Shown here: positions 1 to 64,000 of the stretch, piece by piece
How positions within the stretch are numbered: position 1 is the stretch's first letter
How the letters are laid out: each line of letters begins with the position of its first letter
Source of the DNA: Rhodospirillales bacterium
GTDB lineage: Bacteria > Pseudomonadota > Alphaproteobacteria > JAJFIK01
DNA length: 64,000 nt
Assembly (NCBI GenBank): GCA_021775005.1
Contig: JAJFIK010000078.1
Location: 1-64,000 of the forward strand
Reading direction: 5' to 3'
Made by a program: the position numbers and the translations under genes
The notes under the pieces: generated by a model
What the model saw: the letters and a program-made list of their open reading frames with translations, nothing else
Databases searched by the model: none
Told to the model about the DNA's origin: nothing

Positions 1-847
1 TGGACGCTGCCACGCTCTTGAGCTCGCCAAGCGCGGGGCCAACGTGGTGGTCAATGATCTTGGCGGATCTGTCGATGGCACAGGTGGCTCCTCCGACGCC
101 GCCGACAAAGTGGTTGCGGAAATTAAAGCGGCCGGCGGCAAGGCCATTGCCAATGGTTCCTCGGTCACCGATGACGTAGGCGTCGCTAATCTCGTCAGCC
201 AAACCAATGATGCTTTTGGCGCTGCGCATATCCTCATTAATAATGCGGGTGTGTTGCGCGACAAGACCTTCCACAAAGTCACCATCGAAGACTTTGAGTT
301 TGTCGTTGATGTGCATCTGATGGGCGCGGTGAAAGTCACCCGCGCGTTTTGGAACCAGATGCGCGAACAGCAATATGGCCGGGTGGTGATGACGACCTCA
401 TCCTCGGGCCTATACGGCAACTTTGGCCAGACCAACTATGGTGCGGCGAAGCTGGGGCAAATCGGCCTTATGAATACGCTAAAACTTGAAGGCGAAAAGG
501 CCAATATCCGCGTCAATGCCGTGGCCCCTGTGGCCGCAACGCGCATGACCGAAGACATCCTGCCGCCAGAAGCCGCGGCGTTGCTTCAGCCTGAATTTGT
601 CACCCCTGGGGTTGTGTATCTGTGCTCAGAAGAGGCCCCCAACGGCGTTATCCTTGCCGCCGGTGCTGGCGTCTTTGCGGTGTCAAAGATTATCGAGACG
701 CGCGGCGCTTATGTGGGCCGCGATGAACGCCTCACGGTGGAAGCGGTACGCGATGCCTGGGACACCATTACCGATGACGCAGGTGCCAAGGCCTATTGGC
801 AAGGCGGCGAGCAGACCATGAAGTTCTTTGAGGTGGGCAAGGACTAA
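1..847 (+). CDS. SDR family oxidoreductase, (3R)-hydroxyacyl-CoA dehydrogenase-like (5' partial)
   Basis: The reading frame is open from base 2, so the gene starts upstream. What remains begins just after the glycine-rich nucleotide loop, with GRCHALELAKRG and then VVVNDLGG. That wording is typical of the dehydrogenase domain of type-2 peroxisomal multifunctional enzymes. NNAG, a serine-rich strand (TTSSSGLYG) and the catalytic YGAAK follow in normal SDR order. The likely reaction is NAD-dependent oxidation of a (3R)-3-hydroxyacyl-CoA in beta-oxidation. That fits the acyl-CoA dehydrogenases and enoyl-CoA hydratase nearby, but it is inferred from family resemblance. About 20 N-terminal residues are missing. 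The next gene converges on it with 3 bases between the stop codons. Confidence 0.85.
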   Translation, partial: GRCHALELAKRGANVVVNDLGGSVDGTGGSSDAADKVVAEIKAAGGKAIANGSSVTDDVGVANLVSQTNDAFGAAHILINNAGVLRDKTFHKVTIEDFEFVVDVHLMGAVKVTRAFWNQMREQQYGRVVMTTSSSGLYGNFGQTNYGAAKLGQIGLMNTLKLEGEKANIRVNAVAPVAATRMTEDILPPEAAALLQPEFVTPGVVYLCSEEAPNGVILAAGAGVFAVSKIIETRGAYVGRDERLTVEAVRDAWDTITDDAGAKAYWQGGEQTMKFFEVGKD

Positions 848-850
848 GTC

Positions 851-1276
851 TTACCCCCGACTTTGCGGCAGATCGTGACGGCGCCAGTTGTAAAAGAACG
901 TGGCGTACAAGAACGAGAGCCAGATAAAAATAAATACAACGTTCATCACGACATGCGCGTTTGACATCCAATTGATCCAGAACGATAGGCGGTCATTCGT
1001 CAGATAGACGTAAGTGGCACCTTCCGAGATGGCAATGTCAGCCCGCCCAAACGCGCTTTCCACAATTTGAACAATCCCCACTTGCCCCGCCCAGCTCCAG
1101 GCCAGGGCAATAGTCATGAACGCAAATCCCAAGATGCGGATCGTTCGAGGCGCGCGGCCAAGAAAGAAATAAAGCCCGGCCAAGTATCCAAAGATCAGCG
1201 TCAGCGAGGTCGCCGTCACGGCTCCCGCCGCTTCAAGTATTTGCGCATTGAGATTCAGAAATTCGACTTCGGTCAT
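851..1276 (-). CDS. Small integral membrane protein, unknown function
   Basis: This 141-residue protein has three to four hydrophobic segments, at about residues 20-38, 48-66 and 108-128, and a short basic tail. I recognise no motif that assigns a family. It is read divergently from the ABC permease gene, with about 75 bases between the two starts. It may therefore share a control region with that transporter, but nothing in the sequence ties their functions. The ATG start is the only one giving a full first membrane segment. Confidence 0.6.
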   Translation of the reverse strand: MTEVEFLNLNAQILEAAGAVTATSLTLIFGYLAGLYFFLGRAPRTIRILGFAFMTIALAWSWAGQVGIVQIVESAFGRADIAISEGATYVYLTNDRLSFWINWMSNAHVVMNVVFIFIWLSFLYATFFYNWRRHDLPQSRG

Positions 1277-1350
1277 CGCGTCCCCCGAGCAAGCTTTGCA
1301 TTCAGTCTGCCCCCCATGGTTGAATGTGGCAAGACGGGAGCCTTTACCTC

Positions 1351-2205
1351 ATGTTTCCAGACCTCGACCTGCCCTTGGCAGACGCCATTAATGACTTTGT
1401 TGATTGGCTTGTGCGCTCCTATGGCGATGAGTTTGAAGCCGCTGCCAACGCGGTTTTGTTTGTGCTCGTGCGTTTTGAAGCCTTGCTCCGCGACACCCCT
1501 TGGTGGCTCATATTGGCGCTCATCGGTGCCCTCGCCTTTCATGCCACAAGGCGAATCAGCGCCACTATCGGTGTTGTGGTCGCCATGCTGCTTATTGGCG
1601 TTCTGGGGCTTTGGGATCTAGCCATGCAAACCTTGGCACTGATGCTCATGGCAACGATGGTCGCCATACTGATCGGACTGCCTGTCGGCATTGCCATGGC
1701 CTTAAGCGGCATCACGCGCGCGCTAATGCGGCCCATCCTTGATGCCATGCAGACCATGCCGGCATTTGTTTATCTCATCCCGGCGATTCTTTTGTTTGGC
1801 CTCGGCAAAGTGCCTGCGCTTTTTGCTACGGTTATCTACGCCGTGCCGCCGCTCATTCGCTTGACTGATCTTGGTATTCGCGAAGTGGACAAAGAGGTCG
1901 TGGAAGCCGCCACAGCTTTTGGCGCCACACGAAGACAAACACTCGGCACGGTGCAGCTGCCGTTGGCGTTGCCCAGCATTATGGCGGGCATCAACCAAAC
2001 CACCATGCTGGCGCTTTCCATGACCGTGCTGGCGTCCATGATCGGCGCGCGCGGCCTTGGGCAAGAGGTCTTGCTTGGCATTCAGCGCCTTGATGTGGGG
2101 CGCGGGCTTGTGGCGGGCATCGGCATCGTCGCGCTGGCCATTGTGCTTGACCGCATTACCCAAGGTTATGGCGCCAAAACTGACAGGCGGAGTGCCGCGT
2201 CATGA
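1351..2205 (+). CDS. ABC transporter permease, glycine betaine/proline type (ProW/OpuAB-like)
   Basis: This inner-membrane permease (284 residues) has the binding-protein-dependent transport fold with multiple membrane spans. The EAA-type cytoplasmic loop is visible around EAATAFGATRRQTLG, followed by LPLALPSIMAG. That pattern, with LDAMQTMPAFVYLIP before it, is characteristic of ProW/OpuAB permeases for quaternary amines and betaines. I chose ATG 1351 over the upstream in-frame ATG at 1324 because a GGAG lies about 10 bases before it and the extra residues look unstructured. The stop overlaps the ATPase start by 4 bases (ATGA), so the two are translationally coupled. No substrate-binding protein gene is visible nearby. 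Confidence 0.9.
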   Translation: MFPDLDLPLADAINDFVDWLVRSYGDEFEAAANAVLFVLVRFEALLRDTPWWLILALIGALAFHATRRISATIGVVVAMLLIGVLGLWDLAMQTLALMLMATMVAILIGLPVGIAMALSGITRALMRPILDAMQTMPAFVYLIPAILLFGLGKVPALFATVIYAVPPLIRLTDLGIREVDKEVVEAATAFGATRRQTLGTVQLPLALPSIMAGINQTTMLALSMTVLASMIGARGLGQEVLLGIQRLDVGRGLVAGIGIVALAIVLDRITQGYGAKTDRRSAAS

Positions 2206-3035
2206 TCAAGCTCGACAATGTCACCAAAATTTTTGGCGCGGAGACCGAAGACGCGCGGGCGCTGCTGGCAGACGGTGCCTCAAAAGATGAAATTCGCGAA
2301 AAGACCGGCATGATTGTGGGCTTGCGCAAAGTCGCGCTTGAGATTGCGAAAGGCGAGCTGTTCATGGTGATGGGGTTGTCAGGGTCCGGCAAATCCACGC
2401 TAGTGCGCTTGCTCAATCGGCTTATCGAGCCAACCCTTGGCAGCGTCAGCATTGACGGGGAGAACCTTGCCGGGCTTGACTCCGCCGCCTTGCGCCTTTT
2501 TCGTCAAAACCGCATGAGCATGGTGTTTCAAAGTTTTGCGCTTCTGCCCCATCGCTCCGTTGCCGCCAATGTGGCCTATGGCCTTGAGCTTAAGGGCATC
2601 CCCAAAGAGGAACGCCTAGCAAGCGCAGAGAGATGGATTGCCCGCGTCGGATTGGAGGGCTTTGAAACCGTTCGCCCCGATCAACTCTCCGGCGGCATGC
2701 GCCAGCGGGTGGGCCTTGCCCGCGCGCTCGCCACCGAAACGGACATCTTGCTTATGGACGAGCCTTTTTCGGCCCTTGATCCCCTTATCCGCCGGGAAAT
2801 GCAGGAATTGCTTTTTGAACTACAACAGGACCTGCGAAAGACCATCGTCTTTATTACTCATGACTTGGGTGAAGCCTTAGCCTTGGGAGACCGGATCGCG
2901 GTGCTGAAAGACGGCGCGGTGGCGCAAGTTGGTGCGCCGGACGACATCACTGAGCGGCCCGCCACGGACTATGTACGCAAATTCGTTGATGCTGTGAACG
3001 CGCCGCGCTTGCACGCCGCGTCCAAGACTGCATAA
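2202..3035 (+). CDS. ABC transporter ATPase, glycine betaine/proline type (ProV/OpuAA-like)
   Basis: This cytoplasmic ATPase (277 residues) powers the permease encoded just upstream. It contains the Walker A motif GLSGSGKST near residue 58, the Q-loop VFQSFALLPHRSV, the signature LSGGMRQRVGLARAL, Walker B LLMDEPFSALDPL and the H-loop FITHD. The N-terminal insert after KIFGAE (ALLADGASKDEIREKTG) is the extra segment seen in ProV/OpuAA. ProV is usually about 400 residues with C-terminal CBS domains that sense ionic strength. This protein ends shortly after the nucleotide-binding domain, so such osmotic gating is probably absent. Confidence 0.92.
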   Translation: MIKLDNVTKIFGAETEDARALLADGASKDEIREKTGMIVGLRKVALEIAKGELFMVMGLSGSGKSTLVRLLNRLIEPTLGSVSIDGENLAGLDSAALRLFRQNRMSMVFQSFALLPHRSVAANVAYGLELKGIPKEERLASAERWIARVGLEGFETVRPDQLSGGMRQRVGLARALATETDILLMDEPFSALDPLIRREMQELLFELQQDLRKTIVFITHDLGEALALGDRIAVLKDGAVAQVGAPDDITERPATDYVRKFVDAVNAPRLHAASKTA

Positions 3036-3044
3036 CCTTAGCTC

Positions 3045-3890
3045 ATGGCCAAATTCGTCTTTGTCCTCGCGCCGCCCTATTCAGGCTCAACCGTTCTAAC
3101 GCGGCTGCTTGAGACCTCAGCGAATGTTTCAAACCTGCCCACCGAGGGACAATTTGTGCCGGCGGTGCGCGACGTCATGCGCTTTGAGCCATGGACGGCG
3201 GATCAATCTTTGCCATGGGACGCCATTCGCGAAGTTTGGGAAGGCCATTGGGACGAGGCAAAACCCCTCTGGCTTGAGAAAAGCCCCCCCAACATCATTC
3301 GATCAGAAGAAATTTCAGAGCACTTTGATCCAGCCTATTTCATCGCCATGGTGCGCGAACCCTATGCCCATATCGAAGGGCTGGCGCGGCGCAGCAATGT
3401 ACCGCCCATGGATCTATCAAAAAGCGCCTCGCGTACCGATTGCATTGCCCACGCGGTCGCGTGCTGGATCATGTTCGCAAGCCATCAGCGCGACACGATC
3501 CGCAACCGAAAACATGTGACCTGGTTTACTTATGAAACTCTGACCACCGAGCCCTTGCTGGTGGCCAGCCAACTCAAAACATTTTTGCCAGAGCTAGGCT
3601 CCTTGGATACTGAGGCTACCTTTGGTGTTCATGCGGTTTCGGGAACTACCGCGCGGTCGCTGACGGATTTGAATGAGCCCAAGCGAAGACTTCTAACCAC
3701 GAGCGACTTTGAGTTGATCTCCGCTCTGTTGGCACCGGAAATGGAGCTGCTCGCCTTTTTTGGCTATGACTTGCGCGCGCCTGCGCCGGACCAAGACCGT
3801 GTTGCAAAAAAAGAAGCGACGCGGAATACCTTCTCCCGTGCCGCCAATAATCTTCGCAAACTCTTCAAAGGCTCCGGCAAACGTCGCTAA
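3045..3890 (+). CDS. Sulfotransferase family protein
   Basis: The 281-residue protein opens with PPYSGSTVLTRLLETSANV, a PAPS-binding phosphosulfate loop (5'-PSB). A later VREPYAHIEGLARRSN matches the 3'-phosphate binding R...S region. The family transfers sulfate from PAPS to hydroxyl or amino acceptors. The acceptor here cannot be told from sequence. The gene follows the ABC ATPase by 9 bases and is probably cotranscribed with it, which is an unusual pairing. The last 4 bases overlap the end of the converging acyl-CoA dehydrogenase gene. Confidence 0.8.
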   Translation: MAKFVFVLAPPYSGSTVLTRLLETSANVSNLPTEGQFVPAVRDVMRFEPWTADQSLPWDAIREVWEGHWDEAKPLWLEKSPPNIIRSEEISEHFDPAYFIAMVREPYAHIEGLARRSNVPPMDLSKSASRTDCIAHAVACWIMFASHQRDTIRNRKHVTWFTYETLTTEPLLVASQLKTFLPELGSLDTEATFGVHAVSGTTARSLTDLNEPKRRLLTTSDFELISALLAPEMELLAFFGYDLRAPAPDQDRVAKKEATRNTFSRAANNLRKLFKGSGKRR

Positions 3891-5101
3891 AGCCCCAACA
3901 CCAGTTTGGCGATGATGTTGCGCTGAATCTCGTTTGAGCCCGCATAGATCGAGGTCTTGCGATAGTTAAAATAGGCCGGTGCCGCCGGGCCAGCGTAGTC
4001 AGACCCGGGACGCGGCTCGTTTGATATGGCAAAGGTATCGGCAATGAAGGGATGCCCATAAACGCCCACAGCTTCCAGGACCAGCTCGCTCACCCGTTGC
4101 TGCATTTCCGAGCCGCGACACTTGAGGATAGAGCTTTCGGGGCCCGGTGCCTGCCCGGCTGAGAGCGCAGCGAAAATCCGCAACTCAGTAAACTCCATGG
4201 CTGTCGCTTCAATCTCAAGCTGATTGATCTTGTCGCGAAAGCCAGCGTCTTCGATCAACTGCCCACCACAGCCATCGCTTTCCGCCGCAGCGATGCGGCG
4301 AATTTTTTTGATCGCCCGCTTGATCGACGGCGCATATGTATTGCCGCGTTCAAATTCGAGCAAATACTTGGCGTAGGTCCAGCCTTTGTCTTGCTCGCCG
4401 ATGCGGTTTTCCTTCGGCACTTTCACATCATCAAAGAAGACCTGATTGATCTCTTGCTCGTTCTCAATTGGCCCGTCCAGGGTGACGATGGGTTTAACGC
4501 TGATGCCGGGGGAGTGCATGTCCACCAACACAAACGAAATGCCGTTTTGGCGTTTCGCAACCGTGGCATCAGTGCGCACGAGACAGAAAATCCAATCCGC
4601 CCATTGCGCATGGGTCGTCCAAATTTTCGTGCCGTTGAGGAGGTAATGATCGCCCTTATCTTCGGCTTTCATTTGCAGGGAGGCGAGGTCCGATCCCGCA
4701 CCGGGTTCTGAATACCCTTGGCACCACCAGACATCCCCATTGTAGATCGGCGGGAGAAATTTCTTCTTCTGCTCATCGGTGCCAAATGCCAAAATGACCG
4801 GCCCCACCATACGCACACCCATGGGGCTGACGATGGGCGTGCCCAGACGCGCGTTTTCAACATCAAAAATGTATTTCTGTGTGGCCGTCCAACCGGGACC
4901 GCCCCATTCTTCCGGCCAATGCGGGGCGACCCAGCCCTTTTTGGCCAAGGCCTTGTGCCACTTCACTTGACCCTCTTTGTCCACATAACCGTTTTTGGAT
5001 TGCGAGAGCTTGCGCCGCAGTTCATCGTCAAGCACCTCGTCCAAATAGGCGCGCACTTCCTGCTGAAAGGCGAGGTCTGCTTGTTCAAACGCGAGATCCA
5101 T
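3887..5101 (-). CDS. Acyl-CoA dehydrogenase (FadE-type, alpha-like)
   Basis: This 404-residue FAD enzyme should catalyse alpha,beta-desaturation of an acyl-CoA. It has the standard layout: an N-terminal helical domain, a beta domain around CQGYSEPGAGSDLASLQ and WTTHAQWADW, and a C-terminal helical domain ending RKTSIYAGSNEIQRNIIAK. The usual catalytic Glu of the IYEGT motif is Ala here (IYAGS). A helix-G candidate base is present in LLEFERG, as in isovaleryl-CoA and sterol-type enzymes. It closely resembles the protein at 7518-8714. It is the last gene of a leftward cluster with ABM, enoyl-CoA hydratase and two further acyl-CoA dehydrogenases. Confidence 0.93.
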   Translation of the reverse strand: MDLAFEQADLAFQQEVRAYLDEVLDDELRRKLSQSKNGYVDKEGQVKWHKALAKKGWVAPHWPEEWGGPGWTATQKYIFDVENARLGTPIVSPMGVRMVGPVILAFGTDEQKKKFLPPIYNGDVWWCQGYSEPGAGSDLASLQMKAEDKGDHYLLNGTKIWTTHAQWADWIFCLVRTDATVAKRQNGISFVLVDMHSPGISVKPIVTLDGPIENEQEINQVFFDDVKVPKENRIGEQDKGWTYAKYLLEFERGNTYAPSIKRAIKKIRRIAAAESDGCGGQLIEDAGFRDKINQLEIEATAMEFTELRIFAALSAGQAPGPESSILKCRGSEMQQRVSELVLEAVGVYGHPFIADTFAISNEPRPGSDYAGPAAPAYFNYRKTSIYAGSNEIQRNIIAKLVLGL

Positions 5102-5119
5102 AGGGTTGTTCTCCGCAGG

Positions 5120-5410
5120 TTATTTCAAGATGTCGAGAGAATGGATACCGGAATTGGGGCCGAGCATTGGTTGCAAGCGCTCAAAGGCTGACTGCACATG
5201 CGCGGATGCGCCGTGAGATTCAAATGCCGCTGCGCTTTCATATTCTTCCATCAGCACAAAGGTATCGCCAGCCTTGCGATGGCGGAACAATTTGAAGTTC
5301 GTCGCCCCCGGCTCATTTTTGCGGGTTTCATCCACAAGCGTATTGAGGATCTGCTCCACCTCCGCCTCAGACCCCGGAACAGCCTGAAGAAATGCTACAA
5401 CTCCGTACAT
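5120..5410 (-). CDS. Antibiotic biosynthesis monooxygenase (ABM) domain protein
   Basis: This 96-residue ferredoxin-like fold protein resembles small ABM/YgiN monooxygenases. It starts MYGVVAFLQAVPGSEAEVEQ, continues GATNFKLFRHRKAGDTFVLMEEY and then has SAAAFESHGAS, where the His matches the family's ExHxxS-type segment. Family members oxidise quinones or polyketides without a cofactor, or act as structural or stress proteins. The substrate here is unknown. It sits 9 bases after the hydratase gene and 18 bases before the acyl-CoA dehydrogenase gene, in the same transcription direction. Confidence 0.8.
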   Translation of the reverse strand: MYGVVAFLQAVPGSEAEVEQILNTLVDETRKNEPGATNFKLFRHRKAGDTFVLMEEYESAAAFESHGASAHVQSAFERLQPMLGPNSGIHSLDILK

Positions 5411-5419
5411 GATAGCTCC

Positions 5420-6220
5420 CTATCGCCCTTTGAATGCGGGGCTACGTTTTTCCAGGAACGCATCCAGCGCTTCCTGATGATCTTCGGTGTGATGGGCAAG
5501 CGCCTGCATGGCGGCGCTAAGCTCCATGATAGCCTCGAAACTCGCCGATTGCCCTTCGCGGAGCAGTTTCTTGGTCATGCGCAAAACATCCGGCGGTTGC
5601 TTGCAGATGTCTGCGGCAAGGGCGTTCACTTCATTCATTAACGTAGCGGCTGGCACAACGCGGCTCACAAGACCCCAATCAAGCGCGGTTGCCGCGTCGA
5701 TCGTAGCCCCGCTGAACAAAAGCTCAGAGGCGCGCGCATGGCCGATAATGCGCGGCAACAGCCACGCTCCGCCGTCGCCCGGCACCAGGCCAACCTTCAA
5801 AAATGTTGCGCCAAAAATCGCCTTGTCCGACGCAATGCGCATATCTCCCAAGCACGCCACGTCATTGCCAAGGCCAATGGCGGGGCCATTGACGGCAGAA
5901 ATAAGCGGCACCTCCAGATGCCAGAGCGACTTCACAACCTTATGGATATTGGTGCGATAACCGTCGCGGATCTGCGTGCCCGGACCGGCAAAGGCGCCGG
6001 AACCTTCCTTCATGGCTTTGAGATTGCCGCCCGCTGAGAAGGCTTTGCCGGCCCCGGTGAGGATGGCGCAGCGCACATCGCGATCGGCGTTGATAGCGGA
6101 ACAGGCCTCGGCAAAGCCATCGCCATCGCCAGGTTCGCCCAGCGGGTTGCGCGTATCGGGGCGATTGATTGTCAGGGTGACAACCGGACCCTTTTTCTCG
6201 AAAAGCAGCAAATCACTCAT
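5420..6220 (-). CDS. Enoyl-CoA hydratase/isomerase family protein
   Basis: This 266-residue crotonase-fold protein should hydrate or isomerise an enoyl-CoA in beta-oxidation. It has the oxyanion-hole strand AFSAGGNLKAM and the second loop NGPAIGLGNDVACLGDMRIAS, followed by KVGLVPGDGGAWLLPRIIG. The last is the usual position of a catalytic acid (GLxPxxG), with Asp-Gly where many hydratases carry Glu or other residues. I use ATG 6220 because an AGAGG lies 6 bases before it; an in-frame TTG one codon upstream is less likely. It is separated from the upstream acyl-CoA dehydrogenase by a hairpin terminator and so may have its own promoter. Confidence 0.9.
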   Translation of the reverse strand: MSDLLLFEKKGPVVTLTINRPDTRNPLGEPGDGDGFAEACSAINADRDVRCAILTGAGKAFSAGGNLKAMKEGSGAFAGPGTQIRDGYRTNIHKVVKSLWHLEVPLISAVNGPAIGLGNDVACLGDMRIASDKAIFGATFLKVGLVPGDGGAWLLPRIIGHARASELLFSGATIDAATALDWGLVSRVVPAATLMNEVNALAADICKQPPDVLRMTKKLLREGQSASFEAIMELSAAMQALAHHTEDHQEALDAFLEKRSPAFKGR

Positions 6221-6270
6221 CAAAAGCCTCTTCGTTCATTCGACCTCAGACTAGGGCTTTACATCGCCTC

Positions 6271-6308
6271 GTCAAAACAACAATGGCCGCCCAGGGAAGA
6301 GCGGCCAT
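6271..6308 (-). terminator. Rho-independent terminator after the acyl-CoA dehydrogenase pair
   Basis: An 8-bp perfect stem (6283-6290 paired with 6301-6308, ATGGCCGC/GCGGCCAT) is followed on the minus strand by TTGTTGTTTT. It lies 25-62 bases beyond the stop of the gene at 6333-7466 and before the hydratase start. It should end or reduce transcription between the two parts of the leftward cluster. Confidence 0.7.
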
Positions 6309-6332
6309 ATTGCAATTCTAGTCGGCAACGCC

Positions 6333-7466
6333 CTACTCGCTCAGCGCCGCATAGCGCCGCATGTGATGATCTACGTTGCCAAACTGCGTGTCGATCATTG
6401 TGATGCGCTTGAAGTAATGGCCCACGTCCATTTCTTCCGTGATTCCCATACCGCCGTGAATCTGCACCGCATTCTGGCCGATGAATTTCCCGGCGCGACC
6501 GATTTGCACTTTGGCCGCACTTGCTGCCTTTTTGCGCTCAGTGGCATCTTCGCCGAGTTTCAAATTGACCATGTAAGTCATGGAAACTGACTGCTCATAG
6601 TTCAGATACATATCCACCATACGGTGCTGCAACACCTGGAACGATCCGATGGCAACGCCGAACTGTTTGCGCTCCCGCGAATAGGCAATGGTCTTATCCA
6701 CAAGCTGTTTCATGACGCCGCATGCTTCGGCGCAAAGGGCGGCGATGCCTTCATCCATAACGCGCTCGACCAATTCCAAGCCATTGTCCACATCGCCGAT
6801 AATGGCATCTGCGCTAACTTTTACATTGTCGAGCATGACTTCCGAGGCGCGATAGCCATCCACAGTGGGGTAGTCGCGGGTGGAAAGGCCGTCGGTATTT
6901 TTGTCCACCAAGAAAACCGTCACGCCCTGCTCGTCCCGCTGCCCACCAGAGGTGCGCGCGGTGATGATAAACTTGTCAGCCCATGGACCGCCCAGCGCCA
7001 CGGCCTTGTGACCATTGAGAACATAGCCTTCGCCGTCTTTTTTTGCGGTGGTTTCCAGATCCGCCAAATTGAACCGCCCGCGTGGTTCGGCATAGGCTGG
7101 CGCGATAACGCATTCGCCGCCGATCACAGCGGGAATCACCTCGGCCTTATGCGCCGCCGTGCCGCCATGGCGCAGGAACCCGCCGCCCAAGACGACGGTT
7201 GGCAGGAACGGTTCAACAACAAGCCCCTTACCGAGCTCCTCCATCATCACCATGATGTCGATGGCAGACCCGCCAAGGCCGCCATGATCTTCATCAAAAG
7301 GCGCGGCAAGAATGCCAAGCTCAGCAAATTGCTGCCAATAGTCCTTGCGCCAGCCATCATCAGACTTGATAATTTTCGCCCGTGTTTCAAAATCGTATTT
7401 GTCTTGCACAAACCGCTCAACGGTATTGCGCAACAGGGTTTGTTCTTCGGTGAACGAGAAGTCCAT
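6333..7466 (-). CDS. Acyl-CoA dehydrogenase, probable beta (non-catalytic) subunit
   Basis: This 377-residue acyl-CoA dehydrogenase-fold protein has FTEEQTLLRNTVERFV at the N-terminus, a beta domain with LNGHKAVALGGPWADKF, and the C-terminal helix QNAVQIHGGMGITEEM. The C-terminal IYEGT segment is replaced by MIDTQFGNVDHH. Aligned by its conserved RKQFG.IGSFQ block, the helix-G base position appears to be Gly. It therefore seems to lack both possible catalytic glutamates. Start 7466 has AGAGG 6 bases before it; the upstream ATG at 7481 lies inside that site. It is the immediate downstream neighbour of the longer dehydrogenase, which suggests a heteromeric enzyme. Confidence 0.9.
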   Translation of the reverse strand: MDFSFTEEQTLLRNTVERFVQDKYDFETRAKIIKSDDGWRKDYWQQFAELGILAAPFDEDHGGLGGSAIDIMVMMEELGKGLVVEPFLPTVVLGGGFLRHGGTAAHKAEVIPAVIGGECVIAPAYAEPRGRFNLADLETTAKKDGEGYVLNGHKAVALGGPWADKFIITARTSGGQRDEQGVTVFLVDKNTDGLSTRDYPTVDGYRASEVMLDNVKVSADAIIGDVDNGLELVERVMDEGIAALCAEACGVMKQLVDKTIAYSRERKQFGVAIGSFQVLQHRMVDMYLNYEQSVSMTYMVNLKLGEDATERKKAASAAKVQIGRAGKFIGQNAVQIHGGMGITEEMDVGHYFKRITMIDTQFGNVDHHMRRYAALSE

Positions 7467-7517
7467 AAGTGGCCTCTTCAATCAGAAATTATTATTGGCC
7501 AATGCCGATCTTGAGCC

Positions 7518-8714
7518 CTAAAGACCCAAGATCATCTTGGCAATGATGTTGCGTTGAATTTCGTTCGACCCACCGTAAATGGTGGTCTTACGCGTATTGT
7601 AGTAACTCGGCGCAGAACCAATGGCATAGTCCGGCCCGATAGGAGATTCGTTCCAACCATCAAGCTGCTCATCACCCAGAAATGGGAAGCCATAGTGACC
7701 CACCGCTTCAAGGGTAAGCTCCGTCAGGCGCTGCTGAATTTCTGAACCTTTGATCTTCAAGACCGAGCTTTCCGGTCCCGGGCCCTTGCCTGCACTTTCT
7801 GCCGCCAGCGTGCGCAGCTCAGTGAATTCAAGCGCCGTCAAATCAATCTCAAGTTCGGTGACTTTACTCATGAAGCCCTTGTCTTCAGAAAGCGGCACAC
7901 CATCAAGCAATTCTTGACCCGCTACTTCCTTCAAACGCTCAATGCCCTTCTTTGAGCGCGCCACACCGGCAATGCCGGTGCGTTCATGGCTGAGCAACAC
8001 CTTGGCATAGGTCCAACCCATGTTTTCTTCACCAATGCGGTTTTCAACCGGCACTTTCACGTCGGTGAAGAAGACATCGTTTACTTCATGGCCGCCATCG
8101 ATGGTGATGATGGGCTTCACTTCAATGCCCGGCGTTTTCATATCAACAAGAATGAACGAGATTCCCATTTGCCGCTTCGGCGCATTGGGATCGGTGCGCA
8201 CAAGACAGAAGATCCAGTCCGCATGTTGCGCCAATGTGGTCCAGGTCTTTTGACCATTGACGATGTAGTGCTTGCCGTCTTCGGTCAGCTCTGCCTTGGT
8301 GCGCACGCTGGCGAGATCTGATCCCGCGCCAGGCTCGGAATAGCCCTGACACCACCAGTCTTCGCCAGAAAGAATGCGCGGCAAGAACTTTGCCTTTTGC
8401 TCTTCGCTGCCAAAGCTATAGATCACCGGCGCAACCATTGTGACGCCGAACGGTAAAATGATCGGCACTTCATAAGCGGCATTTTCTTCCTGCCAAATGT
8501 AGCGCTGTGTGGTGGTCCATCCGGTGCCGCCATATTCTTTCGGCCAAGCTGGTGCGACCCACCCTTGCTTGAACACCATGCGATGCCATTCAAGCTGGCC
8601 TTCTTTGCTTAGCTCGCGGCGGGAAACCCCGCGCAAATGCGGCGGTACGCTTTCAAGAAACGCCCGCACCTCTGCGCGAAACGCTTCGTCTTCGGGAGTG
8701 AAATTCAGATCCAT
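7518..8714 (-). CDS. Acyl-CoA dehydrogenase, probable alpha (catalytic) subunit
   Basis: This 398-residue flavoprotein has CQGYSEPGAGSDLASVRTK (flavin/substrate region), TWTTLAQHADWIF and a C-terminus RKTTIYGGSNEIQRNIIAK. The IYEGT glutamate is Gly, but the helix-G region LLSHERTGIAG offers the alternative base. ATG 8714 is chosen because GGAG precedes it by 6 bases; the 15 residues upstream have no family resemblance. It closely resembles the protein at 3887-5101. Together with the gene 51 bases downstream it probably forms a two-subunit acyl-CoA dehydrogenase. The substrate is unknown, but such pairs usually act on bulky side-chain CoA esters. Confidence 0.93.
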   Translation of the reverse strand: MDLNFTPEDEAFRAEVRAFLESVPPHLRGVSRRELSKEGQLEWHRMVFKQGWVAPAWPKEYGGTGWTTTQRYIWQEENAAYEVPIILPFGVTMVAPVIYSFGSEEQKAKFLPRILSGEDWWCQGYSEPGAGSDLASVRTKAELTEDGKHYIVNGQKTWTTLAQHADWIFCLVRTDPNAPKRQMGISFILVDMKTPGIEVKPIITIDGGHEVNDVFFTDVKVPVENRIGEENMGWTYAKVLLSHERTGIAGVARSKKGIERLKEVAGQELLDGVPLSEDKGFMSKVTELEIDLTALEFTELRTLAAESAGKGPGPESSVLKIKGSEIQQRLTELTLEAVGHYGFPFLGDEQLDGWNESPIGPDYAIGSAPSYYNTRKTTIYGGSNEIQRNIIAKMILGL

Positions 8715-8841
8715 GAGGCTCTCCAATTTCCGACAAGTTGTCAGGTTGCGCAGGATCATAGCGCCGCGCGCGAAGGATTCAAGAAATTGAACCCCGAATG
8801 AGAGCCTTTGTCACGGGTGTTTAGTGTGCCGCAGCGTCAGC

Positions 8842-9180
8842 TCAAGCCCCCCGCTCAAACCCGTAAGCCCGCGTCACCGTAGCGATGCGCAAGGTGAAGG
8901 ACTGATACCATTTTTCGCGGCCCAAACGTTGCGCTTCCCTGTGCTCAGCCACACGCTTCCAATTGAGAATCGCTTCTTCGTCGCGGAAATATGCGATGGT
9001 GACGTGCTTGCCGTCATCGCTGCTGAAATTCTCGTAGCCCAAAAAGCCGTCTTGCTCGGCCACCAGCTCAAACATGTCCTCCGCCATGGCCTGATAGGCC
9101 GCCTCATCCCCGTCTGTGCGCACAGAGGTGAAAATGGTCACCACGTATGGCGGCTCCGGCAATTTTAACAATTTGGTCAT
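8842..9180 (-). CDS. Antibiotic biosynthesis monooxygenase (ABM) family protein
   Basis: This 112-residue protein has the ABM/YgiN-type pattern: PYVVTIFTSVRTDGDEAAYQ, then MFELVAEQDGFLGYENFSSDDG with ITIAYF-like strands, and finally W.RVAEHREAQRLGRE, the conserved W..HREA segment. Proteins with the W..H..A.. block include heme-degrading and quinone-oxidising members, but no heme ligand can be assigned here. It heads the leftward acyl-CoA dehydrogenase cluster, about 125 bases upstream of the first dehydrogenase start. It is the second ABM gene in that cluster. Confidence 0.78.
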   Translation of the reverse strand: MTKLLKLPEPPYVVTIFTSVRTDGDEAAYQAMAEDMFELVAEQDGFLGYENFSSDDGKHVTIAYFRDEEAILNWKRVAEHREAQRLGREKWYQSFTLRIATVTRAYGFERGA

Positions 9181-9259
9181 GGGTTGCGTCCTTCAGCGAA
9201 ATCGAGGGACGCCGAGAGATACGCTTTTCAGCCGCGTCGGTCCACCCTATGTTCTCGCC

Positions 9260-9460
9260 ATGAATCACGCACAACGCACCTCACCATGCCTTGCCATTTG
9301 CACCCTTGAGGCCTCTGCCGCCATTTGTCAGGGCTGCGGGCGCACACTGGATGAGATTCGAAAATGGGCTCAGGTCAGCGATGCAGAGCGCGAGCGCATT
9401 TTGCTGGAGCTGCCTGCGCGGCTGGCTAAACTGCCAAGCCCTACGCAGAAAGCGCGTTGA
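9260..9460 (+). CDS. DUF1289 domain-containing protein
   Basis: This 66-residue protein carries the DUF1289 signature. SPCLAICTLEASAAICQGCGRT contains C-x3-C and C-x2-C pairs that probably bind a metal, followed by LDEIRKWAQVSDAERERILLELPARL. The family's function is not established. ATG 9260 is chosen because the homologous region starts right after it; the frame remains open for 48 codons upstream without family similarity. The last 20 bases overlap the 3' end of the converging SUMT gene. Confidence 0.8.
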   Translation: MNHAQRTSPCLAICTLEASAAICQGCGRTLDEIRKWAQVSDAERERILLELPARLAKLPSPTQKAR

Positions 9461-10316
9461 ACAAAAGGTCCAGCGGATCGGGCTTTAGCTCTTTGCCATC
9501 CTCAATCGCACCGAGCCAATCTAGCCCGGCGCGCATCCGCACCACTTCCCCTATGATAATGAGCGCGGGCGCTTCCACATCATGAACCACGGCGTCTTCT
9601 GCGGCGCGGATGAGGGTTGTTTCCAGCACAAACTGATCTGGTGTGGTGGCCTTGCTCACCAAGGCAACGGGCGTGGTGTCCTTGCGCCCTGCTGCCATCA
9701 GGTGACCGGCGATGGTGCCTAAATGCTTCAGCCCCATATAGAGCACAATCACAGGGGAGCCCTTGGCGATAGCGGCCCAATTGACCCGGTCCGGGATGCC
9801 CCCCCCGGCCATATGGCCGGTGACAAAGGTGACGGCGTGATTGGTGTCACGATGGGTCACAGGAATGCCCGCATAGGCAAGCCCGCCAATAGCGGCGGAA
9901 ATTCCCGGGATAACGCGGAATGGAATGTCAGCGCGCACCAGCGCTAGGGCTTCCTCGCCGCCGCGACCAAAGACAAATGGATCACCGCCTTTGAGGCGCA
10001 ATACCTTTTTGCCTTTGCGCGCGAGCTCAATCAGGCGTTGGGAAATGTCCCGTTGCATTGGCGAAGGTTTGCCGCCACGCTTGCCAGCGAACTCAAGACA
10101 CGCGCCAGGGCGCGCAAGCTCCAACACCCGCTCATCCACAAGTGCGTCATAGACCACCACATCTGCCTGCCTGAGGGCGTTGGCCGCATGGAGCGTCAAC
10201 AGCCCCGGATCGCCCGGCCCAGCCCCGGCAAGCCAAACCCAGCCCGCTTCAAAGCTTGGCAGCGCGGCCAGGGGATCGCGTGCGGTCCACGGGGGAGGTA
10301 CTGGCAATTCGGTCAA
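9441..10316 (-). CDS. cobA: Uroporphyrinogen-III C-methyltransferase (SUMT)
   Basis: This enzyme methylates uroporphyrinogen III at C-2 and C-7 with SAM to give precorrin-2, for siroheme or cobalamin. It contains WLAGAGPGDPGLLTLHA (SAM-binding loop), VVYDALVDERVLELA, GKRGGKPS, RLKGGDPFVFGRGGEEA, IPVTHR and VTGHMAGG, which are textbook SUMT motifs. I propose the TTG at 10316 as start. A GGAG precedes it by 8 bases, and the 25 codons upstream show no family sequence and run toward the palindromic repeat. With this start it is 291 residues. No siroheme dehydrogenase domain is fused to it, unlike CysG. The 3' end overlaps the DUF1289 gene by 20 bases. Confidence 0.93.
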   Translation of the reverse strand: MTELPVPPPWTARDPLAALPSFEAGWVWLAGAGPGDPGLLTLHAANALRQADVVVYDALVDERVLELARPGACLEFAGKRGGKPSPMQRDISQRLIELARKGKKVLRLKGGDPFVFGRGGEEALALVRADIPFRVIPGISAAIGGLAYAGIPVTHRDTNHAVTFVTGHMAGGGIPDRVNWAAIAKGSPVIVLYMGLKHLGTIAGHLMAAGRKDTTPVALVSKATTPDQFVLETTLIRAAEDAVVHDVEAPALIIIGEVVRMRAGLDWLGAIEDGKELKPDPLDLLFNALSA

Positions 10317-10392
10317 TTCACATACTCCATTTGTTATTATTATAGTTGATCGTGGATCACATGTAAATTGAAAATCTACCCGTTTCTCCACC

Positions 10393-10521
10393 CGTCATTC
10401 CGGAAGCGCTTCGCTCCAAATCAAAGATTTGGCCAGCGGAGGGTGCTGTCCGGAATCTCGTGGTCTCTAGCGGAATTGCTGAGATTCCGGGTTCTGCGCA
10501 TTGCGCAGCCCCGGAGTGACG
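10393..10521. repeat. Nested palindromic intergenic element (REP-like)
   Basis: Outer arms CGTCATTCCGG (10393-10403) and CCGGAGTGACG (10511-10521) pair with one G-T. Inside them sit four more inverted repeats: AGCG-CTT-CGCT (10405-10415), CCAAATC/GATTTGG (10416-10432), CGGAATCTC/GAGATTCCG (10451-10459 with 10481-10489), and TGCGCA twice at 10495-10507. This looks like a mobile palindromic unit between the SUMT gene and the phosphomannomutase gene. I saw no second copy in this window. Confidence 0.65.
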
Positions 10522-10600
10522 CAAAGGGGGTTGGCGTACAGTTGATCTCTGCCCACAGGCCCGGTACTTGAAGCGGCTGACAAAGCCATGAAGGACGCCC

Positions 10601-12106
10601 ATGACCCTGCCCGCCCCGCTGCCCAAGATCGACAGCAATACTTTTGCTTATGAGACAACGCCCCTCGTCGCCCCCACGGGCTTCCGCGAATATGACGCGC
10701 GCTGGCTCTATCCCGACGACATCAACTTGCTGGGCGTCCAGGCGCTGGGCACGGGCCTTGGCACGCTTATTCACGAGCTAGGCGTGCGCCCGGCCATCGT
10801 GGTGGGCCACGACTACCGCAGCTATTCGCAAAGCATCAAACACTCGCTGACTGTGGGCCTGATGTCTGCAGGCATTGAAGTGCACGACATTGGCTTTGCG
10901 CTGTCGCCGGTTGCTTACTTTGCGCAATTCGATCTCGACATCCCTTGCGTTGCCATGGTCACCGCTAGTCATAACGAGAATGGTTGGACCGGCGTGAAGA
11001 TGGGCGCGAACCGGCCGCTTACCTTTGGCCCCGATGAAATGACGCGACTGAAGAAGATCGTGCTCTCCGGCGCTTACGTGGAACGACCCGGCGGCGGCTA
11101 TCGCGCGGTCGAAGGCGTGCGGGAGCGCTATATCGCTGACCTCACCAAAGGCGAAAAACTCTCACGCCCCATCAAAGTGGTGGCGGCCTGCGGCAATGGC
11201 TCGGCGGGATATTTTGCGCCACAAGTTTTGCAAGCCCTTGGTGCGGAAGTTATCGCCCTCGACTGCGAGCTTGATTACACTTTCCCGCGCTACAACCCCA
11301 ATCCTGAAGACATGAAGATGCTGCACGCCATTGCTGATGCAGTGAAAGAACACAGCGCGGAAGTAGGCCTTGCCTTTGATGGCGACGGCGACCGCTGCGG
11401 CGTTGTAGACAACACCGGCGAGGAAATCTTTGCTGACATTGTGGGCGTGATGATCGCGCGGGATCTCTCAGCACTAAACGAAAACGCACAATTCGTTGTG
11501 GATGTGAAATCCACCGGGCTTTTCCTCACCGACCCGGTGCTAAAAGCAAACGGTGTCAAAACCGACTATTGGAAAACCGGGCATAGTTATATCAAGCGCC
11601 GCGCGAATGAGCTGGGCGCCATCGCCGGCATAGAAAAATCCGGACATTACTTTTTCAACCCGCCCATCGGGCGCGGTTATGATGACGGCCTTGTGGCTGC
11701 CACGGCCATTTTGCAAATGATGGATCGTGCGCCGGGGAAAACCATGGCGGACTTGCGCGCCGCCCTGCCCCGCACCTGGAATTCCCCCACCATGGCGCCC
11801 TATTGCGATGACGAGAAAAAATACGATGTGGTGGACCGCGTTGTGGCGCATTTCCAAAGTATTGCTGATCGCGGCGAAACAATTATGGGACAAAACATTC
11901 GCGATGTTTTGACGGTCAATGGCATCCGCGTGGTGCTGGAAGACGGCACCTGGGGTTTGGTGCGCGCGTCATCCAACAAGCCAAGCCTTGTGGTCGTGGT
12001 TGAAAGCCCCACATCAGAAGAGAACTTGCGCGGCATGTTCAAAGTGCTCGACGATCACCTGAGCACGTATGACGAGATAGGCGAGTACGACCAGAAGTTG
12101 GATTAG
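10601..12106 (+). CDS. Phosphomannomutase/phosphoglucomutase
   Basis: This 501-residue alpha-D-phosphohexomutase interconverts the 1- and 6-phosphates of mannose or glucose for cell-surface sugar synthesis. It shows the four-domain order: the phosphoserine loop VTASHNENGWTGVKMG, the metal loop AFDGDGDRCGVVDN, the sugar-specificity loop GIEKSGHYFF, and a C-terminal phosphate-binding domain with VRASSNKPSLVVVVE. It follows the AlgC/ManB type rather than GlmM. The ATG has AAGGA about 7 bases upstream. The palindromic element lies directly before the gene. Confidence 0.93.
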   Translation: MTLPAPLPKIDSNTFAYETTPLVAPTGFREYDARWLYPDDINLLGVQALGTGLGTLIHELGVRPAIVVGHDYRSYSQSIKHSLTVGLMSAGIEVHDIGFALSPVAYFAQFDLDIPCVAMVTASHNENGWTGVKMGANRPLTFGPDEMTRLKKIVLSGAYVERPGGGYRAVEGVRERYIADLTKGEKLSRPIKVVAACGNGSAGYFAPQVLQALGAEVIALDCELDYTFPRYNPNPEDMKMLHAIADAVKEHSAEVGLAFDGDGDRCGVVDNTGEEIFADIVGVMIARDLSALNENAQFVVDVKSTGLFLTDPVLKANGVKTDYWKTGHSYIKRRANELGAIAGIEKSGHYFFNPPIGRGYDDGLVAATAILQMMDRAPGKTMADLRAALPRTWNSPTMAPYCDDEKKYDVVDRVVAHFQSIADRGETIMGQNIRDVLTVNGIRVVLEDGTWGLVRASSNKPSLVVVVESPTSEENLRGMFKVLDDHLSTYDEIGEYDQKLD

Positions 12107-12141
12107 ACGATGGATCCAATGGTGACCAATGAGGAGCGCCG

Positions 12142-12531
12142 ATGATACTACGAGCAGCTATTGTGATGTTGGTTGTGGGCGGCTATACGATCGGTACTGG
12201 CATACAAGAACTTGCAGGCAATCAAACTCTACCTGGCATCGCCTACATGGCACTTGGGTCCATTCTAATCGCATACGCCTTGCTCAGGTTTGGGTTTTTT
12301 ATCCATGCTTGGATCACGCACGGTTACCCAAAGAGAAGAAATATATCAAAAGCCGACTTCTTCAAGCTTGCGGCAATAGGCGTGGTCGGCTGGCTCAGCA
12401 CCGGTCTCTTTGTTGGCCTATCCGAATACGCATCATGGGGACTCGAGGTACCCATTGCGCTTGCTTGGATCTCTTCAATACTCATAGCAGCGGACTTTCT
12501 GCAAGATTCAAGCCGGCAGTCAGCTGACTAA
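12142..12531 (+). CDS. Small membrane protein, unknown function
   Basis: This 129-residue hydrophobic protein has four likely membrane spans, at about residues 5-20, 33-55, 75-92 and 102-118. They are separated by a basic cytoplasmic loop (HGYPKRRNISKAD). I do not recognise a family. GAGGAG stands 6 bases before the ATG, which supports real translation. It starts 35 bases after the mutase stop and could be cotranscribed. Its base composition is a little lower in GC than the flanking genes. The 3' end overlaps the converging TauE gene by 4 bases. Confidence 0.65.
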   Translation: MILRAAIVMLVVGGYTIGTGIQELAGNQTLPGIAYMALGSILIAYALLRFGFFIHAWITHGYPKRRNISKADFFKLAAIGVVGWLSTGLFVGLSEYASWGLEVPIALAWISSILIAADFLQDSSRQSAD

Positions 12532-13343
12532 CCCAAGTAATCCCAAAACATCCGCGCGGACGTAAGCGCCAGGAAGATCGCAAAGACGCGGCGCAGCACC
12601 GCGCGATCCATATTGTGTGCCCATCTCACCCCCAGGGGCGCGGTGAGCACGGTGGCGGGAACGATCAGCGCAAAGCCGATGAGGTTCACATAGCCGATGC
12701 TACCCGGCGGCAATGCGTCGACGCCCCAGCCATTGACCACATATGAAAGCGCGCCGGGAAGCGCGATGACCATGCCAAAGCCGGCCGCCGTCGCCACTGC
12801 GCGATGAATGGGCATGGCAAAAAGCGTCAACATGGTAACGCCCATGGTGCCGCCGCCAATACCCATCAGGGTGGAGAGGGCGCCCATTGTGGCGGCAAAG
12901 GCTGTGCCGCCAAGACGCACCGGCACCGCGTCGCCCAGGGTCCAGCGCTCATCCACAAAGGCAAGATTGGCGGCAAAGAGAAGAACGAAGACGGCAAAAA
13001 TCAACGTCAGGGTTTCGCCGCTCACCATTCCGGCAATAAATGCGCCTGCCAAAACGCCGATTAAAATACCCGGCACCCAGGCGCGCAAGACTTTGAAATC
13101 CACCGCCCCGTGTTCTGCATGCGCCAACATGGACCGCACGGTGGTGGGGATGATGGTCGCCAGTGATGTGCCCACCGCCAAGTGCATACGAATGCTCTCG
13201 TCGATCCCGAGCACGGCAAAGACATGATAGAGCACCGGCACGATGACAATGCCGCCGCCAACGCCGAGCAGACCAGCGAGCACCCCGGCAACAAGCCCTG
13301 TGGCAAGCAATGCAATGGCAAAAGGGATGAGGTCCGCTTCCAT
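12528..13343 (-). CDS. Sulfite exporter TauE/SafE family permease
   Basis: This 271-residue inner-membrane protein has about eight spans. The TauE/SafE signature GLLGVGGGIVIVPVLY appears near residue 25 and is repeated as LMGIGGGTMGVTMLTLF in the second half, giving the family's internal two-fold symmetry. Known members export sulfite, sulfoacetate or related organosulfur anions; the substrate here is not determined. Its ATG overlaps the DusA stop by one base (TGATG), so it is translationally coupled to dusA and lies at the end of the leftward hut transcript. Confidence 0.85.
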   Translation of the reverse strand: MEADLIPFAIALLATGLVAGVLAGLLGVGGGIVIVPVLYHVFAVLGIDESIRMHLAVGTSLATIIPTTVRSMLAHAEHGAVDFKVLRAWVPGILIGVLAGAFIAGMVSGETLTLIFAVFVLLFAANLAFVDERWTLGDAVPVRLGGTAFAATMGALSTLMGIGGGTMGVTMLTLFAMPIHRAVATAAGFGMVIALPGALSYVVNGWGVDALPPGSIGYVNLIGFALIVPATVLTAPLGVRWAHNMDRAVLRRVFAIFLALTSARMFWDYLG

Positions 13344-14332
13344 CAGGCAGCGCTCGCTTGGTCGCGCGCAATAAAGTTGAGCGCCTCGTCGATCACTTCA
13401 AGGCCCGCGCCCGGCTTCACAGCGTTTTCGCTGATGGTGCGACGCCAACCCCGCGCGCCGGGCTCCCCATTGAAGAGCCCCAGCATATGCCGGGTGATGC
13501 CATGGAGTGATGTGCCCGCGCTCAGCTCTGCCTCGATATAGGGCCGCATGCGATCCACTACCTCAGTGCGACTTAAAGGGTCGAGGCGCAGGCCAAAGAA
13601 TATTTGATCAACGCGGGCAAGCAGATAGGGGTTTTGATACGCCTCCCGCCCCATCATCACGCCGTCGGTATGGAAGCGATGGTTAGTGGCGTCGCGAATG
13701 GTGGCCACACCGCCGTTCAAAATGATCTGCAAATGTGGGAATGCGCGCTTCATGTCATAGACAAGATCATAGTCCAGCGGCGGTATGTCACGATTTTCTT
13801 TCGGGCTAAGCCCTTGCAGCCATGCCTTGCGCGCATGCACCGTAAAGCTGGTGCATCCCGCCGCCGATACTGTTTCCAAGAAAGCCGGCAGCACCTCGCG
13901 AGGGTCTTGATCATCAACGCCAATGCGGCACTTCACTGTAACCGGCACGTCCACCGCTTCAATCATGGCAGCGACGCATTCAGCCACGAGCTGAGGCTCG
14001 CGCATGAGGCACGCGCCAAAGCGCCCCGATTGCACCCGGTCCGATGGGCAGCCCACATTTAGATTAATCTCAACATAGCCCGCGTCTTCACCGGCTTTGG
14101 CGGCCAACGCCAGCCGCGCCGGGTTTGAGCCGCCGGTTTGCAATGCCACCGGATGCTCCGCGCTTGAGAACTGCAACAACCGCTCCACGTCCCCATGGAG
14201 GATCGCCTCAGCTGTGACCATCTCGGTGTAGAGCAGCGCGCGCGAGGTGAGCTGACGGTGGAACATGCGGCAATGCCGGTCAGTCCAATCCATCATGGGG
14301 GCAACGGAAAATGTGCGATTGAGCTCAGCCAT
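13343..14332 (-). CDS. dusA: tRNA-dihydrouridine synthase A
   Basis: This 329-residue FMN enzyme reduces uridine to dihydrouridine in the tRNA D-loop. It begins FSVAPMMDWTDRHCRMFHR, the DusA-specific N-terminus. It then has LQTGGSNPARLALAAK, the catalytic-cysteine region NVGCPSDRVQSGRFGACLM, VKCRIGVDDQD, FTVHARKAWLQGLSPKENR and NGGVATI. ATG 14332 is chosen because all homologous sequence begins there; upstream codons belong to hutH in another frame. It overlaps the hutH end by 8 bases, so this RNA-modification gene is embedded in the histidine-utilisation transcript. Confidence 0.93.
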   Translation of the reverse strand: MAELNRTFSVAPMMDWTDRHCRMFHRQLTSRALLYTEMVTAEAILHGDVERLLQFSSAEHPVALQTGGSNPARLALAAKAGEDAGYVEINLNVGCPSDRVQSGRFGACLMREPQLVAECVAAMIEAVDVPVTVKCRIGVDDQDPREVLPAFLETVSAAGCTSFTVHARKAWLQGLSPKENRDIPPLDYDLVYDMKRAFPHLQIILNGGVATIRDATNHRFHTDGVMMGREAYQNPYLLARVDQIFFGLRLDPLSRTEVVDRMRPYIEAELSAGTSLHGITRHMLGLFNGEPGARGWRRTISENAVKPGAGLEVIDEALNFIARDQASAA

Positions 14333-15857
14333 CGCTGAGAGAGGGCAATAATCCCGCCCCGGCGTCAAGGAACGCGCCTTCAGTGACCAGTTGGCGCACG
14401 TTTTCGATGTCATTGGCAAAGTAGCGATCTTTGACGAAGACCGGCGCCACTTCGCGAATTTTCGCCACATAGGCTTCCAGGCGATCGGATGATTTCAGCG
14501 GTCGCAGTAGATCAATACCTTGCGCCCCTGCTAAAAGCTCAATGGCCACAACGGTATTTACGTTTGCTGCGATCTCGCCTGCTTTACGCGCGGCAAAAGT
14601 GGCCATGGAGACATGGTCTTCCTGGTTGGCGGAGGTGGGAATGGAATCAACGCTTGCCGGATGGGCCAGGGTTTTGTTTTCCGAGACCAGCGCCGCGGCG
14701 GTTACCTGGGCAATCATGAAGCCGGAGTTCAACCCAGAATCTTCAATGAGAAATGCCGGTTGCCCGCTCATCTTAGGGTCCACCAGAACCGCAAGGCGGC
14801 GCTCTGAGATCGATGCGATTTCACAAGCGACGATACTGAGCATATCAGCGGCGAACGCCACCGGCTCCGCATGGAAGTTGCCGCCAGATATGGCATCATT
14901 AGTGTCGGCGAAAATAAGCGGATTGTCTGTCACCGCGTTCGCTTCGATTTCCAGCGTCCTTGCGGCGCTGCGAATAACATCAAGGACCGCACCCATGACC
15001 TGAGGTTGGCAGCGAAACGAGTATGGATCCTGCACTGTGCCGCAATCTTTGTGGGATGTGTGAATGACGCTGCCCTTTAGAAGATCGCGCACGGCAGCGG
15101 CCACATCTATTTGCCCTTGATGACCGCGCGCGGCGTGTATGCGCGCGTCAAAGGGTGCAAGACTGCCGCGCAAAGCATCAATAGAAAGCGCTCCGGAGAC
15201 GAGCGCGGTGCCAAAGGCCCTTTCAATGCGGAATAGCGCATCAAGCGCCAAAGCATTGGAGACCTGCGTACCGTTGAGCAGCGCCAGGCCTTCCTTGGGG
15301 CCCAGGTCCAAAGGTGCCAGCCCAAGGGCCTTAAGCCCTTCGGTGCCGGTCAGCTCCGCGCCATCAACAGTGATGCGCCCAAAGCCCAATTGCGTGGCCA
15401 CCATATGCGCCAGCGGGGCCAAGTCACCACTTGCGCCCACAGAGCCCTTTTCGGGAATGCACGGATAAGCCCGTGCGTTATAGAGCGTGAGCAAACGCTC
15501 AATAGTTTCAGGTTTTACCCCCGAAAGCCCGCGGGCCAGGCTGGCGACCTTGGTGGCCAGGATCAGACGCACAACACGGCTCGGCAAATAAGCACCGCTG
15601 CCGGTGGAATGGGAGAGCACAAGATTGCGTTGCAGCTCGCGGATATTTTCAGCCGATATATGCGTGTCGGCGAGCAAGCCAAACCCGGTGTTGATTCCAT
15701 AGACGGTTTCGTCGGACGCACTGATCTTTTCGACATACGCAAGCGACGCGGCAATGGTCGGGGCCGTATCCGGCGACAAAGATAGCTCCGCCTCCCCTGC
15801 CCAAATGCGGCGCAGTTGCGAAAGGTTGATCTTGCCGGAGTTGAGGGTAAGCGCCAT
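14325..15857 (-). CDS. hutH: Histidine ammonia-lyase
   Basis: This 510-residue enzyme removes ammonia from histidine to give trans-urocanate. The motif GSVGASGDLAPLAHM places the self-forming MIO cofactor at Ala142-Ser143-Gly144. YGINTGFG near residue 53, QDPYSFRCQPQVMGA and NEDHVS-type QEDHVSMATFAARK complete the active site. It is the third gene of the leftward hutI-hutU-hutH order, 4 bases after hutU. Length and motifs are normal for the family. Confidence 0.97.
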   Translation of the reverse strand: MALTLNSGKINLSQLRRIWAGEAELSLSPDTAPTIAASLAYVEKISASDETVYGINTGFGLLADTHISAENIRELQRNLVLSHSTGSGAYLPSRVVRLILATKVASLARGLSGVKPETIERLLTLYNARAYPCIPEKGSVGASGDLAPLAHMVATQLGFGRITVDGAELTGTEGLKALGLAPLDLGPKEGLALLNGTQVSNALALDALFRIERAFGTALVSGALSIDALRGSLAPFDARIHAARGHQGQIDVAAAVRDLLKGSVIHTSHKDCGTVQDPYSFRCQPQVMGAVLDVIRSAARTLEIEANAVTDNPLIFADTNDAISGGNFHAEPVAFAADMLSIVACEIASISERRLAVLVDPKMSGQPAFLIEDSGLNSGFMIAQVTAAALVSENKTLAHPASVDSIPTSANQEDHVSMATFAARKAGEIAANVNTVVAIELLAGAQGIDLLRPLKSSDRLEAYVAKIREVAPVFVKDRYFANDIENVRQLVTEGAFLDAGAGLLPSLSDG

Positions 15858-15861
15858 GGCG

Positions 15862-17532
15862 TTAGTTTCCCATCATGGGCAGGTCGAGCCCGTTTTCGCG
15901 GGCGCATTCGATGGCGTCATCATAGCCCGCATCTGCGTGGCGCATCACGCCGCTGGCGGGATCGTTCCAGAGCACGCGGCCAATGCGGCGGGCGGCATCT
16001 TCTGTGCCATCACAGCAAATCACCATACCTGCGTGTTGTGAGAAACCCATGCCCACGCCGCCGCCATGATGGAGCGAGACCCATGTCGCCCCTGATGCAG
16101 TGTTCAGCAGCGCGTTGAGAAGCGGCCAGTCAGATACCGCGTCCGAGCCGTCGCGCATTGATTCAGTTTCGCGATTTGGGCTGGCCACAGAACCTGAGTC
16201 CAAATGGTCACGACCAATCACAACAGGCGCTTTGAGCTCACCCGAAGTCACCATTTCGTTGAAGGCCAAGCCCAAACGGTGCCGCTGCCCCAGTCCCACC
16301 CAGCAGATGCGCGACGGCAAGCCTTGAAACGCAATGCGTTCCCGCGCCATGTCGAGCCAGCGATGCAAGTGCTTGTCGTCAGGGATGAGTTCTTTGACCT
16401 TCGCATCGGTCTTGTAAATGTCTTCCGGGTCACCGGACAGCGCAGCCCAACGGAACGGACCAATGCCGCGGCAAAAAAGTGGCCGCACGTAAGCGGGCAC
16501 GAAGCCGGGGAAATCAAATGCGTGAGTGATGCCTTCCTCAAGCGCGACCTGGCGAATATTATTGCCATAGTCAAATGTATGAACGCCCATTTCGCGATAC
16601 GCCAACATGGCTTCCACGTGTTTGGCGATGGACGCGCGAGCCGCCTTCTCCACCGCACGCGGATCACTTTCGCGCTTTGCCACCCATTCATCAATGCTCC
16701 ACCCAATCGGCAAGTAGCCATTGGTGGGGTCGTGGGAGGAAGTTTGATCGGTGAGAGCATCAGGGCGAATGCCGCGCTTGAGCATCTCGGGCAAAATCTC
16801 TGCAGCATTGCCCAGCAGGCCGACAGAGATCGCCTCTCCTTTGGCGCACGCGTCATTGATCATGGCCATGGCTTCGTCGAGGGAGGTGGCGCTCTTGTCC
16901 AGGTAGCGCGTCTCAAGGCGCTTTTCGATGCGGCTTGGCTGGCACTCAATGGCGAGACAACACGCCCCGGCCATAACCGCGGCAAGGGGCTGCGCACCGC
17001 CCATACCGCCAAGGCCAGCGGTCAGGATCCATTTGCCGGTCAGGTCGCCGCCAAAATGCTGACGGCCCATTTCCACAAAGGTCTCATAGGTGCCCTGCAC
17101 AATGCCCTGACTGCCGATGTAAATCCACGACCCGGCGGTCATCTGCCCGTACATCATCAGGCCTTTGCGATCGAGTTCGTTGAAGTGCTCCCACGTGGCC
17201 CAGTGCGGCACCAGATTTGAGTTGGCGATGAGCACGCGCGGCGCATCTTTGTGGGTTTTGAAAACCCCCACCGGTTTGCCGGATTGCACCAGCAACGTCT
17301 CATCGTCCTCAAGACGCTTTAACACCTCGACAATGCCGTCATAGGCTTGCCAGTTGCGGGCTGCCCGGCCAATGCCACCATAGACCACAAGCTCGTTCGG
17401 TGCTTCGGCCACTTCCGCATCCAAGTTGTTCATGAGCATGCGCAAGGGGGCTTCGGTGAGCCATGATTTGGCGCTTAGCGCTGTTCCATGCGGCGCTTTG
17501 ATCACGCGACTGTTGTCGATGCGGTTACTCAT
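15862..17532 (-). CDS. hutU: Urocanate hydratase
   Basis: This 556-residue urocanase converts urocanate to imidazolonepropionate using tightly bound NAD. Visible landmarks are [17 protein letters not shown] near the N-terminus, the NAD-binding [29 protein letters not shown], and a C-terminal [17 protein letters not shown]. All are standard for HutU and the length is typical. It sits 6 bases after hutI and 4 bases before hutH, with no room for separate promoters. Confidence 0.97.
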
Positions 17533-17538
17533 ACCAGG

Positions 17539-18741
17539 TCATGTCCCATTCTTGATGCGCTGGGCGAGTGGATTGTCGCCGATCCAATAGCTTAGTTCGG
17601 CTGGCTGCGAAATGCGCCAGAGGCAAAAATCCGCACGTTTGCCCACCTCCAGCGTCCCTGCATCGCCTGCGATCCCTAGCGCTTTAGCCGCTTCCCGCGT
17701 CATCCCGGCCAAGGCGTCTTCAGGGGTGAGGGCAAACAAGGTGCAGGCCATATTCATGGTGAGCAGCGGGGATACCAGTGGCGATGACCCCGGATTGCAA
17801 TCACTGGCAATGGCAATGGGAACACCGGCGGCACGCAGCGCCTCTATGGGCGGCAGTTTTGTTTCGCGCAAGAAGTAAAATGCACCTGGAAGCAGCACTG
17901 CCGTCATCCCCGCCGCTGCCATGGCTGCGACACCATCTTGGCTGAGATGTTCCAGATGATCGGCGGAGAGCGCATGATACTTCGCTGCCAATTGGGTTCC
18001 TTGGCTGTCGCTGAGTTGCTCCGCATGGAGCTTCATAGGGAGCCCAAGCGCTTTGGCGGCATCAAACACGCGCGCCACTTCGCCTAGTGTAAATCCGATG
18101 GTTTCACAAAACGCATCCACCGCGTCCACAAGACCAGCTTCGACCGCAGCAGGCAGCATTTCACTGCACACAACATCGATGTAGCCATTGCGATCATCGG
18201 CGAATTCAGGGGGTAGTGCGTGTGCGCCGAGAAACGTGCGCAAAACATCCACGTTATTTTCCGCGCCAAGGCGGGTCGCCGCTTCCAGCATTCTGAGCTC
18301 AGCTGCTGTCTCAAGCCCGTAGCCGGATTTGATCTCAACGGTCGTGACACCTTCTGACACCATCTGTTGCAATCGCGACGACGCGGCGCTCACCAATTCG
18401 TCGAGGGACGCAGCTCTGGTTGCTTTCACAGTCGAGACGATACCGCCGCCAGCTTTTGCAATATCCTCATAACTGGCGCCCTTGAGGCGCAATTCAAACT
18501 CGCCCGCGCGGTCGCCGGCGAACACCAAATGCGTATGACAATCAATGAGGCCCGGCGTGATCCAAGCGCCCCCGGCATCGACGGTCTTAGCTGCAGCGCC
18601 GCTGAAGTCCGCGCGGCGGCCGACCCAAGCAATGCGCCCGTCTTTCACCGCCAAGGCCCCGTCAGGCACCGCACCATAGGGATCAGCCCCCGCCATAGTG
18701 GCGAGATGGCAATTAATCCAAGCAGTATCGAAATCGGACAC
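17539..18741 (-). CDS. hutI: Imidazolonepropionase
   Basis: This amidohydrolase opens imidazolonepropionate to N-formimidoyl-glutamate. It contains the metal-binding HxH ([12 protein letters not shown]), the substrate loop [14 protein letters not shown], the histidines [16 protein letters not shown] and SADHLEHL, and the acidic ligand in [10 protein letters not shown]. The GTG at 18741 gives 400 residues, the family's usual length, beginning [13 protein letters not shown]. The frame remains open for 80 more codons without resemblance to HutI. This is the first gene of the leftward hut transcript and is read divergently from hutG. Confidence 0.95.
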
Positions 18742-18754
18742 GAGAACTCTTCTG

Positions 18755-18782
18755 TTGTTAGAATGGCCCCGCCCTCTATACA
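18755..18782 (+). promoter_or_regulatory. Candidate sigma-70 promoter for hutG
   Basis: TTGTTA (18755-18760) and TATACA (18777-18782) are spaced by 16 bases, 60 bases before the hutG ATG. This is a reasonable housekeeping promoter match in the hutI-hutG divergent region. It is a reading by eye without a statistical score. Confidence 0.45.
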
Positions 18783-18800
18783 TCCAACACCGGGTCCGCC

Positions 18801-18828
18801 AAAGCGCTGAAACCCAAAGCGCTAAAAC
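18801..18828. repeat. Tandem direct repeat between hut promoter and hutG
   Basis: AAAGCGCTGAAAC (18801-18813) and AAAGCGCTAAAAC (18816-18828) differ at one base and start 15 bases apart. Each contains the palindrome AGCGCT. They lie downstream of the candidate promoter and just before the hutG ribosome-binding site, a plausible operator position. No hut repressor gene is present nearby. Confidence 0.5.
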
Positions 18829-18842
18829 GAAGGGAGCCCCTG

Positions 18843-19727
18843 ATGAAATCCTGGACCAGCATCGCCGACCTGCTGACAGACGATCAGTCGGCAAAACTCG
18901 CTCTTTTAGGGCTTCCCCTTGGTACCGGCTCGGTGACGCCGGGGCGTTGCGATTTAGGCCCCGCTGCCCTTCGCATGGCACTTCCCCGCATCAGCACCTA
19001 TGACCTGGAAACGGAAACCGAACTTGCAGGATTGAAGGTCTATGACGCCGGTGATCTGGATCTTGGCACGCTCTTGCCCGCCGATGCGTTTACCCCCATC
19101 AAAGACATCGCTACTCCCATTTGCGCCGCCCATGAGCTAACCATTATGATGGGCGGTAACAACGCCATCACCCGCCCCGGCGTTCACGCACTGGATGGAT
19201 CGCTTCAATCTGTGGGGTTGCTCACACTAGATGCGCATTTTGATTTACGCGACACCTCGGGCGGTATTTCAAATGGCAATCCGGTGCAGGCTCTGCTGGA
19301 TGACGGCATGGCGGGAAACCAAATCGCACAAGTGGGCCTCGTTCCTTTTGCCAATGCCAAATACATGCATGAGACCGCAAAACAAGCTGGCATCAGCGTC
19401 TACACCATGAAGGATTGCCGCCAGCGCGGCACACTGGACGTCATTGCAGAGGCACTAGCGACATTAAGCACGCGGTGCGATGTCATCTTTGTGGATTTCG
19501 ATATTGACGTCATTGATCGGGCGCAGCTGCCCGGCGCGCCAGGGGCGCGTCCCGGCGGCATGGCGAACCACGACTTTTTTGCCGCGACGCGCCTTATCAC
19601 CGCGAACCCCAAAGTGCGGGCGGTGGACCTGACAGAATTTGACCCACCCCTGGATGTGGCAAACATCAGTGCCCTAACCGCCGCGCGATGGTTCGCTGAG
19701 GTGCTTGCAGGGTTTGCCGCGCGTTGA
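18843..19727 (+). CDS. hutG: Arginase-family hydrolase, probable formimidoylglutamase
   Basis: This 294-residue ureohydrolase-fold protein should release formamide from formimidoyl-glutamate, completing histidine degradation to glutamate. It has the metal motifs LDAHFDLRD (DAHxD) and [10 protein letters not shown] (DxDxxD), and a closing [12 protein letters not shown] typical of the family. The first metal motif, usually GGDHS or GGGHE, reads GGNNAITRP, so the histidine ligand is Asn. This may mark a subfamily with altered metal use or a different substrate. The start follows AGGGAG by 6 bases. The gene is read away from hutI and its stop abuts mltF. Confidence 0.82.
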
Positions 19728-21182
19728 TTATTCGGTGTCGTCACCCGTTGCGGACGGTGCGCCTGGATTTTCATTTTGGGTGTGGGCGGGGAACTCACGA
19801 TTGAGAATGTCCCAGTAACTTCGAATGCGCTGTACATAACGCACCGCTTCGCCGCCGCGGGCATAGCCATACTGCAGCCCCGTGTAATGGGCTCGCCGCG
19901 CCAATAGAGGCAGCACGGTTTGCAAATCACGCCAGGAATTGGGGTCCAGCCCTTGCCCCGCTGCCAGGCTCATGGCGTCGCGTACATGGCCATAGCCCAC
20001 GTTGTACGCAGCTAATGCAAAGAACACGCGATCTTCGCCAGTGATGCCTTCGGGAAGTCGCTCATAGAGTTCAGCAAGATATTCCGCTCCCCCGTTGATG
20101 CTTTGCGCCGGATCAAGGCGATCCGTTACCCCCAAATCCGAGGCAGTGGCTAATGTTAACATCATCAGCCCGCGCACGCCTGTGGGGCTTCGTGCCAATC
20201 GGTTCCAGTGACTTTCCTGATAGGCCTGCGCCGCTAACAAGGTCCAATTAAAGCCGTGTTGCTGCCCGGCTTCTTGAAATAAGTCGATGAATTCCGGCAG
20301 GCGGGATTCAATACGCCTGGCCAGAGAGCGGGTATCGACAAAATCAAAAATTTCTACATGCCCGTAGTAACGTTCTTCGATTTCATCGAGAAACTCGCGA
20401 TCTTGAAGTTCATCGAACCAATCACCCAATGCATTGCGCAAATTGATGGCGCCCGTGGGCAAGACCCACGCGAGATATTGATCATCAGATACGTCGAAGG
20501 GCACAATCAAGCTTGGCTCATAGCGCCGATTGATCGCGACAATGTTTGAGTCCGCAATAGTGCAATCAACCTCACCCGCCGCCACGCGCGCCAGAACGCC
20601 TTCGGTATCAAGGGCCGCCGTTGATTGCCATGTAAGGCCCCCAAGTTCGCCCGCCAGTTCCATCAGGCGCTCCTCATAGGAGGAATTTGCGATAACTTCG
20701 ATGGAGTGCTGCGGCAGATCTGCAATTCGCCGGGGATAAGCTTCGCGGCGATTACACACCAGTTGTTGCACGATGCGCTTGTAGTCCGAGCCGAAAAGAA
20801 AATCCGCCTCACGATCTTCAGTGCGAGTAAGGCCTGCAGCCGCCATGTCCCCCTCGCCCCGCCGGATTGCATCCAGAATATCTGCAATAGTTTCCAGCAC
20901 GACATAGCGGGTGTCGACGCCAAGCCAGGCAGCAAAATCTTCCGTCAGATCATATTCATAGCCTGCCAGATTTGCCGTGGCGTCGTAATAATAGGTGGTG
21001 GGCGCATTGCGCGTGAGAACAACAATGATCCCGCGATCGCGAATGCCATCGAGCACATGGCCATACCCAATGGGCGGTGTATAGCTACCATCATCACGCC
21101 AGATCCCGATGATGAGCGCCACTGCCGCAATCACATAAGTGATGCGGCGTTGCATTCGCAAACTTATCTCGGGCAGGCGCAT
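19728..21182 (-). CDS. mltF: Membrane-bound lytic murein transglycosylase F
   Basis: This 484-residue peptidoglycan-cleaving enzyme has an N-terminal membrane anchor (about residues 12-27). A periplasmic substrate-binding-protein-like domain spans about 45-275 (GIIVVLTRNAPTTYYYD, AAAGLTRTEDREADFLFG). The C-terminal SLT domain has the catalytic Glu in AQAYQESHWNRLARS, then GLMMLTLATASDLG, AYNVGYGHVRDA and the Tyr-rich helix near its end. This two-domain layout defines MltF. The N-terminal domain regulates activity in the E. coli protein. The gene converges on hutG with no spacer. Confidence 0.93.
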   Translation of the reverse strand: MRLPEISLRMQRRITYVIAAVALIIGIWRDDGSYTPPIGYGHVLDGIRDRGIIVVLTRNAPTTYYYDATANLAGYEYDLTEDFAAWLGVDTRYVVLETIADILDAIRRGEGDMAAAGLTRTEDREADFLFGSDYKRIVQQLVCNRREAYPRRIADLPQHSIEVIANSSYEERLMELAGELGGLTWQSTAALDTEGVLARVAAGEVDCTIADSNIVAINRRYEPSLIVPFDVSDDQYLAWVLPTGAINLRNALGDWFDELQDREFLDEIEERYYGHVEIFDFVDTRSLARRIESRLPEFIDLFQEAGQQHGFNWTLLAAQAYQESHWNRLARSPTGVRGLMMLTLATASDLGVTDRLDPAQSINGGAEYLAELYERLPEGITGEDRVFFALAAYNVGYGHVRDAMSLAAGQGLDPNSWRDLQTVLPLLARRAHYTGLQYGYARGGEAVRYVQRIRSYWDILNREFPAHTQNENPGAPSATGDDTE

Positions 21183-21261
21183 CCCGACTCACTCCTTTGA
21201 CATCTCAGATTACGCGAGAGGGCAGCAAAGAATGTGGCTCATTTTGGTTGACGAAAAACCC

Positions 21262-22494
21262 CTAATGTCCAGACGGCAGCTCATCATAGGGTTTGTCTTT
21301 GTCCACGCGGATATCGCCGGGCAGACCTAGCACCCGTTCGGCAATGATATTGCGCAGAATCTCGTCTGTGCCCCCAGCGATTCGGATGCCCGGGGCCCAG
21401 AAATAGGATTGCTGCATGGCCGCATCAAGCGGCGCGAGATCAGGATCGGTCAGGATACCGCCCATGTCCTCGATTTCCATGCCGAAGGAGGCAATCTCCT
21501 GCAGTTTCGGCGCGGAAACCACTTTACCGATGGAGCTTTCCGGTCCCGGAATTTCCCCTTTGGAAAGCGCCGTCAGGGTTCGGTAGCGGGTGTACTGCAA
21601 TCCCTTGGCCCGCACATACCAATCGGCTATTTTTTCGCGCACAGCGGCATTGGCCATGGCCGGGCCGTCTTCGAGTTCCATGGATTGCGCCAGGCTCATC
21701 AGCTCCCGCAGATCAACACCGCCGGAGCCGCCGCCAATAGCAAGGCGCTCATGCATCAGCGTGGTTAGTGCCACCTTCCAGCCTTCACCCACTTCACCAA
21801 GGCGCTGGCTGTCGGGGATGCGCACATCGGTGAAATAAACTTCATTGAAGTTTGACGCCCCCGAGATTTGCTTAATGGGCCGGACCTCAACGCCGGGCGC
21901 TTTCATATCAATGAAAAAGAACGTCAGTCCCTTGTGCTTGCGCGCCTTGGGATCTGATCTCGCAACAATAATTCCAAAGTCAGAGAAGTGCGCCCCCGAG
22001 GTCCAGACTTTTTGCCCGTTCAAAATCCAATCGTCGCCATCTTTCACGCAGCGGGTTTTGAGGCCGGCCACATCTGAGCCTGCAGAGGGTTCAGAAAATA
22101 GCTGACACCATATCTCTTCTCCGTGAAGCGCGGGGCTGACATAGCGCTCGAGCTGCTCTTTGCTGGCAAAGGCCATCATGGTGGGGACGCACATGCCTAA
22201 TCCAATTTCAAAAAAACCGCGTGGCACGGCGTATTTGGCTTCTTCCTGGCCATAGATGACAGACTGTATAGGCGTACCGCCCCTGCCGCCAAATTCCTCA
22301 GGCCAGGTAATTTGAGCAAACCTTGCGTTGGCTTTTTTGCTCTGCCACTCGCGCGCGAGCTTCAAAAGCTCCTTTTCGCTCATGCCGGCGTAAGGGTCAT
22401 CGCTGCCTTCGGTCCGCAGTGTGGCGTTGGACGCGAGCCAATTTTTGACCTCGGCGCGGAAGGCGGCTTCTTCGGGGCTATCGTTGAAATCCAT
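21262..22494 (-). CDS. Acyl-CoA dehydrogenase, probable alpha (catalytic) subunit of second pair
   Basis: This 410-residue acyl-CoA dehydrogenase has CQLFSEPSAGSDVAGLKTR, WTSGAHFSDFGIIVAR and a C-terminus IRIAGGTDEILRNIIAE. The IYEGT glutamate is Gly, but helix G reads TLMHERLAIGG, keeping an alternative glutamate. The N-terminal region MDFNDSPEEAAFRAEVKNWL matches the FadE family. It lies 25 bases after the shorter dehydrogenase gene in the same direction, repeating the long/short arrangement found at 6.3-8.7 kb. This suggests a second heteromeric dehydrogenase with a different substrate. Confidence 0.92.
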   Translation of the reverse strand: MDFNDSPEEAAFRAEVKNWLASNATLRTEGSDDPYAGMSEKELLKLAREWQSKKANARFAQITWPEEFGGRGGTPIQSVIYGQEEAKYAVPRGFFEIGLGMCVPTMMAFASKEQLERYVSPALHGEEIWCQLFSEPSAGSDVAGLKTRCVKDGDDWILNGQKVWTSGAHFSDFGIIVARSDPKARKHKGLTFFFIDMKAPGVEVRPIKQISGASNFNEVYFTDVRIPDSQRLGEVGEGWKVALTTLMHERLAIGGGSGGVDLRELMSLAQSMELEDGPAMANAAVREKIADWYVRAKGLQYTRYRTLTALSKGEIPGPESSIGKVVSAPKLQEIASFGMEIEDMGGILTDPDLAPLDAAMQQSYFWAPGIRIAGGTDEILRNIIAERVLGLPGDIRVDKDKPYDELPSGH

Positions 22495-22519
22495 AATCTT
22501 TGTCCTTCAAAATTCAATG

Positions 22520-23647
22520 TTAGGCTGCGTTGCGGCGCTCGAGCGCGCTTACAAGCCGATCTTTCCATCCCCGCGGTCCCCCAAGGCAGAGGGACAAAAG
22601 TTTTGCTCGCCGTAAGAACAGATGGCAGTCCATTTCCCAGGTAAATCCGATGCCGCCATGGGTCTGGATGAGTTCCTTGGAGGCATAGTCATAGGCTTCA
22701 GAAGCTGAAATGCGCGCGCCCGCAGCGGCAATGGGCAACTCCGGTGCATCAGTTGAAAGCGCCCACGCCCCGTAATAGGCGTTAGAGCGACCCAGCTGGT
22801 TCTTGATATACATGTCTGCGAGCTTGTGCTTGATGGCTTGAAACGAGGCGATCTGACGGCCAAAAGCATAACGCCCCATGGCGTAGTCTTTCGCCATCTC
22901 AAGGCAGCGGTCTGCCCCGCCCACTTGCTCGAACGAAAACAGCACCGCGGCGCGATCAAACACGCGCCGGGTCAAGGCCCAGCCCGCATCGCTATCCCCC
23001 AACGCTTCGGCGTCTGCATTGTCGAACGTAACGGCGGCATGACTGCGAGTGGGGTCGATGGTGCCCACACTGGCGCGCTTTACGCCTTTGCCCGTCAGGT
23101 CAACAATAGAAAGCGCGACAGAACTTTCAGAACCTGAGCTATCGGTCACCGCCGCAACGATTGCAAAATCCGCTACGTCCCCATCAGGCACCGGAAGTTT
23201 GGTGCCGGATATTTTGCCGCCGCTCAACTTCGTTACAATTGTTTTCGGCAAGGGCACCTTTGCGCCTTCAGCCAATGCAAATGTACCAATCAACTCCCCG
23301 CTTGCGAGTTTCGGCAGGTATTTTTTCTTTTGATCGTCCGTCCCCGCAACCAGCAGGGCTTCTGTGGCGAGATAGACAGAGGATGAAAATGGCACCGGCG
23401 CCAATGACCGGCCCAGTTCTTCTGCGATGACACATAGCTCCAGGTAACCAAGGCCAAGGCCGCCATATTCTTCAGGAATGGTCACGCCGGTCCAGCCCAT
23501 TTCCACAATCGCCTGCCAGAGTTTTTTGTCATAGGGCGCGTCGCCTTCCAGAATGCCGCGCGGCACAGTAGTCTCGCAGCGCTCCGTCAAAAACTTGTTC
23601 GCCTGGTCTTTGAGAAACTTCTGGTCGTCAGAAAAATCGAAGTTCAT
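22520..23647 (-). CDS. Acyl-CoA dehydrogenase, probable beta (non-catalytic) subunit of second pair
   Basis: This 375-residue acyl-CoA dehydrogenase-fold protein begins FDFSDDQKFLKDQANKFL. It has YGGLGLGYLELCVIAEELG, a C-terminal helix with QTHGGIGFTWEMDCHLFLRR, and ends without an IYEGT-like segment (LLSLCLGGPRGWKD). Aligned by the AFGRQIASFQAIKHKLADMY block, the helix-G base position is Ala. Neither glutamate base is therefore present. ATG 23647 is used because GGGGAG precedes it by 5 bases; the ATG 15 bases upstream lies before that site. The gene is read away from the HAD phosphatase gene. Confidence 0.9.
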   Translation of the reverse strand: MNFDFSDDQKFLKDQANKFLTERCETTVPRGILEGDAPYDKKLWQAIVEMGWTGVTIPEEYGGLGLGYLELCVIAEELGRSLAPVPFSSSVYLATEALLVAGTDDQKKKYLPKLASGELIGTFALAEGAKVPLPKTIVTKLSGGKISGTKLPVPDGDVADFAIVAAVTDSSGSESSVALSIVDLTGKGVKRASVGTIDPTRSHAAVTFDNADAEALGDSDAGWALTRRVFDRAAVLFSFEQVGGADRCLEMAKDYAMGRYAFGRQIASFQAIKHKLADMYIKNQLGRSNAYYGAWALSTDAPELPIAAAGARISASEAYDYASKELIQTHGGIGFTWEMDCHLFLRRAKLLSLCLGGPRGWKDRLVSALERRNAA

Positions 23648-23782
23648 ATGTCTCCCCATCATTCGGTTTGCGGGCCGCTCTCATTGGCGCATAACATAGC
23701 ACCCGAATGCGCACCGAAAAGCAGCGAAATGTTGACCTTGGGGAAAGTAATGGGAAAGCCTTTGGTCCGAAATAGAGGAAAT

Positions 23783-24565
23783 ATGGAACCGTTCTCACAA
23801 TGCACTAATGAAACATTGGCCAAAGTTGACGTTTTGCTCACGGATGTGGACGGTACACTGACGCGCGATGGCCATGTGCCCACCGATGTTATGACCGCCA
23901 TTGCCGCCCTTGGGGCTGCCGGTCTGACCGTAATCCCTGTAACTGGCCGCCCAGCGGGCTGGGCCCATATGATGATCAACCAATGGCCGGTGCGCGCGGC
24001 CATCGCCGAAAATGGTGCCATGGCCTATGTGCGCCATCACTCATCGATCAAGGAAATCTTTGCCCTTGGCCGCGCCGGCTCAGAAACCCACCAAACCAAT
24101 GCCATGGCCATCGCCGCGGCAGCATTTAAGGAATTCCCCCACCTCGCCTTGGCAGGCGATCAGCCCTATCGCCGTGTGGATCTCGCCATTGATCACGCTG
24201 AAAATGTTGACCCTTTGTCAGTGTCCGAATTGGCCGCCCTACGGGGCTTTCTCATGGAAAAAGGCGCGCATGTCATCATCAGCTCCATTCATGTTCACAT
24301 ACAATTGGCTGATTTTGATAAGGCCGCTATGGCCAAGCGGGTCATCAATGACTATCTGGACGGGGTGGATGCTGACGCAGTTCTTGCGGTCGGTGATGCC
24401 CCAAACGATGAACCGCTGTTCGCCGCCTTTTCCTTGTGTGTTGGCGTTGCCAATCTGGCGAAAGCAGCGGCTGGCATGACCTCTTTGCCCCGTTACATCA
24501 CGGCTGGCGCTGAGGCAGATGGATTTTGTGAACTGGCCGCGCGCCTGATCGCGGCCCGAACCTGA
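23783..24565 (+). CDS. HAD-superfamily hydrolase, type IIB (Cof/sugar-phosphatase-like)
   Basis: This 260-residue phosphatase has the nucleophile motif LLTDVDGTLTRDG near residue 17, motif II in VIPVTGRPAGW, a C2-type cap domain, and the metal loop AVGDAPNDEPLFAAF. Serial numbering and size match sucrose-phosphate or mannosyl-phosphoglycerate phosphatase relatives, but the substrate is not predictable. ATG 23783 is chosen because GAGGAAAT precedes it directly; the frame is open upstream through 45 codons with no family similarity. It precedes pepN by 13 bases. Confidence 0.85.
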   Translation: MEPFSQCTNETLAKVDVLLTDVDGTLTRDGHVPTDVMTAIAALGAAGLTVIPVTGRPAGWAHMMINQWPVRAAIAENGAMAYVRHHSSIKEIFALGRAGSETHQTNAMAIAAAAFKEFPHLALAGDQPYRRVDLAIDHAENVDPLSVSELAALRGFLMEKGAHVIISSIHVHIQLADFDKAAMAKRVINDYLDGVDADAVLAVGDAPNDEPLFAAFSLCVGVANLAKAAAGMTSLPRYITAGAEADGFCELAARLIAART

Positions 24566-24578
24566 GACGAGAGACCTA

Positions 24579-27227
24579 ATGAAAACCGAGCAACCGCCCA
24601 CCATTCACCTGAAAGACTATGCCGCGCCGGATTATTGGATCAATCAGGTCTCGCTTGATTTCACTTTGGTTCCTGATGCCACGCGGGTGGCGGCGGAGAT
24701 CAAATTTTCTCGCCGCGATGGCGTGGCGGCAGATGCCCCTTTGCGGCTCGACGGCGAGCACATGAAGCTCATCTCCATCGCCGTGGACGGCACCAAGCTC
24801 AATGAGGGCACTTACGTCACCGACGATCGCAGCCTCACGGTGCAGGGTCTCCCAGCCAATTTCACACTGACGACCGAGGTGGAAATTGACCCCGCCGCCA
24901 ATACCTCTCTTGAAGGCCTATATATTTCTGGCGGTGTTTTTGCGACCCAATGTGAAGCAGAGAGCTTTCGCAATATCACCTATTATCTTGACCGCCCCGA
25001 TGTGATGGCCCCGTTTCATGTACGCATGACTGCCGACAAGGCGGCCTACCCCATACTGCTCTCAAATGGCAATCCTGGCGCTCATGGCGACAATGTCGAC
25101 GGCACGCATTGGGCTGAGTGGGACGACCCCCATAAGAAGCCTGCCTATCTGTTTGCCCTGGTTGCCGGTGATTTGGTGCCCCTTAAAGATGAATTCACCA
25201 CCATGTCCGGGCGCAAAGTTGATCTTGGCATTTGGGTGCGCGCCGCCGACAGCGACAAATGCGACTACGCGATGGACAGCTTAAAGCGCTCTATGAAGTG
25301 GGACGAAGAAACCTATGGGCGCGAGTATGATCTCGACGTCTTCAACATTGTTGCGGTCAATGACTTCAATTTTGGCGCCATGGAGAACAAGGGGCTGAAT
25401 ATATTCAATTCAGCCGTTGTTTTAGCGCGCCCCGACACCGCCACCGATGACAATTACGCCAGCATCGAAGGGGTCGTCGCGCATGAGTATTTCCACAATT
25501 GGACTGGCAATCGCATCACCTGCCGCGATTGGTTTCAGATTTGCCTGAAAGAAGGTTTTACAGTTTATCGCGATCAAGGGTTTTCCAGTGATATGCGCGA
25601 AGCAAACGATACTCGCATTGACAATGTCTTGTTTTTGCGTGCGCGCCAGTTTGCCGAAGATGCAGGGCCCCTGGCCCATCCCGCGCGACCCCAAAGCTAC
25701 ATGAAAGTCGACAATTTCTATACCGCGACCGTCTATCAGAAGGGCTCGGAAATAGTAGGCATGTTGAAGACGCTGCTGGGCGCAGACGATTTCCGCAAGG
25801 CCACCGACCTTTATTTTGAGCGCCATGATGGCCAAGCCGAAACCGTTGATAGTTTCGTGAAAGCCTTTGAAGATGCCAGCGGCAAAGACCTGACACAGTT
25901 TCGCACCTGGTACAGCCAGGCCGGCACCCCCCGTGTCACCGCACGTGGCGAATGGGACGAGGCAGCGGGCACCTATGCGCTGACCTTGTCGCAGGTCACC
26001 AATCCCACGCCCGGCCAACCGGATAAGGCACCCCAACACATTCCTGTGGAGATGGGCCTTGTTGGTGCCAGCGGCGCAGCACTGCCGTTGCGTCTTGAAG
26101 GCGACAATGTTCCTGAGACGCCGACCAATCGCGTCCTGGAGTTCACTAACGCGACACAAACCTTCACCTTCACCGGCGTTACCGAGCGCCCGGTTCCGTC
26201 CCTCTTCCGCGGCTTTTCAGCGCCCGTTATTTTGGATGACGGCCTAAGCGCAGAAGACCAGCGGCACTTGATGGCCCATGACGAAGATCCCTTTAATCGT
26301 TGGGAAGCGGGCCAAGCGCAAGCACGAGACATGCTGACTAGTGACGCGAATGCGATCACCCAAGGCAAATCACCCAAGGCCGCAGACAACTACATTGCGG
26401 CACTTGCTGCCATACTTGTTGATAACGACCTTGCGCCCGCTTTCAAGGCCCGCGCCCTGACTTTGCCCGACGAAATGACCATTGGCCAGTCAATGGTCGT
26501 CATCGACCCCGATGCCATTCACACGGCGCGACATGGTCTGAACAATGCCATCGCGAACGCACTGCATGATGACCTGCTCCGAACCTACAACGACCTAATG
26601 ACCGATGCACCGTTCTCGCCCGACGCGGCCTCTGCGGGCAAACGAGCGTTACGCAATCGTTGCATGGGGCTGCTTTCAGCATTGGACACCGGCGCATCCA
26701 GCGAGCTTGTTTTTGAGCATTTCAAAACGGCCAAAAACATGACCGATGAGATCGCAGCATTGGGCATACTCGCCTCGTTGGAAACGCCCCATCGCGCGAC
26801 CGCTTTGCAGGCGTTCTACGATAAATGGAAGGAGGACCCCCTGGTGCTGGACAAGTGGTTCCAGGTGCAGGCTCGGTCATCCCTTCAAAGCACGCCACAA
26901 GCTGTAGCGGCCCTCACCAAACATCCCGACTTCACATTGAAGAACCCCAATCGGGCGCGGTCGCTAATCGCCGCCTTCGGCATGGGCAATCAGTTGCGGT
27001 TCAATGGTGCGGATGGCGCGGGTTACAATGTCTTCGCTGAGCAAGTCTTGGCCTTGGACAAGTTGAACCCCACGGTTGCAGGGCGCACCATGACGGCGAT
27101 GGAAAGCTGGCGTCGATTTGACGAAACCCGGCAGGCTCACGGCCGCGCGGTGTTGCAGGAAGTTATCGACACCAAAGGGATCTCAAAGAATCTCTATGAG
27201 ACCGCAACGCGCATATTCGGCGAATAA
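24579..27227 (+). CDS. pepN: Aminopeptidase N
   Basis: This 882-residue M1 zinc metallopeptidase removes N-terminal residues from peptides in the cytoplasm. It contains the substrate-anchoring GAMENKGLN and the zinc site HEYFHNWTGNR followed 18 residues later by the Glu of CLKEGFTVYRDQGF. The long C-terminal helical domain is complete. Length and layout match gammaproteobacterial PepN (about 870-890 residues). GAGACC stands before the ATG. It is probably cotranscribed with the HAD phosphatase 13 bases upstream. Confidence 0.97.
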   Translation: MKTEQPPTIHLKDYAAPDYWINQVSLDFTLVPDATRVAAEIKFSRRDGVAADAPLRLDGEHMKLISIAVDGTKLNEGTYVTDDRSLTVQGLPANFTLTTEVEIDPAANTSLEGLYISGGVFATQCEAESFRNITYYLDRPDVMAPFHVRMTADKAAYPILLSNGNPGAHGDNVDGTHWAEWDDPHKKPAYLFALVAGDLVPLKDEFTTMSGRKVDLGIWVRAADSDKCDYAMDSLKRSMKWDEETYGREYDLDVFNIVAVNDFNFGAMENKGLNIFNSAVVLARPDTATDDNYASIEGVVAHEYFHNWTGNRITCRDWFQICLKEGFTVYRDQGFSSDMREANDTRIDNVLFLRARQFAEDAGPLAHPARPQSYMKVDNFYTATVYQKGSEIVGMLKTLLGADDFRKATDLYFERHDGQAETVDSFVKAFEDASGKDLTQFRTWYSQAGTPRVTARGEWDEAAGTYALTLSQVTNPTPGQPDKAPQHIPVEMGLVGASGAALPLRLEGDNVPETPTNRVLEFTNATQTFTFTGVTERPVPSLFRGFSAPVILDDGLSAEDQRHLMAHDEDPFNRWEAGQAQARDMLTSDANAITQGKSPKAADNYIAALAAILVDNDLAPAFKARALTLPDEMTIGQSMVVIDPDAIHTARHGLNNAIANALHDDLLRTYNDLMTDAPFSPDAASAGKRALRNRCMGLLSALDTGASSELVFEHFKTAKNMTDEIAALGILASLETPHRATALQAFYDKWKEDPLVLDKWFQVQARSSLQSTPQAVAALTKHPDFTLKNPNRARSLIAAFGMGNQLRFNGADGAGYNVFAEQVLALDKLNPTVAGRTMTAMESWRRFDETRQAHGRAVLQEVIDTKGISKNLYETATRIFGE

Positions 27228-27295
27228 CAAGCCCAAGATTCGGCTAAAACGTGGGGTTTTTGCACCCATTTTGCTTGTTCATTGACGAATCCTTG

Positions 27296-27330
27296 CCAGA
27301 CTCGAGTCTGGTTAAGAGATCGTTAACCAG
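27296..27330 (+). promoter_or_regulatory. CtrA-type box within overlapping palindromes
   Basis: TTAA (27312-27315), N7, TTAAC (27323-27327) is an exact match to the CtrA full-site consensus TTAA-N7-TTAAC. It lies 60-75 bases before the GTG start of the sensor kinase gene. The 16-bp perfect palindrome CCAGACTCGAGTCTGG (27296-27311) sits immediately upstream. CTGGTTAA/TTAACCAG (27308-27315 with 27323-27330) forms a second inverted repeat sharing its end. Confidence 0.6.
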
Positions 27331-27387
27331 CACATCGGACCGTAACGCCTCGTGAGCGCCAAACTCACGGGACCGGGGAGTTGTTGA

Positions 27388-28833
27388 GTGAAGACCGAAG
27401 CGATAAGCACGGCGCGTGAGCCTGCGGCAGCAGCACCAAATGCTGCGCCGCGACCGCGTTTGGGCGCTCAGCTTTCCCGGCAAGAGGTCGCCCTCTTGGC
27501 CTGGGCGCTTTCGTTCGCCTTGCTTGCGGTGGCCATCAGCCTCCTTGCCCGGTCCGGCCCCGTTAGCGGGGTTGATCTTCTCGGGCTCGGCCTTTCGGTT
27601 TTTCTGCTGGGGTCCGGTTCAGGTGCCTGCGCTGTGATTGCATTGCGGCTGATCCCCAAAGTGAAGGTCAATCGCGTCACCGAGCTGGGCCACTTTGAAG
27701 AAATCTTTGAGGCCTCCCCCAATGGCATCGCCATCTGGGATCAGCACGGCCATCTGATACGCGCCAACCCGCGATATGCCACAATGTTGGGCATTGAGAA
27801 TCGGGACATCCTCAACGGCGCGCCGCGATCTATGATTGAAGGGGCGAACGGCATTCCCCTTACAGATATTTTCGCCAGCAAGGACCGCGCGCTGCGCATT
27901 GGGGAGCGAATTTTGTTCCCCATCAGGCGTCCGCTGGCCTCTGGCGAGATGATTGAAACACTGCTGGATGTCACCGCCCTGAAGCAGCGGGAGCAAGCCA
28001 TCATTCGGTATGAAGGCGAAATTAAATCTTTGGTCAAAGAGTTCGCCGGCATCCGCAGCGAAGCTGCGTCCCTGCAGGAGGTGATCGAAGGCCTTGAAAT
28101 TTCCCTCAAGGATGAGCGCAAACGTGCTGACACAGCCATGCGCGCGCGCACCGAATTCCTCTCGCATATGAGCCATGAGCTGCGCACGCCCCTGAACGCC
28201 ATCATCGGTTTTGCCGACATGATCCGCAGTCAGGTGTTTGGACCCTTGGGTCACGACAAATACGAAGAATATGCAGGAGACATTTTTGACAGCGGCGAGC
28301 AGTTGCTGCGGCATATTGCTGACATTCTGGACGTCTCACAGATGCAAGCCGGCGAGCTTCACCTGGATCGGCAAAAGATTGATCTGGAACTTATTATCGA
28401 CGCGGTGCTCGACAATGTGCGCTCTGATTTGACGGCAAATCAAATCACCCTGTTGCAAGACATCAATCACCTGCCCATGGCGTTTGCAGACCCCATGGCG
28501 GTGCGCCAGATTCTCACTCATATGCTCTCGAACGCCATCAAGCACACGCCGCCACGCGGGCGCATTGCCATCAAGGGCGAGAGCGACCTGAACAATATAT
28601 CGATCATTATTGATGACACAGGCAGCGGCATTTCCGCTGACCTCAGGGAGACCCTGGATCAACCCTTTACCCAAGTGGGCGGCGACCCATCGATTACGCG
28701 GGAAGGCGCTGAGGGATTGGGCATTGGTATTGCGGTAAGCACCTCCCTGGCACGTATCAATGGCGGCTGCCTGACCATCGACAGTGAACCAGGATACGGC
28801 ACCACGGTTCGTCTATCGCTCCCGCGCCGCTAA
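27388..28833 (+). CDS. PAS-domain sensor histidine kinase, PleC/DivJ-like
   Basis: This 481-residue inner-membrane histidine kinase has two membrane spans at about residues 34-54 and 63-86. A PAS domain covers about 100-195 (EEIFEASPNGIAIWDQHGHLIRANPRY) and a coiled coil about 200-255. The HisKA helix carries the phospho-accepting His263 in FLSHMSHELRTPLNAIIGF. An HATPase domain follows, with SNAIKHTP (N box), DDTGSGIS (G1) and GLGIGIAVSTSLA (G2). The sequence after the H box (FGPLGHDKYEEYAGDIFDSG) is typical of alphaproteobacterial PleC/DivJ/PdhS kinases that act on DivK/PleD-type receivers. That partner assignment is inference. The GTG start follows GGGGAG. An exact CtrA box lies upstream. 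Confidence 0.88.
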   Translation: MKTEAISTAREPAAAAPNAAPRPRLGAQLSRQEVALLAWALSFALLAVAISLLARSGPVSGVDLLGLGLSVFLLGSGSGACAVIALRLIPKVKVNRVTELGHFEEIFEASPNGIAIWDQHGHLIRANPRYATMLGIENRDILNGAPRSMIEGANGIPLTDIFASKDRALRIGERILFPIRRPLASGEMIETLLDVTALKQREQAIIRYEGEIKSLVKEFAGIRSEAASLQEVIEGLEISLKDERKRADTAMRARTEFLSHMSHELRTPLNAIIGFADMIRSQVFGPLGHDKYEEYAGDIFDSGEQLLRHIADILDVSQMQAGELHLDRQKIDLELIIDAVLDNVRSDLTANQITLLQDINHLPMAFADPMAVRQILTHMLSNAIKHTPPRGRIAIKGESDLNNISIIIDDTGSGISADLRETLDQPFTQVGGDPSITREGAEGLGIGIAVSTSLARINGGCLTIDSEPGYGTTVRLSLPRR

Positions 28834-28852
28834 CACCCTGTTCAACACGACC

Positions 28853-29464
28853 TTAGTCCCGGTCGCGATCTCCATCCCCATAGGGCCGTTGCCGATCTTC
28901 GCGGCTTTCCTCTCGCTGCTCGCGACGGCGATGACTGCGACGATGGAAATCCGGAACACGCTCGCGCAGCTGTTCGTTCATGACGGCGCGTTCTTCAGGG
29001 GTCAGATCGGCAATGAGGGCGGCCATGGTTTCATGGATCGTGAGCGACAGCGCCGCATCCGCCTGCCGCGACAATGCAAAGGCGTCTTCCAGCGCCACCG
29101 CATCAAATGGTGTCGCTCGCATCACTTCTAATGAGGCAATACGTGCTTCCCCGGATGCACGCATCATTTGCCTGATCACCGGACCTTGTTCATCAAGGAC
29201 CGCTATGGCGTCAGCCCGTGCGCTGTCTGGCAGCACCCGAACAAGATCGCGCGGGTCAAACATTTCGCCGGGGCGACCGGGGCCATATTCGCTGTCACGA
29301 TCAATCCCGCCATGGGCACTGACGCGATCAAGCCATCTGTCCGAGCTCGCGCGCGCCCCAACCACCGCGCCAATAAAAAACGCATTGAGAGCCAAGGAGA
29401 GCACCAGACCGAAAATGAGCCAAATGCCGGTACCGCCGGAAGGAGTGCTTTGCTGATCGCTCAT
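28853..29464 (-). CDS. Periplasmic heavy-metal sensor/resistance family protein (CnrX/Metal_resist-like)
   Basis: This 203-residue protein has an N-terminal membrane anchor (about residues 15-37), a helical periplasmic domain, and a charged Arg/Glu/His-rich tail. The helical hairpin with TIHETMAALIADLTPEERAVMNEQLRERV resembles the LTPEQR segment of CnrX, CpxP and ZraP-like periplasmic sensors. It would sense metals or envelope stress and pass the signal to the one-span protein encoded just upstream. Clear metal ligands cannot be assigned. ATG 29464 overlaps the upstream stop by 4 bases (ATGA). It is the last gene of the four-gene leftward operon. Confidence 0.68.
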   Translation of the reverse strand: MSDQQSTPSGGTGIWLIFGLVLSLALNAFFIGAVVGARASSDRWLDRVSAHGGIDRDSEYGPGRPGEMFDPRDLVRVLPDSARADAIAVLDEQGPVIRQMMRASGEARIASLEVMRATPFDAVALEDAFALSRQADAALSLTIHETMAALIADLTPEERAVMNEQLRERVPDFHRRSHRRREQREESREDRQRPYGDGDRDRD

Positions 29465-29970
29465 TGCACATCTCCCAAGTCCCAATCATCGATCTCAGGC
29501 GAGCCAAAGTAATAGGCAAACAAGTCCTCGTTTTGAGATTCTGCGTCCGTTGAGACGTTGGCGCCACTGAACCCGAAAAAGAACCCTACCATCAAGGAGG
29601 CGAGAAGAAGCCCTGCGGGCCGCGCGATTCCCGTCTGCGGCCAAAGAAATGCCAACACATCCGCGATCCGGTTTCGGATTGTTCGCTGATCTGACGCGAC
29701 TTGAGCTGACCTCGTTTGCGGGCGCGGTGCGGTGTCCAAAACATGACCCAGGAGTGCCGCACTTGCGTCGGCGGTTGGCGCTGCATCAAGCATGTCGTCA
29801 AGCAGCCGCGCCTGCGCAACATATTGCGCCGCTTCAGGGGAGTTGGCCACAAAGGCTTCGCCACGATCACGCTCAGCGCTTGGCCAGCGCTCTGGATTGG
29901 CACCATATGCCTCTATGATCGCTTGAAAACGATCCATCGTCATCCCCCCGGATGTCATATCGTTCGTCAT
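29461..29970 (-). CDS. One-span membrane protein, putative anti-sigma factor
   Basis: This 169-residue protein has a cytoplasmic N-terminal part, one membrane span at about residues 118-136 (GLLLASLMVGFFFGF) and a short acidic periplasmic tail. I recognise no strict anti-sigma motif. The N-terminal segment MDRFQAIIEAYGANPERWP followed by AE.. helices is common in small alphaproteobacterial proteins encoded after ECF sigma genes. It overlaps the sigma gene by 4 bases at its start and the CnrX-like gene by 4 bases at its end. That position is why I call it an anti-sigma candidate, comparable with CnrY. Confidence 0.6.
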   Translation of the reverse strand: MTNDMTSGGMTMDRFQAIIEAYGANPERWPSAERDRGEAFVANSPEAAQYVAQARLLDDMLDAAPTADASAALLGHVLDTAPRPQTRSAQVASDQRTIRNRIADVLAFLWPQTGIARPAGLLLASLMVGFFFGFSGANVSTDAESQNEDLFAYYFGSPEIDDWDLGDVQ

Positions 29971-30629
29971 TGCCCTATTCCTAATAATTCGCCCGCCTGT
30001 GGGCGTAGTAAGTCCTTTAATTTGCGCCGACCACGGGCCAGCAAAGATTCCAACGCTTCAACACTTATTTCCATCACTGCTGCCGCCTCGATATTCGAGA
30101 GCTCCTGTGTATGGCACAGGGTAATGGCGATTCTTTGCCGCACCGGCAAACGCGCTATCGCCTCATTTACACGAGCGGCAAGTTCCTTTTCATGCAGCGC
30201 CTCACCGGGGCCTGCTGCATCATCTTCCAACTCAGGAAAATCATCGCCTAGAACTTCGCGCTTTTTTCGCATGCGGTCATAGCAAAGATTAAGCGTAACG
30301 CGATGCATCCAGGTGGCGAACTGGGCCCGGCCGGGCTCCCACGTCGGGGCTTGTTTCCAAACCCTGAGGAAGACCTCTTGTGCAACCTCTTCGGCGTCAG
30401 CCTGATTGCGCAAAACGCGGTTCGCCAGGCCCACTGTGCGACCCAAGTGGCGGTCCACAAAGGTGCGGATAGCAAAGCTGTCACCGCGCGCGATCTCAAC
30501 CAGAAGCGCAATATCCGGATCGTCACCAGAGGATTCCGGCGATGGTGTGGCCCGCACGACGGTGCCTCCGTTTGTGTTCTGCCCTGTGAGAGATCGTCTC
30601 ACAGAATGCCGCCGGTTGACCACACCCAT
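29967..30629 (-). CDS. ECF-family RNA polymerase sigma factor
   Basis: This 220-residue sigma-70 family protein has region 2 at about residues 50-115 (FVDRHLGRTVGLANRVLRN, DAEEVAQEVFLRVWKQ, ATWMHRVTLNLCYDRMRKK) and region 4 at about 150-205 (RLPVRQRIAITLCHTQELSNIEAAAVM, SLLARGRRKLKDLL). An acidic linker separates the two and there is no region 3, as in the extracytoplasmic-function group. It begins 26 bases after the EF-hand gene stop and overlaps the next gene by 4 bases. Its target promoters are unknown. The operon probably activates itself, as related systems do. The first 40 residues are not conserved sigma sequence, so a later start is possible. Confidence 0.9.
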   Translation of the reverse strand: MGVVNRRHSVRRSLTGQNTNGGTVVRATPSPESSGDDPDIALLVEIARGDSFAIRTFVDRHLGRTVGLANRVLRNQADAEEVAQEVFLRVWKQAPTWEPGRAQFATWMHRVTLNLCYDRMRKKREVLGDDFPELEDDAAGPGEALHEKELAARVNEAIARLPVRQRIAITLCHTQELSNIEAAAVMEISVEALESLLARGRRKLKDLLRPQAGELLGIGQ

Positions 30630-30655
30630 CCGATAACGCGCGCCCCTCGAAGAAA

Positions 30656-31177
30656 TTAGCCGTCGTCGCCGTCAGGCCCGTGACCGCGCTGATGACGCCC
30701 ACGTTCGCCGCGACCTTCGTGCCTCATGCGACCGACAATTTCCATTTCTGTCTGGGTCACGACACCGTTTTCATCCAAGTCCGCACCTTCAAACCGGTTC
30801 ATGGCCATGGTTGAAAACTCATTCTCGTCGATGACGCCATTGTCGTTTTCATCGGCATGGTCAAATCGAGGGCTTCCTTCACGGCTTTCCCGTCGCTCGC
30901 TGCGCCTTGCCTCATGGCGTTCGCGGCGCGCCTGATGACGCGCGTCATGGAAGGCTCGGGCTTCGTCTTCGCTGAGCGTGCCATTGCCGTCAACATCCGC
31001 GTCGTCAAACGCATTTGCCGATTGCGCCTCGGCTTCCGATTGGGTGATTTGGCCGTCGCCATCGGCATCGAGTTCGTTGAAGCGCTCGGCGGCAAAGTCG
31101 CCTGGCTCGGCCCATGCCACACTTGCAGCAACGGTGCCAGCCATGAGGACGCCCAAAAGGGGTGATGTAATTTTCAT
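30656..31177 (-). CDS. Secreted EF-hand calcium-binding protein
   Basis: This 173-residue protein begins with a signal peptide (MKITSPLLGVLMAGTVAASVAWA). Four EF-hand loops follow: DADGDGQITQSE, DVDGNGTLSEDE, DENDNGVIDENE and DLDENGVVTQTE. An Arg/His/Glu-rich linker separates the second and third loops, and the tail is His- and Gly-rich. It should bind calcium, or perhaps other divalent metals, in the periplasm. ATG 31177 has GGAG 6 bases before it; the upstream ATG adds nine residues that would spoil the signal peptide. It leads the ECF sigma operon and may be its sensor or one of its targets. Confidence 0.85.
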   Translation of the reverse strand: MKITSPLLGVLMAGTVAASVAWAEPGDFAAERFNELDADGDGQITQSEAEAQSANAFDDADVDGNGTLSEDEARAFHDARHQARRERHEARRSERRESREGSPRFDHADENDNGVIDENEFSTMAMNRFEGADLDENGVVTQTEMEIVGRMRHEGRGERGRHQRGHGPDGDDG

Positions 31178-31218
31178 TGTTGTCTCCAGTTTTTCTAAAA
31201 CCATCTGGGCCCCCCAAG

Positions 31219-31474
31219 ACCCGTACAGATAGTCAAACGGGTTAGGCCGGAAAGTCCGTCGATCCGATTCTACTCGTGAAATCAGAGGGATGGGCGTTTC
31301 CTGCCTTAACCGGACCGGGAAGCGAGCCGATCAAGGTACGCGGGGTCATAAGGCCGGGCCATGCCCCAGCGGAAACGCCCATCCAAGAGCGGCAAGCTCA
31401 GCGTCTTGGTCACGGCATCGGGAGGGGAAGGGCGACGCCGAGAGTAACGGACTGAGGGGATTTGCTTGCCGCTC
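31219..31474. other. Strongly folded non-coding block, candidate structured RNA or mobile-element remnant
   Basis: The 336 bases between the EF-hand gene and the GcvT-like gene carry no convincing gene. They carry stacked inverted repeats instead. One is ACCCGT/ACGGGT (31219-31224 with 31237-31242). The 14-bp perfect stem GGATGGGCGTTTCC/GGAAACGCCCATCC pairs 31288-31301 with 31371-31384. The 11-bp perfect stem GAGCGGCAAGC/GCTTGCCGCTC pairs 31387-31397 with 31464-31474, with CTCAG/CTGAG nested inside. Two back-to-back hairpin domains of about 90-100 nt result. A 78-codon frame on the plus strand (31290-31526) follows the fold and shows no protein-like features. I could not match it to 6S, SRP, tmRNA or RNase P RNA by eye. 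Confidence 0.55.
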
Positions 31475-31513
31475 AGAAGATCAAACGGCGGCGCAGATCA
31501 AAATCCGTCGCCC

Positions 31514-32590
31514 TCAACGCAAATAATTTATCTCTGGTGTAATGATGCCATTGCTCAATTCCAATTTGACCGGCGCGGTTACCCCAGAGCGATCAATCAA
31601 GGCAAGACCGCGCGCAATGGCGTGTTCCGGCGCGGCATAAGATGACGTGACCGTGCCGACCTTCTTTCCCCCGCTGCTAAGGCGCGCTGCGGTTAAATCA
31701 AAGGCTTGCGGAATTGAAATTTGCGCGAAAGCGCGACCACCGGGGGATGCCCGCAGCGCCGTTGCGCCGGAAAACGGGCGACCATCTAGCTCAACCAAAT
31801 GTGCCCAGCCCAGCTCAGCAGGAAAGGCGCACTCGTCTCGACGACGGGCAATTGTTGCCGGTACAAAGTCCTGGCCTGCGCGGGCTATGCCTTGATCGAT
31901 GCGATGGCGCTCCTGCGCGGCCATACCAACAGCGACCAGCCCCAACGCAGTACCTTGTTTGGCAAATCTGTTCCAAAGCAGGCCTGCATCTTCGGCCCCC
32001 ACCTGCACAAGGGTAAGCCGATCGGCGGGCAGGTCGATCAAAGTGATATCAATGCCGCGCGCGGAAAGACGCTGCACAAAGCCATCCTGCCCGATGGGGG
32101 CGTTAAGGCCGGTGGCGTTCAGAACCTCAGCTCGTGCTGGCCCGCCCACGCCAATCATGGCATCGGCGCCGGGCACAACAGAAACATCTCTGCCGGCGTC
32201 CATATCCGTGAGGCGGGCTCCCACCACCTCGTTGGCGATGACAATAAATTCCTCTTCGCCAGTGCGCGCGATGATGCATTTATCGATGACATAGCCGCTG
32301 GCCACACACATGAGCGCTTCGCGGGTCTCCCCTTGGCTGAGGTCGGATACCCGTCGCGTGAGAAGGCGGTCGAGATGATCGCCTGCGTCCGACCCCGCAA
32401 CGGTCACAGATGGTTGCGGCGATAGGTCTGCCAATCCGGCCGTGCGCACAATGGCGCGCGCTTCTGCTGCAACATCGCCGAATGCAGTTGGAACCGTAAA
32501 GCCGTTCCAAGCTTGCCACTGGTTAGTGCGAGATTGCTCGGCAGTTCGCTCATGTAGCGGCGTGGGGAGCTGAATGATGGCGCGGGTCAT
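31514..32590 (-). CDS. GcvT-like aminomethyltransferase/folate-binding protein
   Basis: This 358-residue protein has the GcvT/YgfZ fold with N- and C-terminal GCV_T domains. It shows DHLDRLLTRRVSDLSQGETRE, then GYVIDKCIIARTGEEEFIVIAN, and later GTALGLVAVGMAAQERHRIDQGI. T-protein usually has Asp-Asp in GxIxDD; here it is Asp-Lys. Folate binding and one-carbon transfer are expected but not certain. Its start overlaps the upstream FAD oxidoreductase by 4 bases, the third member of an overlapped three-gene operon. The partners suggest oxidative demethylation with capture of the one-carbon unit. Confidence 0.82.
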   Translation of the reverse strand: MTRAIIQLPTPLHERTAEQSRTNQWQAWNGFTVPTAFGDVAAEARAIVRTAGLADLSPQPSVTVAGSDAGDHLDRLLTRRVSDLSQGETREALMCVASGYVIDKCIIARTGEEEFIVIANEVVGARLTDMDAGRDVSVVPGADAMIGVGGPARAEVLNATGLNAPIGQDGFVQRLSARGIDITLIDLPADRLTLVQVGAEDAGLLWNRFAKQGTALGLVAVGMAAQERHRIDQGIARAGQDFVPATIARRRDECAFPAELGWAHLVELDGRPFSGATALRASPGGRAFAQISIPQAFDLTAARLSSGGKKVGTVTSSYAAPEHAIARGLALIDRSGVTAPVKLELSNGIITPEINYLR

Positions 32591-34152
32591 GAGGCAGCCA
32601 CATCTTCCAGCACGGCCTCAGCGCACAAAAGACCTGGGAGCCCGGATATCCCGCCGCCGGAGTGCGCACCGGCGCTGGCAAAATAAAGCCCCCCAAGGAA
32701 AACATCCCCTGCCCGCGCGCGGGCCTGAGGCCGCAGCGATGCCAACTGATCAAAGGAAAGATTTGCGTGGTGCCAATGCCCGCCCGGTGCACCGTATTGC
32801 CCCTCAATGTCTTTGGGGGAGAGAAATTCGGCGTGCTTCACCAAATCGGCGAGACCCGGCGCGTAATATCCAAGCGCCGCAACAAGCCGATCACGATAGT
32901 CATCCTGGCATCTCATCCATCCGCCTTCAGGCTCATAGGGCACATGCATCACATTGGCGCAGAGAATGTGATGGCCCTTTGGCGCCAGCGACGCATCATG
33001 GGTCGTGGGAATGGTAATTTCAAAAGCCGGGTCGCGCGGCAGATGCCCCACGCTCGCTTCAGCGAAACTATGCTGCAGATGATCAATAGAGGGCGCGATG
33101 ACCAAGCGACCCTTGAGGAGGGTTTGATCCTGCAGACCGCGAAATTCAGGAACGCCGCTCAGCGCCAGATTGAGTTTACCCACCGTGCCGTTCACCGCGC
33201 GCTGACGAAGGTCAGCCACAAGGTCCGGCTCCAAGTGCTCATTGCCCACCAGCTTGGTCAGTGCTTGAGCGGGCGCCAAAGCAGCAATGGTGGCGCGCGC
33301 GCCCCACTCTTCGCCAGCACTGGTTTGCACACCGCGCACTACACCATCGTGCACAAGGATCTTTTCCACTTTGGTATCTAGCAATATTTCTGCGCCGGCA
33401 TTTTGTGCAGCTGCCACCAGCGCTGTGGCGATGGTCCCGATCCCGCCCTGGGGATGGCCAAGGGCCATGGGAACTCCTGACACTTCGCCCGCTGCGCGCA
33501 GCGCCAAGGCGGCAATCGCTGCCTCCTCAAAGGGCCCCGCCCCGCCCAGACCTGCTTCCAGGGCACAGGCCCCGCGCAAGAGATCCGTATCAAATCGGTC
33601 ATTGAGCATGTCGGCGGCACTGGAGAACAAAGCCGCAGAGGCGCGCTCAGCCGTTCCGGCGTCAAGGCCATTGAGAAGTCGCGCTACTTCTTCCTCCCAC
33701 TTGCCATTTTGTGCGGGAACTTCTGAGAGCGCGCGGGCAAATCGCCCCAACGCGCCAAGGTCTTTGAGATATGTTTCATAGGCTTTGCCATCTTGCGCAG
33801 AAAATCCTGCAAGGGCGGCGCGCGATGCCCATTTGTCGAGCGAGAGCGGCAGCACCTCCCCTTCATTGCCAATCGCTGTGGTGGACATGCGGCGCTGGGT
33901 CAGTCGCAAACCGTGACGGTAAAGCCCCAAATCACGAATGATGCGGGGGTGAAGCCCTGGATAAACATGCGCGCAGCGCGAAACATGGTAGCCCGGCCAA
34001 ATTTCTTCAGTAGAGGTCATGCCCCCTAAAACGTCGCGCGCTTCCAGCAGCAATACTTTTTGCTTGGCGCGCGCAAGATATGCGGCGGTGACAAGACCGT
34101 TGTGCCCACCGCCGATGATAATGGCATCATAGGTGACATTGGGCCCGCTCAT
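32587..34152 (-). CDS. Phytoene-desaturase-like FAD-dependent oxidoreductase (PYROXD2/CrtI family)
   Basis: This 521-residue flavoprotein starts with the dinucleotide-binding motif IIIGGGHNGLVTAAYLARA followed by LLLEARDVLGG. It ends with LGGLYFASAGAHSGGGISGLPG, the C-terminal FAD-binding block of the CrtI/amine-oxidase superfamily. The middle resembles the NAD(P)/FAD oxidoreductases related to PYROXD2 more than true carotenoid desaturases, and no other carotenoid genes are present. The substrate is unknown. It overlaps the gene upstream and the gene downstream by 4 bases each. Confidence 0.85.
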   Translation of the reverse strand: MSGPNVTYDAIIIGGGHNGLVTAAYLARAKQKVLLLEARDVLGGMTSTEEIWPGYHVSRCAHVYPGLHPRIIRDLGLYRHGLRLTQRRMSTTAIGNEGEVLPLSLDKWASRAALAGFSAQDGKAYETYLKDLGALGRFARALSEVPAQNGKWEEEVARLLNGLDAGTAERASAALFSSAADMLNDRFDTDLLRGACALEAGLGGAGPFEEAAIAALALRAAGEVSGVPMALGHPQGGIGTIATALVAAAQNAGAEILLDTKVEKILVHDGVVRGVQTSAGEEWGARATIAALAPAQALTKLVGNEHLEPDLVADLRQRAVNGTVGKLNLALSGVPEFRGLQDQTLLKGRLVIAPSIDHLQHSFAEASVGHLPRDPAFEITIPTTHDASLAPKGHHILCANVMHVPYEPEGGWMRCQDDYRDRLVAALGYYAPGLADLVKHAEFLSPKDIEGQYGAPGGHWHHANLSFDQLASLRPQARARAGDVFLGGLYFASAGAHSGGGISGLPGLLCAEAVLEDVAAS

Positions 34153-35636
34153 AGGGACACCTCAGCGCCGCGCGCGGACAACTCATGCCCGAAGCTAAGG
34201 CCCTGGATCGCCCGTTGCAGGCGGGTGGCCAGGGACGCGTCGCCGCCAATCTCGTTGGCAAGTCCCGATGCGACCCCAAAGGGGCAGCCATGAGACCAGC
34301 CCATCGCCGCTTCAAAATCATCCGGGCTGTCAAAACGCCAGTGCTTGATGGCACCATCAATGTCTGACCAGAACGGCTTCAGATCCCTCACCACTTGGGC
34401 GAAAAGTGTTTGCACCTGGTCTGGCGTCCAATGGCCCCCGATTGGGGATTGCGGCAGGAAGTGAATGATAACGCTCAACATGGCGCCTTCGCCCGTAGGC
34501 GTGACGACACATTCCATCGGAAGATGGTCGGCAATTAGATTGAGCCGACAGGTATTCGCAGCCGCCGCGGCCATGCGCGGCTCTGTGTTGAGATAGATCG
34601 GGCCTCTGCCCAATTCACCTAAGGGGTTGTCGCTATTGCCCAGCTGAATGACAATGCGGCCAAAGCCCCCTGTGCTCCGCGCCGCGCCAATGTCTGGCCC
34701 GAGCTGCCCGGGCAAAATAGACCACTCAAGCAGCCCCAGCGCCGTCGCCTTTAGATCAAGGCTCGAGGCCACAAGCGCGGCGCTGTTGAAACTGCCGTCC
34801 GCCAAAGTAATTCCTGTGACGCGACCCTTTTCTACATTGATGTCTGTCACCGCCATGCCCATGCCCACATCCACATTGGCATCATGGAGGAGAGATAAAA
34901 GCGACGGTGTGGCATCAAGAAACTCATCGCGCACAAAACCCAGATCAAGGCGCGGTTGGCTCGCGTCGCTGAGCGGCCCGTGGAGAAACTGCAATAAAGA
35001 TCCCGCATCGCCGGGCCCCGCCGGTCCGCAAAACAGCGAAGGGCCCGCAAGGGCGGCCTGCGCCAGAGGGTCCGTCATCATTGAGGCCAATTGATTGCTC
35101 AGCGGCCGTATCCACAATGCCAGGGCATGGCGGAGTTGGTTCTTTGGCAGATCAAAGTTAGAGACCAATTCTTGTGCAGCGGAGGACAAAGCCTTGCGGT
35201 TCGCTGGTTTGACTTGGGCTAGATTGCCTTGGGTCAGTGCTTCGTTCATACGCGCAACTGAGGCTGTAAATTCCTGCCAACGCTGGGCCTCATATGGGGT
35301 CCGTGCATCCAAAGCGCGGCGCGCCAGGGCGGGCACCGCCGGCAGTGTTAAGGGCGTCCCCCCGCGCCCAACGGCGGTGATGTGCTCAGCGGGGGCCCAA
35401 CCTAGATCACTTGAGTCCAGTCCCAAAACGCGCAAAGCAGACATGTCCTGTGCAGTGGCCACAGAGCGAAAGGCTGGCAGGGGTACTTTGCCCCAGGTCT
35501 CAGCGGTGCCAAGACGCCCCCCCAGATAGGGGCGCGCGTCGAGCAGCTTTACTCGCGCCCCCGCTTTTGCCGCGCGGACGGCGTGGACGAGGCCCTGCGG
35601 CCCGCCACCACTGACGATCAGGTCATGTTTATCCAT
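34149..35636 (-). CDS. FAD-dependent oxidoreductase, CrtI-like superfamily
   Basis: This 495-residue protein begins DLIVSGGGPQGLVHAVRAAKAG and then LLDARPYLGGRLG, a Rossmann FAD site. It ends MGWSHGCPFGVA..., where the usual C-terminal GGG-rich FAD block is shortened. It is a distant relative of the neighbouring oxidoreductase and may be its partner or a diverged subunit. ATG 35636 is where similarity begins; the frame is open for 79 more codons upstream with no family sequence. It is the first gene of the leftward trio and is read divergently from speE across about 156 bases. Confidence 0.8.
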   Translation of the reverse strand: MDKHDLIVSGGGPQGLVHAVRAAKAGARVKLLDARPYLGGRLGTAETWGKVPLPAFRSVATAQDMSALRVLGLDSSDLGWAPAEHITAVGRGGTPLTLPAVPALARRALDARTPYEAQRWQEFTASVARMNEALTQGNLAQVKPANRKALSSAAQELVSNFDLPKNQLRHALALWIRPLSNQLASMMTDPLAQAALAGPSLFCGPAGPGDAGSLLQFLHGPLSDASQPRLDLGFVRDEFLDATPSLLSLLHDANVDVGMGMAVTDINVEKGRVTGITLADGSFNSAALVASSLDLKATALGLLEWSILPGQLGPDIGAARSTGGFGRIVIQLGNSDNPLGELGRGPIYLNTEPRMAAAAANTCRLNLIADHLPMECVVTPTGEGAMLSVIIHFLPQSPIGGHWTPDQVQTLFAQVVRDLKPFWSDIDGAIKHWRFDSPDDFEAAMGWSHGCPFGVASGLANEIGGDASLATRLQRAIQGLSFGHELSARGAEVSL

Positions 35637-35792
35637 GCAAGTCGTCCAGCGCCTTTCTGCCCCCACGCCCCTTCTCCATAAACCATGAGGCGATGTTGGG
35701 GCAAAGCCTGTCGTTACTTGCGGTTTACAGAGCAGTATTCTGACCTGTAGATGAGCGCCGTTAACCCCTTCGCCCCCAGGTGAGACGGACCC

Positions 35793-36692
35793 ATGACACA
35801 GAAATTCACCGAAGTCCTGCACGATGGATTTGCCCAGAGCTTTGAGGTCACTCAAATGCTGGTGCATGAGCAAACGCAGTTTCAGGATCTGAAGATTTTT
35901 GATACCCCGCTCAACGGCCGCGTCATGGCGCTGGACAACATTGTGCAGATCAGCACAAAGGACGAAAGCAGCTATTCAGAGATGCTAACCCACCTGCCCG
36001 CCTTTGACCTTTTGGCCCAAGGCGCGCGCCTTGCCCGGGTCATGATTGTGGGTGGCGGCGACGGGGCGGTGGCGGAAGAGGCCCTCAAGCACAAGGGCCT
36101 TGAAGAAGTAGTGATGGCAGAGATTGACCCCCGCGTGGTGGAGCTTTGCCGCGAGCACTTCGCTGATCTCAATGCGCCAGCGTTTTCCGACGCGCGCTTT
36201 AATGTGCAAATTGCCGACGCCTTTGAATATCTCAAGGCACCGAAATCCAAAGGTGCATTTGACCTTATTATTGCCGATCGTCCTGACCCTGTGGGGCCAG
36301 CGCAGGTCCTCTTCGACGATAGCTTTTATGATGCGGTATCGGCGGCGCTCACCCCCACTGGGGTGGCGGTGTTTCAGAACGGCGCGCCGTTTTATCAACC
36401 ATCCGAATTGACGGACACCATGCCGCAGTTGCGCAAGGCGTTTAAAAATTGCGGCGTCTTCTACACTGTGACGCCGACCTATGCCGGCGGGCCCATGGCG
36501 CTCACCTGGGCGTCAAACGGATCTGTGTTGGGTCAAGCCAAAGACGAAGTGCTGGACGGGTTATTCAAGTCAGCCGCAGTTACCACAGACTACTACACGC
36601 CACGGCTGCACAACGCGGCGTTCCGCTTGCCAGCATGGCTGGAGCGGCTTGCTCGGGGAGAGGATTGTGCACTTTCTGGCCGGGAGGTTTAG
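35793..36692 (+). CDS. speE: Spermidine synthase (aminopropyltransferase)
   Basis: This 299-residue enzyme transfers an aminopropyl group from decarboxylated SAM to a diamine. It has the SAM-fold motif VMIVGGGDGAVAEEALKH, the acidic strand MAEIDPRVVELCREHF, QIADAFEYL, and the active-site loop IIADRPDPVGPAQVLF in place of the usual DSTDPVGPA. TPTYAGGPMALTWAS near the C-terminus is standard. Its partner gene speD lies 3 kb away on the other strand. The final 4 bases overlap the converging hipA gene. Confidence 0.92.
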   Translation: MTQKFTEVLHDGFAQSFEVTQMLVHEQTQFQDLKIFDTPLNGRVMALDNIVQISTKDESSYSEMLTHLPAFDLLAQGARLARVMIVGGGDGAVAEEALKHKGLEEVVMAEIDPRVVELCREHFADLNAPAFSDARFNVQIADAFEYLKAPKSKGAFDLIIADRPDPVGPAQVLFDDSFYDAVSAALTPTGVAVFQNGAPFYQPSELTDTMPQLRKAFKNCGVFYTVTPTYAGGPMALTWASNGSVLGQAKDEVLDGLFKSAAVTTDYYTPRLHNAAFRLPAWLERLARGEDCALSGREV

Positions 36693-37957
36693 ACTCCATC
36701 GAACCCTTCAAATGCGTATGGGTTGAGGAATTGAGATCTCCAAAGAAGATCACGGTCTACGATGCTCAAATCTGCCTCATCGCAAACATCTTCCCAATGA
36801 TCTTCAATGCACATGGTCTGATTTTTGATTATTTCCGTGGCCCGCTCAGCGGACAGGTGGAATTCATTGGCGGCAACCACACATGTAGCTAGCAAACTCC
36901 GCCGGTCGCTTTTTGCGATGCACATGGCCTGATTGACCTCTCGCGACATGCGAAACTGCGGGCAGATGTCAAAGGCCGGCGTGAGTTCAAGGTCTTTCCC
37001 ATCCCAAAACGCGGCATGATTGCGCGCATGGTCGTCGGTATTACTTACAAGAACATTCAAGACAAGCCTGGAAAATAACTGTTCAAGCGTTTCATTCGGG
37101 TGCGTGAATCGGTGGCGAATTACTTCAGCCAGTTGGTCATACCCAGCGTAGCGGCCCTCCATTTCGGTCAAGCCCAATATCGTTAGGGCCGACACCACAG
37201 AACGGCGGGTCTCACCCGAACTCGTAACCGGGCGATCAAACCTCTCTACAAGAAGGACATCTTTGCCGGCCGCTGTCTCCAGCTTTACGTTCGCGGTATT
37301 CAATCCGATCCGCGCGGCCATACGCATGGCAATAAACTCGGATTTCACAACGTTGTAGGTATCTTTCGTGGAAGAGAATTTCGCAATATATTTGCGGTCT
37401 GCGTCTTCAACCTGAGCTTTGGGTCGTGCGCCGCCAAATAAACTACCCTGGAATAGGGCCTGCTGAAGCGCATGGGGCACCGGTTCGCCACGCTGGACCA
37501 TCTCAGCAGCGTTCATCAATTGCTCCAATGTCGCATTACCCCGATGTCGCGGCATATAAATGTCCGCCGACTCCTGAAAATCTAGCGCACCAATACGGTC
37601 TGAGCCCGAATGCAGCATGTAACTGAGCTCGTCCAGTTCTATATTTCGCGCAGCGTCACCTCTCCTGCCGGTCAATTGATTTATGATGACACGACGCCCC
37701 CAGGCATCAGGTGAGGCGTCTTGAAGGGAGCCCGCCATTTCATGCGGTGTGTCTGGAAATATGTCGCCCCGTCCCAACGGCAGTTCAGGCTCATATATTG
37801 AGATCGCGTTGTTGCGGGCAAGATATGACCGCCCGTACCGAAAGCCGTAAACTTGACCGTCTTTAAACACCTGGCCAGCAACAACAGGGTCAGTTGCGCC
37901 TGGCAACCAAATCCATACATATGCAGATTGTGGTTCTTGACGATCAGAAATCATCAT
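36689..37957 (-). CDS. hipA: HipA-family toxin kinase
   Basis: This 422-residue Ser/Thr kinase-fold toxin has the HipA N-terminal domain (YVWIWLPG...GFRYGRSYLAR), then DASPDAWGRRVI, the gatekeeper loop SLFGGARPKAQV and the nucleotide Lys in KYIAKFSS. The catalytic segment is LVLNVLVSNTDDHARNHAAF and the metal-binding Asp lies in TPAFDICPQ. Known HipA proteins phosphorylate aminoacyl-tRNA synthetases and stop growth; the target here is not known. ATG 37957 has AAGGA 5 bases before it. It overlaps hipB by 14 bases. The pair is lower in GC than its surroundings and lies between speE and speD. Confidence 0.92.
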   Translation of the reverse strand: MMISDRQEPQSAYVWIWLPGATDPVVAGQVFKDGQVYGFRYGRSYLARNNAISIYEPELPLGRGDIFPDTPHEMAGSLQDASPDAWGRRVIINQLTGRRGDAARNIELDELSYMLHSGSDRIGALDFQESADIYMPRHRGNATLEQLMNAAEMVQRGEPVPHALQQALFQGSLFGGARPKAQVEDADRKYIAKFSSTKDTYNVVKSEFIAMRMAARIGLNTANVKLETAAGKDVLLVERFDRPVTSSGETRRSVVSALTILGLTEMEGRYAGYDQLAEVIRHRFTHPNETLEQLFSRLVLNVLVSNTDDHARNHAAFWDGKDLELTPAFDICPQFRMSREVNQAMCIAKSDRRSLLATCVVAANEFHLSAERATEIIKNQTMCIEDHWEDVCDEADLSIVDRDLLWRSQFLNPYAFEGFDGV

Positions 37958-38279
37958 TTGATTCCTTGCGTGGTTGGCGAATCGAGTGGGGAAGCAGGGC
38001 CAACTTGTCACCTACTCTTTCAATCTCGGTCCCAATTCTTGATGCATCGGAAACAAACAGGGGAACACCGACAATAACGGCGGCTTCAAATACCAAACCG
38101 ACCGCAACTCCTGGATCACCTCTTTCGATTGCACGCAAAGTGCTTCGCGCCACGCCAATGCGATCAGCAAGTTTTTTTTCCGACATCCGGCGACTTTTTC
38201 GGGCCAATCGAATGTGAGCCCCTAGAAGGGTCAATACTTCCTTGGTCAGCCGGCTATAGGTGCGGACATGTGCGGCCAT
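37944..38279 (-). CDS. hipB: HipB-like helix-turn-helix antitoxin
   Basis: This 111-residue DNA-binding protein carries a Cro/CI-type helix-turn-helix: HIRLARKSRRMSEKKLADRIGV followed by ARSTLRAIERGDPGVAVGLV. It is encoded just upstream of the HipA toxin and overlaps it by 14 bases. It should neutralise HipA and repress the operon. ATG 38279 has GGAG 8 bases upstream; earlier in-frame ATGs at 38333 and 38381 lack a ribosome site and lie within the AT-rich operator region. Confidence 0.87.
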   Translation of the reverse strand: MAAHVRTYSRLTKEVLTLLGAHIRLARKSRRMSEKKLADRIGVARSTLRAIERGDPGVAVGLVFEAAVIVGVPLFVSDASRIGTEIERVGDKLALLPHSIRQPRKESNDDF

Positions 38280-38335
38280 CGAAGGTTCTCCAACCCTGCT
38301 TGCACGCCAGTTATTGTGGCGATGTGTTAACATAA

Positions 38336-38399
38336 GGTAATATGTATAAAAAACAATGCATAGAGTATCTTTATGCATCAAATATAATACATATTTACC
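38336..38399. promoter_or_regulatory. Nested palindromic operator/promoter candidate for hipBA
   Basis: GGTAATATGTAT (38336-38347) and ATACATATTTACC (38387-38399) form outer inverted arms with one extra base. ATGCATA (38356-38362) and TATGCAT (38372-38378) form perfect inner arms. The block is very AT-rich and lies 57-120 bases before hipB, where antitoxins of this type bind paired palindromes. Promoter hexamers cannot be singled out with confidence. Confidence 0.55.
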
Positions 38400-38450
38400 A
38401 TATCGAAGAAACCTGCGGGGATCGATTCGCCGGACCTTGTGGCCATCTGC

Positions 38451-39596
38451 CTAGATGTAGTGCGCGGCCAGCGGCGCGATACCATTAAAGCCAGCCGATG
38501 AATAGGCGGTGGTGTAAGCCCCGGCCGCATGCAGTTGCACGGTATCGCCTTCCTTGAGCGACAGCGGCAGTTGGTACTTTGTCTCTTGATAGAGAATATC
38601 CACACTGTCACATGACGGGCCGGCAAGGATAACAGGGCCTTTGGGCACATTGTCGTTTGCGCCGCTGCCAAGATCGGTGCCGATGGGGTATTTGATTGCT
38701 TCGCCTTCGGTTTCGGCCAGGCCATTGAAGCGGCCAATGTCGAGATAGACCCAGCGCGCGTCGTCGTCATAGGCCTTCTTTGACACAAGCACGATTTCGG
38801 CATGAATAATGCCCGCATCGCCCACCAAAAACCGCCCCGGCTCAATCATCATGTGCGGCAGGAAGTTACCAAAGTGCCGCGTCATGGATGACATGACGGC
38901 AAAGGCGTATTCGCCAATCTCGCTCACATCTTCAGAATATTTTGCCGGCAATCCGCCACCGAGGTTGATCGTGCTGAGCTCAATGCCCACCGCTTCGAGC
39001 TGGCGGAAGAGATCGGCGGACAATTCCACCGCGCTATCCCAGGCCTCAACATTTTTCTGTTGCGAGCCCACGTGGAATGTGACGCCGGTGGGCACAAGAC
39101 CAAGCTCCCGCGCTTTACAAAGAAGATCGAACGCCATCTCCTTAGAGCAGCCAAATTTACGGCTGAGCGGCCAGTCGGCACCTTTGTTGGATACAAGAAT
39201 GCGGCAAATCACGCGCGCGCCAGGGGCGGCCTGCGCAATCTTGATCAGTTCAGCCTCGCTATCGAAGACAAACAGATCAATGCCGCGTTCAAAGGCGTGG
39301 CGAATGTCCCGCGCCTTCTTGATCGTGTTGCCGTAGGAAATCCGGTCCGGCGTAATGCCAAGGCCAATGCAAAGATCAACCTCAGCAGGGCTGGCCACAT
39401 CGAATTTCGCGCCTTTGTCGCGCAGCACCGAAACCACTTCCGGTGCTGGATTGGCTTTCACCGCATAGTGCACTGCCGCCAGGGGCAACGCCCCCGTAAG
39501 CGCATCATAGCGTTCCCGCACCACATCAAGGTCCAATACCAGACACGGGGTTTGAGGCTGCTCTTTGCGAATAAAATCGAAGATCTTTTGTGTCAT
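38451..39596 (-). CDS. PLP-dependent ornithine/lysine decarboxylase (alanine-racemase fold)
   Basis: This 381-residue decarboxylase belongs to the eukaryotic-type (fold III) ornithine, lysine or diaminopimelate group. It has the PLP lysine in VHYAVKANPAPEVV, FDVASPAEVDLC, the strand HVGSQQKNVEAWD, INLGGGLPAKY, EPGRFLVGDAG, and the substrate Cys motif GPSCDSVDILY. AGAYTTAYSSAGFNG follows at the C-terminus. GPSCDSxD is typical of ornithine decarboxylase rather than DapC-type LysA. ATG 39596 lies 5 bases after the speD stop, so the two are cotranscribed to make putrescine (or cadaverine) and decarboxylated SAM. Confidence 0.92.
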   Translation of the reverse strand: MTQKIFDFIRKEQPQTPCLVLDLDVVRERYDALTGALPLAAVHYAVKANPAPEVVSVLRDKGAKFDVASPAEVDLCIGLGITPDRISYGNTIKKARDIRHAFERGIDLFVFDSEAELIKIAQAAPGARVICRILVSNKGADWPLSRKFGCSKEMAFDLLCKARELGLVPTGVTFHVGSQQKNVEAWDSAVELSADLFRQLEAVGIELSTINLGGGLPAKYSEDVSEIGEYAFAVMSSMTRHFGNFLPHMMIEPGRFLVGDAGIIHAEIVLVSKKAYDDDARWVYLDIGRFNGLAETEGEAIKYPIGTDLGSGANDNVPKGPVILAGPSCDSVDILYQETKYQLPLSLKEGDTVQLHAAGAYTTAYSSAGFNGIAPLAAHYI

Positions 39597-39601
39597 GATT
39601 G

Positions 39602-40126
39602 TTAGACCGCAATGCCGCGTTTGTGCTCCACAACATTTACATGTCGTGGCTTGAACGCGTGCTTGAGGGCCGCAATGGCCCTCATGGGCTCGGCACAACC
39701 GCACATAAAGATATCGAACGCGGCAAAGTCGCGCTCTGGCCAAGTGTGAACTGAGATGTGGCTCTCTGCCAGCACCGCCACACCGGAAATCCCGCCGCCT
39801 TGGGAGAATTTATGGGTATGGATGTGCAGCAAAGTCGCGCCAGCATCGACCACCGCCTGACGAAGCGTCCGCTGCATAAGCGGTTCATCGTCAAGGTTGG
39901 TGGCGTCCCACATATCAATAATGATGTGGATGCCCGCGAAGGTCAGACCGTCACGTTCAATCCAATAATCGTTTTGCTCTGGCTGGGGACTTGGATGGAC
40001 AAGGTCCAGTTGCTGCGTTCGTTGCGGTGCGCTGCTCGCCAGCGCCTGCACGGATACCACTTCTGCTCGGGCGGTCGTCGCCTCCGCTTCAGTCGTCGCC
40101 GTGATCTGGGGTAAGGTTTTGGCCAT
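39602..40126 (-). CDS. speD: S-adenosylmethionine decarboxylase proenzyme
   Basis: This 174-residue proenzyme cuts itself before Ser in LAESHISVHTWPE to create the pyruvoyl cofactor that decarboxylates SAM. The catalytic His and Cys regions HISVHTWPE and FMCGCAEP are present. The first 50 residues are an Ala/Thr/Gln-rich extension not found in most bacterial SpeD (about 120-130 residues). GGGAGG 6 bases before the ATG supports that start. It leads the leftward transcript with the decarboxylase gene and supplies the aminopropyl donor for SpeE. Confidence 0.93.
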   Translation of the reverse strand: MAKTLPQITATTEAEATTARAEVVSVQALASSAPQRTQQLDLVHPSPQPEQNDYWIERDGLTFAGIHIIIDMWDATNLDDEPLMQRTLRQAVVDAGATLLHIHTHKFSQGGGISGVAVLAESHISVHTWPERDFAAFDIFMCGCAEPMRAIAALKHAFKPRHVNVVEHKRGIAV

Positions 40127-40315
40127 AAGCCACCTCCCTCAAACCAAGGTTGATACCGAAGGGAATGTTCCCACTCATTCCGCCCCATCTTGGAGCGAAG
40201 GCGCGGAATATATGTATTCGGCGGCGCGGCGCAAGCGGTTTTCTATCGCGGGCGGATAATTTCCGTATTTGCCGGGGCACTGTAGCAAAATGCGGCTGAA
40301 TCTGTGCCTTTCTCG

Positions 40316-43222
40316 CTACTCTTGCGGGGCGGGAAAGCAGCGCTCAAAGAGCGCCAAGACAAAAGCCTGTTGGGCCTTCAATCCTGATTCCAGCTCTTCA
40401 AAGGGCTGCCCCAGGTTTCGCGCCAGGAGGCGTTTGAGAGCCAAAGGGGCCGTCGCGGGGTCAAATTTCCCTTCCACAGCCAGTCGCAACACGGCATCAA
40501 GTTGGGCGTAAGTGGCAAAGGCATGGGCAAGGGCCGCCGCCTCGGCTTCGGCCAGGGCCCCCGATGCACGCTGGCACTCAATCGCTTCCGCGGTTGAGAC
40601 CCTCAGCACCTCTTGGCCCAAGGGGGCATGAAGCAACTGCAAACCTTGCGCGATGAACTCCACATCCACGAGCCCACCACGGACATATTTTATGGACCAG
40701 GGATTGGATGTGCCGAATTCCGTCTCAAGTCGTTGGCGCATCTCGCGAATGTCGGTGGCGGTGATTGATGCATCCCGTGGCTGGGTCAACGCATCGTGGA
40801 TGATACTCTCGATGGCCCCCGCAAGTGCTGCATTGCCAAAGACCACGCGCGCGCGGGTTAGGGCCATTCGCTCCCAGGTCCAGGCCGACGTTTCGTGATA
40901 GCTGCGAAAGGCTGTGAGCTGCGTCGCCACGGGCCCCTTGTTGCCTGAAGGCCTCAGCCGCATATCCACTTCATAAAGTTTGCCGTCGGCGGTGGGCGCG
41001 GTGATGGCATTCACCAATCGCTGCGCCAACCGCGTGAAATAGGTCACGCCGTCAAGGGAGCGTTTGCTGTCCGATTGCCCGCCGCCCTCAGGTAGGTCGT
41101 AGACAAATATAAGATCAATATCGGACGTGGCGGTCATTTCCTGACTTCCCAAACGCCCCAATGCCACCACTGCAAAACTGGCATCCGTGATCACGCCATG
41201 GGCCTTTGCGAAATCAAGCTTTACCGCAGCCACTAAATGTTCAATGGCTATTTCAGCGGTCCAACTGTAAGCCGCGCCCGCCTGGGCTGCCGTTGCGCGA
41301 CCCAGCAATAGCTGCACGCCAACTTGGAAATTAAACTCCCGCGCGGTGCGTCGGACCCCGTTCATGACAGCTTCAAGATCAACAATGCCTTCAAGGGAGG
41401 ACTCATACACGCCAACCATGTCTTCCCGCGCGGGCAGGCCAGACAAAAACCCCTCGTCCAAAAACGCGTCAATAACGTGCGCATGACGTGAAAGGTATTG
41501 CGATAGCCGCGGCGCGGTGCCCAGAATTTCGGCCAGCACATACAGAAGTTCCGGGTGTACGCTGAACATGGAAAAAAGCTGAATGCCAGCGGGCAAGCCG
41601 CTTAGAAAGTCATCAAAGCGCCAAAATGCGCGATCCGGGTCCGCCGTATCGGCTAGGGCTTTTAAGAGTTGTGGCATGAGTTCCGTCAAACGGGCCCGCG
41701 CGCGCGCGGAGCGGGTCGCCCGCAGGCGCCCATGATGCCACTTGCGAATGGCGCCTGCGATGTCCGATGCGCGCTCAAACCCCATCGTTTCCAGGGTAGC
41801 AAGTGTGTCTGGATCATCCTCCACCCCGGTGAACACCAAGCTGCCGCCTTCATCGCCAAGGGTTGCTGCACCTTTGAAGAGCGACTTGGAGTGAGTGTGA
41901 ACCCGGTTCAGGTGACCCAGCAACGTTTTGCGAAAATCATCTACCGCGCCGTCACGCGCAAAGGACGCTATGCGCGCCACCTCTTTTTCCTGCAAGGGAA
42001 TACTGTGGGTTTGTTGGTCCTCGACCATCTGCAAGCGATGTTCCACATGGCGCAGATAACGATAGGACGCGGCCATTTCATCTGCTGTGGCTTTGGCAAT
42101 GTGGCTGTGCTTTGCCAGGGCCGCCAACATGGCAAGGGTGCCGCGCCCGCGTAGCTCAGGCTCGCGCCCGCCTGCGATGAGTTGCTGGGTCTGCACAAAG
42201 AACTCAATCTCGCGAATGCCCCCAAGCCCGAGCTTCACGTCATGGCCCTCCACCGCAATGGCGGTGTGTCGTCCGTGGGAGTGAATCTGCCGCAGGATCG
42301 AATGGATATCTTCGATGGTGGCAAAGTCGAGATACTTGCGCCAGATGAACGGCGTGAGAGAATCAAGAAACCGTTCCCCTGCGATTAAATCACCCGCAAC
42401 AGGGCGCGCTTTGATATAAGCCGCCCGTTCCCAATTCTGACCCAATGCTTCGTAATAGGTCTCTGCGGCGTCAAAGGAGATCGCCACCAAAGTTGAGGCG
42501 GCGTCGGGGCGCAGGCGCAAATCCACGCGGAAGACATAGCCGTCGCTGGTGGGTTCATGAAGCAGCGCCACCATGTCTTTTGTAAGCTTGACGGCAAAGC
42601 GCGACGCCTCCCCCTCGGTCAAGGGATTCAGTAATTCAGGATCATAGAAAACCACAAGGTCAATATCGCTTGAGTAGTTGAGCTCATGGGCGCCGTACTT
42701 CCCCATGGCGATAACCGTAAGACCTGTGCCCCAGGCGGGGCGCGTGTCATCGACAAGGGTAATTTTGCCTTTTCCCCCGGCAGCGCGAAGAAGTCCCTCA
42801 ACCGCGCCCTGTACCGCCACGTCGGCAAATCGCGTCAGGACCGCGGTGACCTGATCCACGGACCAAACCCCAAGATGGTCGGCCATCGCGATCAATACCG
42901 CCCCATGGCGCCGCGCCTGGCGAAGCTGGCGTTTCAACTCATCAATCGCGCTTGCATTGAGGAAGGAGGCGTGAGCGTTTTCAAGAAAGAGATCAAACGC
43001 GGCGGCAGCTTGCAACACAAAATAGCGCTCAAGCGCATCCGCATCACGTTCAATCAGCCGCGCTAAAAACGGGCTATGGCCGGCAAGTGAGCAAAGCGCC
43101 GCGCGCGCGTCGCCATCGGCCCATAAGGCGGATTGCGCCATTGCCTCATCCAGCATCTCGACACGGTCCGCATCAAAAGCGGCCTGGATTTTTGCGTCTT
43201 GGAAGAAGGCAAAACGGGTCAT
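40316..43222 (-). CDS. glnE: Bifunctional glutamine synthetase adenylyltransferase/adenylyl-removing enzyme
   Basis: This 968-residue enzyme attaches AMP to, and removes it from, glutamine synthetase according to nitrogen status. It has two nucleotidyltransferase domains. The first has GKYGAHELNYSSDIDLVVFYD (de-adenylylation half) and the second has ALGRLGSQEMTATSDIDLIFVYD (adenylylation half). Each is followed by its helical PII-sensing/linker region. Length is normal. ATG 43222 is chosen because similarity starts at TRFAFFQD; the 16 codons upstream overlap a terminator hairpin for the HU gene. In several alphaproteobacteria glnE neighbours the kinase/regulator pair and degP, as here. Confidence 0.96.
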   Translation of the reverse strand: MTRFAFFQDAKIQAAFDADRVEMLDEAMAQSALWADGDARAALCSLAGHSPFLARLIERDADALERYFVLQAAAAFDLFLENAHASFLNASAIDELKRQLRQARRHGAVLIAMADHLGVWSVDQVTAVLTRFADVAVQGAVEGLLRAAGGKGKITLVDDTRPAWGTGLTVIAMGKYGAHELNYSSDIDLVVFYDPELLNPLTEGEASRFAVKLTKDMVALLHEPTSDGYVFRVDLRLRPDAASTLVAISFDAAETYYEALGQNWERAAYIKARPVAGDLIAGERFLDSLTPFIWRKYLDFATIEDIHSILRQIHSHGRHTAIAVEGHDVKLGLGGIREIEFFVQTQQLIAGGREPELRGRGTLAMLAALAKHSHIAKATADEMAASYRYLRHVEHRLQMVEDQQTHSIPLQEKEVARIASFARDGAVDDFRKTLLGHLNRVHTHSKSLFKGAATLGDEGGSLVFTGVEDDPDTLATLETMGFERASDIAGAIRKWHHGRLRATRSARARARLTELMPQLLKALADTADPDRAFWRFDDFLSGLPAGIQLFSMFSVHPELLYVLAEILGTAPRLSQYLSRHAHVIDAFLDEGFLSGLPAREDMVGVYESSLEGIVDLEAVMNGVRRTAREFNFQVGVQLLLGRATAAQAGAAYSWTAEIAIEHLVAAVKLDFAKAHGVITDASFAVVALGRLGSQEMTATSDIDLIFVYDLPEGGGQSDSKRSLDGVTYFTRLAQRLVNAITAPTADGKLYEVDMRLRPSGNKGPVATQLTAFRSYHETSAWTWERMALTRARVVFGNAALAGAIESIIHDALTQPRDASITATDIREMRQRLETEFGTSNPWSIKYVRGGLVDVEFIAQGLQLLHAPLGQEVLRVSTAEAIECQRASGALAEAEAAALAHAFATYAQLDAVLRLAVEGKFDPATAPLALKRLLARNLGQPFEELESGLKAQQAFVLALFERCFPAPQE

Positions 43223-43248
43223 AGGCGCGACCCTATCAAGGCGCACGT

Positions 43249-43289
43249 AAAAGAGAAGGCGCCAGGGCAATGAAGCACCCGACGCCTTC
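43249..43289 (-). terminator. Rho-independent terminator of the HU gene
   Basis: On the minus strand a 7-bp stem GAAGGCG/CGCCTTC (43283-43289 with 43255-43261) with a 21-base loop is followed by TCTTTT. It lies 25-65 bases past the HU stop and ends before the glnE start. Confidence 0.6.
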
Positions 43290-43313
43290 CTTCAAGCTGT
43301 AGCGAAAGGCTGA

Positions 43314-43598
43314 TTAGCAGCCTGCCGCTTTTTTCAACTGCGACGCTGGTTTGAAGCGCAAGGACTTTGATGCCTTGATCTTGATGGCTTCGCCAGTTTG
43401 CGGATTGCGGCCCATGCGGGCTTTGCGCTTGGAGATGGCAAACGTGCCAAATGTGCCGATGGTGTATTTGCCATCTTTTTTGGCTTTTTTCAGACCAACT
43501 TCGATTTGGTCAAAAACCAATTCTACAACGCGTTTTGCGTCGGCTTTGGACATGTCGCCTGCTGCTGCAACGCCTTCGATGAATTCTGCTTTGCTCAT
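43314..43598 (-). CDS. HU-family DNA-binding protein
   Basis: This 94-residue nucleoid protein has the HU/IHF fold: KAEFIEGVAAAGDMSKADAKRVVELVF dimerisation helices, then GKYTIGTFGTFAISKRKARMGRNPQTGEAIKIKASKS, where the beta-arm and RNPQTGE tip contact DNA. It ends LRFKPASQLKKA. ATG 43598 has AAGGA 9 bases upstream; the longer frame adds unrelated sequence. It is monocistronic, with its own terminator. Its arm is shorter in positively charged residues than the usual HU alpha, but it is otherwise ordinary. Confidence 0.94.
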   Translation of the reverse strand: MSKAEFIEGVAAAGDMSKADAKRVVELVFDQIEVGLKKAKKDGKYTIGTFGTFAISKRKARMGRNPQTGEAIKIKASKSLRFKPASQLKKAAGC

Positions 43599-43926
43599 AA
43601 TCTGTTCCTTTGAAACATCGCGCTCCGGGGCTCCGGAACACACGCCCTAATAGGGATCCACGCGAACTGCGCGGGGGAAGCGGCGGGATTTCCCCGCATC
43701 CAGCGGTCAATTCCCAACACCCGAATCCAACTATCACAGATTCTCCCTTGTGCAAGCGGATTCATGGCAATCGACATCACGAATCCCTTTTTCTGACTGG
43801 GAATCAGTGCGAACACGATTTCAAGTTTTGGGCAATCCTGAAATGGCCACAGGTTGCCTGTTTTGCAGCTCTGCTTTAGGCATGAAGGACTGGCTCTATT
43901 GCGTTGATCCCGGAGGACAATCTCAC
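43599..43926. other. Divergent intergenic region, HU gene to MFS gene
   Basis: These 328 bases separate the two outward-reading genes. I see a short hairpin GCGGG-ATTTC-CCCGC near 43681 and ribosome-binding sites at both ends. I cannot name promoters with confidence. A 59-codon in-frame extension of the MFS gene runs through it but shows no conserved sequence. Confidence 0.4.
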
Positions 43927-45318
43927 TTGGCACAGGTACACGGGATCGAACCAGAGTCGCCAGAGCCCACCTCCCTCACCGGCCACCCCACGGCCTCACG
44001 CAAGGGCCTCATTGCCTGGGTTGCCTATGAATTCGCCCAGGGGCCGTTTTTTGTCACCTTGGGGATATTTGTATTTCCCCTGTATTTTCAACGAGTGCTC
44101 ATTGGCGATGACGTGATGGGGCAAGCGGCCTGGGGCTATGTCACCAGCGCTGCCGCGATCTGCCTTGCCATTATGAGCCCGCTAATTGGCGCCATGACAG
44201 ATTATGCGGGCGCGCGAAAGCCAGCTATGGCGGTGTTCGTCTTGGCTTCAATCCTGGCAACCCTTGCGCTCTGGTTCGCAACCCCTGATTTTGCCTGGGC
44301 CCTGCCCCTTGCCATCGGCGGATACATTGTCGCCGCGGTAACCCTGGAAATTGCGGCCGTCCTGCACAACGCCATCCTGCCCACCATTGTCAGCGAGAAA
44401 CGCATTGGCGAGCTATCGGGCCATGGCATTTCGTTTGCGAACATCGGCGCCATCGTCACCGTTGCGATCTGGATTATCTGGTTTTCAGATATGCCCCTGG
44501 CTGTTGCCCCGCTCTGCGCCATTTGGATGATCGTTTTTGCATTACCATTATTCATATTGACCCCCGATGTGCCGCGCACGGATCTGAGCTTCCCTCAGGC
44601 GTTTCGCAAGGGCATCGGGATGCTGGTGAAAACCTTCGTCAAACTTTCGCACTACCGAAATGTGGCGGTCTTCTTAGTGGCGCGCACAATTTACTACGAC
44701 GGCATGCTGGCGATCTTCATTTTTGTCAGCGTCTATGTGGGCGGCGTCTTCGACTGGTCGGGACAAACGGTAATGTATTACGCCGTCGCGGCACTGGCGG
44801 CGGGGGCCGCCGGGGCAACCTTAGGGGGGTATCTCGATAATTTTATTGGCTCCAAGCGGACCATCATCTTCAGCGTCATTTGCTTCACCATCGGACTGGG
44901 ATTGGGCCTTGCCATTGCCCCTGACCACGTTCTGTGGCTGCCGCAGGGGTGGCAACCGGACGGCGCGCAAGTGCCGCTGCTGGGCCCGACATTAAGCGCC
45001 CTCGGTGTGACGGGATTTGAGGGGCAGGTCTATGCGGTCACATCGCTGATCGGCAGCGCCTTCTTGGGCCCTGCCCTTGGCGCCAGCCGCGCCATGTTGA
45101 CCCGGCTTGTGCCGCCCTCCATGACCGCGGAATTCTTTGGCCTGTACACTCTTACCGGCAAAGTCACCTCGTTCATCGGCCCCCTCGCCATTGGCATTAT
45201 GACCACCCTTACAGGGGATCAACGCGCCGGCATGAGCATCATCATCGTCTTCCTCGCCGTCGGGACGGGCTTGATGTTCTTTGTGCGGGAAGAACGCACA
45301 GAGGCAGCCGAGCACTAG
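43927..45318 (+). CDS. MFS transporter, UMF1/Atg22-like
   Basis: This inner-membrane transporter (463 residues) has about twelve spans. Its start, ASRKGLIAWVAYEFAQGPFFV, is the signature of the UMF1 family, whose yeast relative Atg22 exports amino acids from the vacuole. The MFS loop SPLIGAMTDYAGARKPAMA is present. I chose TTG 43927 because a GGAGG lies 10 bases upstream and the family N-terminus begins about 25 residues later. ATG 43882 is possible but lacks a good ribosome site. The substrate is unknown. It converges on the histidine kinase gene 9 bases away. Confidence 0.85.
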   Translation: MAQVHGIEPESPEPTSLTGHPTASRKGLIAWVAYEFAQGPFFVTLGIFVFPLYFQRVLIGDDVMGQAAWGYVTSAAAICLAIMSPLIGAMTDYAGARKPAMAVFVLASILATLALWFATPDFAWALPLAIGGYIVAAVTLEIAAVLHNAILPTIVSEKRIGELSGHGISFANIGAIVTVAIWIIWFSDMPLAVAPLCAIWMIVFALPLFILTPDVPRTDLSFPQAFRKGIGMLVKTFVKLSHYRNVAVFLVARTIYYDGMLAIFIFVSVYVGGVFDWSGQTVMYYAVAALAAGAAGATLGGYLDNFIGSKRTIIFSVICFTIGLGLGLAIAPDHVLWLPQGWQPDGAQVPLLGPTLSALGVTGFEGQVYAVTSLIGSAFLGPALGASRAMLTRLVPPSMTAEFFGLYTLTGKVTSFIGPLAIGIMTTLTGDQRAGMSIIIVFLAVGTGLMFFVREERTEAAEH

Positions 45319-45327
45319 GCAGAGGCG

Positions 45328-46704
45328 TTAAGCGAGCGGCAGCTCAACGACGACCAAAAGCCCTGAACCCTCCGCCGGATCACTGAGCTCTAATGCGCCG
45401 TGATGAAGCCGCACCACGGCGGCCACCAAACTAAGGCCAAGCCCCACGCCGGGTTCACTGCGGCTTTCCTCCAACCGCACAAAGCGCTTGGTGACATTTT
45501 CGCGCTCGCCCGCAGGAATGCCGGGGCCTTGATCGGCGACTTCGATACGCACGGCGTTGTCTGGCATGGGCGTAACACGAAGGGTCACTTTCGCCCCGCT
45601 GGGGGAATATTTGATGGCGTTATCCACCAGATTGGCGATGGACTGGGACAAGAGCTCGCGATTGCCGCGCAGGCGAAGACCTTCGCTCACCTGGGCCGCA
45701 AGCTCAATCCCGCGTTCCTCTGCCAGGGGCTCATAAAGTTCCGCCACATCCCGCGCCAACTGGCTTAGATCAAGTTCAGACATATCTTCGCGCAGGGCAC
45801 CCGCCTCAACCCGTGCGATACTGAGCAGCGCGTTGAAGGTATTGATGAGCTCATCGGCTTCATCGATGGTGCTTTCCAGGGCGGCGCGATAAGCCTCGTC
45901 GCCGCGCGCTTCCATCAAGGTCACCTCGATACGATTGCGCAGGCGATTGAGGGGCGAGCGCAAATCATGAGCAATGTTGTCGGTCACCTGCCGCATACCC
46001 ATCATCAACCGCTCAATTTGATCCAGCATGGCGTTCAAATTGTCGGCGGTCTGGTCAAGTTCATCGCCGGACCCGCGCACGGGCACGCGCCTGGAAAGAT
46101 CGCCCTGAATGATCCTGCGGCTGGTGCGGTTGATCTCATCGAGCCGCCCCATGGTGTAGCGCGCCAGCAGCGCGCCGCCCAAAAGCCCCAGCGCCGCGGT
46201 AATTGCCAGCGCCCAACCTAATGAGTTGCGAATGGTGGCAACAATATGCATGCGCTGTTCGATATCGCGGCCCACAAGAATTCTGAAGCGCCCTTCCACC
46301 GGCGCGATGCGCGCGCGGGCCTGATGCAGCTCAGGGCCGGTATCCAGCGGGCGTTCAAATTCCAGCGTGATCCAGCCGTCCTCATCGGGCACCACGTCGG
46401 GCCAGGCGCTTAGGTTGCCGACGATGGCAGTGCCATCAGCCTCGGCGAGCAAATAGAGGCTATCGCCTGCAACACGGCTCCGGGCTTGGATGACTGAGAT
46501 CAGCCGTTGGATGCCGCCGGTTTGGTATTGCTCCACCAGCCCTTGGATTTCCGCCGCCACAGTGGCATCGGTTTGGCGTGACATGAAGCTCGTTGTGGAC
46601 CAATAGACAATGCCGATAAGGGCAAAGCCCGACACGGCAAACAGCACCATATAGGCAATGGCCAAGCGAAACGTGGTGGTATTGAGCAGCCTAAGCAGGG
46701 GCAC
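45328..46704 (-). CDS. HAMP-domain sensor histidine kinase
   Basis: This 458-residue kinase has two membrane spans (about residues 10-35 and 160-185) flanking a periplasmic sensor. A HAMP linker follows (RYTMGRLDEINRTSRRIIQGDLSRRV). HisKA carries the phospho-accepting His in VTDNIAHDLRSPLNRLRN. HATPase shows NLVDNAIKYSP, VADQGPGIP and GVGLGLSLVAAVV. The GTG at 46704 is chosen because it overlaps the response-regulator stop by 14 bases and gives a clean first span; the extra 31 upstream residues belong to the regulator in another frame. It pairs with that OmpR-type regulator, near degP. Confidence 0.92.
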   Translation of the reverse strand: MPLLRLLNTTTFRLAIAYMVLFAVSGFALIGIVYWSTTSFMSRQTDATVAAEIQGLVEQYQTGGIQRLISVIQARSRVAGDSLYLLAEADGTAIVGNLSAWPDVVPDEDGWITLEFERPLDTGPELHQARARIAPVEGRFRILVGRDIEQRMHIVATIRNSLGWALAITAALGLLGGALLARYTMGRLDEINRTSRRIIQGDLSRRVPVRGSGDELDQTADNLNAMLDQIERLMMGMRQVTDNIAHDLRSPLNRLRNRIEVTLMEARGDEAYRAALESTIDEADELINTFNALLSIARVEAGALREDMSELDLSQLARDVAELYEPLAEERGIELAAQVSEGLRLRGNRELLSQSIANLVDNAIKYSPSGAKVTLRVTPMPDNAVRIEVADQGPGIPAGERENVTKRFVRLEESRSEPGVGLGLSLVAAVVRLHHGALELSDPAEGSGLLVVVELPLA

Positions 46705-47368
46705 GGAGGGAATATCCAGCGCCGCGAATGGTGTGCAGCAGCGGCTCACCAAAGCGCTTGTCAATCTTGGAGCGCAGCCGCGAGATATGCACATCAATCA
46801 CATTGGTCTGCGGATCGAAGTGATACTCCCACACGTTCTCAAGGAGCATGGTGCGAGTGACCACCTGACCGGCGTTGCGCATAAGATATTCCAGCAGCTT
46901 GAACTCGCGGGGTTGCAGATCAATGCGTTCCCCGCCGCGTTTGCAACTGCGCGCCAAGATGTCGATTTCCAAATCGCTGACGACAAATTTTGTACGAATT
47001 TCATCAGGCGAGCCGCGGCGCACCAGTGCGTCGAGCCGCGCGGTCAGTTCAGAGAACGCAAACGGCTTGGTGAGGTAATCGTCCCCGCCGGCTTTGAGCC
47101 CCTTTACCCGGTCATCCACTTCCCCCAGCGCGCTGAGGAACAACACCGGGGTGCGCACGCCTTCGTCGCGAATGGTGGCAACGATGGTGAGCCCATCCAC
47201 ATGGGGCAACATGCGGTCAACAATAAGGGCGTCAAAACGGTCCTCCCGCGCACGGGCCAGGCCGGTTTCCCCATCGGTGGCGTTTTCGACCAGGTGTCCC
47301 TGCTCTTTCAGCCCCCGCGCGATATAGGCCGCAGCCTCCGCATCATCTTCAATCACTAGAACTCTCAT
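46691..47368 (-). CDS. OmpR/PhoB-family response regulator
   Basis: This 225-residue regulator has a receiver domain with the acidic pair in VLVIEDDAEAA, the phospho-accepting Asp in FDALIVDRMLPHVDG, the Thr/Ser switch LFLSALG and Lys in DYLTKPFAFSEL. A winged-helix DNA-binding domain follows (LQPREFKLLEYLMRNAG, VVTRTMLLENVW, NVIDVHISRLRSKID). It is partnered with the kinase encoded directly downstream. In related bacteria this pair sits directly beside degP; here two lipoprotein genes lie between them. Confidence 0.94.
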   Translation of the reverse strand: MRVLVIEDDAEAAAYIARGLKEQGHLVENATDGETGLARAREDRFDALIVDRMLPHVDGLTIVATIRDEGVRTPVLFLSALGEVDDRVKGLKAGGDDYLTKPFAFSELTARLDALVRRGSPDEIRTKFVVSDLEIDILARSCKRGGERIDLQPREFKLLEYLMRNAGQVVTRTMLLENVWEYHFDPQTNVIDVHISRLRSKIDKRFGEPLLHTIRGAGYSLRAPA

Positions 47369-47465
47369 GGGCGATAGTCCTAGCGCTGCGTCGGCATTCG
47401 CGCAAATTACGGATAATTCAGGATTGGAGGCGGGGACTGCATCGATGCGATCCAAGGAGTGGGCC

Positions 47466-48065
47466 CTATTCATTCGAATCTCCGTCCGTAGAATATGAGA
47501 AATGCAAAGGCTCGATTTCGCTCATAAAGTAAGGAACACCTTCAAGGCCGCGCTCCCGTCCACTATCTTCCATTCTTTGAATCAACTGAGGGCATCCGAA
47601 GATCAGAATGTTGTGTTCCATCACGAAATCTGTTCTCTCTGCCGGAAATCGGTAATTTCGCCCGACCTCCAAGCGTGATCGATAGGATGAACCAGGCCCA
47701 ATAATTAGAAGGGGCGGAAAACTGCCCAAGGGCGGTGTCACTCCTTCCGGCCTTGCGCTGCTAATCCTATCGCCAGTCTCAGCAACTCGAATTACAGGTA
47801 TCCTCGAGAACCTTGTATCGCTTGGAAAGGCAGACTCAAAAACGCATGCTGCTCTTGATCCTGTATTGGCCCAAATAAGGGTGGCCATAAGTAAAGGCTC
47901 TCCACCTCCGTGCAGGAATTCGTGGCTCAGCTCGACTGAAAGAACTCCAGTCGTGAGTGTCGGCTCGGAATCTCCGATTTCAAATAGATTCGAACAGCCA
48001 GCACTGAGCAGCGCGGTTAGGGTAACTACAACTCCTGCAAGTAGCTTTAGATAATTGAGTTTCAT
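47466..48065 (-). CDS. Predicted lipoprotein, unknown function
   Basis: This 199-residue protein has a lipoprotein signal: a basic start, the hydrophobic stretch LLAGVVVTLTALL and lipobox SAGC with Cys24. The mature part is probably all-beta (GVLSVELSHEFLHGGGEPLLMATLIW). I recognise no family. The gene is visibly lower in GC than its neighbours, as is the next gene. The two lie between degP and the two-component genes. Its ATG follows a poor ribosome site. Expression cannot be judged from sequence. Confidence 0.65.
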   Translation of the reverse strand: MKLNYLKLLAGVVVTLTALLSAGCSNLFEIGDSEPTLTTGVLSVELSHEFLHGGGEPLLMATLIWANTGSRAACVFESAFPSDTRFSRIPVIRVAETGDRISSARPEGVTPPLGSFPPLLIIGPGSSYRSRLEVGRNYRFPAERTDFVMEHNILIFGCPQLIQRMEDSGRERGLEGVPYFMSEIEPLHFSYSTDGDSNE

Positions 48066-48114
48066 TTTAAGTTCCGTTCAGGGGCAGTGAATGCGTGGCG
48101 GGATGATTTGATCA

Positions 48115-48591
48115 TCAGTGCGCACTGCAATCGAGTTCAGACTGCTGCACTTCGACGACACGTTCCGATCTCTCACAGAATCGGATGGTTGAAAAAATTA
48201 TCTCACCTGTCTCTGGATTTGCCTCTTCACACAGATCAAAAGGTTCGGTATTGTAATAGACTGAGTACCACCCGTCCTCATCTGGCGCGCTCGAAACGGC
48301 ATAGAGTATGCCCGTGTAATCGTTTTCTCTATCAGCTAATAGCTGGTCCCAATTTACCTCCCCCTCAACGACATACTCCAACTCGTCATAGCCAAGGAGC
48401 TGGATCTCGTCATAGTTGGGACTCTCCAACGCGCCGAGAAATCCATTTCGTTCCGCGAAAGAGTGAATAAGGCAAACGGCCGTCATCTGTTCCTCGTTTA
48501 AGTCGGCCCTGCTGTATGCGCTTTCATCTGCACAGCCGCTGCACAAAGAAATGCAAAAAGTACAAACGATGATGCGCGCGAGGTCATTCAT
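48115..48591 (-). CDS. Predicted lipoprotein, unknown function
   Basis: This 158-residue protein has a short signal ending in the lipobox-like SLCSGC, giving a lipidated Cys20 and an acidic, Tyr-rich mature part. Three more Cys pairs are possible, including VCLIHSF, FDLCEEAN and RFCERSER. No family was recognised. It is lower in GC than flanking genes and lies 49 bases upstream of the other lipoprotein gene in the same direction. Both may have come as one insertion. Confidence 0.6.
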   Translation of the reverse strand: MNDLARIIVCTFCISLCSGCADESAYSRADLNEEQMTAVCLIHSFAERNGFLGALESPNYDEIQLLGYDELEYVVEGEVNWDQLLADRENDYTGILYAVSSAPDEDGWYSVYYNTEPFDLCEEANPETGEIIFSTIRFCERSERVVEVQQSELDCSAH

Positions 48592-48897
48592 CCTGCGCTG
48601 CCCTTGAGTTGATCCAGTTCATCAGCAGTCATCAAAGCCCATCCCCATGCTCATTCAGCGAATGGAGTCGACTATACACGATGAAGTTGTGGTGCGGAAA
48701 TTAGTCCGTACCGGCGGCAACACGGGGGGATGAGGTCGGCTGCCACCGGTACGGGTGCTGTGGTCCCAGGTTGACGGGGCGGGGACCACTGCCTCTTAGA
48801 ATGAGCGCGGAACCTCTCCCCCGACACCCATCCCGTATTCAAATTCCAAACTAGACCTTCCAAAGTCTAGGGTTCCCAAATCTAGGCTTTCCCGAGC
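48592..48897. other. Hairpin-rich intergenic region downstream of degP
   Basis: No gene is seen in these 306 bases. Stems are CCGTACCGG/CCGGTACGG (48706-48714 with 48746-48754) and GTGGTCCC/GGGACCAC (48760-48767 with 48782-48789). Two tandem hairpins directly follow the degP stop on the minus strand, AGCCTAG/CTAGGCT (48895-48901 with 48882-48888) and GTCTAG/CTAGAC (48865-48870 with 48851-48856). The last two contain four CTAG tetranucleotides in 50 bases. They may end degP transcription, though no long T-run follows. Confidence 0.5.
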
Positions 48898-50427
48898 CTA
48901 GCCTTCGGCCTCACTGAGCCTAAGGGCGACGAAGCGTTCCTGTTCCCCTTCGCGGACCAAAAGCAAGATGGCGGTGCGCCCTGCATGGGCTGCTGCCTCC
49001 ACTTCTTGCTCAATTTGGCCGGGGTTTGAGACAAGCTCGCCGGACACCGTGACTATAACAGACCCTGGGCGCAAACCCTTGTCCGAAGCCTCGCTATTTG
49101 GATCAACTGTTACGACCGACACACCTTGCCCATCTTGTGCCGCCATAAGTGTGAGCCCGGGCAGCACATCCGACGCCATTTCCACGTCATTGCCCTTGTC
49201 GTCGGGCACCGCTTCGGGGGCGCTTGCGACTTGGGTGTCTTCGCGCTCATCAAGAGTGGCCATAAGTGTGACCACATCCCCATTGCGCCAGACGGTAAAT
49301 TCGGTCTCATCGCCGGGGTGGATGGCGCCCACCCGCCGGGTGAGGTCCACATTGTCCTCAATATCATCACCATTGATGGCGATAACCACATCGCCGCGCT
49401 CAAACCCGGCGCGCTCCGCAGGGGTTTGCTCCATCACCTGACTGATGATGGCACCGCGGGCTTCCTCTAAGCCCAAGGAAAGCGCCACATCTTCGGTTAC
49501 CCGCTGGATCTGAACCCCAAGCCAGCCGCGCCGGACGCTGCCGTTCTCAATAATCTGATCCACCACGCTGATGGCCACTTCAGACGGGATGGCAAAGCCG
49601 ATCCCCACATTGCCGCCAGAGGGCGAGAAGATCAGCGTGTTGACGCCGATCACCCGTCCGCGCAGGTCAAATGTTGGCCCGCCGGAATTGCCGGAGTTGA
49701 TAGAGGCATCGATCTGAATGAAATTATTGTAGACGCTGCCGTTTAGAGCGCGGCCACGGGCGGAAACAATCCCCGCCGTAACCGTGCCGCCAAGGCCAAA
49801 GGGGTTGCCCACAGCAACGACCCAATCACCCACGCGCAGGTTTTCATCCTCTGCAAAGGTCACGTAAGGCAGCGGCACTTCAGGCTCAATGCGCAACACA
49901 GCCAAATCAGTGGCCGGGTCAGTGCCGATGAGCTCCGCCTCAAGCTCGGTGCCATCAACCAGCACCACGGTATAGCTGACGCCATTTTCCACCACGTGAT
50001 TATTGGTGACGAGAAATCCCTCACCATTGATCAAGAACCCTGACCCCGCTTGAACGCCAAAGTTTGGCCCTTGCGGCGCTTGGGGGCCCCGAGGTCCCTG
50101 CGGCCCGCGCGGAAAGGGAAATTGGTTGCCAAAGGGATTGTTCTGGCCGTTGAATTCGGGAAGCTGCACTTCCACGCGCACGCTGACCACAGCAGGGCTG
50201 ACGCGCTCTACCAGGTCAGCAAAGCTAAGCGGCGAGCCCTGCGGCGGGCTCAGCGGCATGGGCTCAATCTCACCATTGATCACAGTGATGGTGTCTTGCG
50301 CCAAAGCCTGCGGCACGTTCATGGTCAAGGCAGTGACGCCAAGCGCGGCGATGCCGCCGGTGATCATCGCGCCGATTACAAATGCGCTGATCAGGGTTTT
50401 GGTCGTTGAAGCGTTCTGGTCCGACAT
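48898..50427 (-). CDS. degP: Do-family periplasmic serine protease/chaperone
   Basis: This 509-residue envelope quality-control protease has an N-terminal signal anchor (about residues 10-33). A Pro/Gly-rich linker (QNNPFGNQFPFPRGPQGPRG) follows. The trypsin-like domain has His in LVTNNHVVENG, Asp in TDPATDLAVLRI and nucleophile Ser in INSGNSGGPTFDLRG. Two PDZ domains (about residues 285-380 and 420-500) complete the HtrA layout. GGAGG lies about 10 bases before the ATG. Such proteases are often controlled by envelope-stress regulators, and a two-component pair lies downstream. Confidence 0.95.
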   Translation of the reverse strand: MSDQNASTTKTLISAFVIGAMITGGIAALGVTALTMNVPQALAQDTITVINGEIEPMPLSPPQGSPLSFADLVERVSPAVVSVRVEVQLPEFNGQNNPFGNQFPFPRGPQGPRGPQAPQGPNFGVQAGSGFLINGEGFLVTNNHVVENGVSYTVVLVDGTELEAELIGTDPATDLAVLRIEPEVPLPYVTFAEDENLRVGDWVVAVGNPFGLGGTVTAGIVSARGRALNGSVYNNFIQIDASINSGNSGGPTFDLRGRVIGVNTLIFSPSGGNVGIGFAIPSEVAISVVDQIIENGSVRRGWLGVQIQRVTEDVALSLGLEEARGAIISQVMEQTPAERAGFERGDVVIAINGDDIEDNVDLTRRVGAIHPGDETEFTVWRNGDVVTLMATLDEREDTQVASAPEAVPDDKGNDVEMASDVLPGLTLMAAQDGQGVSVVTVDPNSEASDKGLRPGSVIVTVSGELVSNPGQIEQEVEAAAHAGRTAILLLVREGEQERFVALRLSEAEG

Positions 50428-50753
50428 GCGTACTCAACCTCCGTCAAACTTGTTTGTGGCCCATCTGGAATACCAAAACGGGCCGCCGGTGTAGTTCACC
50501 GGTATTGGGATGCTGCCTATGCCCCGCCAGTATCCTATTGGGATCAAATGGCATGGCGCATTCAAGAAACGATCTCGTGAGGTGCCTCTACAAATTGTCA
50601 TGCCGCTAGGCATTATCAACAGTGGGCGCTCGCGCCGTCGCCCAGCCATGGAAAAAACCTAACGGGCAGCGCCCCACTTGCGAAGCCCCTAAGACGGTCA
50701 ATTACAAACATTTAACGCGGCGAAATCGTGGCCGATCCCCCCTGAACAGCGGC
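50428..50753. other. Intergenic region upstream of degP
   Basis: These 326 bases hold the degP leader and no convincing gene; a 71-codon frame on the minus strand has no protein features. Small hairpins are CCGGTG-TAGTT-CACCGG near 50493 and ATGCC-GCTA-GGCAT near 50600. I looked for a GAACTT-type extracytoplasmic sigma promoter and found only a weak partial match. Confidence 0.35.
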
Positions 50754-51983
50754 TTAACCAACCAATTCAGTTTTTATGGGAGTTTTGCCCTCTAGCGCCT
50801 TATGGACCGGGCAGCGATCAGCGATCTCCAGCATACGAGATTTCACCTCCGGCGGCAGATCGCCAGGAATATTGATCTGTCGGGTGAAGGCCAGCGTTTT
50901 GCCGGCTTTGTCTTTGGCGCAATCTTCGCAATCCTCCAGATAGACCTTTTCGTGGCGCACGGTGGTTGTCATCAACCCAGGGTCGAACCGCTTCTGCCGC
51001 GCATACATCCGCAGGGTTTGATTGGTGCAGAGCGCAAGGCCCATGGCGACATAATCATATGGACCCGGCCCCCGGTCGCCGCCCGCGGGCGCAGGCTGGT
51101 CGCCCCAAAGTTGGTGCCCGCCCGCGTTGGCGATATTTTCCCAAACCCCCGTTCCGGTTTCAGTAACAACCACAGACTCGCCATCAGACTTGGGAAGGGT
51201 GGCCGCCTCTGCTGGCGGCATATCAAGATATCGCTCCACCCAAGCGCAAAGCACATTGGCCGCATAGGCCGCATCCGCCTTGCCGGTGATGAGATGATCG
51301 GCAGTGTCGAGGGAGACGTAACTTTTGGGGTGCTTGGCGGCTGTGAAAATGGCCGTGGCGTTTTCAATCCCCACCTGCTCATCAAGGGGGGCGTGCATCA
51401 CCAGCAGTGCGCGTTTCAAGTTCGCAGCGGCATCAGTTACTTTGTGTGCTTTCAGGTCTTCGACGAATTCCTTGCGGATCGTAAAGGGCCGCCCGCCGAG
51501 TTTCACTTCCGCTTGGCCTGAGCTTTCGATCTCATCGAGATGTTCGGCAAATGTATGCGCGACATGCTTTGTGTCCGCTGGCGCGCCGAGGGTCACAACG
51601 GCTTTGCATTCCGGCACCTCGCCTGCCGCCATCAGCACCGCCGCCCCGCCCAGGGAGTGCCCGATCAAGATTTTCGGCGCTTGATGGTTGGCGCGGAGAA
51701 AGTCCACCGCAGCCAAAAGGTCCGCTACATTGGATGAAAACGTTGTGTTGGAGAAATCCCCGTCGGAATGCCCAAGGCCTGTGAAGTCAAATCGGAAAAC
51801 GGCGATGCCGTCGTTGGCTAATTGTTGTGAGATGCGCGACGCGGCAAAAATGTCCTTAGAGCAGGAGAAACAATGGGCAAAAAGCGCATAGGCGATGGGC
51901 TTGCCCTTTGGCATATCCAGCCGCGCGGCCAGATCCTCGCCCAGGCTTCCCGGGAATGTAATGCGGTGCGATGTTTGCGGCAT
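50754..51983 (-). CDS. Alpha/beta hydrolase-OsmC fusion protein
   Basis: This 409-residue protein joins two enzymes. Residues 1-250 are an alpha/beta hydrolase (FAHCFSCSKD, RFDFTGLGHSDG, the nucleophile elbow LIGHSLGGAAVL and a C-terminal DHLI). Residues 270-405 are an OsmC/Ohr domain with the two redox cysteines in LALCTNQTLRMY and IADRCPVHKALEG. OsmC proteins reduce organic hydroperoxides. The hydrolase may release the acyl or peroxide substrate, which is inference. ATG 51983 follows AAAGGAG by 6 bases. The fusion is known in bacteria and the length is normal. It lies between degP and the cytochrome c maturation genes. Confidence 0.93.
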   Translation of the reverse strand: MPQTSHRITFPGSLGEDLAARLDMPKGKPIAYALFAHCFSCSKDIFAASRISQQLANDGIAVFRFDFTGLGHSDGDFSNTTFSSNVADLLAAVDFLRANHQAPKILIGHSLGGAAVLMAAGEVPECKAVVTLGAPADTKHVAHTFAEHLDEIESSGQAEVKLGGRPFTIRKEFVEDLKAHKVTDAAANLKRALLVMHAPLDEQVGIENATAIFTAAKHPKSYVSLDTADHLITGKADAAYAANVLCAWVERYLDMPPAEAATLPKSDGESVVVTETGTGVWENIANAGGHQLWGDQPAPAGGDRGPGPYDYVAMGLALCTNQTLRMYARQKRFDPGLMTTTVRHEKVYLEDCEDCAKDKAGKTLAFTRQINIPGDLPPEVKSRMLEIADRCPVHKALEGKTPIKTELVG

Positions 51984-52026
51984 GAGGGCTCCTTTGTCCA
52001 ATGAAATGCGGGGCCTTGCGCGCGGG

Positions 52027-52431
52027 TTACAAGTCTTGCGGCGGGCGGGCAGCGCGTTTGATGATCACATAGACCGCCCCGCCCCCTATGAGCAGGGCCA
52101 ACCAAGGCGCAAGCCAAAGCAGTATGGTGCCGGGCCCCACGCGCGGGCGATAAAGAATGCCCTCACCATAGCGCGCGGTGAGGTAGGACTTGATCTCCCC
52201 GTCGCTGCGCCCACTTACGATTTGCTCGCGCACAATGGCGCGCACTTCCGCAGCGAAAGGCGACGGCGAGGCGTCAATGGTTTCATTTTGACAAACCATG
52301 CAGCGCAGTTCCGCCATCAAGACCCGCGCGCGCGCTTCGTCAGCAGGGTTGCTTAGTTCAACATCAAGTGCTTGCGCAAACGCTGCACCGGCCAGGAGCA
52401 CTGCAATACCGAATATGAGCGCGCGCATCAT
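52027..52431 (-). CDS. ccmH: Cytochrome c-type biogenesis protein CcmH (CycL)
   Basis: This 134-residue thiol-redox protein has a signal peptide, the active-site motif LRCMVCQNETID (CxxC), a helical domain and one C-terminal membrane span (LLWLAPWLALLIGGGAVYVII). It keeps the apocytochrome heme-binding cysteines reduced for CcmF. Its ATG overlaps the ccmF stop by 4 bases. No ccmG gene lies here, so the thioredoxin partner must be elsewhere. Confidence 0.94.
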   Translation of the reverse strand: MMRALIFGIAVLLAGAAFAQALDVELSNPADEARARVLMAELRCMVCQNETIDASPSPFAAEVRAIVREQIVSGRSDGEIKSYLTARYGEGILYRPRVGPGTILLWLAPWLALLIGGGAVYVIIKRAARPPQDL

Positions 52432-54419
52432 GCGGGTTCCACCTCGCGCTTTGTAGTGGCCTTTTTTGCTGGCCGCGGCGCACCAATGCGAAACCGCCCA
52501 TCAGAGGCAGAGACCAATCCGCCAAAGCACATCATAAGCGCCCCGGCCCAAATCCATCTCACCAGAGGATGAATGGCCACCGTAACTGCAAAGCGATCCG
52601 TGTCGCCCTGGCGATCACCGAGAACCACATAAAGATCGCCAAACAGTGTGGCGTGAAGCCCAACCTCTGTGGTGGCTTGTCCTTCTGCGGGGTAAAACCG
52701 GCGCTCCGCTTGCAAGCGGCGAACAAGGCGGCTTTCGGAAAAAACATCGAAATTGGCAAACTCTGCGATGTAATTCGGCCCTTGCAGCTCGCCTGTTTCA
52801 GCAAGCCGCACGTCATATCCGGCGATGGACACGGTTTCGCCGGGACCGAGAATGGCAACTTCATCGCTGCGCAAATTGCCCGCGCAAGCTACCCCCATGA
52901 TCAAAATGCCCATACCGGCATGAGCGAGCGCCGTGCCATAGGCTGATCTGGGCAGCCCCCGCACGCGGTTCCATGACCGGCGGAGCGAGATCCGATTAAG
53001 TTGCAAGCGGTCAAAGATGTCTTTGGCCGCTCCGGTGATGATGAATATTCCCAAGGTAGCGCCAAGAAGCGCCAAGCCGTCGCGCACTTGCAGGAGCGCA
53101 AAGCCCACAACGAGACCGCCCACGGTGATACCTGTGACGGTCATAAGGCGTCTGGCCACACCGGGCAGGTCACCGCGTTTCCACGCCAACAAAGGCCCAA
53201 ACGGCATCGCCATGAACAGCGGCACCATGAGCGGCAACACCGTGGCGTTATAGTAGGGCGGTCCAACGGAAATGATATCGCCTGTGATCATCTCCAAAAC
53301 CAAGGGATAAAGCGTGCCTACAAGAATGGTCACTGCGCTAACGGTGAGAAACAAATTGTTGAACAAGAGCGCACTTTCGCGGCTGATGGGTGCGAAGACC
53401 GCGTGAGATTTCAAGAGCGGCGCACGCCAGGCATAGAGCGCATAAGACCCTCCAAGGGTTAGCCCCAATATGCCAAGAATGAAAATGCCGCGCGCCGGGT
53501 CATTGGCAAACGCATGGACCGATGTCAGCACGCCTGAGCGCACCAGAAATGTGCCGAGCAAACTAAAAGCAAAGCCCGCAAGCGCCAGAAACACGGTCCA
53601 GGATTTCATGGTTTCCCGGCGCTCTGTGACCACAGCCGAATGGAGTAGAGCTGTCGCTATGAGCCACGGCATCAGCGAGGCGTTTTCAACCGGGTCCCAA
53701 AACCACCAGCCGCCCCAACCAAGCTCATAGTAAGCCCACCAACTGCCCAAAGCGATACCAATTGTAAGCGCCGCCCAAGCGGTCAAAATCCACGGGCGCA
53801 CAAAGCGCGCCCAGGCTGCATCCACTTCGCCCTTCCAAAGGGCGGCAATGGCAAAGGCGAACGCGACAGAAAGACCTACGTAGCCAATGTAGAGAAGCGG
53901 CGGGTGGATCGCCAACGCAGGATCTTGCAGGACCGGATTAAAACCTTCGCCCTGAAACGGCGCTATGGCTTCTCGCAAAAACGGGTTTGAGGTGAGCAGA
54001 ATGAAAAGAACAAACACTGCCCCAATAAGCCCCTGCACAGCAAGGGCGCGCAGCTTTAGATCCTGCGGCAGACGCGGCGCGCCATAAGCGATCAAGGCCC
54101 CAAAGAAAGCCAGGATCAAAACCCAGAGCACCATAGAGCCTTCATGGTTGCCCCAGGTGGCGGCAAGCTTGTAGATCAGCGGTTTGTCTGTGTGGGAATT
54201 ATTGGCCACCAGCGTCACGGAGAAATCCGATGTGGCAAAGGCTAAAAGCAACGCCCCAAACGCAAGGGCAATACACGCAAATTGCGCTAGTGCTGCGGGA
54301 GCTGCCAAGCGCGCCAGTGCGGCGTTGCCCCGAACAAGGCCCCACCACGTACCCCCGGCTTGAAGCGCAGCAAGAAATAATGCCAACACCAAAGCAAAAT
54401 GGCCAAGCTCAACGGTCAT
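52428..54419 (-). CDS. ccmF: Cytochrome c maturation heme lyase subunit CcmF (CycK)
   Basis: This 663-residue inner-membrane protein has about fifteen spans and the tryptophan-rich heme-handling motif WGGWWFWDPVENASLMPWL. It joins heme, delivered by CcmE, to apocytochrome c with CcmH and CcmI. Further landmarks are NNSHTDKPLIYKLAATWGNHEGSMV near the N-terminus and a periplasmic loop before the last span. It overlaps ccmE by 4 bases and ccmH by 4 bases, so the three are translationally coupled. Confidence 0.96.
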   Translation of the reverse strand: MTVELGHFALVLALFLAALQAGGTWWGLVRGNAALARLAAPAALAQFACIALAFGALLLAFATSDFSVTLVANNSHTDKPLIYKLAATWGNHEGSMVLWVLILAFFGALIAYGAPRLPQDLKLRALAVQGLIGAVFVLFILLTSNPFLREAIAPFQGEGFNPVLQDPALAIHPPLLYIGYVGLSVAFAFAIAALWKGEVDAAWARFVRPWILTAWAALTIGIALGSWWAYYELGWGGWWFWDPVENASLMPWLIATALLHSAVVTERRETMKSWTVFLALAGFAFSLLGTFLVRSGVLTSVHAFANDPARGIFILGILGLTLGGSYALYAWRAPLLKSHAVFAPISRESALLFNNLFLTVSAVTILVGTLYPLVLEMITGDIISVGPPYYNATVLPLMVPLFMAMPFGPLLAWKRGDLPGVARRLMTVTGITVGGLVVGFALLQVRDGLALLGATLGIFIITGAAKDIFDRLQLNRISLRRSWNRVRGLPRSAYGTALAHAGMGILIMGVACAGNLRSDEVAILGPGETVSIAGYDVRLAETGELQGPNYIAEFANFDVFSESRLVRRLQAERRFYPAEGQATTEVGLHATLFGDLYVVLGDRQGDTDRFAVTVAIHPLVRWIWAGALMMCFGGLVSASDGRFRIGAPRPAKKATTKREVEPA

Positions 54420-54868
54420 TGATCCTCAAGCGGTTCAGGCCCGCGCCAATCACCAGAAGCGCGCAATGCTTCAACAACTTCGCGGGGCATGTAGGTTTCA
54501 TCATGTTTCGCAAGCACATGACGAGCGACAAAGATGCCACTGGGCTGCATGGTGCCTTCAATGACAACCCCCTGCCGATCCCCAAATAGGTCCGGGAGTG
54601 TGCCTTCATAGGTCACAGGAATTGTTGCCGCCCCATCGGTTACGCTAAACCGCACCACCAAGCCTTCACCGCGCACAATGCTGCCAGCCTCCACCAAGCC
54701 GCCAAGGCGTATCTCCGCAGCGGGGGGCGTCGCTAGAGCAGCCAAAGTTGTGGGGCCGTAGAAATAGGTAATGCGATTGGAGAGCCCGGTGAGCATCAAC
54801 CCAGCCGCTGCAAGCAATGTGACGCCGCCAACGGCAATCATGATTAGTCTTCTGTCGCGCCGCCGCAT
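54416..54868 (-). CDS. ccmE: Heme chaperone CcmE (CycJ)
   Basis: This 150-residue periplasmic heme carrier has an N-terminal anchor (about residues 8-27), a beta-barrel OB-fold domain (RLGGLVEAGSIVRGEGLVVRF), and the heme-binding His in VARHVLAKHDETYMP. The downstream Tyr of the family's HDExY motif is present. ATG 54868 is used because GGAGG precedes it closely; the ATG 15 bases upstream lacks a site. A promoter match lies 31 bases upstream. Confidence 0.95.
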   Translation of the reverse strand: MRRRDRRLIMIAVGGVTLLAAAGLMLTGLSNRITYFYGPTTLAALATPPAAEIRLGGLVEAGSIVRGEGLVVRFSVTDGAATIPVTYEGTLPDLFGDRQGVVIEGTMQPSGIFVARHVLAKHDETYMPREVVEALRASGDWRGPEPLEDQ

Positions 54869-55161
54869 GGGGCCTCCGGGCATTGGGATCTTGTCCCGGT
54901 TATAGCCCGTAAGGCTGGAATCTCAAGCAAGCGGGCCCGCGTCCAATTGTCTAAGGCGAGGAGTTGCGCAAAAGGGAGAGTGAGAGGGCGGGTTTGCAGC
55001 AAAGGGAGGGGTTATTTCCAGCCACGCACCCGCCCACCCGGCACTCAATTGCCGCACCTCATGGACATGAGATAGAGGCCGGGTCTCTCAAAGATTGAGA
55101 TAGCGGGCGTGGGGGCATAGTTACTCTTGTCACGGGGATGTGATCAGACGTCGCCCGAGGG
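54869..55161. other. Intergenic region inside the ccm cluster
   Basis: These 293 bases separate the ccmI stop from the ccmE start, where most alphaproteobacteria have little or no gap. I see a perfect TCTCAA-TCT-TTGAGA inverted repeat near 55085 and the ccmE promoter listed separately. No small gene is supported. Confidence 0.45.
54899..54926 (-). promoter_or_regulatory. Candidate sigma-70 promoter for ccmEFH
   Basis: Read on the minus strand, TTGAGA (54921-54926) and TATAAC (54899-54904) are spaced by 16 bases. They lie 31 bases before the ccmE ATG. This is a good housekeeping-type match that would let ccmEFH be expressed apart from ccmI. Confidence 0.5.
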
Positions 55162-56244
55162 CTAGTCACTTAGGCCATGCTGGTCGGAAATGGCATTTAT
55201 CCGGGCCAAGAGCTGCGGCTCACCGGCGGCCAGGGCGGTTGCGTTTTCCAATGCGGCAAGAGCCCCTTGGCGCTCCCCCAACACAGCGCGGGCGTTGGCC
55301 AGAGTAAGCCAACCCTCAAAATCATCGGCGTCGTCCTCAAGCCGCGCGGCGAGCCCCTCTACCATACTGCGAATAGCAGCCTGCCGCTCGGCCTCGGGAA
55401 GACCCAAGACCTGATCTGCACCCGCTGGCGCGGTCCGCACCGCAATAATTCTTGCGCGCAGATCTTCAAAGCGCGGAACCCAAGAGGCATCACCTGGCGT
55501 TGTGGCGAGCAAAGCGTCCAGCCGCTCCAAAGCGGACTCATGCGCCCCTTGCTGGTACTCATAGAGCGCGCGATAGAACACCGCGCGAGGATAGCGCGGC
55601 GCATTGGCAAGGGCGGCGTCAATCCACTCAAGGGCGCCCAGTGAGACAAGGCCGGAAGATTGAATGATCTGCACCTCCCCTATGCCGGTCAGCGCGGCCG
55701 CATCGCCGGGTCGATGGGCAAGGGCATTTTCATATGACGCCACCGCATCATCCCAGGCCCCGAGAGATTGAAAGACCTCTGCCAGATAAAGCGCCCGGTC
55801 GGCGGGATCTGAGATAGCTGCCAAGTCGGCTTCGATTTGCCCGGCCACCGGCGCAATGCGGACCGCGGTTTCCCCCTCAATATCGCGCAAGGCAAAGGGT
55901 TGCGCCGGCAAATCCGGACGCCCAAGAAACAAGTAAAGCGCCAGCGCGCCGGCAACGATGAAAAGGCCCACAATCGCCGCAACGGCGCGCGAGGGGCCAC
56001 CCCCGGCAGCCAAAGGACCCTGCGATGGGGCGCGCGAGCGACGACGGGCAATTTCCGTGCGCGCGCTATCAAGCTCGCCCGGCGGTAACAGACCCTCAGC
56101 GGCTTCACGATCAAGCTCACTCAATTGCGCGTCATACACGTCATTTGCTGAGAGGCCCTCATTGTCGTCATCGCGTGCGTAGGTGCGCATCAACCAGATA
56201 AGCGTTACCGCTGTTAGAAGACTTGTTGCAATCCAGAACGTCAT
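55162..56244 (-). CDS. ccmI: Cytochrome c-type biogenesis protein CcmI (CycH)
   Basis: This 360-residue protein has two membrane spans (about residues 2-17 and 85-107) around a cytoplasmic loop with a coiled segment (YDAQLSELDREAAEGLL). A periplasmic TPR domain follows (SYENALAHRPGDAAALTGIGEV, RAVFYRALYEYQQGAHESALERLDALL). It binds apocytochrome c C-termini and delivers them to CcmF/CcmH. Its start overlaps the DUF938 gene by 4 bases. It corresponds to rhizobial CycH, which precedes cycJKL. Confidence 0.93.
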   Translation of the reverse strand: MTFWIATSLLTAVTLIWLMRTYARDDDNEGLSANDVYDAQLSELDREAAEGLLPPGELDSARTEIARRRSRAPSQGPLAAGGGPSRAVAAIVGLFIVAGALALYLFLGRPDLPAQPFALRDIEGETAVRIAPVAGQIEADLAAISDPADRALYLAEVFQSLGAWDDAVASYENALAHRPGDAAALTGIGEVQIIQSSGLVSLGALEWIDAALANAPRYPRAVFYRALYEYQQGAHESALERLDALLATTPGDASWVPRFEDLRARIIAVRTAPAGADQVLGLPEAERQAAIRSMVEGLAARLEDDADDFEGWLTLANARAVLGERQGALAALENATALAAGEPQLLARINAISDQHGLSD

Positions 56245-56903
56245 TTGCTTGCCTTGCGGAAGACAAGCGTCAAATTGTTGGCCGGCATGGCGACCTCTTG
56301 CCCAAAGTCCAGTCCCGATTGCGCCGCCAAGGATGAGACATCACCCAAGTCGCGCACACCCCATCGCCGGTCTCGCGACTTCAGCGACGTATCGAATTCT
56401 TCGTTGGAGGGCGCGGTATGGATACCGCCCTTTGAGAACGGACCGTAAAGAACAAGCGCACCACCTGGCGACAGCACCTGCCCTGCCCCCTCAATCAGAC
56501 CAACCGCAGCTTCCCATGGGGCAATATGTATCATGTTGAGGGACAGCACCGTGTCAAACGGCCCCTCGGCCTCGCGCCACCAATGCGGCGATGTGACATC
56601 AAGGCGCAAAGGGGATTTGAGATTTGCAAGGCCCGTTGCCGCCTGCCAGGCAGCGATAGACTTCAATGCCTCAGCAGCAAGCTCGCTAGGCTGCCAGGTG
56701 ATTTGTGGCAGCGCCGTGCACACATGCACTGCATGCTCGCCGGTTCCGCTGGCAATTTCCAAAAGGCGCCCCTTTGGCGGCAGGACCTGTTGCAAGACCT
56801 CTAGAAGGGGGTCCCGATTGCGTGCGGCCGATGGAGAAAAGAGACGCGCATCATCAGCGCGGCCCGTTTCTTCCATAGCACGAGGCTTGTTTGAACCCGG
56901 CAT
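56241..56903 (-). CDS. DUF938-family SAM-dependent methyltransferase
   Basis: This 220-residue protein has the class I SAM fold with RLLEIASGTGEHAVHVC (motif I), an acidic post-I strand and FDTVLSLNMIHIAPWEAAVGLIEGA, the DUF938 hallmark. ALVLYGPFSKGGIHTAPSNEEFD and DRRWGVRDL follow at the C-terminus. The substrate is unknown. ATG 56903 (before PGSNK) is favoured by a GGGAG 12 bases upstream; a start 9 codons later is possible. It overlaps ccmI by 4 bases, so the heme-maturation gene is translated with it. Confidence 0.85.
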   Translation of the reverse strand: MPGSNKPRAMEETGRADDARLFSPSAARNRDPLLEVLQQVLPPKGRLLEIASGTGEHAVHVCTALPQITWQPSELAAEALKSIAAWQAATGLANLKSPLRLDVTSPHWWREAEGPFDTVLSLNMIHIAPWEAAVGLIEGAGQVLSPGGALVLYGPFSKGGIHTAPSNEEFDTSLKSRDRRWGVRDLGDVSSLAAQSGLDFGQEVAMPANNLTLVFRKASK

Positions 56904-57009
56904 CTCAGTGCAGTCTCCCTGAAGGCACAAAACTGTTCGCAATAGCCGCTATCACGCCCTTGAGCCGCGTGACAAGTCGAGACGGCACTACACCATGAGG
57001 GGCAAACCG

Positions 57010-59169
57010 ATGAGCGCACTAAAATGGGCGGCTTATACGCTTGGTGGTGTCATTGTGACCACCGTCATGGCTTTTGTCTTTATAACCTGGACCCCCGGGG
57101 GCCCTAGCGTCGATGTGGATGAATTGCGCGCGCATGCCGCGCAATATGATGTGGAAATTATTCGAGATCGCTTTGGTGTGCCGCACATTTATGGCGTTAC
57201 CGACCCTGACGTCGCGTTCGGCCTTGGCTATGCCCAGGCAGAAGATGATTGGGTGACGGTACAAGATTTGATTGCCATGGTGCGCGGCACTCTTGCCCGC
57301 CACCAGGGGGTGTCGGCCGCGCCCACTGATTATCTCGTTGATTGGTTCGGGATCTGGGACACCGTCGACGAAGGCTATGCGCTTGCTATCCCGGATGACG
57401 TGCGCGCACTTGCTATTGCCTATGCGGACGGGCTCAATCTCTATGCTGCTGAGAACCCCAATGAAGTTTGGGGCGACATCCTGCCGGTGCGTGGCGAGGA
57501 CATCATTGCAGGGTTTGTGTTTCGTACGCCCTTTTTCTATGGCATCGAGCGCACCTTGGGGCGTATCAACGATGGCTCGCTGGTTGCGGCGCTCAACGGC
57601 GAAATCGAAACGACGGCGGCAACTTCATTTACGCCTCCACGCGGATCGAACGCTATGGCGGTCGCGCCGCAGCGATCCGCTGATGGCGCAACGCGGCTCT
57701 TGATCAATTCCCACCAGCCCTTCACCGGGCCGGTAGCGTGGTACCAAATTCGCCTGCGCTCTGAGGATGGTTGGAATGCGGCAGGCGGCACCTTTCCGGG
57801 TGCACCGCTGATGCTGCATGGCCACAATGCCACTTTGGGCTGGGCCAATACGGTCAATCGGCCCGATGTGGTGGATGTTTATCGCTTGGAACTCAACCCC
57901 GAAAACCGCCACCAGTATCGCTTTGACGGTGAGTGGCGCGATATGAACGTAAGCCAGGCGCGATTTCGCGTGCACCTGTTTGGCCCGTTCAGCTGGCCTG
58001 TGGGGCGCGAGGTTCTGCGCTCTATCCACGGGCCGGTGATGTTGTCGGAGGGCGAAGCTTTTGCACTGCGTTACGCAGGGCGCGACGAGCTTAGGCAACT
58101 GGAGCAATACTATCGCCTCAATCGCGCGACAAACTTTGAAGAGTGGGCCGCGGCGATGCGCCTGCAAGCCCTGCCCTCCATCAACTACATTTACGGCGAC
58201 GCAGAGGGGAATATTGCCTTTGTCTATAACGCGCAAATGCCCGTGCGCGCAGAAGGGTATGATTGGCAAGGGGTGTTGCCCGGAGATGACCCCAATGCCA
58301 TCTGGAATGCCTATGAGCCCCTTGACGCTTTGCCCATGGTGATCAACCCGGCGTCGGGCTATGTGGCCAATGCAAACAACGACCCACGCCGCGCGAGCAA
58401 TAGTGCAGATGATTTCCCAACTGAGAGTGCCCCCGCTCGCTTCGGGCTTGAAACACGCATGACCAATCGCTCATTACGATTGCTGGCGCTGCTTGATGCC
58501 GATCTTTCCATCACTGATGAAGAATTTCTGGCCTATAAGTTCGACAACGGCTACACGCGCGACTCCCTCGTGGGGCGAACCATTGCCGCCGCTCTCGCCC
58601 TTGATCCGGAAGGTGACGCCTTGATCACAGAAGCGCAAGCCGTGCTCGCCCGCTGGAACTACACCTCCAACATTGAAAACCGGTCCACCGCACTGGCGCT
58701 GATGACAACTCTGCCAGCGGTTTTTGCGGGCATTAGTGAAACCACTGAGCCTGGCGTGCGCGAAAGCCTGATCAGCGCCGCCACGGCTTTGCAACGAGCC
58801 CATGGTCGCCTCGACCCCACTTGGGGTGAGGTCAATCGCCTTATACGAGGTGACGTAAACCTGCCGCTTGCAGGTGGACCGGATGCGTTGCGTGCGATTT
58901 ATTCAAATAATGAGCTGAATGAAGACGGGCAACTCACTGCCTTTGCCGGCGACACTCTCATTGCAATTGCGGAGTGGCAGGCAGACGGCACACTTAGATC
59001 GCGCATGGTGCATCAGTTCGGATCGGCCACTCAAGACGAAACCTCGCCGCATTATGCTGACCAAGCGACCTTGTTTGCGGCAGAGGAGCTGTATGAATTT
59101 CCATTGGATGAAGCCGCGGTCAGAGCCGAGGCAACGAGAATTTACCGCCCCGGACAAGGTGCTGAATAA
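57010..59169 (+). CDS. Penicillin acylase family protein (Ntn hydrolase)
   Basis: This 719-residue secreted precursor has an N-terminal membrane anchor (residues 4-28). It has an alpha-chain region (FGVPHIYGVTDPDVAFGLGYAQAEDD) and then the autocleavage site PPRGSNAMAV, where Ser213 becomes the N-terminal nucleophile of the beta chain. GHNATLGWANTVNRPDVVD and ANANNDPRR are family landmarks. Members hydrolyse amides such as beta-lactams or acyl-homoserine lactones, so quorum quenching is one possibility. ATG 57010 follows GAGGGG by about 8 bases. It lies between the DUF938 gene, read the other way, and the unknown gene that converges on it. Confidence 0.9.
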   Translation: MSALKWAAYTLGGVIVTTVMAFVFITWTPGGPSVDVDELRAHAAQYDVEIIRDRFGVPHIYGVTDPDVAFGLGYAQAEDDWVTVQDLIAMVRGTLARHQGVSAAPTDYLVDWFGIWDTVDEGYALAIPDDVRALAIAYADGLNLYAAENPNEVWGDILPVRGEDIIAGFVFRTPFFYGIERTLGRINDGSLVAALNGEIETTAATSFTPPRGSNAMAVAPQRSADGATRLLINSHQPFTGPVAWYQIRLRSEDGWNAAGGTFPGAPLMLHGHNATLGWANTVNRPDVVDVYRLELNPENRHQYRFDGEWRDMNVSQARFRVHLFGPFSWPVGREVLRSIHGPVMLSEGEAFALRYAGRDELRQLEQYYRLNRATNFEEWAAAMRLQALPSINYIYGDAEGNIAFVYNAQMPVRAEGYDWQGVLPGDDPNAIWNAYEPLDALPMVINPASGYVANANNDPRRASNSADDFPTESAPARFGLETRMTNRSLRLLALLDADLSITDEEFLAYKFDNGYTRDSLVGRTIAAALALDPEGDALITEAQAVLARWNYTSNIENRSTALALMTTLPAVFAGISETTEPGVRESLISAATALQRAHGRLDPTWGEVNRLIRGDVNLPLAGGPDALRAIYSNNELNEDGQLTAFAGDTLIAIAEWQADGTLRSRMVHQFGSATQDETSPHYADQATLFAAEELYEFPLDEAAVRAEATRIYRPGQGAE

Positions 59170-59178
59170 CGCCTGCCC

Positions 59179-60609
59179 TTAGAAGTTTGCCGCCTGATCA
59201 CTACGCCGGACTTGAGCAGCTTTGCGGCGCAAGATGTGTGCTTCGCCTTCGCTCACAAGTATGGCTGTCAGCTCAACGGACATGTCCAGATAGGCCCGCG
59301 CATTGTGTATAACGTCACCGGATTCAATACTGCGCATTTCAGATAGCAACCCCTCGCGATAGGCGTTCAACCCTTCGAGGATTTGGTCATAGGCTTCGGC
59401 ATGATGATTGCCGACATCGGCAATACCAGACGCAGGCCGCGAATCGCGCATGAAGATGCCAAGCTGGCGGGCACGCTCCATGGTTTTTTCATTGGGCTTG
59501 CGCGTCAGATCAGGGCGCTTTGTGGTGCGCGCGGCATATGACCCGGCCGCCTGAAATGGCATGGCATGCCGAATTTGCTTTGGAATGCGCTCAAAGATCA
59601 TCTGAAGTGTCTCGCCGACACTTTCCCGCGCCGTATTCAGGCGATCATTCACTATCGCGTCGCGAAGAGATTCCATTTCACCGCTGAGACCGTGTATCAA
59701 TCGCCCAACATCACTCAGATTGCTGACGGTGGTTTCAGGATCAAACGATTGTGGATCAAGCGCCGTCAACGTCGCCACTTTTGCTTCCAATTCACTAAAC
59801 AACAGCTCGACAACAATGGCGAACTTCGCACCTATTTCGAGAAGGTCTTCGCCGCGATCAGCAACGGCCGCCCGTGTCTGCAAAATTTCCCACGGGCGCT
59901 CCAATCTACGCATGGCCACAACGAATAAGTAGGGCAATGATTGTAAAGAAGACTCCGGCACAGCCCCCACAGCTTTTCTGAGGAAGTGCGCAAGTTCTTT
60001 GCTAACACGCGGTACAGGCTTGTGCATCACCTTGCGAACTTTGTTAATGACGGGCGCGATTTGCAACACATGCGCCATATCAACGGCGTCAGCAAGAATG
60101 TCTTCACTCCCCAATTGCGCCACCAATTCAGCCCGTTTGGCAGACCCGTCGTCCGCGCCTTCTAACGCGCGCGCAATTGCACTGGCACCGGCGGTTTGCA
60201 ATTCCGTTGCAACGCTGCCGATTTTTTCTTGGTCGCTCTGAAGAATGGCGTTGGTGAGATTTTCGCATTGTTCGCGATGAAGCGCGGGCATGAGATCCCC
60301 GGCGAGCCAATCCCAAATCGGCATCAACGACTCCCGCGCAATCAAGCCCGGCTGTTTGGCACCATTGCGAACTGGAATCAGAAGGTCTTCGAAGGGATCG
60401 CAAAATAGGCGCATGGGTGTGGGGGTGCGGCGGACCTGATCCTCAGCGCACACCGCATGGGGCCTGAGCCCATCCAGTAACACGTCGTGCGGCAAACCGG
60501 CCCCGCCGGCAACGCGATCAAGCTCCACGGCTGTCAGCAATTGCCGCGCCATGCTTTCTGGAAGCTGTTCCAAGAAAGCCTTTAATTTCAGAACTTTATC
60601 TTCATCCAT
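59179..60609 (-). CDS. Unrecognised helical protein, 476 residues
   Basis: I do not recognise this protein. It is soluble, with no signal or membrane segment, and mostly helical and charged. It opens with a helix like KLKAFLEQLPESMARQLLTAVELDR. Then comes RRTPTPMRLFCDPFEDLL, a Pro-rich conserved-looking block, and IARESLMPIWDWLAGDLMPAL. Several long helices follow, and the C-terminus is basic. It is in good codon agreement with its neighbours. It converges on the penicillin acylase gene, 9 bases apart, and follows the FeuQ-like kinase gene in direction. The ATG at 60609 is preferred to GTG 60615, though neither has a strong ribosome site. Confidence 0.72.
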   Translation of the reverse strand: MDEDKVLKLKAFLEQLPESMARQLLTAVELDRVAGGAGLPHDVLLDGLRPHAVCAEDQVRRTPTPMRLFCDPFEDLLIPVRNGAKQPGLIARESLMPIWDWLAGDLMPALHREQCENLTNAILQSDQEKIGSVATELQTAGASAIARALEGADDGSAKRAELVAQLGSEDILADAVDMAHVLQIAPVINKVRKVMHKPVPRVSKELAHFLRKAVGAVPESSLQSLPYLFVVAMRRLERPWEILQTRAAVADRGEDLLEIGAKFAIVVELLFSELEAKVATLTALDPQSFDPETTVSNLSDVGRLIHGLSGEMESLRDAIVNDRLNTARESVGETLQMIFERIPKQIRHAMPFQAAGSYAARTTKRPDLTRKPNEKTMERARQLGIFMRDSRPASGIADVGNHHAEAYDQILEGLNAYREGLLSEMRSIESGDVIHNARAYLDMSVELTAILVSEGEAHILRRKAAQVRRSDQAANF

Positions 60610-60778
60610 TGCCACGAACTTTCACACTTACCGCCGCAGATTCTAGGGCGATTCAGCTTACCTTGCCACACCAGCCCTTAAGACCTGGTTTATTAATCAT
60701 TTACAAGATGAGCGGGCTGAATTTGCCTTATCCCCCCTGCGATTGGCCAATCTGAGCCCGGCGCGCAGCGGAAGGGGC

Positions 60779-62155
60779 TTAAACTGCTGAGGGCAGAGTG
60801 ACGGTGACAATGAGCCCACCGCTTTGTGATTCGCCTAGCTTAACGCTTCCGCCATAGGCCGACACAATGTCGGACACAATGGACAGACCAAGGCCAGAGC
60901 CCGGCATGGTTTCATCTAGTCGTTGACCGCGCTCAAGCGCCCGCTTGCGTTCCTCAGGAGCCAGTCCCGGGCCGTCATCTTCGACAGAAAATACAATGTC
61001 GCCGCCTTGCCGCCGGGCCGTTAGCGTAACATCGCTGGCGGCCCATTTGAAGGCGTTCTCAAGCAAATTACCCGCGACTTCCTCAAGATCCTGCTGCTCC
61101 CCCCGCAACGTTAGATGCGGCTCCAGCACTTTGTGAATGGTGATGTTCTTATCTGCATGAATTTTTTGCAGGGCGCGCACCAGGCGATCAAAGGCCGGCT
61201 CCAGCGCCGTGCGCGCGCCAATGACTTGCGAGCTCGCAGCCACCCGCGCCCGCGCGAGATAGCGATCAACCTGCGCCCGCATCAAGCCCACTTGTTCGCG
61301 AGCAGTTTGGCCCAGCGGCGTCGCGTCGTTATGGGCCTCATTCACAAGAACACTAAGGGGGGTCTTAAGGGCGTGGGCCAGATTACCCACTTGGGTGCGG
61401 GCGCGCTCCACAACTTTTTGATTTTCGTCAATCAATAGATTGAGTTCTGCCGCTAGAGGTTCGATTTCCAAAGGCAGTTCTTCACCTTTGAGCCGATTTA
61501 ATTCACCGGAGCGAATGCGCACCAAAGACTTCTCGATCTGGCTCAAGGGCGACAGCCCGAACCCAACCATAATCAGCGTTACCGCACCAATGGACGCAAT
61601 GGCAACAGCCGCGCCAATTATCAGAGCGCGAATAATCGCGGTTTGAGTAACTTGAAGCGGCGTGATGTCGCGCGCCACGGTAAGCAGGAATTGTTGTTCG
61701 GGATTGGGGGTAACTTCGCCATCGGCAAGAATGCCCGCCGTCATGCGTTGCACCATCACAAGCAAGGGCTCGCCAGTTGGTCCCACCGTCTCCAGGTCCC
61801 ATCGATCCTGTGTGTGGTCGATGAAATTGATATTGAGGCGGGACTGCTGCAATGACGTGGAGGTCGCCACGGGCTCCAGGGCATCGCCATCGTCCACGCG
61901 AAATACTTGATAATACCAGCCTGAAAAGACCCGTTCGAATTGGGTATCCCCTGGCAGTTTGGGATCAAATGTGCCCTCGCTGGTCAATTGCGCCCAGGCA
62001 GAAAGTTGCAGCACCTCTTCTTCCAAAGAATTGAGGAACTCTTGGCGTTGAAGAGAGATTGTGAATTGGGCAGCAAGGAAGACGCCCACAAGAAGAAAAA
62101 TCACAGACGGAATCAGCGTGGCAAAGATGAGCCGCGCGCGAATGGACCGCCACAT
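60779..62155 (-). CDS. FeuQ/PhoQ-like sensor histidine kinase
   Basis: This 458-residue kinase has two spans (about residues 10-32 and 175-200) flanking a periplasmic domain rich in Asp and Glu. HisKA carries the phospho-accepting His in VGNLAHALKTPLSVLVNEA. HATPase shows NLLENAFKWA, VEDDGPGLAPEE and GSGLGLSIVSDIV. The LAHALKTPL box marks the PhoQ/FeuQ group, which in rhizobia governs envelope and glucan export genes. ATG 62155 lies 4 bases after the regulator stop. A longer frame overlaps the regulator and is unlikely. Confidence 0.92.
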   Translation of the reverse strand: MWRSIRARLIFATLIPSVIFLLVGVFLAAQFTISLQRQEFLNSLEEEVLQLSAWAQLTSEGTFDPKLPGDTQFERVFSGWYYQVFRVDDGDALEPVATSTSLQQSRLNINFIDHTQDRWDLETVGPTGEPLLVMVQRMTAGILADGEVTPNPEQQFLLTVARDITPLQVTQTAIIRALIIGAAVAIASIGAVTLIMVGFGLSPLSQIEKSLVRIRSGELNRLKGEELPLEIEPLAAELNLLIDENQKVVERARTQVGNLAHALKTPLSVLVNEAHNDATPLGQTAREQVGLMRAQVDRYLARARVAASSQVIGARTALEPAFDRLVRALQKIHADKNITIHKVLEPHLTLRGEQQDLEEVAGNLLENAFKWAASDVTLTARRQGGDIVFSVEDDGPGLAPEERKRALERGQRLDETMPGSGLGLSIVSDIVSAYGGSVKLGESQSGGLIVTVTLPSAV

Positions 62156-62159
62156 GCCC

Positions 62160-62855
62160 TTAAGCCTTTGCGTCAGCCCGCTCTTTATTTGCTTCTTCTG
62201 GGTCGTCGAGTGAATAGCCAAGGCCCCTGACTGTACGGATCAAATCTACGTTAATCTTTTTCCGCAGACGTCCAACAAACACTTCAATTGTATTTGAGTC
62301 GCGGTCAAAATCCTGCTCATAGAGGTGCTCCACAAGCTCTGTGCGCGAAACGACGCGACCTTTGTGATGCAGCAAGTATGAAAGCAAACGATATTCAAGC
62401 GATGTCAGCTTGATGGGGTTGCCATCAACAGTGACGCGCGCGCCCTTGGTATCAAGGCGCAACGGACCGCAGACCAACTCAGCAGTGGTATGCCCTGCCG
62501 CGCGGCGCACCAGCGCCCGAATGCGTGCAAGTACTTCTTCGATTTGAAACGGCTTGGCAACATAATCATCCGCGCCTGAATCAATGCCGAGAACTTTTTC
62601 GCTCCAACTCCCGCGCGCGGTAAGAATAAGCACCGGTGTAGCGACGCCTTGTTCGCGCCAGGACTTCAGAATGGAAATACCATCTTTGCCGGGCAGGCCA
62701 AGATCAAGAACCACCGCATCATAGGTGCCGGTTTCGCCAAGGTACTCGCCTTCTTCACCGTCTTTCGTTGTATCGACGGCGTAGTTCGCTTCCTTAAAGG
62801 CGTCCACAAGCTGCCGATTGATATCGGGCTCGTCTTCGATAATGAGTACTTTCAT
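62160..62855 (-). CDS. FeuP/PhoP-like response regulator
   Basis: This 231-residue OmpR-family regulator has the receiver acidic pair in VLIIEDEPDIN, phospho-Asp in YDAVVLDLGLPGKDG, Thr in LILTARG and Lys in DYVAKPFQIEEVL. A winged-helix domain follows (KLTSLEYRLLSYLLHHKGRVVSRTELVEHLY). It closely resembles FeuP. It precedes the kinase by 4 bases and follows the PepSY-like gene by 18 bases, so all three are probably one transcript. Confidence 0.94.
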   Translation of the reverse strand: MKVLIIEDEPDINRQLVDAFKEANYAVDTTKDGEEGEYLGETGTYDAVVLDLGLPGKDGISILKSWREQGVATPVLILTARGSWSEKVLGIDSGADDYVAKPFQIEEVLARIRALVRRAAGHTTAELVCGPLRLDTKGARVTVDGNPIKLTSLEYRLLSYLLHHKGRVVSRTELVEHLYEQDFDRDSNTIEVFVGRLRKKINVDLIRTVRGLGYSLDDPEEANKERADAKA

Positions 62856-62873
62856 TGTCGCCTCCTGAATTAC

Positions 62874-63197
62874 TCAGCAACCGCCGGAGATGATGCGCCC
62901 CGACCCGGCATCCGCGCGTACCGAAATAATCTGATTCCGACTCGTCTCCCAGCGGATGATATACTGATTGGAGCCCCTGTCATGGCGTGCATTTACAACG
63001 CGCCCCCCACAACGCGATTGCAGACGCCCAATCACAGTTTCGAGAGGAACTCGTTGCTCATTTAATTCTTGCGTCCGGCGATTGTCATAATTCTGCGCCG
63101 ACTCCCAGCCTTCAAGAGCTGACGCGGGCACAACAGACAAGCTTGCCAGAACGCAGGCAATAGCAAGAGCCTTTAAGGGGTACAGGATCGTTTTCAT
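62874..63197 (-). CDS. Small secreted PepSY-like protein
   Basis: This 107-residue protein has a clear signal peptide (ALAIACVLASLSVVPASA). The small mature domain ends RLQSRCGGRVVNARHDRGSNQYIIRWETSRNQIISVRADAGSGRIISGGC, listed here only by position 58-107. The strand-turn-strand pattern with a closing VRADAGSGRI matches PepSY-type inhibitors. Two Cys may form a disulfide. It is the first gene of the FeuPQ-like transcript, the place where rhizobia encode FeuN, a periplasmic brake on FeuQ. A similar role is plausible but unproven. Confidence 0.75.
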   Translation of the reverse strand: MKTILYPLKALAIACVLASLSVVPASALEGWESAQNYDNRRTQELNEQRVPLETVIGRLQSRCGGRVVNARHDRGSNQYIIRWETSRNQIISVRADAGSGRIISGGC

Positions 63198-63338
63198 AGG
63201 CGCTGTTTTAGGCCCTCAGGGCTGAATGGAGAATGAACACCCTCGCCACGGTCCGTTCAGACGCAAAAGTGCATCCTCCTAATTGTGCGGCACCGGGTGG
63301 ATTAACCAGCCCCGCCTAGCTGTCCGGGACCGCCACAT

Positions 63339-63372
63339 GGGCCGGGATGCGTAGCTTCCCGGCCCAACTTTT
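63339..63372 (+). terminator. Orphan plus-strand terminator hairpin
   Basis: GGGCCGGGA (63339-63347) pairs perfectly with TCCCGGCCC (63357-63365), and AACTTTTATT follows. It has rho-independent form on the plus strand. No plus-strand gene lies upstream; both flanking genes read leftward. It could end an unannotated small RNA from the 63198-63340 gap, or serve the minus strand weakly. Confidence 0.5.
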
Positions 63373-63389
63373 ATTGGCCCCACGCATCC

Positions 63390-64000
63390 CTAACGCGATG
63401 TCAGCCCCCCATCCAGCACAAGCTCTGAGCCGGTCATAAAAGACGCTTCGTCCGAGGCCAGGAAAACTGCGCCTGCGGCTATTTCTTCCACTTTTCCCAA
63501 TCGCCCGATGGGATGCATCATCCCCATCAAGGCTTTGGCTTCCGCGTCATTCTTTGCCAGACCATTTTCGGCCAGTTGTGCCAGAATGGGTTCAATAATT
63601 GCGGTTTCGGTAAACCCCGGGTGGATCGAATTCACGCGGATCTTGTCGCCATGCTGGGCGTATTCTAACGCCGCTGACTTGGTCAGCAGGCGCACCGCGC
63701 CTTTTGTTGCGCAATAGGCATGGGCCATGGCAAGGCCGACAATCCCGGCAACAGACGAAATATTGATAATCGAACCGCCGCCCGGCCATTTGTCTGATCG
63801 CTCTCGGATCGCAGGACCGCCGTGCTTCAGTCCCAGAAATACACCATCCAGATTGATGCCTGTGGTGCGGTGCCAATCTGTAAGCGTTGTTTCTTCCAGA
63901 CGGCCGCCCTCGCCGATGCCAGCGTTGTTGACAAGGATGTCGAGCCCGCCAAAGTGCCCTTTCACTGCGGCGATAGCTGCAACCCAGTCGTCTTCATCGG
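63390..64000 (-). CDS. SDR family oxidoreductase (5' partial)
   Basis: This short-chain dehydrogenase runs off the right edge; its N-terminal nucleotide-binding glycine loop is outside the window. Visible are LDILVNNAG, the catalytic Ser in IINISSVAG, the catalytic YCATKGAVRLL and the C-terminal block FLASDEASFMTGSELVLDGG, typical of 3-oxoacyl reductase-like 'classical' SDRs. The substrate cannot be told. The frame continues upstream of the first candidate start (GTG 63965) as DEDDWVAAIAAV. It is unrelated in detail to the SDR at the left edge. Confidence 0.88.
   Translation of the reverse strand, partial: DEDDWVAAIAAVKGHFGGLDILVNNAGIGEGGRLEETTLTDWHRTTGINLDGVFLGLKHGGPAIRERSDKWPGGGSIINISSVAGIVGLAMAHAYCATKGAVRLLTKSAALEYAQHGDKIRVNSIHPGFTETAIIEPILAQLAENGLAKNDAEAKALMGMMHPIGRLGKVEEIAAGAVFLASDEASFMTGSELVLDGGLTSR

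Follow-up and report, generated by a model that had tools for sequence, protein, structure and literature searches.

An exported EF-hand protein, an ECF sigma factor, a predicted anti-sigma factor, and a CnrX-fold protein form a recurrent gene module related to the Caulobacter CaBP-SigV pair

We found that the window, i.e., the whole 64,000-nucleotide stretch of Rhodospirillales DNA analyzed here, carries a four-gene module encoding an EF-hand protein, an ECF sigma factor, a predicted membrane anti-sigma factor, and a periplasmic protein of the CnrX/NccX/Spy fold with an N-terminal transmembrane (TM) anchor, which we call EF, SIG, ASF, and MR, respectively. The locus is a further example of the CaBP-SigV arrangement of Caulobacter, and, on balance, we favor the reading that the module is an autoregulated, calcium-linked envelope-stress ECF system, the same as CaBP-SigV, with ASF and MR as the link between the two. 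This reading builds on the gene set, its conservation, a promoter motif, the CnrX fold of MR, and the homology between ASF and an anti-sigma factor of demonstrated function, each established by computation or in published work.

The four genes run leftward at 28853-31177 (−), where the preliminary description had placed them. The EF gene (30656-31177, −) encodes a 173-aa protein read from the ATG at 31177, the likely start within a longest ORF of 30656-31204; this ATG is preceded by a GGAGA-like site and coincides with the end coordinate given earlier. Its product exceeds the Pfam EF-hand cut-offs and has a signal-peptide-like N-terminus and four canonical loops (DADGDGQITQSE, DVDGNGTLSEDE, DENDNGVIDENE, and DLDENGVVTQTE), in agreement with its earlier description as a secreted four-EF-hand protein. 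The spacing between the EF stop and the ATG of the SIG gene (29967-30629, −) is exactly the 26 bases reported, and the 4-base overlaps noted among the last three genes are ATGA sequences at 29967-29970 and 29461-29464, joining SIG to ASF (29461-29970, −) and ASF to MR (28853-29464, −). SIG contains sigma-70 regions 2 and 4 and scores 257.2 bits against a cut-off of 208 for NCBIfam PRK05602 (NF004113). The flanking genes encode a PAS histidine kinase and a GcvT-like protein (Pfam/NCBIfam). The former, a PAS-HisKA-HATPase histidine kinase gene at 27388-28833 (+), converges on MR with a 20-base gap, and the latter belongs to an upstream cluster at 31514-35873 (−) that comprises a GcvT-like folate-binding protein gene (GcvT domain by Pfam) and two tandem overlapping genes resembling those of FAD-dependent oxidoreductases. 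The modules of Caulobacteraceae and Maricaulis likewise have a convergent PAS histidine kinase gene downstream, in local synteny, with a GlnE-like gene upstream.

The gene arrangement is not due to chance, because its order is kept across dozens of divergent loci. Of 96 genomes searched with ASF, i.e., that of the window plus 95 relatives, 27 had homologues, and scanning the GTDB species genomes for the signature [AS]YGA[NDE][PR]xRWP of ASF yielded 212 encoded relatives, the best 80 of which were kept as loci; removal of near-duplicates left 95 loci, whose neighbors were called with profiles built for this analysis. SIG adjoins ASF in 91 of these 95 non-redundant loci, and MR adjoins in 80 of the 88 with sufficient sequence. 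Immediately upstream of SIG, 50 of 90 loci have an EF-hand gene and the other 40 do not (in the broad 96-genome sample by itself, 11/25 have it), which places EF outside the core switch. All four genes occur together in 42 of the 95 loci. The order singled out in the preliminary description thus recurs widely, and its reservation that homologous sigma genes might stand without EF-hand and CnrX-like neighbors was not borne out. Carriers of the module include Caulobacterales, Maricaulis, Hyphomicrobium, Rhodospirillales, several Gammaproteobacteria, and Myxococcota, and the three-gene form without EF is found in Asticcacaulis, Paraburkholderia, and many Rhodospirillales. On the SIG tree, the presence of EF takes 12 changes, compared with 27.8 for shuffled labels; it is clustered on the tree, yet has been gained or lost several times. 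In Burkholderiaceae, some Rhodospirillales, and Ensifer, genes for DUF1800 and DUF1501 proteins are frequent neighbors of the EF-less modules and possible targets of their sigma factors (L048, L049, L058, L070, L073, L078, L084, L098, L099, L106, and L135:4559-6510; named at these loci by sequence reading).

ASF had no Pfam family match and no sequence match among the solved anti-sigma factors in the PDB, and its model had no meaningful structural neighbor in Foldseek. On the other hand, its N-terminal domain matched Asf6, the 98-aa product adjoining the homologous sigma gene rpoE6 in Azospirillum brasilense (L134), with an hhalign probability of 97 (E 8e-11, 74 columns) and an E-value of 7e-17 in a profile search. 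Binding of Asf6 to RpoE6 was shown by two-hybrid assay, and Asf6 represses an RpoE6 target (PMC12826043); ASF is therefore very probably, as judged by sequence homology, the anti-sigma factor of SIG. Asf6 differs from ASF in having 98 residues and no TM segment, and rpoE6 sits in a flagellar cluster. The homology to a tested pair, the universal adjacency, and the topology together make a strong case for the prediction that SIG is held by ASF. The AF2 model of ASF shows a confident helical N-domain of about four helices at residues 12-80 (pLDDT >90); residues 114-136 form a TM helix, after which comes a short tail. The N-domain bears the signature YGAxPxRWP, and G23, W29, and P30 are invariant among 71 sequences, which also keep a GxxxG motif in the TM helix (G129 in 69/71 and G133 in 68/71) and have tails with a mean of 6.9 acidic and 0.6 basic residues. 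A conserved helix motif was not found in these tails (43 observed versus 40.3 expected from shuffled tails). By its sequence, ASF represents an anti-sigma family missing from Pfam, with the signature YG..xRWP. An apparent ASF-MR fusion in L066, a 312-aa ORF that goes out of frame mid-sequence, was treated as a frameshift.

MR matches the Pfam family Metal_resist (PF13801) with 54.6 bits against a cut-off of 29.2, and it is the single match to this family in the window genome. The best solved neighbors of its model are NccX and CnrX, with a Foldseek probability of 1.00 and a target TM-score of up to 0.73, although the E-values are just 0.05-0.6. Its TM segment carries an SxxxN motif (S23/N27) that is invariant in 47/47 sequences, and this motif and the GxxxG of ASF suggest that the two TM helices may pack directly against each other. 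MR is likely to act on ASF via the periplasm and the membrane, i.e., as a predicted co-sensor of the anti-sigma factor, considering the adjacency of the genes, the CnrX fold, and the conserved TM residues.

A promoter motif emerged de novo from a count of two-box words in the regions preceding EF or, in EF-less loci, SIG. One 5+4-mer core occurred in 26 of 80 upstream sequences and in at most 6 in shuffles, and its extended form, CGACGGA-N15-CGTT, was exact in 21/40 EF loci and 8/40 EF-less loci, with none expected from shuffles. The window has an exact copy (CGACGGACTTTCCGGCCTAACCCGTT) at 31236-31261 (−), 59 bases ahead of the start codon of EF at 31177, which we predict to be a SIG-dependent, autoregulatory promoter. 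Exact copies were also present upstream of the modules of Ensifer (L135) and Phaeobacter (L136), two plasmid loci outside the motif discovery set. The promoter of cabp in C. vibrioides, mapped by 5′ RACE, is GGAAA-N13-CGTTCA (PMC13171946); the window motif has the same spacing (GGA-N15-CGTT) and an identical −10 element. There was no clear copy upstream of Azospirillum rpoE8, although the published operon activates itself, which suggests that some family members rely on a variant. Genome-wide, the motif was not enriched in the window genome (2 exact matches versus 6 for the control), and the other matches examined there lie inside coding frames, which points to a very small SIG regulon. A possible second copy with an N16 spacer, which is uncertain, is located at 31484-31510 (−), 250 bases upstream of the first and just past the GcvT-like gene, and two copies likewise precede the EF gene in a genome of the same genus (G002:C157, 1850-1876 and 2052-2077). 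In the two same-genus genomes, exact copies also precede a gene for an exported outer-membrane-barrel-like protein (L155, G002:C31) and one for a lipoprotein-like or Tat-type exported protein (L157, G001:C126), both possible extra targets.

The closest published counterpart is the Caulobacter pair cabp (CCNA_02838), which encodes a periplasmic protein with three EF-hands, and sigV (CCNA_02837), the adjoining ECF sigma gene (PMC13171946, 2026). As in the window, the sigma gene, a homologue of SIG, is immediately preceded by a gene for an exported multi-EF-hand protein, and the window EF protein is, from its sequence, a relative of CaBP, with four loops instead of three. Both Caulobacter genes are induced by EGTA, i.e., calcium depletion, and by acid, and they regulate each other, as separate transcripts with two promoters and not as an operon (PMC13171946). 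The same study leaves the membrane component that connects CaBP and SigV as a question mark, with no mention of ASF or MR. The exact two-primer pattern for the NA1000 cabp gene had no match in the public genomes searched, and a search of the family allowing one mismatch led to four Caulobacteraceae genomes (L128-L131), which match most of the published cabp/sigV primers with 0-1 mismatch, including the sigV-5 primer with one mismatch and the procabp5 primer exactly in three and with one mismatch in the fourth. All four loci carry EF, SIG, ASF, and MR in this order with the promoter motif preceding EF, which there is a 148-codon ORF containing an internal start consistent with 133-134 aa. ASF and MR are thus probably the missing link between CaBP and SigV, as read from close relatives of NA1000, which is itself outside the searched genomes.

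We propose that the N-terminal helical domain of ASF would bind SIG in the cytoplasm and keep it inactive, while the membrane-anchored MR would read the short acidic periplasmic tail and the GxxxG TM helix of ASF. The exported EF protein may couple this complex to periplasmic calcium by contacting MR or ASF. A drop in calcium or an envelope stress such as acid would then cause ASF to release SIG, a direction taken from the EGTA induction in Caulobacter, and the freed SIG would transcribe its own operon from CGACGGA-N15-CGTT, and few others. Calcium, one of the divalent metals suggested earlier as the signal, is plausible by way of the published cabp-sigV pair (PMC13171946). A role for EF as the calcium input is supported by the Caulobacter genetics and by the loci in which EF replaces MR, although it may be an output.

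Should EF be an output, it would be a SIG-controlled, calcium-binding or envelope-stabilizing periplasmic protein, and ASF and MR alone would sense an envelope signal in a Spy/CpxP-like manner, e.g., a misfolded or acid-stressed periplasm. This alternative is a serious one whose chances we put somewhat short of even. Among the genes that follow the conserved SIG promoter, EF comes first, SigV modulates cabp in Caulobacter (PMC13171946), and the sequence of MR is closer to Spy (first in profile searches, E 4e-6) than to CnrX/NccX (8e-4). The modules without an upstream EF gene and the repeated changes of EF presence on the SIG tree agree with it as well, as do the other secreted proteins, DUF1800 and DUF1501, near EF-less modules. 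However, feedback from CaBP acts on both sigV and CaBP's own response to EGTA in Caulobacter (PMC13171946), and in two lineages (L010/L072 and L042) the EF-hand gene follows ASF, taking the place of MR, which was not found there. Moreover, loci with EF have ASF tails of higher acidity (median of 7 versus 5 D/E, p 1.5e-5 with no correction for kinship or for the six tests), which is a hint only; the MR tails showed no difference in charge with EF presence.

A second alternative, which we consider improbable, is a metal system of the CnrYXH type, in which MR would bind nickel, cobalt, or copper and free SIG to induce metal resistance. The window shares with CnrYXH and NccYXH of Cupriavidus metallidurans the set of an ECF sigma factor, a one-span anti-sigma factor, and a periplasmic co-sensor with the CnrX/NccX fold, and the Pfam family of MR is named Heavy-metal resistance. 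However, the residues of the window protein aligned to the CnrX ligands H42, H46, H119, and M123 include no His or Met and are non-ligands, and no column of the MR alignment exceeds 30% His, Cys, or Met, except for the start methionine. The ligand numbering comes from the M123A entry and from what we take to be the CnrX metal site. No heavy-metal efflux genes adjoin the window module, which has the EF-hand gene in addition, and ASF belongs to a different family with a larger N-domain than CnrY and is not a short anti-sigma factor of the CnrY type (class II). MR is therefore CnrX-like by fold and not by metal site, and the nickel/cobalt analogy is valid for the architecture and not for the signal. 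The likeness to CnrH-CnrY-CnrX proposed in the preliminary description holds for the functional unit, the CnrX fold, and the one-span protein, homologous to a demonstrated anti-sigma factor; it does not extend to kinship with CnrY, to which no similarity was found and whose N-domain is smaller than the one predicted for ASF. Nickel, cobalt, and copper are likewise not supported as signals, with the CnrX ligands not conserved and efflux genes not adjoining. In short, the window system works like CnrYXH but falls outside that group in metal ligands, anti-sigma class, and efflux neighbors.

The conserved EF loops of the relatives are ordinary calcium loops (228 loops), with A, T, R, K, or L at position 2 in most, and the window protein has A, V, E, and L there. 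Proline at this position marks lanmodulin loops. Lanthanide sensing by a lanmodulin-like rare-earth binder is very improbable: although lanmodulin is the top NCBIfam match of the EF protein, its 50.4 bits are far under the cut-off of 135 (NF053806), and the loop proline is absent from all window loops.

Parts of the module can be recognized in other systems. The tricistronic rpoE8 operon of A. brasilense, annotated as sigma factor, hypothetical protein, and "heavy metal sensor," is switched on by the sigma factor that it encodes (PMC12826043, 2025); by profile, it is SIG-ASF-MR and thus resembles the window in gene set, but it has no adjoining EF gene. On plasmid CP104104.1 of Phaeobacter sp. 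G2, the genes N1037_22080-22065 show, by annotation only, the order of EF-hand protein, sigma factor, hypothetical protein, and "periplasmic heavy metal sensor" behind an exact motif, and we found no papers on the function of this locus. Its ASF differs from that of the window in having no YG..RWP signature and matches the profile weakly (E 3e-7). This Phaeobacter ASF (L136:3617-4033) keeps the TM helix and the tail, and the loss of its signature indicates that signature-based scans will miss Rhodobacterales members. The ECF26 factors RpoE1 and RpoE4 of Sinorhizobium meliloti, which respond to sulfite, are also autoregulated and have a downstream membrane anti-sigma factor, and a secreted-protein gene heads the RpoE1 operon (PMC3511301). 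However, their anti-sigma factors are of the COG5662 type by description, the head gene encodes a "lipoprotein 15" repeat protein, and no MR gene was reported (PMC3511301); ECF26 membership of the window system was considered and set aside. The earlier statement that no ECF system of this composition had been described needs qualification, as the EF-sigma half is on record in Caulobacter (2026) and the sigma-hypothetical-"heavy metal sensor" part in Azospirillum (2025); in the open-access literature searched, no paper combines all four.

Relative to that literature, what is new here is the assembly of the four-part module, the identification of the ASF family, the consensus promoter, and the demonstration that the automatic label "periplasmic heavy metal sensor" is unsupported for MR proteins without the CnrX metal site. 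The module joins the separate reports on Azospirillum Asf6 and RpoE8 and on Caulobacter SigV into one family, and the consensus promoter provides a base for building reporters. Bacterial sensing of extracellular calcium is poorly understood, and the four-gene module names two candidates for the step between CaBP and SigV. More broadly, it is possible, if rather less than probable, that a calcium-sensing ECF relay consisting of an exported EF-hand protein, a CnrX-fold protein without the metal site, and an undescribed anti-sigma family operates across Pseudomonadota and also in Myxococcota. If so, this relay would bring the calcium status of the periplasm to transcription, completing the Caulobacter CaBP-SigV circuit.
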